From assembly GCA_945870455.1 (NCBI GenBank), contig CAMBSL010000035.1, forward strand, positions 1-33,948: DNA of 33,948 bases, written 5' to 3'. The notes below the pieces were generated by a model, which worked only from the letters and a program-made list of their open reading frames with translations, was not told the origin of the DNA and did not search any database. Position numbers and translations under genes: made by a program. Shown one piece after another: positions 1 to 33,948 of the stretch (position 1 is the first letter of the stretch; every line of letters begins with the position of its first letter). This DNA is from Pirellula staleyi DSM 6068 (GTDB taxonomy: Bacteria; Planctomycetota; Planctomycetia; Pirellulales; Pirellulaceae).

Positions 1-32
1 TCTTTAGCCAGCGAATAAATTCGTACTGCCAC
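1..32 (-). CDS. infB: Translation initiation factor IF-2, first codons only (partial)
   Basis: Only the first eleven codons lie in the window. Read leftward from a GTG at 32-30 they give (M)AVRIYSLAK, the characteristic opening of the N-terminal IF2 domain of many bacterial IF-2 proteins. An AAGGA stands 10 bases before the GTG, a good Shine-Dalgarno, so I prefer this start. An in-frame ATG at 53-51 would add seven residues (MPKEFCS) but has no such site. The gene lies downstream of nusA on the same strand, and nusA-infB is one of the most conserved bacterial gene pairs, which supports the call. IF-2 is the GTPase that brings initiator tRNA to the 30S subunit. The 244-base gap to nusA holds no gene I can see. 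Confidence 0.78.
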   Translation of the reverse strand, partial: MAVRIYSLAK

Positions 33-276
33 TGAGCAAAATTCCTTGGGCATTAGCCCGTTGAAACGAGGCAAGTCGACCGAACGGCTCGGCTTAAGTT
101 GCTCGCCTGTTTCTGCTTTTTATTATTTCATTGGACGCCCCCACGCTGCTGTAGCGGGTCACCCACACCATTCGACATACCGCATGCCGAACTTCTTTTC
201 CGCTTCAATGACAACAACCGCCACTGAATCGCATCATTTATCTGCCAAGTATGATAATGCATAAATGGATCTTACG

Positions 277-1707
277 TTAGGCGTTTCCGCCAGTTTGCTG
301 TTCCCCTTCGGACGGTGGAACCTTGGGAGGCTCCGCTGCGGGGAGAAACTCACTTCCGCCATCTTGCAGCTCCCTCTCGGACGGTGGATCCAGTAGCGGC
401 TCCACGGTGAGAGAAACGTCAAGCTCTACAGCGTCCTCAGCCAGATTCTCCAGACCCATTTGGGGAGGAGGCAGAGACCGCCCCTCTTTTTTGTCCAACT
501 CCTCGGTTGCGCGGCGCTCTTTATCAAGTTTTTCTTGATACTTTCGCTCCTCTTCGGCAATCTCCTGATCTTCCGCTTTGGCATCCGCCTGTTCAACAAT
601 CGCGTCCACTTGTTCTTGAGACCAGCCCCCCATTTCCATGAGTGCATCAGGCTCGATAACGGAAAGATCGTCATAGGAAAGATAGCCTTGCTCGACAAGT
701 TGCTGGGCAACTTCCTCTGTCATCCCCTCTATCTCCATGAACCCTTCCATCGCTCGCTCAATCTGACGTTCCAATTCAGGAGCAGTCATAATTTCAATGT
801 CCCAACTACAAAGCTTGCTAGCCAATCGGACATTTTGACCATATCGACCGATTGCCTGAGACAAATGCTCTTCGCTTACCAAGGCGATTGCGCGTCCAAT
901 CATATCACAAAGCAGGACTTGCTCGACTTCCGCCGGCTGCAATGCATTCGGAATCAGAACCATTGGATCATCACTCCAACGCACAATGTCGATGCGTTCG
1001 CCGGCGAGTTCCCCCGTTACGTTCTTGATTCGATTGCCTCGCATTCCAACGCATGCACCTACGCAATCGATTCGTTGATCGCTGCTACTAACGGCGACTT
1101 TGCTGCGATATCCAGGCTCTCGACTGATCGCGTTGATTCGGATGATTCCTTCGGCGATTTCCGGTATCTCTTGCTCGAACAATCGCTGAATCAGCATTGC
1201 CTTGGTTCGCGACAAGATGATTTTGACACGATTTCCGGCCGCCTTCACTTCGTAAATGATCGCTCGAACGCGAGAGCCGCTGTGATAGCTTTCACCAGGA
1301 ATTTGTTCGCTTCGAGGCAAAATGGCTTCGACGTTGCCAAGCTGAACGATGGTTACGCCACGCTCTGTGCGCTGAACGATGCCGGTCACCAACTGACCGA
1401 CCTGAGTGTGGAATTCATCGATTCTTGCGTCCCGCTCGGCTTCCTTGAGCTTCTGGATAATCACTTGCTTGGCTGTTTGTGCGCCGATACGGCCAATCTC
1501 GTCTTCGCTGAGACTTCTTCCGTTCACCGTGGCCGTGATACCTCCACCATCGCGAGCGATTGAGACGAATACGTCGGCTTCTTCACCGAATTGACGCTTT
1601 GAAGCCGTTACCAGCGCAGATTCGATCGCTTGAATGACCAATTCCGGGTCGATCTGTTTTTCGCGATGCAACGAATCTACAATTCGGAGCAATTCTTGTG
1701 GATTCAT
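277..1707 (-). CDS. nusA: Transcription termination/antitermination factor NusA
   Basis: NusA binds the RNA polymerase flap and nascent RNA and modulates pausing, termination and antitermination. The 476 residues show the family order: N-terminal polymerase-binding domain (about 1-100), S1 domain (about 102-165), KH1 with a GMRGNRIKNV core (about 200-265) and KH2 with AIGRYGQNVRLASKL (about 284-299). A helix-hairpin-helix-like segment follows (about 325-375, EIEGMTEEVAQQL). The tail from about 376 is charged and low in complexity, and contains two copies of an 11-residue module, PPSERELQDGG and PPSEGEQQTGG. The ATG at 1707 gives the usual MNPQELLRIVDSL opening. infB follows on the same strand. 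A rimP-like gene often precedes nusA, but here the upstream neighbour is divergent, so nusA probably has its own promoter in 1708-1890. Confidence 0.97.
   Translation of the reverse strand: MNPQELLRIVDSLHREKQIDPELVIQAIESALVTASKRQFGEEADVFVSIARDGGGITATVNGRSLSEDEIGRIGAQTAKQVIIQKLKEAERDARIDEFHTQVGQLVTGIVQRTERGVTIVQLGNVEAILPRSEQIPGESYHSGSRVRAIIYEVKAAGNRVKIILSRTKAMLIQRLFEQEIPEIAEGIIRINAISREPGYRSKVAVSSSDQRIDCVGACVGMRGNRIKNVTGELAGERIDIVRWSDDPMVLIPNALQPAEVEQVLLCDMIGRAIALVSEEHLSQAIGRYGQNVRLASKLCSWDIEIMTAPELERQIERAMEGFMEIEGMTEEVAQQLVEQGYLSYDDLSVIEPDALMEMGGWSQEQVDAIVEQADAKAEDQEIAEEERKYQEKLDKERRATEELDKKEGRSLPPPQMGLENLAEDAVELDVSLTVEPLLDPPSERELQDGGSEFLPAAEPPKVPPSEGEQQTGGNA
286..387 (-). repeat. Two imperfect 33-bp direct repeats inside the 3' end of nusA
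   Basis: Units at 286-318 and 355-387, about 26 of 33 bases identical, are separated by 36 bases and stay in frame. They encode the two PPSE..(L/Q)Q.GG modules of the NusA tail. Both units carry TCGGACGGTGG on the plus strand. A related CTTCGGACGGT core recurs in the non-coding repeat block at 32495-32715. Confidence 0.75.
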
Positions 1708-1890
1708 TCCGTTGTTATCTGTTGGGTTGATAGTTTTTGATGGGGGTGGTGGTGAGTTGAGAGCCCCCCGGATTCACTACCTCCCGTGTTCTGCGCAAGG
1801 GAGTTTAGGCTATCCTCCCCCCCCGAAAATGTCAACCGCCAATTGCATCTTGGCCCTGGGCGCAGCTTGTTCTGCACCCATAATGTCGAC

Positions 1891-3294
1891 ATGAATTCGT
1901 CAAATGACTTCGACACCATTATTATCGGCGCAGGAATGAGCGGCTTGGCAGCTGGCATTCGACTTGCCCACTACGACCAACGCGTATGCTTGCTCGAAAA
2001 GCATTGGACGATAGGCGGGCTCAATTCTTTCTATCGTGTCAACGGTCGAAACTACGACGTCGGTCTTCACGCGATGACCAATTTCACGGAGAAAGGTGCC
2101 AAAAAAGGACCGCTTGCCCGCCTTTTAAAACAGCTTCGCTTTCGCTGGGATGATCTGCAGCTTGCCGAACAAAAAGGCTCTCGAATCGCATTTCCAAGCG
2201 TTCATCTCGATTTCAATAACGAGATTGGACTCCTCCAAACCGAGATTAACGATAAATTTCCCCACCAAAAAGACGCCTTTCAGACTCTTCTCAACCGCCT
2301 CGTCGACTACGACGATTTAAAGCAAGAGGACTTCCAACTCTCCACTCGCGCCATTCTTTCCGAAATCCTAAGCGATCCATTGCTGATTGAAATGCTGCTC
2401 TGCCCATTGATGTGGTACGGCAATGCCCGTCAACACGATATGGACTGGGGGCAGTTTTGCATTATGTTTCGAAGCATATTCCTTGAGGGATTTGCAAGAC
2501 CTTTCAAAGGCGTTCGACTCATCCTCAAGCATCTCGTGCGGCGATTTCGCGAATTGGGAGGCGACCTGCGTTTGCGAAGTGGAGTAGCTCGCATTTGCAT
2601 CGAAGGCGGCCGAACGACCGGTGTTGAACTGGAGAACGGAACGATACTCACTGCAAAACGAATCCTGTCCAGCGCCGGCATCGTCGAGACGATGCGAATG
2701 TGCGACGACAACTCCCTTTCCGAAGTTCATATGGCCGGAGAGATGACGTTCATCGAATCGATCTCAGTGCTAGAGTGCCAACCCAAGGAGTTTGGTTTCG
2801 ACAAGACGATCGTCTTTTACAATGACTCCGAAAAGTTTCACTGGACAAAGCCGACCGACCAATTGTGCGATGTTCGCACCGGTGTGATTTGCTCTCCAAA
2901 CAACTATGTTTACTCGAGTGCCGAAGGAGAATTGGAAGCGGGCTTTGTCCGGCTCACGACCATCGCAGACTACAAACGCTGGTCTGACATGACTGCTGAC
3001 CGTTATGCTCGCGAAAAACTCGCTTGGTACGACGAATCGGTCGCATCCGCCATTCGATTTATGCCTGACTTTCGCCGATACGTCATCGACACAGACATCT
3101 TTACTCCCAAAACAATTCGCCGATTCACTTCCCACGACAACGGAGCTGTGTACGGAGCCCCAGACAAGCAACTCGACGGCACGACGAGACTTAGCAACCT
3201 CTTTCTTTGCGGAACGGATCAAGGGTTCGTCGGTATCGTCGGAGCGATTGTCAGCGGCATCTCCATGGCCAACCAACACTGCTTACGACAGTGA
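1891..3294 (+). CDS. FAD-dependent oxidoreductase, phytoene desaturase / carotenoid isomerase-like
   Basis: 467 residues. The N-terminus has a Rossmann FAD-binding motif, IIIGAGMSGLAAGIRL, followed by LLEKHWTIGGLNSFY, the dinucleotide-binding pattern of the CrtI/CrtISO/retinol-saturase superfamily. The C-terminus has LFLCGTDQGFVGIVGAIVSG, the usual second FAD contact. The start at 1891 is chosen because it puts the FAD motif about ten residues from the N-terminus; an in-frame ATG at 1786 only adds a low-quality leader. Substrate cannot be fixed by reading: carotenoid desaturation, isomerisation or a polyene reductase are all possible, and no other carotenoid gene lies nearby. It is divergent from nusA across a 183-base gap, and its 3' end faces the peptidase T remnant. 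Confidence 0.8.
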   Translation: MNSSNDFDTIIIGAGMSGLAAGIRLAHYDQRVCLLEKHWTIGGLNSFYRVNGRNYDVGLHAMTNFTEKGAKKGPLARLLKQLRFRWDDLQLAEQKGSRIAFPSVHLDFNNEIGLLQTEINDKFPHQKDAFQTLLNRLVDYDDLKQEDFQLSTRAILSEILSDPLLIEMLLCPLMWYGNARQHDMDWGQFCIMFRSIFLEGFARPFKGVRLILKHLVRRFRELGGDLRLRSGVARICIEGGRTTGVELENGTILTAKRILSSAGIVETMRMCDDNSLSEVHMAGEMTFIESISVLECQPKEFGFDKTIVFYNDSEKFHWTKPTDQLCDVRTGVICSPNNYVYSSAEGELEAGFVRLTTIADYKRWSDMTADRYAREKLAWYDESVASAIRFMPDFRRYVIDTDIFTPKTIRRFTSHDNGAVYGAPDKQLDGTTRLSNLFLCGTDQGFVGIVGAIVSGISMANQHCLRQ

Positions 3295-3341
3295 TTTTCT
3301 CAGCGTTGGCAAGCGGCAGGGCGGCCACACATGTCGATGCC

Positions 3342-3911
3342 TCAGTCTCCAAGCCCTTCCAATGACCAGAGCTCTACCAGCCGAATCACGTGCTGTGCGG
3401 CTTGAACCATATGATCGAGTGAGGCGAACTCGCGGACCGAGTGAATGTTGAATTGGCCGACTGAGAGATTGGGCGTCGGAAGACCCAATGCGCTCATCAA
3501 CGCCCCATCGGTTCCGCCTCGAATCGAGTCGCGACGACTGGGGAATTTCAGGTCCGCGAATGCCTGTTCGGCCAACTCGATGGCTTTTGGAAAGCCTCGC
3601 AATACATCCGCCATATTCCGGTATTGAACGACTGTGGTAACTCGCCCCTCCACCCCAGGAAATTCTTCTAAAACGCGATCCACGGTTGCCTCAACATTGG
3701 ACGGCACTGTCCCCCATATCAACCCGTGCTCGTCTTGGTGAGCGTGGGAAATCCCCATCTCAAGCAGTTGCTCTACCAGCATGTTGCCAAGTTCCAATTG
3801 CCCGACCGAGCTAGGGTAACTAGGGCTTGCGGGATCGGCTGCGGAACCGACTCGAACATACTGCAAAAATCGATGAAGCAGTTTTTGGCGGTTAATTTCG
3901 GCTGGATGCAT
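3342..3911 (-). pseudogene. pepT: Peptidase T (tripeptidase, M20B) with the catalytic middle deleted in frame
   Basis: The 189 residues join two separate parts of PepT (usual length about 410). Residues 1-72 match the N-terminal arm (LLHRFLQYV, YPSSVGQLELGNMLVEQL, DEHGLIWGTVPSN). Residues 73-189 match the C-terminal part (VVQYRNM, SIRGGTDGALMSALGLPTPN, then IHSVREF). In E. coli PepT these parts are separated by roughly 220 residues, which hold His78, Asp80, Asp140, Glu173/174, Asp196 and the dimerisation domain; all are absent here. The last metal-ligand histidine seems kept as His157 in HxxxE. The frame is intact across the junction near 3690. The start lies only 2 bases after the stop of the upstream small gene, so the two may be translationally coupled. 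Likely a catalytically dead remnant; an assembly join or a repurposed protein remain possible. Confidence 0.75.
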
Positions 3912-3913
3912 TG

Positions 3914-4246
3914 CTAAAAACCGAACGTACGCGAATCCATGTACATTCCAGGAAAACTGTAGATTCTTCGACTGCGAACGGGTGCTTGCGCATTGAAGAA
4001 AACCCCAGAATTGATTTCCGGACGACCGTAGTCAAATCCAATCGAATGGTAGTAATTGAGCAAGCTCTGACGGTTCATCGCATCGGCTCTTGCTCTGGCA
4101 ATGAGATATTGCTGAGCCGGTGTCTCTTCGAACCGGGCACTTCTTGGCGGAAGGGAACCACCGGTCAAGGGTTCGTCAAATTGAGCGAAAGCGGTCGCTG
4201 AAGTTATCGCAGCAGATAAACCGACTGCAACTAGAAATAGTCGCAT
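3914..4246 (-). CDS. Small secreted protein of unknown function
   Basis: 110 residues, starting MRLFLVAVGLSAAITSATAFAQ, a convincing Sec signal peptide with an AFA-Q cleavage site near residue 21. A longer reading from 4297 would put the signal peptide behind 17 charged residues, so I chose 4246. The mature part is rich in Arg, Tyr and Phe (ARADAMNRQSLLNYYHSIG, then IYSFPGMYMDSRTFGF at the end), with no cysteines and no family I recognise. It sits directly upstream of the pepT remnant on the same strand. Function unknown; the location is outside the cytoplasm if the signal prediction is right. Confidence 0.65.
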   Translation of the reverse strand: MRLFLVAVGLSAAITSATAFAQFDEPLTGGSLPPRSARFEETPAQQYLIARARADAMNRQSLLNYYHSIGFDYGRPEINSGVFFNAQAPVRSRRIYSFPGMYMDSRTFGF

Positions 4247-4557
4247 AGAATGGGGTCCTTCTTTGTTGGAATGGGAACAAACCGATCGACCATCCATGGC
4301 TTACCGCTCGAACCGCTCCTTTTTTTCGAGCTAACGTCTTTGGTTATCGTCACATGCAGTCTCCAAAAAACAACGGATTTCACGCTGCATCTACAATCCA
4401 ATCGACCGCCATATTTGAACACCTACTTCCCAGGCTGGACGAATGGGCTTCCCAGGCTGGACGAATGGGCTTCCCAGGTTGGACGAATGGGGAAGATGCG
4501 ATAAACTCTGCATCGGCGTTTTTCCATCTCCCCCTCGTTTTGACTGCCCCTTTTTCT
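4247..4557. other. Gap between divergent small secreted gene and serS
   Basis: 311 bases without a supported gene. The left part should hold the divergent promoters. The right part holds three 22-bp tandem repeats (4427-4492). The serS start region (4540-4557) is pyrimidine-rich and has no Shine-Dalgarno sequence. Confidence 0.5.
4427..4492. repeat. Three tandem 22-bp repeats in the serS leader
   Basis: Units at 4427-4448, 4449-4470 and 4471-4492. The first two are identical; the third differs at two positions (a C to T and the final C to G). The core is CCCAGGCTGGACGAATGGG. There are no spacers between units, so this is not a CRISPR array. The block ends 65 bases before the serS start and would be in the mRNA leader if transcription begins upstream. 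Confidence 0.95.
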
Positions 4558-5832
4558 ATGCTCGATCGCAAATTTGTTTTAGAAAACGCCGAGTTAGTTA
4601 AGGCCAATTGCCTCCATCGAGGTGCTCACGCTGATATCGAGCGATTTGTCGAACTCGAACGCGAACGCAAGACAAAGCTCAATCAGGCCGAAGAGCTGAA
4701 CCGGCAAGCCAATGCCACAAGTGGCAAAATGGGCGGAGCCACGCCCGAACAACGCGAAACGCTCAAAGAAGAAGGGCGAAGACTGCGCGAGCAAAAGGAT
4801 GCTGTCCAAGCCGAGCACGACATGCTAGACAAGGAGATCTCCGCGATTCTGTCTCGCGCCCCAAACATGACCCATCCCGCCGCACCGATCGGAAGAGACG
4901 ATCAAGCCAATCTAGAAATCGCTCGGGGGAAAACTCCGATCCCTACCTTTGATTTCCAGCCACTGGACCATTTGCAATTGGGCAAACAACATGACATGAT
5001 CGACTTTGAGTCCGGAGCTCGCGTGGCAGGTGCTGGTTTTTACTTTCTAAAGAATGATGCAGTTCTGTTGGAATTGGCGTTACAACAGTTGGCCATTCAT
5101 TACTTGATCCAACGCGGATTTGTACCTGTATCAACACCCGATGTCGCGAACACCGAGACCTTGCACGGGATCGGCTTCATCCCCCGTGGCCCCGAAACCC
5201 AGATCTATAGTATTGAGAATACGGATCTCAATCTCGTCGCCACTGCCGAGATCACGCTAGGTGGTATGTATTCCGGGCAAGTGCTGGATGCGGAGCAACT
5301 ACCGCTCAAACTCGTCGGCATAAGCCATTGCTTCCGAACCGAAGCCGGAGCGGCAGGTCGCGCATCCAAAGGACTCTATCGAGTGCATCAGTTCACCAAG
5401 ATCGAAATGTTCGCGTTCACATTGCCAAATCAAAGCGATGCGATCCACGAGGAATTGCGGCAGCTCGAATGCGACCTGTTTGATCAGCTCGAAGTCGCGT
5501 ATCGCGTGGTGGATACAGCGACCGGCGATCTTGGTGGTCCGGCGTATCGCAAATATGACTTAGAAGCCTGGATGCCAGGTCGAGGTACTGCCGGCGAATG
5601 GGGAGAGGTCACCAGCACGTCCAATTGCACGGACTATCAAGCACGCAGGCTCAATATTCGCTACAAAACGAAAAATGAAAAAGGGACACATCTAGTTCAC
5701 ACGCTCAACGGCACCGCCATCGCGATCAGCCGAGCCATCATCGCGATCATGGAAAACCATCAAATGGCAGATGGCCGCATCCGAGTTCCGGCCGCGTTGA
5801 GACCATGGATGGGCAAAGAAATCATCGGTTAA
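4558..5832 (+). CDS. serS: Serine--tRNA ligase
   Basis: Class II aminoacyl-tRNA synthetase that charges tRNA-Ser. 424 residues, the normal bacterial length. The N-terminus (MLDRKFVLENAELVK) leads into the long antiparallel coiled-coil tRNA-binding arm, rich in Glu, Lys and Arg (about 30-105). The catalytic core follows: ISHCFRTEAGAAGRASKGLY is motif 2, and LNGTAIAISRAIIAIMENHQ with VPAALRPWMG near the C-terminus is motif 3. The start at 4558 fits the family; in-frame sequence further upstream encodes the 22-bp repeats and is rejected as leader. There is no visible Shine-Dalgarno, as for several genes here. Its stop is 11 bases from the stop of the convergent Tgl-like gene. Confidence 0.97.
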   Translation: MLDRKFVLENAELVKANCLHRGAHADIERFVELERERKTKLNQAEELNRQANATSGKMGGATPEQRETLKEEGRRLREQKDAVQAEHDMLDKEISAILSRAPNMTHPAAPIGRDDQANLEIARGKTPIPTFDFQPLDHLQLGKQHDMIDFESGARVAGAGFYFLKNDAVLLELALQQLAIHYLIQRGFVPVSTPDVANTETLHGIGFIPRGPETQIYSIENTDLNLVATAEITLGGMYSGQVLDAEQLPLKLVGISHCFRTEAGAAGRASKGLYRVHQFTKIEMFAFTLPNQSDAIHEELRQLECDLFDQLEVAYRVVDTATGDLGGPAYRKYDLEAWMPGRGTAGEWGEVTSTSNCTDYQARRLNIRYKTKNEKGTHLVHTLNGTAIAISRAIIAIMENHQMADGRIRVPAALRPWMGKEIIG

Positions 5833-5843
5833 CACTGCCGAGT

Positions 5844-7004
5844 TCACAATGAAACGCGGTCGACATCCGGAAGCACAATGTCGCTCGTTCCAGGGCACAC
5901 CCATCTCGGATACTCGCGAGACGGATCGATACACCCGCCTTCCAAATAAACACCGCGCGGATCTTGGAGTCTTTCCATCGATTGCATGATCTGACCTATT
6001 TCGGCAGGATTTGCGAGCGATGATCGGATATGGGACTGAACGACATTCTCATCGATTCGCAGTTCACCGGTATTGTCGCGATAGGTTGCATTCCGCCAGT
6101 GAAAAATCTCTAAGCATTTTGCTTGCAGAGTAAAGGATTGATTGCTCTTCCAAAAATCGCTAAACAACCCATCTCCCAGATAAAATACCCATGACCCTTC
6201 GAAGCCAACCGCATCGGACGAAACGATGTCCGGGTTGCGAAACCAAACCCGATCACCTGGTACATAGTATTTGGCAGGCAGTGGATTTTCGCGAGAACCG
6301 TATTCTCTCATGAAAACCTCATGGAATTCACCGGAACGAATCGAACGTTGTTCCGCTTGATGTTGAAGTCGTTTGAGCAGTTCTCGATTGCAACAATTTG
6401 CTTCTTCGGCCAATCCCAAAGCGACGATGTATTCTGTCGCCCGATAGCATGAAAAAGAATACGCGGTAACGCCTTCTGGTGGTTGCGTTGCATTCCGCAA
6501 GGCCTCGATCATGCATTTGCCAGGGCGAACGATAAATCCACGGTTCTCATCGTAGTCCCAGTATTCAATGGGTCGTTCCGCCTCGTAAGCAGCAAAGGAA
6601 AGAAAGGTCTTTCTCGCAGCTTCAACAATGTTGCATCGAACGCGAATGGCAGATTCCAATTCGTTCACGCTTGGGAACTCAAACGGGACGGGACCAGCCA
6701 GCATCGCAAAAAGTATTTCTTTTTCAAGATCGCTTCGATCTCGATTGGATAACGAAAGCCGAGTTGCCAATTGCAGAGTATCCCCACCCGGCGTCCATTG
6801 ATCGAGTCCTTCTTTCACAAATCCAAACTGAACGACGGGGCAAGGGCCAGAAAGCATTAGGCCGATATCGACATTTCCTATCATTCCTCGCTTTTCAAGC
6901 CAATCAAGGCACTGGTCGACCGTTCGGTCCGAGGATCCAGCCGCCTGATTCCAAACACAAATCCCACCACCTCTTCGATTCTGACTCTCCGCGACTCGAT
7001 CCAT
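5844..7004 (-). CDS. Divergent Tgl-family (spore-coat type) protein-glutamine gamma-glutamyltransferase homologue
   Basis: 386 residues. Residues about 105-310 line up, from memory, with Bacillus subtilis Tgl (245 residues): GPVPFEFPSVNELESAIRVR, CNIVEAA, then TAYSFSCYRATEYIVALGL, which matches the catalytic segment of Tgl (FYAFEC). GDRVWFRNPD then matches GDCLYFKNPE, and WVFYLGDGLF matches the NVILLGEDKY region. The nucleophile is kept as Cys186. The partners are not: Glu115, Glu187 and His200 of B. subtilis align with Ser185, Ser271 and Phe284. About 105 extra N-terminal and 70 C-terminal residues are unlike Bacillus Tgl and contain several cysteines. No signal peptide is visible, so a cytoplasmic location is inferred. 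Cross-linking activity is doubtful. It is convergent with serS and divergent from the acyltransferase. Confidence 0.7.
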   Translation of the reverse strand: MDRVAESQNRRGGGICVWNQAAGSSDRTVDQCLDWLEKRGMIGNVDIGLMLSGPCPVVQFGFVKEGLDQWTPGGDTLQLATRLSLSNRDRSDLEKEILFAMLAGPVPFEFPSVNELESAIRVRCNIVEAARKTFLSFAAYEAERPIEYWDYDENRGFIVRPGKCMIEALRNATQPPEGVTAYSFSCYRATEYIVALGLAEEANCCNRELLKRLQHQAEQRSIRSGEFHEVFMREYGSRENPLPAKYYVPGDRVWFRNPDIVSSDAVGFEGSWVFYLGDGLFSDFWKSNQSFTLQAKCLEIFHWRNATYRDNTGELRIDENVVQSHIRSSLANPAEIGQIMQSMERLQDPRGVYLEGGCIDPSREYPRWVCPGTSDIVLPDVDRVSL

Positions 7005-7043
7005 TTATTTGTATTTCCTTTGGAAGAGAATGACCGATGATGC

Positions 7044-7113
7044 TTTGAGCCAAACCCATGTTTGAGCCAAACCCATGATCGTATTTAGGTAGGAAGGTAG
7101 GTAGTTAGGTAGG
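7044..7113. repeat. 17-bp tandem duplication plus TAGGTAGG-type repeats
   Basis: TTTGAGCCAAACCCATG occurs twice back to back at 7044-7060 and 7061-7077 with no mismatch. It is followed by a run of GGTAG-like units in which TTAGGTAGG appears at 7085-7093 and 7105-7113. It lies in the 250-base gap between the divergent Tgl-like and acyltransferase genes. Confidence 0.9.
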
Positions 7114-7206
7114 ACACAGCAACGAAAGCAGACGTAGGTGTCGTCAAATCCCGAGACCGGAATTCGCCTCCCAAAATTACTTCTTAGCCTTCGGCGGTAA
7201 ACGCAT

Positions 7207-7212
7207 TATAAT
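7207..7212 (+). promoter_or_regulatory. Possible -10 element for the acyltransferase gene
   Basis: A perfect TATAAT lies 42 bases before the ATG at 7255. No good -35 hexamer stands 16-18 bases upstream (the best is TTAGCC), so the call is weak. Confidence 0.25.
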
Positions 7213-7254
7213 ACACTCTTTCAAGTCGGCGGATTTCTGGGGTCGGAATTCGGA

Positions 7255-8406
7255 ATGATGATCAGGGTTTTCTCTACGTTGGGCCACTTCCATTCCTCGG
7301 TGGTTTCGACCCTTGTCGGAGAACAGCCCAGCTACATAAATGCCGGGCAACGTGTTGCGTTGCTCGACGGAATCAAAGGAATAGCCGCTTGTGTCATCGT
7401 AGGACATCACTTGAGCGAATTCTCGCCAAGCGCGGAACTGGCCAATCAATTTGCGCCAAGTCTGATGTATGGGATTTACAACTACGGATTGTTTATTGTT
7501 CACCTATTTTTCGTCTTCGGTGGATTCGCATTGGCGATGGCGATGCCCGACGAAACGATTTCATGGCGTAAAGCTTTCTCCTCCTTCGGAACAAGATACG
7601 TCCGCTTAGCGGTTCCCTATCTTGTCATGCTACTCCTCTTGGTTGCTGTGTCCTGGTCAGCCTTGGGTCGCACCATGGAGCCGCCGCTAATCGATTCCTT
7701 TTCTTGGTCGCAATTGTTCGCTCACGTGTTTTTTCTTCAAGATGTACTGGGCTATGGGAATTTGTCGGCGGGCACATGGTATTTATGTATCGATCTTCAG
7801 TACGTGGGCCTGTTTTTGATGATTCAGGCATTGCTGAATACGGTAGGAAAAGTCACTCGGCAGGATTTCGACGGACCCGTTGCTATGTCCGTAGTATTGA
7901 TTCCTCTGGGGTTGGTATCCGTCTGGTATTGGAATCGAATCCTCGAGTACGAGGTCTTTGTTTTTTACTTCCTGGGGCCACTGGTCCTAGGTTCGCTTAT
8001 CGCATGGACACTCAAAGGCAAAATCTCTTGGTGGGTACTTCTCTTTTATGCGACAGCCATGACAGCGTCCCTCGCGATCGAATTTCGACCAAGAGTCTTA
8101 GTTGGGCTCGGCTCAGGGCTGATCCTGGTCGCGTGTATCCGATTCTGGCAGACGCTTCCGATTCCGTCACCCATACTTTGGCTGGGGAAAGTCTCGTATA
8201 GTTTGTTCCTAATTCACTATTTGGTGAATGGAGTGGTATTGAATGGACTAGATCCTTGGATAGGTAGTAGCCCCGCGCGGGCCTTTGCTGCCCTACCGAT
8301 CGCCTTCTTGGCAAGCCTTGTTGCCGCAGCGGGACTGTACTATTGGGTCGAAGCCCCAAGCGATCGATTTCTCAAATCGCTGCGGAAGAAACGCTGTCAC
8401 CCCTAG
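7255..8406 (+). CDS. Acyltransferase-3 family integral membrane protein
   Basis: 383 residues, very hydrophobic, with about ten membrane segments and a short basic C-terminal tail (SLRKKR). The opening of the domain, LLDGIKGIAACVIVGHHL at about 36-53, is the family signature with the catalytic-type histidine at 51 or 52. FFVFGGFALAM and the late KVSYSLFLIHYL also fit. These enzymes move acetyl or other acyl groups onto exported sugars, lipopolysaccharide or peptidoglycan. The acceptor is unknown here, since no polysaccharide cluster lies next to it. There are two adjacent Met codons (7255 and 7258), so the start is uncertain by one residue. It precedes sufR by 97 bases but is functionally unrelated to it. 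Confidence 0.87.
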   Translation: MMIRVFSTLGHFHSSVVSTLVGEQPSYINAGQRVALLDGIKGIAACVIVGHHLSEFSPSAELANQFAPSLMYGIYNYGLFIVHLFFVFGGFALAMAMPDETISWRKAFSSFGTRYVRLAVPYLVMLLLLVAVSWSALGRTMEPPLIDSFSWSQLFAHVFFLQDVLGYGNLSAGTWYLCIDLQYVGLFLMIQALLNTVGKVTRQDFDGPVAMSVVLIPLGLVSVWYWNRILEYEVFVFYFLGPLVLGSLIAWTLKGKISWWVLLFYATAMTASLAIEFRPRVLVGLGSGLILVACIRFWQTLPIPSPILWLGKVSYSLFLIHYLVNGVVLNGLDPWIGSSPARAFAALPIAFLASLVAAAGLYYWVEAPSDRFLKSLRKKRCHP

Positions 8407-8426
8407 ATGTTTTTTCGCACCCCAGC

Positions 8427-8454
8427 TTGTCAAAACTAGGCGAACGGATAGACT
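8427..8454 (+). promoter_or_regulatory. Candidate promoter for the suf operon
   Basis: TTGTCA (8427-8432), a 16-base spacer, then TAGACT (8449-8454), 49 bases before the sufR start. It is the only fair sigma-70-like pair I see in the gap. I did not find a clear SufR-type inverted repeat. Confidence 0.3.
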
Positions 8455-8503
8455 TCATCCAGTCACGGATCCCCACCGCTAGAGTATTGATCGCCAAATT
8501 TAC

Positions 8504-9193
8504 ATGGATTTACTAGAAAAGCAAAGCGAATCCCCGGTTCGTCCTGTAGATCAGTTGGTTCTCGATATACTCCGCCGAAAAGAGGGTCTGTCGGTTACCG
8601 ACCTAATGGAGCGGCTTGAAGTAACAGCAACCGCCATTCGCCAGAGATTGGATCGCCTGGAAGAATGCGGTTTTATCGAACGTCGCAAACAGAGCGTCGG
8701 TCGAGGGCGTCCTTCCTTTAGCTATTTTTTGACTGGTCTCGGATGGCGTCAGGCGGGGGTGACATATAGTGATTTAGCGATTGCTATGTGGAATGAGATC
8801 AACAAGCTAGACAACGAGGTTTTCAAAGCTGTCTTGATCGATCGCGTTTCCCAGCGAATGGGCGGATCATTTCGGGAAATGCTGCCGGACGCTCCGCTTG
8901 AGGAACGAATGCGGGTCATGGCTAGCGTACTTTCAAATCGCAAGATACCGACATGCATAACGAACGGCTTTGGTTTGCCTGTTTTGGAGGTTCAAGCGTG
9001 TCCTTATCCAGATCTAGTCGGAGATGGGTTTGACAGAAGCGTATGCAATCTAGAAACAAAAGTGATCAGCGCTGCTTTGGGACACAACATGGAGTTGTCG
9101 CAATGTCGACTCGATGGGCACAGTTGCTGCCAGTTCAAACCTGCGGTTATCACCGAAGTTGTCGCGAACCAAATCGCAGGGTCGACTCGCTGA
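8504..9193 (+). CDS. sufR: SufR-like iron-sulfur cluster-sensing transcriptional regulator
   Basis: 229 residues. An N-terminal winged helix-turn-helix (about 15-80: VLDILRRKEGLSVTDLMERL, then TATAIRQRLDRLEECGFIER and GRGRPSFSY) is followed by an all-helical region. The C-terminal cysteine cluster has CPYP (Cys166), Cys181, SQCRLDG (Cys201) and CCQF (Cys208/209). This is the arrangement of SufR, whose Fe-S cluster controls repression of suf genes. It is the first gene of the suf block, 60 bases before sufC and on the same strand, so it probably controls its own operon. Most remaining doubt is about cluster type and direction of control, not family. Confidence 0.88.
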   Translation: MDLLEKQSESPVRPVDQLVLDILRRKEGLSVTDLMERLEVTATAIRQRLDRLEECGFIERRKQSVGRGRPSFSYFLTGLGWRQAGVTYSDLAIAMWNEINKLDNEVFKAVLIDRVSQRMGGSFREMLPDAPLEERMRVMASVLSNRKIPTCITNGFGLPVLEVQACPYPDLVGDGFDRSVCNLETKVISAALGHNMELSQCRLDGHSCCQFKPAVITEVVANQIAGSTR

Positions 9194-9253
9194 AAACCAC
9201 TCCAAACTTACCTTTTAACCTTTTTCAAACTGTCTTTTGGATCAAAAATAACG

Positions 9254-10075
9254 ATGTCCCATATTCTTCGAATTGAAAATTTGCATGTCGCTGTCGATGG
9301 GAAAGCAATCTTACGTGGCGTCAATTTAGAAATGAAGTTTGGCGAAACCCATGCGATGATGGGGCCGAACGGCTCGGGGAAGAGCACGCTCGGATTGGCG
9401 ATCGCGGGACATCCCAACTACGTGATCACGGAGGGGACCATCACTCTGGATGGTGAGGACATTACCGAGTGGGAGGCTGACCAACGTGCTCGCGCCGGAA
9501 TCTTTATGGCTTTTCAAAGGCCGGTTGCCATTCCGGGAGTGAAGACCGCAGACTTTTTGCGACACGCAGCGACAAACGTGCGACGACCGGACCGCAAGGA
9601 AGGCGAAGACTTGATTCCAATGCGTGAATTTCGCAAGGAACTTAAGGCGAAGATGTCCCAGCTCAAAATCGATACGGAGTTTGCACGCCGTTACGTCAAC
9701 GACGGTTTCTCCGGTGGCGAAATGAAGCGGGCTGAGATCCTCACGATGGCAATGCTTTCGCCAAAATTTTCGATTCTTGATGAAACCGATAGCGGGCTCG
9801 ATGCCGATGCTGTCAAGCTTGCCAGCGCTTCGATCGCGGAAATTGGTCGCGACAAAATGGGGCTCCTAATCATCACCCACCATGATAAACTCCTTGAGCA
9901 TAACCCACCTCAATTTACTCACGTGATGTTGGGTGGCCGAATTGTCGAGACGGGCGGGGCCGAACTTGCCCGCGAACTACATGACCATGGTTATGATCGT
10001 ATTCGCAAGACCTATCCGGACGCGGAAGCAGCAAATCAAGAAATGCTCGCGAAAGAGGAAGCGGTCGCGGTCTAA
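9254..10075 (+). CDS. sufC: Fe-S cluster assembly ATPase SufC
   Basis: ABC-type ATPase of the SufBC2D scaffold. 273 residues with Walker A GPNGSGKST (about 38-46), the Q-loop region MAFQRP, signature SGGEMKRAEI and the SufC-specific Walker B/D-loop LDETDSGLD, then an H-loop ITHHDKLL. It is slightly longer than E. coli SufC (248) because of a short insertion (NVRRPDRKEGEDLIPMREF) and a C-terminal extension. It acts in the cytoplasm, where ATP binding reshapes SufB-SufD to expose cluster assembly sites. The start at 9254 gives the normal MSHILRIENLHV opening; no clear Shine-Dalgarno. Confidence 0.97.
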   Translation: MSHILRIENLHVAVDGKAILRGVNLEMKFGETHAMMGPNGSGKSTLGLAIAGHPNYVITEGTITLDGEDITEWEADQRARAGIFMAFQRPVAIPGVKTADFLRHAATNVRRPDRKEGEDLIPMREFRKELKAKMSQLKIDTEFARRYVNDGFSGGEMKRAEILTMAMLSPKFSILDETDSGLDADAVKLASASIAEIGRDKMGLLIITHHDKLLEHNPPQFTHVMLGGRIVETGGAELARELHDHGYDRIRKTYPDAEAANQEMLAKEEAVAV

Positions 10076-10095
10076 CCGATCCGGCTCAATCCAAA

Positions 10096-10129
10096 CCTCA
10101 AAAAATAACTGTCCTCAAAAAATAATTGT
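10096..10129. repeat. 17-bp tandem duplication between sufC and sufB
   Basis: CCTCAAAAAATAACTGT at 10096-10112 is repeated at 10113-10129 with one change (C to T). It lies in the 104-base gap that precedes sufB. Confidence 0.9.
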
Positions 10130-10179
10130 CCGAACAACGCCGCAATCCATTGCGGCCTACCCAGAATAGAAATAATCGC

Positions 10180-11586
10180 ATGTCAACAGATATCGCATCG
10201 TCGGAATCGATTGGGGAAATCAACAAGTATGATTTCAGAACCGAGAGCAAAGCGTTTTTCAAGGCTCGCAAAGGAGTCGACGCGGAGATCGTAAACCAGA
10301 TTTCCGAAATGAAGAATGAACCGGAGTGGATGCGGAACTATCGCCTCAAGGCGTTAGAGATCTTCAATTCCAAGCCGATGCCAAACTGGGGCGGAGCCAT
10401 TGATATCAATTTTCAAGATATCTACTACTACCTCAAGCCCACCGATAAGCAGGGGAAAACTTGGGACGAAGTTCCCCAAGAAATTAAGGACACTTTCGAC
10501 AAGCTTGGGATTCCTGAAGCGGAAAAGAAATTCCTTTCGGGTGTGAAAGCTCAATTCGAGAGCGAAGTGGTTTACGGATCTCTCAAGCAAGATCTTGCCG
10601 ACCAAGGCGTGATCTTCACCGATACCGATTCGGCCATCCGAGACTACCCTGACCTAGTCCGAGAGTACTTCGGTACGATCATCCCGTCGACCGACAACAA
10701 GTTCGCCGCCCTCAACTCTGCGGTCTGGTCTGGCGGTTCGTTTATTTACGTGCCAAAGGGAGTCAAAATCGAATTCCCTCTTCAAGCCTATTTTCGCATC
10801 AACGCAGAAAACATGGGGCAATTCGAACGAACCTTGATCATCGTCGACGAAGGTGCCTCGGTGCATTATGTAGAGGGCTGCACCGCCCCAATGTATTCGT
10901 CCGAATCGCTCCATTCGGCAGTGGTCGAAATCATTTGCAAACGCGGTAGCCGATGCCGTTACACGACCATCCAGAACTGGGCAAACAACATTTACAATCT
11001 TGTGACCAAGCGGGCGGTTGCTTACGCAGACGCCACCATGGAATGGGTGGACGGCAATCTTGGTAGCAAGTTGACAATGAAGTATCCAGCCGTGTACATG
11101 CTGGAGCCAGGCGCCCGAGGCGAGATTTTGTCTATCGCCTTCGCCTCGAAAGGCCAACATCAAGATGCGGGTGCAAAACTAGTTCACTGTGCACCTCACA
11201 CCACAGGTCAAATCATCAGCAAATCCATTTCAAAAGGTGGCGGACGCAGCAGCTATCGCGGCTTGGTCAAAGTCGAAAAGGGTGCCAAAAAATCGAAGTG
11301 CAACGTGGTTTGCGATGCGTTGATCTTGGATTCCAAAAGTCGCAGCGATACCTATCCCTACATTGAGATCTTAGAACAGGATGTCAGCGTCGGGCACGAA
11401 GCCAGCGTCTCGCGTATCGGAGAAGAACAAATGTTCTATCTGATGAGCCGTGGCTTATCTAACGCTGAGGCCAGCACCATGATCGTCAACGGTTTCATTG
11501 AGCCACTCGTCAAGGAATTGCCGATGGAGTATGCCGTAGAAATGAACCGTTTGATTCAGTTGCAAATGGAAGGGTCAGTGGGCTAA
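10180..11586 (+). CDS. sufB: Fe-S cluster assembly scaffold protein SufB
   Basis: 468 residues, the usual SufB length. It has the beta-helix scaffold fold signature in its conserved stretches: [40 protein letters not shown] and [27 protein letters not shown] holds the cysteine that aligns with the sulfur-accepting Cys405 of E. coli SufB, and [22 protein letters not shown] holds the conserved His-Glu pair. With SufC and SufD it forms the scaffold where clusters are built. The start at 10180 ([13 protein letters not shown]) matches the family; an in-frame ATG at 10126 would encode an unlikely Arg/Asn-rich leader. sufD begins 4 bases after the stop, so translation is probably coupled. Confidence 0.97.
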
Positions 11587-11590
11587 CCGT

Positions 11591-12913
11591 ATGACAACGA
11601 CAATTTCTCGCAACGACCTTGCCGGTTTTAATCAAACCGGTTTCAATCAACTTTTGGAAAGACGCATCGATCCCGTCTGGCTCACCCAAGCACGAAAAGA
11701 CGCCTGGGCGGCGTTCGAATCGATGGGGTGGCCTAACCCTCGCGATGAGAATTGGATGCGTTCCGATCTCCGCGGATTCAAGCTGGATCGATACCAACCC
11801 ATCAATGAATCCGAGACACAATCGGTTGAGAATGCCCCGGTTCGGCTAATCCAAGGGGTGAATGTTGGTGGCTCGCTGAGGTCCGAGAATGGCGTCGTGA
11901 CAACGGAATCACTCGATCCGAAGTACGCAGCTCAAGGCGTCATCTTCGGTTCCCTGAGCCGATGCGCACGGGATCACGCGGAACTAGTGAAGAAGTATCT
12001 CCATTCGCAGATCGATATTCATGCCGATCGGTTCGCGGCTTTGCAAGCAGCCATGTGGACGGATGGCTACTTTCTTTATGTACCAAAAAATGTAGTGGTG
12101 GATAAACCCCTTCATATCCATGCGGCTATGGGCGACGGCAAAGTCGACGTGACGCACGTTTTGGTAATCCTAGAGGAAGGTGCCGAAACCACTGTCCTAT
12201 TTGAATCGACCAGCCCGAACGATGATGCTGGCGGATTTCATTGTGGTGGTTTGGAATTTGTATTAAATGCGCGTTCCAATCTCCGATTTGTTGGTTTGCA
12301 AGACTGGGGTTGTGGCACTTGGCATTTCGCTCACAAACGTGCACGCGTCGGTCAAGATGCAAACCTCCAGTGGACGATTGCCGCCATGGGATCGCGGTTT
12401 GCTCAAGTGGACCAACAAGTAGCGCTTGTTGGACCTGGCGCCAGCAGTCACGTAAATGGAGTTATGTTTACACGGGATAAACAACACCTCACTTACAATA
12501 CCATTCAACAGCATTCGGCGCCCCATTGCACGAGCGACTTCCTTTACAAAGCGGTGTTGCAAGATCGATCCCGAACCGTTTGGCGGGGGATGATCAAGGT
12601 GGATGTCGGGGCGGACAAAACCGACGGGTATCAACGCAACGACAATTTACTTTTGAGCGACAACGCCAGAGCGGATTCGATTCCTGGTCTCGAAATCAAA
12701 GCGGATGACGTGCGCTGCACTCACGGTAGCACAAGCGGACGAGTCGACGAAGAGTTGATTTTCTATGCACAGTCACGAGGTTTCACGAGGGTCGAGGCCG
12801 TGCGTTTGATCGTGACTGGATTCTTCCAACAAATCTTTGACCGAGTCACCATCGAAAGTGTGCGAGAAGCTCTAGGTGTTGCAATCGCTCGACAAGTTCG
12901 CCAATACGAATAG
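11591..12913 (+). CDS. sufD: Fe-S cluster assembly protein SufD
   Basis: 440 residues, a paralogue of SufB. It shows AAMWTDGYFLYVPKNVVVDK, the beta-helix repeats, and the C-terminal CTHGSTSGRVDEELIFYAQSRG, whose histidine corresponds to the cluster-binding His360 of E. coli SufD. The N-terminal region (WLTQARKDAWAAFESMGWP) is typical of SufD. It partners SufB in the SufBC2D complex and is needed for iron entry in characterised systems. It starts 4 bases after sufB and ends 20 bases before the Rieske gene. Confidence 0.95.
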   Translation: MTTTISRNDLAGFNQTGFNQLLERRIDPVWLTQARKDAWAAFESMGWPNPRDENWMRSDLRGFKLDRYQPINESETQSVENAPVRLIQGVNVGGSLRSENGVVTTESLDPKYAAQGVIFGSLSRCARDHAELVKKYLHSQIDIHADRFAALQAAMWTDGYFLYVPKNVVVDKPLHIHAAMGDGKVDVTHVLVILEEGAETTVLFESTSPNDDAGGFHCGGLEFVLNARSNLRFVGLQDWGCGTWHFAHKRARVGQDANLQWTIAAMGSRFAQVDQQVALVGPGASSHVNGVMFTRDKQHLTYNTIQQHSAPHCTSDFLYKAVLQDRSRTVWRGMIKVDVGADKTDGYQRNDNLLLSDNARADSIPGLEIKADDVRCTHGSTSGRVDEELIFYAQSRGFTRVEAVRLIVTGFFQQIFDRVTIESVREALGVAIARQVRQYE

Positions 12914-12933
12914 AAAGTTTCTTCTCAACGACA

Positions 12934-13266
12934 ATGGCTTCACAAATAAAAGAATTTCAACTCGCCTGCAAGCTTAGCGATCTCAGACCGAATCATCCGA
13001 ATACGATCGAGATTGACGATCGGTTTGTTGTGGTCGTACTCCTGAACGCTCAAGTGTTTTGCTTAGAGGATTTATGTACTCACGACGGAGGAACGCTCGG
13101 GGACGGCGAGATGGATGGCAACTGTTTGGTGTGTCCAAGGCACGGAGCCAAATTTGATGTTCGAACCGGTGAGGCCATGTGCATGCCTGCGACCGAACCC
13201 ACTTTGTCTCACGAAGTCGAAGTTCGAGGCGACGAGGTGTTTGTCCGGCTTCGCGATACGGTATAG
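12934..13266 (+). CDS. Rieske-type [2Fe-2S] ferredoxin in the suf operon
   Basis: 110 residues and soluble, with no signal peptide or membrane anchor. The two Rieske ligand motifs are present: LCTHDGG (Cys48, His50) and CPRHGAKFD (Cys67, His70), 16 residues apart, the spacing of NirD/BphF-like ferredoxins. It is embedded 20 bases after sufD and 76 before sufT. Similar Rieske proteins, annotated as non-haem iron oxygenase ferredoxin subunits, are known in actinobacterial suf operons, so a role as electron donor or early cluster recipient is plausible but inferred. There is no oxygenase nearby for it to serve. Confidence 0.92.
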   Translation: MASQIKEFQLACKLSDLRPNHPNTIEIDDRFVVVVLLNAQVFCLEDLCTHDGGTLGDGEMDGNCLVCPRHGAKFDVRTGEAMCMPATEPTLSHEVEVRGDEVFVRLRDTV

Positions 13267-13342
13267 TTTAGTAAGCTTGGTGAACTGTTCACCGATCCTG
13301 TTCCCTTTCAACTGCCACAATCCAATCCAATCCAATTGAAAA

Positions 13343-13660
13343 ATGCCTATTTCCGAAGACCAAGTTCGCGATCAATTGAAACTAGTGATCGATCCTGAGT
13401 TGTTTGTTAACATCGTCGACTTAGGCCTAATCTATGTTGTTGACATTCAACCAGGCGAAGACGACAAGCAAAATGTCAATGTCGAAATGACGTTGACCAG
13501 TCCGATGTGCCCTGCCGGTCCGCAATTGGTTGCCAACAGCAGACAGGTTGTCGAATCGATCGAAGGCGTCGGTGCGGTCGACATCAAAGTCGTGATGGAC
13601 CCGCCATGGACACAAGATTGCATGACCGAAGACGCGCGAGATCAATTAGGCATTTTCTAG
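13343..13660 (+). CDS. sufT: SufT-like MIP18/DUF59 family Fe-S maturation protein
   Basis: 105 residues, essentially one MIP18 (DUF59) domain. DPELFVNIVDLGLIY is the family opening, MTLTSPMCPAGPQL contains the conserved cysteine (Cys56), and PPWTQDCMTEDAR is the closing motif. SufT-type proteins help mature [4Fe-4S] client enzymes, and the family is frequent in suf operons. It is free-standing here and not fused to another domain. It ends 32 bases before the SufE-SufS fusion gene. Confidence 0.92.
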   Translation: MPISEDQVRDQLKLVIDPELFVNIVDLGLIYVVDIQPGEDDKQNVNVEMTLTSPMCPAGPQLVANSRQVVESIEGVGAVDIKVVMDPPWTQDCMTEDARDQLGIF

Positions 13661-13692
13661 GTCAAACCATTGTTCAAGAAAGAGTTGAATGC

Positions 13693-15411
13693 ATGGACGC
13701 CCATGTGACGTACGCCGATCTGTCTGAGCTGCAAGACGAGTTTATCGAATTAGAAACGGCAGACGAGCGAATCCAGTTTTTGATCGAGCTTGGGCAGACC
13801 TTACCAGCCTTTCCAGACAAATTCTGCACGGAGGAATTTCGGGTGGTTGGTTGTCAAAGCATGGTTTGGATTGTTCCAAAGTGGGATGGTGAGCAATTTC
13901 ATTTCCAGGCCTCGAGCGATGCTCCGATGGTGAGAGGACTCGTAGCGCTTTTACTGTCCATCTACTCGGGAAAGGAGCCGGCGGTTATCTCTGCATTTCC
14001 CATTGAGTCCCTTCTCGAAAAACTGCACTTAAAGTCATTTTTGTCCCCATTGAGAAGCAATGGTCTGCACTCAATGATTCGCCAAATTCGCCAATACGCA
14101 GAGTCCAAGCAATCGGCGTCGGATCCGCACTTTTCGCCAAAGAGGGATTTGCAGTTAGACCGTGCACAAGACTTAGGTCCATTGCATTTGCGCATCGAAT
14201 CGATTCGAGCCGACTTTCCGATATTGAAAGTCCAGAATGAATCGGGAGTGCCGATCGCTTACTTGGATAACGCGGCTTCCTCTCAACGTCCACAGTCTGT
14301 GATCGATTCTATCTCAGATGTGTTCTCCGGGCACTACGCCAACGTTCATCGTTCTGGGCACGAGTGGGCTGTCGCGACCACGGAAAAGCTTGAAGCGAGC
14401 CGCGAAGCAGTCCGTCGATTTATCCATGCGTCGAAATGCGAAGAAATCATTTTTACCGCTGGGGCGACTGCATCGATCAATTTGATCGCTTTTGCTTGGG
14501 GAGATGCAAACCTGAAAAGTGGCGATGAGATATTGATTTCGGAAATGGAGCATCATTCGAACATCGTCCCGTGGCAGCAGCTGTGCCAACGCAGGGGATG
14601 CACGATTCGATGGGTGCCAGTGCGAGCCGACTACACATTGGATTTCGAGCGATTCGAGTCCATGCTTTCGAACAAGACCAAGTTGGTTGCGATTACGGCC
14701 GTTTCGAACGTTTTGGGAACGATCAATCCAGTGCGGCAAATGGCAGCCGCCGCCCATGCCTATGGTGCAACCGTTGTTGTGGATGCCGCTCAAGCGACGC
14801 CGCACGGATCGATCGATGTGCGGGAGTGGGATGCCGATTTCGTCGTCTTTAGTGGTCATAAGATGTTGGCGTCCTCAGGCGTTGGGGTCTGCTACGGGAA
14901 ACGCTCACTGCTTGAATCTATGCCACCGTGGCAAGGAGGAGGCAGCATGATAAAATCGGTCACCTTCGACGGTTTTTCGGCTGCGGGTCTACCGCACAAA
15001 TTCGAGGCTGGCACACCTCCGATCGCGGAGATTATTTCGATGAAGCCCGCAATCGAATATCTGGAAGCGATCGGCCACGATCGTTTGATGGAGCACGAGA
15101 GGCTTTTGGTGGGGCGAGCGATCGCGGGGCTTGCAAAGTTAGACCGAGTTCAAATGTACTCTCCGGCCTTGGATAACAAATGCGGAGTGATTTCGTTCTC
15201 GGTTGAAGGTATTCATGGAGAGGAGATTGCTCGGGTTCTTGATAGCCGAGGAATCGCGATTCGAGTTGGCCATCATTGCGCGATGCCATTGCACTCGCGG
15301 TTGGGTGTTTCGGTCACGTGCCGAGCCAGTTTCTATTTATACAACACAACCGACGAAGTCAGTCGTTTCGTTGAATCGGTTGGGAATGCGATCCGCTTGT
15401 TGAGTCGCTAG
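13693..15411 (+). CDS. sufS: SufE-SufS fusion: sulfur transfer protein fused to cysteine desulfurase
   Basis: 572 residues in two full domains. Residues about 5-140 are SufE: LQDEFIELETADERIQFLIELG and VGCQSMVW with the sulfur-accepting Cys54. After a linker (about 140-165), residues 165-572 are a SufS-type class V aminotransferase: AYLDNAASSQRP, MEHHSNIVPWQ, VVDAAQATPHG, FSGHKM with PLP lysine 390, and RVGHHCAMPLH with active-site Cys529. The enzyme takes sulfur from cysteine as persulfide on Cys529 and should hand it to Cys54 in the same chain, then to SufB. The start at 13693 has an AGAAAGAG stretch upstream; an in-frame reading from 13507 lies over sufT and is rejected. No separate sufE or sufU is present. 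The TAG stop overlaps the stop of the convergent HD gene. Confidence 0.95.
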   Translation: MDAHVTYADLSELQDEFIELETADERIQFLIELGQTLPAFPDKFCTEEFRVVGCQSMVWIVPKWDGEQFHFQASSDAPMVRGLVALLLSIYSGKEPAVISAFPIESLLEKLHLKSFLSPLRSNGLHSMIRQIRQYAESKQSASDPHFSPKRDLQLDRAQDLGPLHLRIESIRADFPILKVQNESGVPIAYLDNAASSQRPQSVIDSISDVFSGHYANVHRSGHEWAVATTEKLEASREAVRRFIHASKCEEIIFTAGATASINLIAFAWGDANLKSGDEILISEMEHHSNIVPWQQLCQRRGCTIRWVPVRADYTLDFERFESMLSNKTKLVAITAVSNVLGTINPVRQMAAAAHAYGATVVVDAAQATPHGSIDVREWDADFVVFSGHKMLASSGVGVCYGKRSLLESMPPWQGGGSMIKSVTFDGFSAAGLPHKFEAGTPPIAEIISMKPAIEYLEAIGHDRLMEHERLLVGRAIAGLAKLDRVQMYSPALDNKCGVISFSVEGIHGEEIARVLDSRGIAIRVGHHCAMPLHSRLGVSVTCRASFYLYNTTDEVSRFVESVGNAIRLLSR

Positions 15412-16097
15412 CGCCCGATGGCGTTATCGATCGCGTGGTCAAGTTCGATTCGAGAAAATCCAATTTCGCAGCATAATTGTCGAAGGAACTCGATAAGGAA
15501 TTGAGTGCGACGCTCTGCTTCGTCTCGTCCTGCCAGAGTCTGCATGGTCTTTTGGAGACCCAGCAACTTGGAAAAGAAATGGTCGACGGATTGTTCCGAG
15601 TCCTTAGGGGGTCGATCGATAGGAAACGGCTGGTCCGGATGAACCAAGCGTTGTCCCATCGAACCTCCGGTCATTAGACATCGAGCCAATCCGATTGCCC
15701 CCACGGCTTCCAGTCGATCCGCATCCTGGACCACTTTTGCTTCGATGCTCTCGCACGGAATATTCGCGGAAAAGCTATGCGATCGAATACATGCCGCAAT
15801 GGACGCATGAAACTCTTTTGGGTACCCGATGGACATTAGAAAGCTTTCGGCGCTTGTTGCCGCGAGCGATGAAGCCATCTTGCGTTCAGGTGAATTCTTG
15901 GAAACGATCACGCAATCATGCAACCAAGCGGCGGGAAGATAGACTTCAAAGTCAGCGTTTTCCGCAATTCCGATCCGGTTTGCATTCTCGACTACTCGAC
16001 GAACGTGATCGATTCCGTGACCTGAGTCCGCCGATTCCATTTGACCACTTACCCACGTTTCGATCTGCGGTTGCCATTCGCGTTTCCACTGATCCAT
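15408..16097 (-). CDS. HD-domain phosphohydrolase
   Basis: 229 residues with the HD superfamily metal-binding set: GHGIDHVRRVVENA (His27, His31), WLHDC (His60-Asp61), IRSHSFS and DADRLEAVGAIG (Asp127). This pattern matches the YedJ-like branch of predicted nucleotide or phosphoester hydrolases; the substrate is unknown. The ATG at 16097 is chosen; the longer frame to 16319 overlaps the upstream gene and begins with TTG. It follows the unknown protein gene by 31 bases on the same strand, so the two are probably one transcript. Its stop overlaps the sufE-sufS stop in a shared CTAG. Confidence 0.87.
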   Translation of the reverse strand: MDQWKREWQPQIETWVSGQMESADSGHGIDHVRRVVENANRIGIAENADFEVYLPAAWLHDCVIVSKNSPERKMASSLAATSAESFLMSIGYPKEFHASIAACIRSHSFSANIPCESIEAKVVQDADRLEAVGAIGLARCLMTGGSMGQRLVHPDQPFPIDRPPKDSEQSVDHFFSKLLGLQKTMQTLAGRDEAERRTQFLIEFLRQLCCEIGFSRIELDHAIDNAIGR

Positions 16098-16128
16098 ATT
16101 GACTTGCCTCGATTGCTGAATCCGTACG

Positions 16129-16863
16129 TTAGACTTCAAATGACATTCCGTCGTCGTCCATCGAACAACCTGCGTCGATGCCAAGTTGGGACTGAAGACG
16201 CGGAAGTTCGCGTGCAAAAGTGTCGGTGCTGCTATGCACGTGTTCGGCTTCGGTGATAAATCGAATTTGCTCGTCCGGATAAACATCGTGTTTGATGAGT
16301 ATACGCTCAAACGCTTCAAGGGGGGACCCGTAGCAAATCAACATTTTGTGCTCATCAAATTGCACTTCCTGTTGTTTACGAGGGTTTAGTACAGCGATTC
16401 CAGTACAACCGTCGTTGAGAATTAAATCTTCGAAATCATAAAATATGCTTTTAAGGACCGGTACATCGATGTGCTCGCGGTAAAGATCTTCGTGTTCACC
16501 GGATTCTCCGTAATGGCTGGTTTCGAGGACGACATCGACATCGTTGCCGAGGCAATCGACAAGATCCAGGAACAGCTCGAATAGCCGTTCTCTCGAAGCG
16601 GATGCCATAATGACTGGAACTTGAGAATTGGTTTTTGGGTCCGTGTACGAATCGTTTCGAAATCCTTGCCGGGGTACGACTTGAAGATCATACGAAGGAC
16701 GAACTGCATCGGTGAGATCAAACGCACCGTACCGGAACACACCCATGTGCGATTCGAGTTCCTCGTTGTTAAGCCTTTGAAAGCTCGAGGTCGGATTGGC
16801 GCGTGAGTTTGCGTCTGTGGCTGATTCAGTTGTGCTGGATTGGTATCCGGGAGCGTTGCCCAT
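16129..16863 (-). CDS. Conserved protein of unknown function
   Basis: 244 residues from the ATG at 16863; a longer frame begins with TTG at 16947. The first 40 residues are polar and probably disordered (SSTTESATDANSRANPTSSF). The rest looks like a folded soluble alpha/beta domain: MGVFRYGAFDLTDAVRP, ERLFELFLDLVDCLGNDVDV, HEDLYREHIDVPVLKS, FEDLILNDGCTGIAVL and FDEHKMLICYG, then an acidic tail. There is no signal peptide or membrane segment. I recognise no characterised family, though the well-ordered pattern suggests a conserved planctomycete protein. It shares a likely transcript with the HD phosphohydrolase, and is divergent from the lipoprotein gene across 255 bases. Confidence 0.7.
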   Translation of the reverse strand: MGNAPGYQSSTTESATDANSRANPTSSFQRLNNEELESHMGVFRYGAFDLTDAVRPSYDLQVVPRQGFRNDSYTDPKTNSQVPVIMASASRERLFELFLDLVDCLGNDVDVVLETSHYGESGEHEDLYREHIDVPVLKSIFYDFEDLILNDGCTGIAVLNPRKQQEVQFDEHKMLICYGSPLEAFERILIKHDVYPDEQIRFITEAEHVHSSTDTFARELPRLQSQLGIDAGCSMDDDGMSFEV

Positions 16864-17118
16864 TGGAATAGCTCGTGCTTTTCTAGGGTAAATGGGAGCG
16901 ACTAGTAAATTGATCGTTTGCGTTGCCTCAGATCCGCTGAAGAACAACGAAGACTAGGTCACCATGCCACCCAACATTCCAATTTCGCTATTTTTCCAAA
17001 CGAATTCTCGCTAGTACAATCGTCATAACCTGAATACTCTCTAAGCATCTGAACGAGTCCTGCCAAGTTTTAGTTAAAATAGAACTCGGTTCAACGCAAT
17101 CTCTCATCCAAAACTGTT

Positions 17119-18852
17119 ATGTCAAAGCCATCAACAATGATCCGACACTCACTTCTTTTCTTTTTCTTGTTCCTGACTTGCGTTCCTGGCTGCGAAACGA
17201 GAATACCCGAACCACCCGACGAGAGAACGGAAAGAATCCTTCAAGACTTGGGCGTTGTACCCCAACCCAAACCTGTTAAGTCCGAAGACTCGTCTGCCGA
17301 TTCTAGGGTCGAGGCTGATCAAACAATGGCCGATGAGCGGTCGGTTATCCAGCCAACGTCATCTGTTGATAATGTGACCAAGCGTTGGATCACCGCAGAT
17401 CAATTGCCGCGAGAGATCTGGGAGGTTCAGTATATTGGCAACAACCCGATCGGATACATGCACCGAAAAGTAAGTGTTACCGAAAGCTCAGGATTTGAGA
17501 TCGAAGCCAACAGTCGAACAACGGTTTCGATCAAGGGTGAGCCATTGGTCCAACGATTGAAGATCAATACCACCGAAACCGAAACCGGCGCATTGCGCCG
17601 AATAGAAGGATCGATTGAAATTGGCGACAACAAGCAGACTTTCGAAGGCAATGTAAATAGCAGTGACGGCAAGATGACTTTGAAAGGCATCAACAATGGA
17701 CAAGCGACTCCCGAACTCACCATCGACTGGAATCCGGAATATCGAGGTCCATTTGCCGTCGATCAGTCCATGCTGCGTCAACCGCTCGTACCAAAGGAAA
17801 CGCGTAAGCTTAAGTACTTTGATCCGATTTTGGGCAAAGTCGTCGAGGGGAAATTAAAGGCAGCGGACGATTTCTTTAAAACGCCCACCATGTTCGTTGG
17901 CTCGCGTCATCTTTTGGAAGTTAGCAACATAAGCACCGTTGGCAACGATACGATGCAAGCCTTTTTATGGGTAGACGAAAAAGGCGAGGGCTACAAATCG
18001 ATCATGCAGTCCGCAGATATTCGTTCGTTTCGAACGGAGCCAATTGATGCCCAAATTCTCGCTTCTGTTTTCGACCTGCGCGCGATTTCGTCCAAAACAA
18101 TCAAATTGGCAGGTGAAGTGGATCGGTTGATGAGCAACGGCACCAACATCGTTTCTGAAACGTTTCGCATGAAAAACAGTAACAATGATCCGTTTAAGCT
18201 GTTTTCGGATCGGACCAATCAATCCAAAAAATCACAAAACGCAAGTACCGTGGACATAACTGTCTTTCGAGTTGGATTAAACCCAAACGAGATGGATGGA
18301 GTGGAACTAAAAATGGACAACGATGCCAGTTCGCAAGTTGACTCCGATTTCATCCCATCCAAAAGCCCCATTATCCAAGCGTTCGCCCGAGCATTGGTTG
18401 CGTCCGAATCCAAGCTCGATGAAGGCAACATGTCACTTTTTGAAAAAGTGAAGGTTTGCAGGGAAGAACTAGTCAAGCAAATTAAATTCAAGGAATTTGA
18501 TAATCAAATCGGTTCAGTGCTGGAAACCACGAAAAGCAAACAAGCCGATTGCGTCGAACATGCTCTCCTTTTCGCATCCGTATGCAGAGCAATGGGTATT
18601 CCGACCAGAATTGCTCTCGGAATGATTTTTAACCGCAACAAGGAAGAGCCTGAAATGAAGTTTCATGCGTGGATCGAATTCCACGATGGTGAACGCTGGG
18701 TACCAAGCGATTCGAGCGACCAACAATTTCCAACTTCGATCGATCGAATCAAGGTACTTGAGTCGAATTTCACAGACCCGAACCCTTACTTGGATATCCT
18801 CAAGGTCTATCAAATCATGACCGAACTTGAGATTAGCGTCCTGTCTCAGTAG
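17119..18852 (+). CDS. Lipoprotein with C-terminal transglutaminase-like (papain-fold) domain
   Basis: 577 residues. The N-terminus is a lipoprotein signal (hydrophobic Phe/Leu run, then VPGC with lipidated Cys25). A polar, probably flexible stretch follows (about 30-85), then a beta-rich region (about 90-390) and the Transglut_core domain (about 440-545). The triad is visible: DCVEH (Cys478), FHAWIEF (His516) and PSDSS (Asp531). Such exported domains act as proteases, cross-linkers or amidases on cell-surface proteins; the substrate is unknown. It begins a three-gene block with the glycosyltransferase 30 bases downstream, suggesting an envelope role. The fold differs from the Tgl-like protein at 5844-7004, so the two are not paralogues. 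Confidence 0.87.
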   Translation: MSKPSTMIRHSLLFFFLFLTCVPGCETRIPEPPDERTERILQDLGVVPQPKPVKSEDSSADSRVEADQTMADERSVIQPTSSVDNVTKRWITADQLPREIWEVQYIGNNPIGYMHRKVSVTESSGFEIEANSRTTVSIKGEPLVQRLKINTTETETGALRRIEGSIEIGDNKQTFEGNVNSSDGKMTLKGINNGQATPELTIDWNPEYRGPFAVDQSMLRQPLVPKETRKLKYFDPILGKVVEGKLKAADDFFKTPTMFVGSRHLLEVSNISTVGNDTMQAFLWVDEKGEGYKSIMQSADIRSFRTEPIDAQILASVFDLRAISSKTIKLAGEVDRLMSNGTNIVSETFRMKNSNNDPFKLFSDRTNQSKKSQNASTVDITVFRVGLNPNEMDGVELKMDNDASSQVDSDFIPSKSPIIQAFARALVASESKLDEGNMSLFEKVKVCREELVKQIKFKEFDNQIGSVLETTKSKQADCVEHALLFASVCRAMGIPTRIALGMIFNRNKEEPEMKFHAWIEFHDGERWVPSDSSDQQFPTSIDRIKVLESNFTDPNPYLDILKVYQIMTELEISVLSQ

Positions 18853-18882
18853 TTATTACTCTTGAATTTGTAGCGGAATACC

Positions 18883-20304
18883 GTGAGTCAAACTGACAGT
18901 GCTTGCACGCGTTGGTCATCGAAGAGTCGCAAGATCGTTTGTGCGATTATTGTGGTGTTGGGATTCTTAGTGCGTGCGTCGGCTGCAGTGGTTTGGCAAT
19001 CGAGTATTACTGACGAATCCCACTTTAAGTGGGGAGACAGCGACACGTATTGGACCTTGGCAAGAACGATCGCGAATGGGACGCCCTATCAGTATGGCAG
19101 TCCAGATTCCAAAATATTCCGCGCTCCATTGTATCCGCTGTTTCTTTCCCCGTGGACAATGCTCTTGCCGGCAGGTGAGAGGGGGACTTGGACGGCAATC
19201 ATGGCAGCTCGCTTGGCTGGCTGTGTACTTGGGGCCATTTGCATTGGATTGGTGATGCGTTTGGCTTCCCATCTAACGCGAGCGTCAGCATTATTGGTTT
19301 CGGAGGAGAGAGGCTTCTGCCGAACCCATGGTTGGGCTGGATTGCTAGCCATGCTGTATCCCGGTGCGATAGGCATGAGTATCTTCGTTTTGAGCGAATC
19401 TCTTTTTTGCCCGTTCATGATTCTGTCCCTTTTTTCGACTTATTTAGCCATCGAATCGAACAACGACGAGAATCGAAAAGGGGCTTTCATTTGGATTATC
19501 CTGGCCGGAGTCTTGAGCGGTGCTGCCTGTCTGACTAGGCCGAGTTGGAGCCTTTGGCCCGCCGTTCTTTTCCCATATTTGTTCTTGGTAATGGTCCCGT
19601 GTGTCCCACGGATTCACTGGCGAAAATTGCGAGAATGGGTGACATGTTGCGTTTTGTATTGCGCTGGGATCTGCTTGGTGATGAGCCCATGGTGGATTCG
19701 AAACTACAATATTACTGGCAAATTTGTGCCGACGACGTTGCAAGTCGGAGCGAGCTTGTATGACGGTTGGCACTCGGGCGCGTCCGGTAGTAGCGACGAG
19801 AACATGAATTTCGTCACCGCCTTCGAAATCGAACAAAGAGCCGAAGATCATCCCTTGGAAAGCCAGTCTATAGCTCTCGACGGAACGTATGAGTGGCGAC
19901 TCGATCGAAGAATCAAGAATGCTGCTATTCAATGGGCGTACGAAAACTCATCTGACGCCAGAAAGCTCGGATTGGTAAAGTTAATCAAGACGTGGTCTCC
20001 TCTCCCAGTTGCACGCGAACTTGGCAGCGACGCGGTGAGGTGGCTAGAAGCGATTGGCTATATGGCGATCGTGTGCTTCGCCGCGGTAGGTATTTGGCAA
20101 TGCCGACATTTGCCGGGTGGGTGGTTAGTCGCGATGCCATGCTTTTACTTTGGCGTGTTGCACATGTTCTTTATCGGTTCGGTGCGATATCGGCAGCCCG
20201 CCGTGTTGGTATTGTGCGCACTGGGGGGCATTGGTTGCACCGTGCTCGCCAAATGGATAGGCAGTCATTGCAAGCGGGATAAAGCGAATTCGATGGATCG
20301 ATAG
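18883..20304 (+). CDS. GT-C type membrane glycosyltransferase (ArnT/PMT-like, family GT39/83)
   Basis: 473 residues with about ten membrane segments. The first periplasmic loop has WGDSDTYWTLARTIANG, an acidic catalytic-type motif, and KIFRAPLYPLFLS, the R.PLYP pattern of undecaprenyl-phosphate-sugar-dependent transferases. The start codon is GTG at 18883 (MSQTDSACTRW). These enzymes transfer a sugar from a lipid-linked donor to protein, lipid A or another acceptor on the outer face of the membrane. Spacing is tight: 30 bases after the lipoprotein gene and 9 before the AsmA-like gene, so the three probably share a transcript. Confidence 0.82.
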   Translation: MSQTDSACTRWSSKSRKIVCAIIVVLGFLVRASAAVVWQSSITDESHFKWGDSDTYWTLARTIANGTPYQYGSPDSKIFRAPLYPLFLSPWTMLLPAGERGTWTAIMAARLAGCVLGAICIGLVMRLASHLTRASALLVSEERGFCRTHGWAGLLAMLYPGAIGMSIFVLSESLFCPFMILSLFSTYLAIESNNDENRKGAFIWIILAGVLSGAACLTRPSWSLWPAVLFPYLFLVMVPCVPRIHWRKLREWVTCCVLYCAGICLVMSPWWIRNYNITGKFVPTTLQVGASLYDGWHSGASGSSDENMNFVTAFEIEQRAEDHPLESQSIALDGTYEWRLDRRIKNAAIQWAYENSSDARKLGLVKLIKTWSPLPVARELGSDAVRWLEAIGYMAIVCFAAVGIWQCRHLPGGWLVAMPCFYFGVLHMFFIGSVRYRQPAVLVLCALGGIGCTVLAKWIGSHCKRDKANSMDR

Positions 20305-20313
20305 TCTCAAACA

Positions 20314-23300
20314 ATGTCACGGTCGACAACAACAACAACAACTGAAACCCTTGTGAATAACTCTACCGAGTCCCTTCGGCGGAGCAGGGAGCGCGCTTGG
20401 GAACATCGATTTGTTTGGCTACTACTTTTCGCAATCCTGGGGCTCTGGGGCTGTTTTTCGCTAATTGGAAAGGTCGACGGCAAGCTTACGTCCGAGATCC
20501 AAGAGCGAATTCAAAAGGAGTTCCCAACTCACCTTGTATTCATCGATCGGGCTCATCTGCAAGCCGGGCAGTCGATCACGATCGAGGGTATTCGCATTGC
20601 CAAGCCGACCAGCCAAGGGTTCCGAGACGTTTTGCGATGCGGACGTGTTGTTTGCTTTGGTCCGATTGACCTGATTGGGTTGGCTCAAGGGCAACTACCT
20701 GTTCAAAAAGTGGTCTCAGACGATGTCGAGGTCTGCATTTGGCCATTAGGCGACGGCAGATTGAGCGTCGAAGAGCTATCGAGTCGAAAACCGATCAGCC
20801 CGAACCTGCCATCGATTGAGGTGAGATCCGGTCTTGTACGGATAGGAAACGAATCGGGTAAAGCCCAGCAGGAGACTATTTGCCATGACTTACGTGCGAA
20901 AGTCACCTTGGCACCACGCTGGAAGGATGGTCATGTTACGCCTTTGTCGGCACGAATTTTGGCAAGTGTGTCCAGTAGCTATTTCAATAGTGCATCACTG
21001 AACGCATCCTTGAGTGAGGACAAATCGTCTTGGATTGCACAAGGAAGAATTGTCAAGCTTGATTATTCCCCGCGACTAGCCAATCAACTGCCGAACATCC
21101 TTCAGCCTTATCTGAGTCAAATGGCGGGTTTTAGCGGCGAATTGAACTCAGAATTTGCTGCAAGATCCGATTCAGGACGAGTGACCTTCGACACAAAGTC
21201 GACCATCAGAAACGGCCGTTTGCTCCATCCAATGGTGCCCTATCCACTCGAGTCTTTATCGGGCGAAGTCCATTGCAAGAACGGGCTATTGCAACTGAGT
21301 AACGTTCGAGCATTCAGTGGACAAACAAGTATCGCATTTGCTTGCGATATGTTTGGGTATTCGATCGGCTCACCGTTGCAAGCATCCATCAACGTGCAAA
21401 ATCTGATGCTCGACCAACGACTCTACCAAGCTATGCCAGCGGGAATGCAAGAAACGTGGCAGAAGTTGAACTTGAATGGGTTGGTAGATGCTCATGCGAA
21501 ACTGGTTTTCGATGGAAACAAATGGACACCCAAAGTGGTTGTGCGTGCTAAGAATGCGGGTCTCGAAACAGAGTTCTTTCCATATCCCGTCCATAATATC
21601 TCGGGCGAACTCGTTTACGAAAATGATTCGATCATATCCAACGAACTCATCGGCCTAGCGGGCGATCAAAAGATCCGGGGTGCGTTGACGATGACGAAGG
21701 CCCAACCGCGTTGGTTGATGGACCTGAAACTAGCGGCAGACGGACCGATCGCAATCGACGATACGTTGCTCAAGGCGTTGACACCTCGCAATACCCCTGA
21801 GAGTAGTATTCATAAATTCATTCTGTCGCTTCATCCCAGCGGCACGGTGATGCTCAAACAAGGTCATTTTGTACGGACGGCCGAACGGCCAGATAACGTA
21901 TCGCGTAGCCTGGAGTTGACGTTCTCGGAATGCTCAATTAGGTACGATCATTTCCGATACCCCATTGTCGACGTACACGGCGCAGTGACGCTGGACAACG
22001 AGCGGCTCTTGCTGAAGGACTTCGTTGGACGTAATGATGGAGCACGGATCGCGGGTCATGGTGTTTGTCAATGCCGTAACTCTAATCTCGAAACGCTGGA
22101 CTTGTTATTCGAAGGGCGCGACGTCGGGCTAGACGAAGAGCTCCAGCAGGCATTGCCAACGAGCGTTCGCGGACTTTGGGATCAAATCCAACCGAGTGGT
22201 GTTCTCGATCATGTTGCAGTTCTCATTCGTCGCAAGGATGCGAAATCACCTGTTGATCTTAGCGTTGAAATCACCGAAGCCAGAGAAATGGAATCCCATG
22301 CCGCCCGGGCGGTTTCGGTGCGTCCAACGTCGCTGCCTTATCAAGTAAATGATGTTGCCTGCAATATTGTTTATCGCCCAGGCCGAATCGATATCAACTC
22401 CTTGTCCGGGAACCACGATGCCAGCCGTCTTCAAACGGAAGGTCAATGCCGACTTCATTCCGACGGAACTTGGGATGGAATGCTAACGTGGTTGCCTGCG
22501 ACACGATTGCTGGTGGATCAGAGTCTCTTAAACTGTTTGCCCAGTTACTTGAGAGACCCCCTGGTTCGTGTGGATTTCCGAGGCCCTGTAAGCATCACTG
22601 GCAAGACGCGAGTTTCTTCGCCGCCCTCGTCTGCGGAGTCCATTGTTCGTGAGTGGGACCTAGAACTGCAATTGGAGGACGGACGACTGGGAGGTGGAGG
22701 AATTGCCTCCGGCATTTGCGGATCGATAAGCCTTGTGGGTGAGAACACGGCATTGGGGCCGATGGCTTTCGGAAACTTAATACTCGATAGGTTGGCGATT
22801 AAAAACGTTGCAGTCACGGGTGTATCTGGACCGTTTGCATTCAGTCGCCAAGAAGTATTATTCGGTCGCGATGCATCGGCTTGGCAAATCAAAAACAACC
22901 TTCGACCGCCGAGCTTCCATCAAGGCACTCCGAACGACTCGGTCGCCAACGCCAATTACATGTCGCCTCGCAATTCCGTCCATTCCGCTTCTCAAGCATC
23001 GTACCGAAGCGAAATGCAAGACGCTCTTTCGAATCGACCCGGGTTACTTCATCGCAACTCCCCGCAACCCACAGAGGATCCGAATGCGATTCGATCGAGC
23101 GAAGATGTTCCGACATTGGACATCAAAGAGAACGATATCCGAGCACGGACCCTCAGCGGCACCATTTTTGTGAGCGGAGTGGAACCATTAGACGCTCAAC
23201 AGAGAGCCAAGTATCGCTTGCGATTGGTGGATTCGGACCTTCAAGGTTTTCTACTCGACCTTGGGGAATCTAATACGGGCGCCTCGGGTCGGCTTTCAAT

Positions 23301-23772
23301 TCAATGCGATTTGCAAGGTGCATTGACCAATACATCTGCCCTAGAGGGGCAGGGGCGAGGCTGGCTGCGTCGCGCAAATTTGTACGAGCTACCGGCCATG
23401 GTTCGCCTCTTTCGAATGTTGTCCGTCACTCCTGGGCAGGGCGCATTTGATTCAGCAGATGTACAATTTGGAATTGATGGCGAACGGCTTCCCATTCATG
23501 AATTGCTTCTTGACGGCGACATCGTTTCGATGCGAGGTTCGGGTTGGGTTAACATGCGTCGCGAGTTGCACCTCGATATGTTTGCAAACGTAGGCCGCCG
23601 AGGTATCGTCGGCGCGATCTTTCACCCGATCTCGAACTCGGGCGCCGCCAATTTATGGCAAATCGAGGTCAACGGCACAACAGCCAATCCACAGATCCGG
23701 CGTCCAATGCAACTCATCAACACCTTTGACAAAGTTTCCCCAGCCAATGATGGCGAACCATCCCCTCAGTAG
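20314..23772 (+). CDS. Large AsmA-like (AsmA/TamB/YhdP superfamily) envelope protein with repeats
   Basis: 1152 residues. A Thr run near the N-terminus (from a CAA-type trinucleotide repeat at about 20329-20343) and a basic stretch lead into one membrane helix (about 32-53), then an AsmA-like extracytoplasmic region. Five degenerate copies of a motif with LP...(W/P)...G are spaced about 110-130 residues apart, at about 255-285, 370-400, 484-516, 608-640 and 736-766. A low-complexity Ser/Asn/Pro segment (about 865-935) precedes the C-terminal AsmA_2-like domain (about 945-1135, with LRRANLYELPAMVRLFRML). Family members bridge inner and outer membranes and carry phospholipid or help outer-membrane assembly. 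The role here is inferred from the family. It ends a three-gene block. Confidence 0.82.
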   Translation: MSRSTTTTTTETLVNNSTESLRRSRERAWEHRFVWLLLFAILGLWGCFSLIGKVDGKLTSEIQERIQKEFPTHLVFIDRAHLQAGQSITIEGIRIAKPTSQGFRDVLRCGRVVCFGPIDLIGLAQGQLPVQKVVSDDVEVCIWPLGDGRLSVEELSSRKPISPNLPSIEVRSGLVRIGNESGKAQQETICHDLRAKVTLAPRWKDGHVTPLSARILASVSSSYFNSASLNASLSEDKSSWIAQGRIVKLDYSPRLANQLPNILQPYLSQMAGFSGELNSEFAARSDSGRVTFDTKSTIRNGRLLHPMVPYPLESLSGEVHCKNGLLQLSNVRAFSGQTSIAFACDMFGYSIGSPLQASINVQNLMLDQRLYQAMPAGMQETWQKLNLNGLVDAHAKLVFDGNKWTPKVVVRAKNAGLETEFFPYPVHNISGELVYENDSIISNELIGLAGDQKIRGALTMTKAQPRWLMDLKLAADGPIAIDDTLLKALTPRNTPESSIHKFILSLHPSGTVMLKQGHFVRTAERPDNVSRSLELTFSECSIRYDHFRYPIVDVHGAVTLDNERLLLKDFVGRNDGARIAGHGVCQCRNSNLETLDLLFEGRDVGLDEELQQALPTSVRGLWDQIQPSGVLDHVAVLIRRKDAKSPVDLSVEITEAREMESHAARAVSVRPTSLPYQVNDVACNIVYRPGRIDINSLSGNHDASRLQTEGQCRLHSDGTWDGMLTWLPATRLLVDQSLLNCLPSYLRDPLVRVDFRGPVSITGKTRVSSPPSSAESIVREWDLELQLEDGRLGGGGIASGICGSISLVGENTALGPMAFGNLILDRLAIKNVAVTGVSGPFAFSRQEVLFGRDASAWQIKNNLRPPSFHQGTPNDSVANANYMSPRNSVHSASQASYRSEMQDALSNRPGLLHRNSPQPTEDPNAIRSSEDVPTLDIKENDIRARTLSGTIFVSGVEPLDAQQRAKYRLRLVDSDLQGFLLDLGESNTGASGRLSIQCDLQGALTNTSALEGQGRGWLRRANLYELPAMVRLFRMLSVTPGQGAFDSADVQFGIDGERLPIHELLLDGDIVSMRGSGWVNMRRELHLDMFANVGRRGIVGAIFHPISNSGAANLWQIEVNGTTANPQIRRPMQLINTFDKVSPANDGEPSPQ

Positions 23773-23775
23773 AAT

Positions 23776-24081
23776 ATGCAAATCGTACCCAGTAGCGGAG
23801 GCTGGACCAATGCAGCCGCATCCAGTCAACATGCGATTAGCGATGCAAAGCATTCGAATGCGAGCACCCATCGCCCAGCCGACGATGCAGCAGTGAGCCA
23901 GCTTGAGCAAAGCGGGAAAACCTCGGATCGCGACCCAAACGAGCGTTACGATGGCCCACAACGCGACCACAGCTGTTCCGAATTGTCACCGAATGCAACG
24001 CCACTCTTTCAAGACGAATCGCTTTTGTCGTTGCCCGCAATCGCTGAGTCGCCGGTTTCAACACTCGACTTAATGGGATAG
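23776..24081 (+). CDS. Possible small hypothetical protein (weak)
   Basis: 101 residues, beginning 3 bases after the AsmA-like stop. It is rich in Ser, Ala, Asp and Pro (SSGGWTNAAASSQH, DAAVSQLEQSGKTSDRD), has no signal peptide, membrane segment or known motif, and has no Shine-Dalgarno of its own, though coupling to the upstream stop is possible. Opposite-strand frames of similar length cover the same DNA. The 321-base region between the AsmA-like and sulfatase genes holds nothing else I can support. It may simply be the 3' end of the transcript. Confidence 0.22.
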   Translation: MQIVPSSGGWTNAAASSQHAISDAKHSNASTHRPADDAAVSQLEQSGKTSDRDPNERYDGPQRDHSCSELSPNATPLFQDESLLSLPAIAESPVSTLDLMG

Positions 24082-24093
24082 CGTCATCGTTGA

Positions 24094-26022
24094 TTATTCC
24101 GCAACAGGGCGCAACACAATGGCTCGTATGTCCATCACAGCGGCAGCTGTCTTGGATTTTGGGCGGACAGCCAAGCGAGTGTTTCCTTGCTTTAGATTCA
24201 GAGAACCCACGTTCTCAACGATGATATTCTGAAAATGGCCTGTATCGCGGATGGTCCATTGCAGTGAAGCATCAGCGACCTCAAGCGACACGATCGAGCC
24301 ACCGTTCTTAGCTCCGCAACCATAGTGAACGTCTACTTCGTACTCGCCATCTTTCGGAATACTCAATTCCCAATCTGCCCAGTCGTCGACTTCCGTCCAA
24401 TACCCAAGCACATTCTTGTAGGATTCCGGTTCGTAACGCAGTTTTTTTCCGTGAGGCTGTCCGTCCCTGGCTAGCAACTTGATTTCATTCAATGCTTCCT
24501 TCAATTTCGGTTTTTTGCCTGCAACCACTTTATTCATCTCCGTGCGCCAGTCTCTCCATTTTTCGCCAAGGACAACCGCACTTGCGTCTGCCACAAGACG
24601 TGTCGGATCGAAATCGATATAGAGTCTCCGAAACGCAGCGAGATCGGCGTTGGGGTTGGATTTGCCGAATTGCGCTCCGCTTGCTATTTGCCATTGATGG
24701 AGCAACTCGGTGAGTAACTTGGTTTGCTCAGCGAACTTGTTGGCGACATTCGTTTGTTCACTGATATCCGCATCCAAATCAAATAATTCGACCGACGCGT
24801 TATCGAGATACTCGATCAGCTTCCATTTACCCTTGCGTACCGCAGCCGCTGGCCTACCACCTTGATTGGTGTAGTGAGGAAAATGCCAATAGAATGCCCT
24901 CTCCGGCTGCAATCCTGTTTCGCCGCCATCCAGCCAATTTTGTTTCAAGCTCACACCATCCAATGGCCCAACACTCTTGGCTGGTTCAACTCCGACCACT
25001 TGCATGAGAGTTGGCATCAAGTCCATGAGCGAAACCGGTGTGTTGATCGTCTGTCCCACTTGGATCACGTTGGGCCAACGAACGATTAACGGAATGCGGA
25101 CTCCTCCTTCGTAAAGGTATCCTTTCCCCGCACGAAAAGGTGTGTTGTGTGTTGCTGGCACAGCGTGGATTTCTGGGACATGCAAGCCTCCATTGTCGCT
25201 GGAAAAGATAACAATTGTTGGTCGCGACAACGCATTGACAGCGTCCAACAGTTTCCCAGTCGCAATATCCAGCGACTCAATCGTTGCAGCATAAAGTGGA
25301 TTGAACGCAGCCGCATTCTTTTCGATTAAGTCCTTCGGCGCCGCGTGTGCTACGTGAGGAGAGTGATGCGGCACGTAGCAAAACTTTGGCTTGTCGCCAT
25401 TTGATTTTAGAAAGTCGATGGCTGCGTTGACGATTGCGAATTCGTTCTTGCCACCCTCCTGATCATTTAGTTTGCCATTTCCGTTTGGTTCGACCGCGAC
25501 ATCAAAGCCTTGCTTGGTTGGTCCACCGCCACCCAAGTGCCACTTTCCAAAATGCCCGGTACGATATCCGGCTCGCTGGAGTATTTCTGCCATCGTTGTT
25601 TCCTCGGGGGGCAAAAACGACTGGATGCGAGGATGCAAGACCAGCTGCGAGTCCGCATCGGGTCTTCCGGAAAGAAAAGTCGTCAAATGTAGTCTAGCCG
25701 GTGTCTTGCCAGTCATTAGGGCAGCGCGTGACGCGGAGCAAATCGATAAACCACAGTAAGCACTCGTGTATCGCATTCCTTCGCTTGCAAGTCGGTCCAG
25801 GTTGGGAGTGTTGTGGTCGCGACGACCATAACAGCCGAGATCGTTAATTCCGAGGTCATCCGCAAAAATCAAAACAATATTTGGGTATGCATCGTCGGAA
25901 GGATTGTTGCTACCGCCAGTTGCGAGGCACAAGTCCGATAGATGTGTCATTATCATCTGCGCCAAGAGCACTAAACCAAACGCACAGAATTTCTTCGGAA
26001 ACGTGAACTGAAGCAAAACCAT
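24094..26022 (-). CDS. Exported sulfatase (type I, formylglycine-dependent) with C-terminal beta domain
   Basis: 642 residues. A signal-like N-terminus precedes IVLIFADDLGINDLGCYG (metal-binding Asp pair) and SICSASRAALMTGK, where Cys95 would be converted to formylglycine. The motif is C-S-A-S-R, so the usual Pro is Ala; the C-x-A-x-R form is still compatible with maturation by anaerobic-type sulfatase-maturating enzymes. HFGKWHLGG and FSSDNGG are further active-site segments. Residues about 555-642 (VDVHYGCGAKNGGSIVSLEV and onward) look like a beta-sandwich, possibly a carbohydrate-binding module. I chose ATG 26022 because GAGG lies 11 bases upstream; a frame to 26073 also exists. Role: release of sulfate from polysaccharides, as is common in planctomycetes; the exact substrate is unknown. 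Confidence 0.93.
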   Translation of the reverse strand: MVLLQFTFPKKFCAFGLVLLAQMIMTHLSDLCLATGGSNNPSDDAYPNIVLIFADDLGINDLGCYGRRDHNTPNLDRLASEGMRYTSAYCGLSICSASRAALMTGKTPARLHLTTFLSGRPDADSQLVLHPRIQSFLPPEETTMAEILQRAGYRTGHFGKWHLGGGGPTKQGFDVAVEPNGNGKLNDQEGGKNEFAIVNAAIDFLKSNGDKPKFCYVPHHSPHVAHAAPKDLIEKNAAAFNPLYAATIESLDIATGKLLDAVNALSRPTIVIFSSDNGGLHVPEIHAVPATHNTPFRAGKGYLYEGGVRIPLIVRWPNVIQVGQTINTPVSLMDLMPTLMQVVGVEPAKSVGPLDGVSLKQNWLDGGETGLQPERAFYWHFPHYTNQGGRPAAAVRKGKWKLIEYLDNASVELFDLDADISEQTNVANKFAEQTKLLTELLHQWQIASGAQFGKSNPNADLAAFRRLYIDFDPTRLVADASAVVLGEKWRDWRTEMNKVVAGKKPKLKEALNEIKLLARDGQPHGKKLRYEPESYKNVLGYWTEVDDWADWELSIPKDGEYEVDVHYGCGAKNGGSIVSLEVADASLQWTIRDTGHFQNIIVENVGSLNLKQGNTRLAVRPKSKTAAAVMDIRAIVLRPVAE

Positions 26023-26133
26023 TTCGATCGAATCCTCGTGAGGAAGGAGAGCGTGACTGAGTAAATGCAACACCGCGCATCAAGGGACGGAAGTAATAAT
26101 TCTACTCCAATTCTAATGGAACTGCTTGCAGGA

Positions 26134-26646
26134 CTACTTTCCCGCGTGATGTACGAGATGAGCGATCTCTGGCACGATCAGGCTTTCCATGGCTAGCCGA
26201 ACACCGGCCGGCGAGCCCGGCATTGTCAAAATGACTTTTTTCCCTACACGACCGCCGCTGGCTCGGCTCAACATGGCCGCTGCACCGATATCGGCGAAAG
26301 ACAACATGCGGAACAACTCGCCGTAACCTGGGATCACAGCATCGTAAAGCGACTCAATGGCTTCCGGTGTGCAGTCGCGTGCCGCTAGGCCGGTCCCACC
26401 TGTTACCAACAACGCCTCGCACCCTGGTGCCTCGATCATTTCCTTTGCCGCCGTATGAATCGGAAGCGTTTCATCCGGAACGATGCGGCGCAGCAATACT
26501 TGATGCCCTGCAGCCAGCATCATCTCCTCGATCAATTTTCCACCGAGATCGTTTTCGAGAGTGCGTGTGTCACTCACCGTTAGGATGGAAACCGTGACGG
26601 AACGGGCGGCTTTGCGACGGTGTTCTTGGGTTACTTCGGAAGTCAT
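26134..26646 (-). CDS. moaB: Molybdenum cofactor biosynthesis protein MoaB/Mog family
   Basis: 170 residues, one MoCF-binding domain. SILTVSDTRTLENDLGGKLI opens the fold; LLVTGGTGLAARDCTPEAI is the molybdopterin-binding loop (TGGTG); LTMPGSPAGVRLAM is the closing motif. These proteins adenylylate molybdopterin or are close relatives of those that do. The domain alone cannot separate MoaB from Mog, so the symbol is tentative. It is transcribed divergently from the PVC dehydrogenase gene across 96 bases, and precedes the sulfatase on the same strand by 111 bases. No other cofactor gene lies in the window. Confidence 0.9.
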   Translation of the reverse strand: MTSEVTQEHRRKAARSVTVSILTVSDTRTLENDLGGKLIEEMMLAAGHQVLLRRIVPDETLPIHTAAKEMIEAPGCEALLVTGGTGLAARDCTPEAIESLYDAVIPGYGELFRMLSFADIGAAAMLSRASGGRVGKKVILTMPGSPAGVRLAMESLIVPEIAHLVHHAGK

Positions 26647-26742
26647 GACCGAGCTTAAAAAAGTTGGCGATAGCGGAATTGGATGGCAGCATTGTAGCTA
26701 CAATAGGGCCAAACCGTTTGTACCTCTCACCAGGAATCCAGA

Positions 26743-29700
26743 GTGTTAGTCAGCAAAATCATTTTCCGACCTGTTCTATTCGTTGCGATTCTCGTTGCCG
26801 CACTTGATGTCACCGCCGACGATTTCATTCCTCGCACGCAGACGGCACCGCCGGGGCCTCCTCTCTCGCCCGAACTAGCCATGGCGAAGATGACGGTTCC
26901 GGACGGTTTTCGCGTCGAATTGGTTGCGTCCGAGCCAGCCTTGCAAAATCCAGTTGCCATGGCATTCGATGATCGAGGACGCATTTACGTCACGGAGAGT
27001 TTTGAATACCCTCGTCGAGAGCCAGGCCCAGGTCGCGACAGGATCAAAATTCTTGAAGACACAGATGGGGACGGCAAAGCGGAGACTGTCAAAGTTTTTG
27101 CCGAAGGGCTGAACATTCCGTCGGGTATTGCCGTTGGACATGGCGGTGTTTGGGTGGCAAATGCGCCTGATTTATTGTTCCTCGAAGATACCGATGGGGA
27201 CGATGTGGCCGACAAGACGACTGTCATTGTTACAGGCTTTGGTCGCGATGACACGCATGAATTGCCAAATGCTCTAACTTGGGGCCCTGATGGTTGCCTG
27301 TATGGACTTAACGGAGTCTTTAATCGCTCGGTTATCAAACAAGATGGCAAGGTGTTTGACTTCACCTGTGCGATGTTTCGCATTGACCCAATCACGAAAA
27401 AATTTGATTTGTTTTGCGAGGGGACGAGTAACCCATGGGGGATCGCTTTTGATGCCGAAGGAAGTGCGTTCATCAGCGCATGCGTTATCGATCACCTCTG
27501 GCACTTGACCGAATCGGCCTATTACCAACGCCAAGGGGGACCGTATCCGCCCCACACTTGGCCTGCGGATTCCATCGTCAAACACAAACATCAAATGGCG
27601 GCATACTGCGGCATCGAGTACTTTGATTCTGCCGCGTATCCAGAAAAGTACCGCGACAAGCTCTACATGGGGAATATCCACGGCGGTTGCTTGAACTGCG
27701 ATCGAGTGGAACGATCGGGCGCGACATACAAGGGGTTTAGCGAACCGGATTTCTTGACCGCCAACGATGTTTGGTTTATGCCTGTCTCTCAAAAAGTTGG
27801 GCCAGACGGTTGCATGTTCGTTCTGGATTGGTACGACCGATATCACTGCTACCAAGATGCCAATGCCGACCCAAAGGGAGTGGATCGAGCACACGGTCGA
27901 CTGTATCGAATCGTCCATGGAACTCGCCCACCAGCGAAAGTCAAAGACTTTGGCAAACTCAGCAATACCGAGTTGATTGGGCTATTGTCGGATGACAACA
28001 TCTTCAATCGTCAACGCGCTCAATTGAAACTGCAAGAACGCAAAGTCGTATCGCAAGATGTTAAATCGGCGCAGCAACTTCAAGCGATTGTGCTCGGGGC
28101 GGAAAGCACTCCCAAGCACCGAATGCATGCACTGTGGTCACTGACCGGATCGGGATTACTGCCTGATGATTTTTTGAATCAACTGCTAGTTCATAGCTCG
28201 CCCGAGTTGAGAGCATGGGGAACTCGCATCGCGGGCCGACAGGATTCTCGAAACGCTACCGCCTTGAACCGCATCCACGCATTGGCAATCGATCAGGATC
28301 CCAGGGTTCGCTTGCAGGTATCGATTGCAGCTCCCAAATTGGCAACCGGCCAATCTGGTTCGGCGGACAATGTTAGGCAACAAATCGCAGTATTGAGAGC
28401 CAGCGTTCAAGATCCGATTGTGCCCCGCGTCGTTTGGCAAAACCTCAAGCCTCACGTGGTCGAACAACAAGTCATGATTTCCGAGAGTATTTTGAGCGAA
28501 TTGGAGCGGGATCAAGATCTGCTGAGAGAGATGTCGCCACGCATTGCAACTCGCTTGATTGCCGATGTCAGGTCGGATCTAACGGACGAATCAAGTAAAC
28601 GTGCCTGTAGCTCCATTTTAAAAATTGCGGGCGGATTGAGCGAAAAGCATTCGGACCTTGCCGCATCCACAATGGAGAGCTTGTTGGCAAAAGCTCGAAC
28701 GGGCGAGATCAAAATCGAATCGCTTCGGCCTATACTGGAACAATGGCTGCAATCACAAGAAGCAAAGCCACATTTCAAAGCCGATTACACAAACCGCGAC
28801 GGAGCGGTTTCGCCATGGAAAAAAGCACTGCTCTCCGTCCGATTGCTTTGTGCTAATGCAGACGCGATTGCAACGGCCCGCGCTTGGGCGCTGGAACGCA
28901 AACTGGATGGCGCGTTACGAAAGCAAATGTTTCAAGCGGTCGTCAAAATGCAACCCGACGTTGCCTCAGAAGCACTCACTCAACTCATCGAGGACCTCAG
29001 TCAAAACTCCAAAGTCGACATCCCCTACCGCGATGCGGTCTTGGATGCGGGAATCGCACAAGCATCGGCCAACGACACATCCCGTCTCGCAATCGCACTT
29101 CCGTCGCTCAAAAGTGACATACAAGCGGCCATCGCCGAACGAATGTGTCAGAGAGCCGAAACCGCACAAGCCTTGCTCGCACAAATCGTTGAGGGCAATC
29201 TTCGAAAAGAATTGATCAGCCCGAATCGAGTGAGGCTGTTGGCAAAGGATACGAGCGAGAGCATTCGCGACGCCGTGAAAAAAATCTGGGGCAACGTCAG
29301 CGCCGAAAGCTCGAAGGAACGAGAAGAAGTTATCAAACGTGTCACCAAAGATTTGCGTTGGGATGCTAGAGGCGACGCGGAACGAGGCTGGATCGTGTAC
29401 GATCGCATTTGCGGCCAATGCCATTTGATGCATGGACGGGGGGTCGAAGTTGGTCCGAACATCACCGCCAATGGCCGGGGTTCGTATGAGCAGTTGCTTG
29501 TCAGTGTTTTTAATCCCAGTTTGGTAATCGGCGAAGCATACAAAGGAGTAACGCTGCGAACGGTCGATGGGACGATTGTGACTGGTTTGTTGTTAGAACG
29601 GGACGAAAAACGGACCGTGATTCGGGTTCAAGGCGGCAAAGACCAAACGATCCCCAACGATGAAATCGATGAGTTCAAGCAAGACAAGAAGTCCTTGATG

Positions 29701-29844
29701 CCCGAAGGGATAGAGAATCAAGTATCGGCACAAGAGCTGGCGGATCTTTTTGCGTTGTTGACCCTAGAAAGCCCACCCACCTCGAAAGAAAATGCCAAAA
29801 TCTCAGGCACGCCGGATAATTTACATAGCCGAAAACGACCGTGA
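26743..29844 (+). CDS. PVC-type membrane-bound dehydrogenase with HEAT-like repeats and C-terminal haem-binding cytochrome domain
   Basis: 1033 residues, starting at GTG 26743. A signal peptide (about 1-25) is followed by a beta-propeller related to glucose/sorbosone dehydrogenases (about 50-395). That region contains FRVELVASEP, two Ca-binding-like loops DTDGDGKAET (106-115) and DTDGDDVADK, and GRLYRIVHG at its end. A helical HEAT-like region (about 405-875) and a c-type cytochrome domain follow, with CGQCH at 890-894 and VGPNITANGRGSYEQLLVSV. The last part is the Planctomycetes/Verrucomicrobia haem-binding domain. It is exported, oxidising a sugar or similar molecule and passing electrons through haem. 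Substrate unknown. It is divergent from moaB. Confidence 0.92.
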   Translation: MLVSKIIFRPVLFVAILVAALDVTADDFIPRTQTAPPGPPLSPELAMAKMTVPDGFRVELVASEPALQNPVAMAFDDRGRIYVTESFEYPRREPGPGRDRIKILEDTDGDGKAETVKVFAEGLNIPSGIAVGHGGVWVANAPDLLFLEDTDGDDVADKTTVIVTGFGRDDTHELPNALTWGPDGCLYGLNGVFNRSVIKQDGKVFDFTCAMFRIDPITKKFDLFCEGTSNPWGIAFDAEGSAFISACVIDHLWHLTESAYYQRQGGPYPPHTWPADSIVKHKHQMAAYCGIEYFDSAAYPEKYRDKLYMGNIHGGCLNCDRVERSGATYKGFSEPDFLTANDVWFMPVSQKVGPDGCMFVLDWYDRYHCYQDANADPKGVDRAHGRLYRIVHGTRPPAKVKDFGKLSNTELIGLLSDDNIFNRQRAQLKLQERKVVSQDVKSAQQLQAIVLGAESTPKHRMHALWSLTGSGLLPDDFLNQLLVHSSPELRAWGTRIAGRQDSRNATALNRIHALAIDQDPRVRLQVSIAAPKLATGQSGSADNVRQQIAVLRASVQDPIVPRVVWQNLKPHVVEQQVMISESILSELERDQDLLREMSPRIATRLIADVRSDLTDESSKRACSSILKIAGGLSEKHSDLAASTMESLLAKARTGEIKIESLRPILEQWLQSQEAKPHFKADYTNRDGAVSPWKKALLSVRLLCANADAIATARAWALERKLDGALRKQMFQAVVKMQPDVASEALTQLIEDLSQNSKVDIPYRDAVLDAGIAQASANDTSRLAIALPSLKSDIQAAIAERMCQRAETAQALLAQIVEGNLRKELISPNRVRLLAKDTSESIRDAVKKIWGNVSAESSKEREEVIKRVTKDLRWDARGDAERGWIVYDRICGQCHLMHGRGVEVGPNITANGRGSYEQLLVSVFNPSLVIGEAYKGVTLRTVDGTIVTGLLLERDEKRTVIRVQGGKDQTIPNDEIDEFKQDKKSLMPEGIENQVSAQELADLFALLTLESPPTSKENAKISGTPDNLHSRKRP

Positions 29845-29876
29845 TTTCCGTGATCTCCCTGAGTATTTTCTCCTCC

Positions 29877-29898
29877 TCGCCCCGGTACTCCGGGGAGA
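29877..29898. terminator. GC-rich hairpin between convergent genes
   Basis: CCCCGG (29880-29885), loop TACT, CCGGGG (29890-29895), with two further pairs outside a mismatch. It lies 32-54 bases after the dehydrogenase stop and before the SMP-30 stop. No strong T-run follows, so a classic intrinsic terminator is not proven. Confidence 0.45.
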
Positions 29899-29935
29899 AG
29901 GGAGCAATAATTTAATCGTTAGTGGTCAACGACCT

Positions 29936-30832
29936 CTACAAACCCGCAACCTTGAGTCGGATGCTGTAGAGTGAATCCGAAGCGGTAATGTACAACGTCT
30001 TTCGATCCTTGCCTCCGATGCAAACGTTGGCTGTCCAAGATTCTGGGACGGCTATGACTTCGATTTGCTTGCCGTCCTTGTCAAACACCGTTACTCCTTT
30101 TCCGGTCAAGTAGACATTACCCTGATTGTCGATGGTCATCCCATCGGAGCCCATCGAGCAGAAGAGCTTGCGATCGATCAGCGAGCCATCGTTTGCGATC
30201 GTGTATTGGTACGTTTTGGAATCGCGGATGTCCGCCACGAAAACAAGCCGGCGCTTTGAATCGCCAATAATCCCGTTGGGTTGTACCAGAGCGTCGTCCA
30301 TTACAATCATGTTGGAGCCATCTCGGTCGGTACGATAAAGTGCTTGTTTCTTTTGGGGCTGCTTTTGATGCTCCCACCACGGGCGTTGATAGTAAGGGTC
30401 GGTGAAATAGATCATCCCATTCGAATCAATCCAAACGTCATTCGGACCGTTTAGTCGTTCCCCCTCGAAGTTCTTGAACAAGACTCGAACCGATTTATCG
30501 GGCGAGATTTCCCACATTTCATTTTTCTCGTCTGCGCATGCAATGAGCTTTCCGTCGGGCGCGAAAAACATCCCATTGCTGCGTCCAGCCGGCTTCATAA
30601 ACTCCGTCACTTTGCCATCCAGATCGACCTTCATGATCCGGTCGTTGGGTTGGTCGGTGAATAAGACATTGCCGTCCGAATCAACCGCAGGTCCCTCGGT
30701 AAATTTGAAACCATCGGACACGAGCGTTACTTTCGCATCCGCTGATTCGAGCACCGAATCCGCCGCCAGACTGTTTAACGTATAGAAACTAAATGCGGCG
30801 AAAATGCTTGCTGAACCAAGTAGTCGAATCAT
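29936..30832 (-). CDS. Secreted SMP-30/gluconolactonase family protein
   Basis: 298 residues with a signal peptide ending near LAAD (residue 25). The six-bladed propeller shows the SMP-30 metal ligands in order: FTEGPA (Glu), LNGPNDVW (Asn), QPNGI (Asn) and SDGMTID (Asp). Family members are divalent-metal lactonases; an exported form would hydrolyse sugar lactones such as those made by a periplasmic sugar dehydrogenase. The neighbouring PVC dehydrogenase is convergent, so a linked pathway is possible but not shown. The start at 30832 is followed directly by a normal signal peptide. Confidence 0.92.
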   Translation of the reverse strand: MIRLLGSASIFAAFSFYTLNSLAADSVLESADAKVTLVSDGFKFTEGPAVDSDGNVLFTDQPNDRIMKVDLDGKVTEFMKPAGRSNGMFFAPDGKLIACADEKNEMWEISPDKSVRVLFKNFEGERLNGPNDVWIDSNGMIYFTDPYYQRPWWEHQKQPQKKQALYRTDRDGSNMIVMDDALVQPNGIIGDSKRRLVFVADIRDSKTYQYTIANDGSLIDRKLFCSMGSDGMTIDNQGNVYLTGKGVTVFDKDGKQIEVIAVPESWTANVCIGGKDRKTLYITASDSLYSIRLKVAGL

Positions 30833-30903
30833 TGGATACCTCGTTAGGAGAGTCGAGTTTCAAATCATGAACAATTATTCTACACTAAGGACTGTTCGAG
30901 CAA

Positions 30904-30921
30904 TTATGACGTCGATCATAA
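30904..30921. promoter_or_regulatory. Inverted repeat upstream of the SMP-30 gene
   Basis: TTATGA (30904-30909), six bases CGTCGA, TCATAA (30916-30921): perfect 6-bp arms about 70 bases before the SMP-30 start. It could be an operator; no regulator is encoded next to it. Confidence 0.25.
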
Positions 30922-30961
30922 CTCGGGCGTGTGGGATGATGGCTAGCTGTTGGCGATATTG

Positions 30962-31406
30962 TCATCTAAGTACGTACCGGTAGCCAGTCCACGTTGTCAA
31001 CGTTTTTTTCGGTCTAGGTCTTTTAGGTTCGCTTTTGTCTTGGTCTCGCAGGCATAGGAAGTTCTTCGAGCAACCACAGAAACGTAGTCTTGCTCCTTTG
31101 CCCAAACTTTTTTCATCAATGCCAACGTGATTTATTTGTTCGAGCTCCCTCAACTTTCGAGCGAGGAAGCGAGGCGTGAATCGTTGTCGTGAATTGCATG
31201 GTGTCCAGGTGTCTCCAAGATCGTTGTGGAGCCAAGTCTGCCTGCGTACAATCGCATTTGCATTGAGGACACTTATGCCCAGATCCGCAAAAGCTGATAT
31301 GAATATCAACGGCCTTTTGTTTCGGTAAGAACTCGACGCTCGTAACTTTCCTGTTTGCGTCCAGGCCCAGTAGTGCACGATAATGTTCAGTGGTTAATTC
31401 GTTCAT
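30962..31406 (-). pseudogene. Remnant of an ISL3-family transposase, internally deleted and frameshifted
   Basis: The first frame, from ATG 31406, reads HYRALLGLDANRKVTSVEFL, then CPQCKCDC and RSWRHLDTMQFTTTIHASLPR, the N-terminal zinc-ribbon region of ISL3 transposases. About 100 expected residues are then missing. The sequence continues in another frame with LARKLRELEQINHVGIDEKS, the first part of the DDE catalytic domain. A further frame change gives GQDYVSVV, again ISL3-like. The C-terminal half is absent. The pieces prove a decayed insertion sequence. GGTTCTTCGCCGATTTTAG (minus strand, about 31449-31467), immediately after the FkbM stop, may be its terminal repeat; no matching second end was found. 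Confidence 0.8.
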
Positions 31407-31468
31407 CCCAAAAGGATATCGAATCCGCCGAGTTTTCACACCTAGCCACTAAAATCGGCGAAGAACCT

Positions 31469-32257
31469 TTAATTGAACGAAGTGTTTTTAAATAAGTGCA
31501 CACCGCATCGATTGCTGCTAAGCTCTTGCGATAGCAATACGAACCCATGCCGAGCGATATCTTTCGCAAGGCTGTCATATAATTCAGCGTGATGAATCTC
31601 CATAATCAAGTATCGACATCTCGAAATTGCACTGGACATCGCGCTCGAAAAAACCTCGTTTTCCGCACCTTCAATATCCATTTTGCAGATGTCGACAGTT
31701 TTGTCTTTGGGCACGAATTGATCGAATATACTATTCAATGTTATCCCATTGATAGAGATTCCGATTGGATCGGAATCGGATTCCTTGTAGATCGAATCGC
31801 CTGTCGAGCCGATGCCCAGATTCACGTGGACTTCCCGACCATCGCCCGTTAGCGCAGTATTGACCAGATGATACTCCGTAGAAGGGGAGAAATTATAAGC
31901 GATATTGAATTGTAATCGTATAAAGGTTCTCGGGTTCAATTCAACGCAGATAAGTTTTTTAAGATTGTATCCTTGTGACTTCAGCAGAAGAGAAAATCCG
32001 CCGACGTTTGCCCCAATATCCAAAACGATCATGGATTCAGTTTTTCTATCGATATGCGACAGAAAATCGCGGTACATCGAGGTTCCCAGGCAAGTACGAA
32101 TGGATCCAGCATCCGCAGCTCGCCTATCAATAATGGCTTCAATTTCGCCAAATCGATGCACAGAAAGTCTAGTTTGCCTGAATAAAATCGCATCCGCGAG
32201 CAGTTGAAAACGGTTGCTAAACGGTAGTATTGTGCGAAGCTTATTGATAAATGACAT
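31469..32257 (-). CDS. FkbM-family SAM-dependent methyltransferase
   Basis: 262 residues. VLDIGANVGGFSLLL (about 78-92) is motif I of a class I methyltransferase; CVELNPRTF is motif II; ICKMDIEGAENEVF is the FkbM-specific segment; YLIMEIHHAELYD follows. FkbM proteins O-methylate sugars, polyketides or polysaccharides; no biosynthetic neighbours indicate the substrate. The gene is visibly more A+T-rich than its neighbours, and lies between an insertion-sequence remnant and a repeat block, which suggests acquisition by transfer. The stop codon abuts the possible end of the insertion sequence, so the C-terminus could have been trimmed, although it looks natural. The start at 32257 gives MSFINKLRTILPF. 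Confidence 0.9.
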   Translation of the reverse strand: MSFINKLRTILPFSNRFQLLADAILFRQTRLSVHRFGEIEAIIDRRAADAGSIRTCLGTSMYRDFLSHIDRKTESMIVLDIGANVGGFSLLLKSQGYNLKKLICVELNPRTFIRLQFNIAYNFSPSTEYHLVNTALTGDGREVHVNLGIGSTGDSIYKESDSDPIGISINGITLNSIFDQFVPKDKTVDICKMDIEGAENEVFSSAMSSAISRCRYLIMEIHHAELYDSLAKDIARHGFVLLSQELSSNRCGVHLFKNTSFN

Positions 32258-32494
32258 GGAAGGATATTGAGTTTGCGGTAGCGGTCAGACGGCCAAAACG
32301 TGAAAAGCAATTCTAAAGGAATTCCCGCGTTCGAGTTGAGGTAGGCGCAGTTCTATTTGGGTGAATTGAGGTAAAAAAGGGGGAAAACGGGGTTTTGCCG
32401 TGCTAAATACCGCACATGGTTAATTTAACAACAAAACCTTGTTCTTGAAAATTCAACCTTGCGAATTGCTATTTACGAACCTGAATTAACTCGA
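32258..32494. other. A+T-rich gap upstream of the FkbM gene
   Basis: No gene is supported. It contains homopolymer runs (about 32372-32394) and a short GTGC/GCAC inverted repeat near 32399-32414. It probably includes the FkbM promoter. Confidence 0.45.
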
Positions 32495-32715
32495 CTAATT
32501 TTATAGCTTTCCTTCGGACGGTACCACCTACGAGCATTGCTTCGCCACCTACGAGCATTACTTCGGACGGTGCCACCTACGTGCCACCTACGTGCCACCT
32601 ACGTTACCCGCGACCAACCTACGTGACCCGCGACCACCTACGTGACCCGCTCCTTCGTACGTAACCCTCTCTAATTTTAGAGCGTGCCTTCAGACGGTGC
32701 TTCCTACGTAACCCG
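32495..32715. repeat. Nested short-repeat block
   Basis: Four repeat kinds interlock. Two 31-bp copies starting CTAATTTTA at 32495-32525 and 32671-32701 (25 of 31 identical) enclose the block. Inside are two 21-bp tandem units (32524-32544, 32545-32565), three 11-bp units GCCACCTACGT (32572-32582, 32583-32593, 32594-32604), and three ~19-bp units ACCTACGTGACCCGCGACC (32597-32615, 32617-32635, and a shorter one from 32636). CTTCGGACGGT-like cores mark the long copies. The units abut or overlap with no spacers, so this is not CRISPR. No open frame crosses it convincingly. Confidence 0.9.
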
Positions 32716-33948
32716 CTAAGAGAACTTCAGGACACCCTTGCTGTCTCCGAAGCTATCCGCTTTGACGCCCGATTGATTGAGCATCCAAAGATATAGATCA
32801 CAGAGAGGTGTATTCTGCGGAAACTTCCAATGCGATGCTCGCTTGATTTTGCCACCCGCTTTGCCTGCCATCAAAATCGGTAAGTCGTCGTGGTTGTGCC
32901 TGTCGCCATCCGAAATGCCTCCACCATAGATGATCATGCAGTTGTCTAATAACTTACTGCCTGCTTCTTCTACGCCAGCGAAATGATCGAGCAAGTAGGC
33001 GAAGTGCTGCATATGAAAGAGGTTAATCTTTTGAATCTTCGCTTGTTTCTCTTCGCTTTTTCCGTGATGTGACAAATCGTGATGCCCCTCGGGAGCTCCG
33101 ATTTCCGGATAGCCGCGGTTGTTCCCTTCGTTGGCAAACATGAATGTCAAGACTCGCGTCGAATCGGTTCGGATCGCGATAGCCGCCATATCCAACATGA
33201 GCTTACAGTGCTCGCTCCAGTCGCGTGGCACGCCGGCTGGTCGAGGGAAATTCGGGATGCCATCCTCGCCCACGCGAAGCTTATCCGAATGGACAATTCG
33301 GTTTTCGACATCGCGGACCGCATACATGTACTCTTCTAGTTTTCGTTGGTCGCCAGCCCCTAATTTCCTCTGCAAGGATTTCGCATCGTCGAGCACAAAG
33401 TCCAAGACGCTTTTGCGTCGATCGTTTCGGGCCGCCCGGTTTTTGCTTTCTTTGGTGGCATCACCATTTCCGAACAGTCGATCAAAGACCGAGGACGGGT
33501 CGTTTTCTTTTGCGAGTGGACTATTTTCGTTGCGCCAGGCAAGATTGCTAGAGTAAGCACACGAGTAACCGCTATCGCAGGAACCCGATTGGGCGGACCC
33601 TTCCAGCCCCATCTCCAACGATGCAAATCGCGTTTTTGAACCGATAGCCAACGCAGCTACCTGATCAACAGACACACTGTTTTTGATATCCGCCCCATCC
33701 GTTTTCTTAGGATGAGCACCGGTCAAGAACGAAGCTCCCGAACGAGCATGATCGCCACCTCCATCGCCATGATCACGCGCACCATCGAGCGTCAGTCCGC
33801 TGAAGACCGAGATGTGATCACGATGCTTGGCCAGCGGTTCTAACGTTGTTGACAATTCATAGTTGGCACCTTCGGTGGATGGTGTCCAAGCTGGCATGTG
33901 AGCCCCGTTGGGCACCATGAGAAACATCATTCGCAACGGAGCTGCTGC
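32716..33948 (-). CDS. DUF1552 domain protein, 5' end outside the window
   Basis: About 410 residues are visible. The frame stays open past the Met at 33936 to the window edge (AAPLRMMFLMVPNGAHMPAW), and family members start with a twin-arginine or Sec-type leader about 40-60 residues earlier, so the true start lies beyond 33948. Conserved blocks include VFSGLTLDGARDHGDG, GDHARSGASFLTG, PKKTDGADIKNSVSVDQVAA, GHHDLSHHGK and IYGGGISDGDRHNHDDLPIL. DUF1552 proteins are relatives of the DUF1501/alkaline-phosphatase-like group, are exported and common in Planctomycetes. They are usually encoded next to a DUF1592-type cytochrome gene, which would be expected outside the window. Function is not established. 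Confidence 0.92.
   Translation of the reverse strand, partial: AAAPLRMMFLMVPNGAHMPAWTPSTEGANYELSTTLEPLAKHRDHISVFSGLTLDGARDHGDGGGDHARSGASFLTGAHPKKTDGADIKNSVSVDQVAALAIGSKTRFASLEMGLEGSAQSGSCDSGYSCAYSSNLAWRNENSPLAKENDPSSVFDRLFGNGDATKESKNRAARNDRRKSVLDFVLDDAKSLQRKLGAGDQRKLEEYMYAVRDVENRIVHSDKLRVGEDGIPNFPRPAGVPRDWSEHCKLMLDMAAIAIRTDSTRVLTFMFANEGNNRGYPEIGAPEGHHDLSHHGKSEEKQAKIQKINLFHMQHFAYLLDHFAGVEEAGSKLLDNCMIIYGGGISDGDRHNHDDLPILMAGKAGGKIKRASHWKFPQNTPLCDLYLWMLNQSGVKADSFGDSKGVLKFS

Follow-up and report, generated by a model that had tools for sequence, protein, structure and literature searches.

What reaction, if any, is carried out by a protein of the Tgl transglutaminase family in a bacterium that forms no spores? 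The window, that is, the whole stretch of 33,948 nucleotides of Pirellula staleyi DSM 6068 analysed here, contains a minus-strand open reading frame (5844–7004) that starts with ATG and encodes a protein of 386 amino acids. In the first-pass annotation, this protein was described as a Tgl homologue outside spore formers that keeps only the cysteine of the active site. We analysed its family and fold, the conservation of its putative active site, and the genes and genomes with which it occurs.

Based on profile searches, PF20085 (TGL) was the sole Pfam family matched by the protein (E value of 8e-32). The score of 110.9 bits against a curated cut-off of 23.7 is the clear match to the TGL family that had been proposed beforehand as a check. 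The sequence motifs IVEAA, YSFSC and GDRVWFRNPD, on which the family call had been based, were all present in the translation. Among solved structures, only two Tgl proteins matched meaningfully by sequence, namely, 7c9j of Geobacillus (3.5e-9) and, weakly, 4p8i of Bacillus subtilis (0.029). An AlphaFold2 model was built from an 18-row alignment (mean pLDDT of 83.7, pTM of 0.88), and a Foldseek search with this model gave the same two proteins as the sole matches below 0.001 (4p8i, 2.5e-7; 7c9j, 1.5e-6). VIA-align Z scores were 16.6 to B. subtilis Tgl and 14.3 to the Geobacillus protein. The protein is therefore a member of the TGL family by both sequence and fold, with B. subtilis Tgl as the closest match to its predicted fold. 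The first-pass annotation had also pointed to large additional parts at both termini; the protein is indeed longer at both ends (386 residues vs approximately 245 in Tgl), yet the structural alignment to Tgl covers model residues 14–374. The positions of all features are listed in Table 1.

Table 1. Features of the TGL gene and its product, in window coordinates
Feature	Position	Strand	Remark
Gene for the 386-residue TGL-fold thiol protein	5844..7004	-	Stop codon 5844-5846; dN/dS ~0.2
N-terminal part, residues 1-86, ahead of the Pfam TGL match	6747..7004	-	Gly14 invariant, 28/28
TGL domain, residues 87-281	6162..6746	-	PF20085 match
C-terminal part, residues 282-386	5847..6161	-	His302 and Asp360 invariant
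Cys186, aligned with catalytic Cys116 of Tgl	6447..6449	-	Invariant, 28/28
Ser185, replacing Glu115 of Tgl	6450..6452	-	Invariant, 28/28
Glu269, replacing Arg185 of Tgl, two positions ahead of the Glu187 site	6198..6200	-	Invariant, 28/28 and 9/9 subfamily II rows
Ser271, replacing Glu187 of Tgl	6192..6194	-	Invariant, 28/28
Phe284, replacing His200 of Tgl (ungapped reading)	6153..6155	-	Invariant, 28/28
His228, candidate partner of Cys186	6321..6323	-	Invariant in subfamily I

The next structural matches, with VIA-align Z scores of approximately 4 to 6, were proteins of the NlpC/P60 type, in whose papain-like core, as in the window protein, a cysteine opens a helix. A section of PMC10318531 places TGL together with NlpC/P60, CHAP and amidases. 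Unlike these peptidases and amidases, the window protein gave no NlpC/P60 family match in Pfam or NCBIfam. Among the NCBIfam matches up to an E value of 10, none was to the cyanophycinase model TIGR02069, and release 20.0 of NCBIfam holds no model naming the TGL subfamily described below. The score against the NCBIfam Tgl equivalog NF002869 was 44.2 bits, well below the cut-off of 307.

The catalytic cysteine is residue 116 in both PDB chains, 4p8i and 7c9j, and is aligned with Cys186, which lies at the start of helix 186–205 in the AlphaFold2 model. At the other catalytic positions, Glu115 of Tgl is aligned with Ser185, and Glu187 (Glu188 in 7c9j numbering) with Ser271. Phe284 replaces His200 only if the alignment runs ungapped past F281, where MAFFT introduces a gap; no histidine of the window protein was aligned at His200. 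Judging from these residues (the histidine on the ungapped reading) and from the equivalog score, the protein would fall outside the Tgl transglutaminase group. As counted from the aligned columns, the positions of Tyr171 and Trp184 are still aromatic (Trp254 and Phe268), as they are in Bacillus Tgl, with which the PGD and NPD motifs are also shared, whereas Arg185 is replaced by Glu269 and Asn188 by Trp272. The counterparts of Phe69 and Trp149 are possibly Phe137 and Phe227 by phmmer, while MAFFT puts them elsewhere.

To assess conservation, 31 homologues were aligned, and the 28 full-length rows were used for counting after exclusion of three partial ones (L039, L018 and L025). These homologues, of approximately 42 to 95 % identity, come from Pirellula and Betaproteobacteria (Thiobacillus, Polaromonas, Limnohabitans, Bordetella, Rhodocyclaceae and others), and are referred to here as subfamily I. 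In this survey, which the first-pass annotation had suggested for Cys186 and its neighbours in planctomycete homologues, Ser185, Cys186, Ser271 and Phe284 were invariant in 28/28, and so were His228, Asp251, Asp259, Glu269, Glu299, His302 and Asp360. Because of this invariance, the replacement of the Tgl residues is a property of the whole subfamily and not a sign of decay. The gene is under purifying selection, with Nei–Gojobori dN/dS ratios of 0.20 against the Pirellula copy L020 (95 % identical) and 0.18 against L021 (86 %); the comparison with L022 was saturated. A tree built from 48 rows grouped all 12 rows of Pirellula in a single clade (100/100); the program warned of long branches.

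In a mutational study of Tgl, C116A, E115A, H200A, W149A and Y171A are reported to be inactive, whereas F69A and N188A show residual activity, R185A and W184A are reduced in activity, and E187A retains approximately 60 % (PMC6490927). Since loss of Glu115 or His200 abolishes the transglutaminase activity of Tgl in that account, the reaction of the window protein probably differs from that of Tgl, and by this analogy ordinary transglutaminase chemistry seems unlikely for it. The earlier statement that the cysteine is kept while three acid/base residues are gone thus holds for the cysteine and for the aligned residues; an acid or base may nevertheless remain among the invariant residues His228, His302, Asp251 and Asp259. 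The suggestion of a thiol enzyme of another kind gains support, as a reading, from the residue pattern common to all 28 homologues.

Weaker matches define a second group, subfamily II (L015, L016, the second match in L069 at L069:15251-16498, and L070–L075). Here the cysteine is invariant in 9/9 rows, Glu115 is replaced by Gly, and Glu187 by Ser or Cys; by eye, a hydrophobic N-terminal leader is present in seven of the nine N-termini printed. Glu269 is common to 9/9 subfamily I and 9/9 subfamily II rows; in the four Tgl-type rows of that alignment, this position is occupied by Arg, Gln (twice) and Ser. One of the reference rows, a Bacillus-type Tgl on a megaplasmid of Niallia taxi (L087) that is unannotated in its record, has Val at the Glu187 position and is thus an imperfect reference. 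Two other planctomycete TGL proteins (L042 and L044) retain both Glu187 and His200. In a Pirellula relative, a TGL-like stretch (L017, on G023:C116; E value of 1.9e-6) lies within an open frame of 3298 amino acids. The window itself encodes a second, unrelated transglutaminase-like protein (Transglut_core, PF01841) at 17119–18852.

The TGL gene of the window is separated by 11 nt from the end of the plus-strand frame 4354–5832, whose sequence resembles seryl-tRNA synthetase; on its other side, an acyltransferase-3 gene (7255–8406, plus strand) is transcribed divergently from it. Acyltransferase-3 genes also adjoin TGL in two Pirellula loci (L020 and L021) and two beta-proteobacterial loci (L026:7009-8034 and L031:4701-5867); this adjacency in five loci is perhaps due to chance, the family being common. 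Cph genes aside, we detected no neighbour of TGL that recurs broadly across the first 22 loci and the window, and none of the genes examined around TGL in the window is a cph gene. The window TGL gave no PADLOC match that would point to an anti-phage role, and tblastn at 1e-5 detected no plasmid or phage copies of the gene.

Cyanophycin is a polymer in which bacteria store nitrogen. Of 36 subfamily I loci, read with flanks of unequal length, some of which end early, four carry a gene for cyanophycin synthetase (CphA) and 32 carry no cph gene; six further loci that were read represent subfamily II alone. The four loci belong to three lineages. In Thiobacillus thioparus (L029), TGL follows genes for an ABC transporter and a DUF1854 protein, with 22 nt between the DUF1854 stop codon and TGL, and lies beside a cyanophycin synthetase-like gene; these CphA and ABC transporter genes are also present, as judged by similarity, in the closely related L028. 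In L067, a cphA2-like gene, cphA1 and TGL lie in this order on one strand, and the ATG of TGL overlaps the stop codon of cphA1 by 4 nt (ATGA). In L068, TGL lies at the end of a cph cluster, convergent with the DUF1854 gene at a distance of 8 nt. The ABC transporter (NF052233) and the DUF1854 protein (NF052234), both labelled as cyanophycin metabolism-associated in NCBIfam, adjoin TGL in L029 and L068, and the transporter does so also in L067; they are neighbours of TGL but unrelated proteins. In the tree, L067 and L028/L029 fell into separate supported groups, each beside relatives without cph linkage, while L068 was set apart and its placement was not resolved. Placement of TGL inside a cph cluster was found in 2 of 23 genomes, for which a rough model gives a chance of approximately 0.002 to 0.008.

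We then compared, across 300 Burkholderiales genomes, the distribution of TGL with that of CphA (positive at E values up to 1e-100). Matches to the subfamily I profile were obtained in 30 of the genomes, in 24 strongly and in six through subfamily II proteins alone; two of the 24 carry an extra weak match, which was checked as subfamily II in G553 (the second is in G419). CphA was detected in 114 of the 300 genomes overall, in 23 of the 24 with subfamily I (Fisher test, 8e-10, with kinship ignored) and in all six found solely through subfamily II. The lone strong TGL-positive genome without CphA, G525, has only a weak ligase-domain match (1e-20). Its TGL match is in two pieces (on C47 and C73), one of them with a stop codon; this may reflect a faulty assembly, or possibly a TGL gene that is decaying now that CphA has been lost.

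As an unrelated control, one family, RuBisCO, was scored in the same genomes (E values up to 1e-60; 126 positives of 300). Its own tie to CphA was weak (56/126 vs 58/174, p=0.055), but it was enriched in TGL-positive genomes (18/24 vs 108/276, p=9e-4), indicating that some lineage bias exists. The tie between TGL and CphA was seen both within the RuBisCO-positive genomes (17/18 vs 39/108) and within the RuBisCO-negative ones (6/6 vs 52/168). Likewise, CphA was detected in 20 of 21 genomes of the first homologues, above the cut-off in 17 and in pieces or below it in three, with G365 as the exception; this set of 21 of 22 genomes (L039 excluded) includes five Pirellula genomes that are also counted in the genus below, and overlaps the 300 in two.

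In the genus of the window, CphA was detected in all 27 genomes and strong TGL in 14 (13 without). With CphA present throughout, the genus is uninformative about co-occurrence. Among 33 order-mates outside the genus, CphA was present in 11 and strong TGL in none; weak subfamily II matches in two genomes outside the genus (G040 and G058) were both in CphA genomes. The genome of the window has a full CphA (on G000:C222), which is not near the TGL gene. Across 294 genomes of Planctomycetota, 34 have CphA, seven have any TGL-family protein and two have both. The description of the protein as lying outside spore formers is thus correct, but its occurrence there is not rare, considering these seven planctomycete genomes and the 30 of 300 Burkholderiales with profile matches. 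Together, co-occurrence and cph clusters give good support for a tie between subfamily I and cyanophycin metabolism. In this, subfamily I differs from Bacillus Tgl, its tie being to cyanophycin synthetase and not to spore coat genes. In the literature searched (titles, the starts of abstracts and some passages, with subscription papers and preprints outside its scope), we found no tie between TGL and cyanophycin.

In cyanophycin, each Arg is attached to the backbone Asp through a side-chain isopeptide bond, and the known enzymes CphB, CphE and CphI cut the backbone peptide bonds, according to the sections of PMC10206079 consulted. There, Sharon and Schmeing describe a recognizable cyanophycinase in only 2.8 % of 903 beta-proteobacterial CphA1 genomes, a result called ‘unanticipated’, and propose cyanophycinase isozymes as yet unknown (PMC10206079); a passage from 2016 states that no cyanophycinase was known in Betaproteobacteria (PMC5178258). 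In our sample, a TIGR02069 match (1e-10) was detected in 18 of the 114 CphA-positive Burkholderiales, leaving 96 without. Subfamily I was present in 21 of these 96 and in 2 of the 18, indicating no enrichment (p=0.52), and it was not found in 91 of the 114. The idea that TGL is the general missing cyanophycinase of Betaproteobacteria was rejected on these grounds; because only 21 of the 96 have subfamily I, the TGL protein could be one solution among several. For the genus of the window, S51/cyanophycinase-family matches (1e-5) were obtained in 26 of the 27 genomes, and the genome of the window itself encodes two S51 proteins over the cyanophycinase cut-off.

A role of TGL in making primers for CphA1 was also considered. 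In the relevant passages of PMC9262961, CphA1 without the Cx19HxxEH site is expected to require primers, and cyanobacterial CphA2 is said to be without this motif. The full motif was found in 0/20 CphA1 proteins of TGL-positive and 0/20 of TGL-negative Burkholderiales (L097–L136), with the HxxEH part alone in 2/20 of the TGL-negative set. The CphA1 proteins of L067 (4759–6960) and L068 (9253–11466) are also without it, while every Pirellula CphA1 examined carries it, whether TGL-positive or TGL-negative. The motif therefore does not track TGL, and the role as primer maker is not supported. The tandem CphA2-like proteins of L028, L029, L067 and L068 do carry Cx19HxxEH, the motif that makes primers in CphA1, so that another cyanophycin-cutting activity may already exist in these clusters.

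Taking these results together, we infer a reaction on cyanophycin, and judge the chances to be about even that the window protein is a thiol enzyme of cyanophycin metabolism with a TGL (NlpC/P60-like) fold, which hydrolyses the side-chain isopeptide bonds or uses them for acyl transfer. As an active cysteine enzyme, it would use Cys186 to attack the side-chain carbonyl of the beta-Asp–Arg isopeptide bond, which chemically resembles the side-chain amide attacked by Tgl. The resulting acyl-enzyme could be resolved by water, mobilizing the polymer, or by another amine, by which the polymer would be capped, cross-linked or anchored. The invariant Glu269, at the predicted substrate entrance, would suit the binding of an arginine side chain. 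Several results count against this reading: subfamily I is missing from 91 of the 114 CphA-positive Burkholderiales and from 13 of 27 genomes of the genus of the window, strong TGL is missing from all 11 CphA-positive order-mates outside it, 32 of 36 loci carry no cph gene, two TGL-positive genomes (G525 and G365) are without CphA in their assemblies, and TGL is enriched with RuBisCO but not with the lack of a cyanophycinase match. More tentatively, we propose that a TGL-fold cysteine enzyme that breaks or remakes beta-Asp–Arg isopeptide bonds represents a cyanophycin-processing class of its own. This class would be shared by Betaproteobacteria and Pirellula, and would account in part for how the polymer is degraded or modified, a step unrecognizable in most cyanophycin-making Betaproteobacteria. 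Such a class might share its substrate with CphB, CphE and CphI, but would be unrelated to that family (TIGR02069, peptidase family S51) and differ from their action on the backbone (as given in PMC10206079).

Among the alternatives, the one that survives best, though we consider it unlikely, is a pseudoenzyme that binds cyanophycin or sits on the granule surface, with the tunnel of Tgl but without its chemistry and with a structural or redox-active cysteine. The loss of Glu115, Glu187 and His200 throughout subfamily I, together with the inactivity of the E115A and H200A mutants in the data consulted (PMC6490927), would fit this proposal, and the tie to CphA fits it equally well; against it, the cysteine is invariant in both subfamilies (28/28 and 9/9) and opens the nucleophile helix in the model, and further acids and histidines are also invariant. 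Less probable again is a thiol enzyme unrelated to cyanophycin, for which the tie to CphA would come from lineage or lifestyle and the cluster placements would be accidental. The weak RuBisCO–CphA tie, the cluster placement in three lineages, including the overlap with cphA1, and the low chance estimated by the rough model for the 2 of 23 placements all argue against such an enzyme, whereas the enrichment of RuBisCO in TGL-positive genomes, measured with one control family, the 32 of 36 loci without a cph gene and the failure of Planctomycetota TGL-family proteins at large to follow CphA (2/7) are in its favour. We consider a genuine protein-cross-linking transglutaminase improbable; its substrates might be proteins surrounding cyanophycin granules, and Cys186 would be paired with an acid at another position, for instance Glu269. 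The fold, the position of the cysteine, the invariance of Glu269 (close to the Glu187 site) in subfamilies I and II and the approximately 60 % activity that Tgl retains without Glu187 (E187A; PMC6490927) are outweighed by Ser, Phe and Trp at the positions of Glu115, His200 and Asn188, whose mutants had no or residual activity in the same data, and by the distance from the Tgl equivalog cut-off.

The preferred reading, a thiol enzyme of cyanophycin metabolism, makes the subfamily I protein a candidate for a cyanophycin-processing step in approximately one-fifth (23/114) of the sampled CphA genomes. If this is true, the transglutaminase fold, used elsewhere to cross-link proteins, would have been turned to a storage polymer of non-ribosomal origin; its cysteine would have been kept and the partners of that cysteine exchanged.
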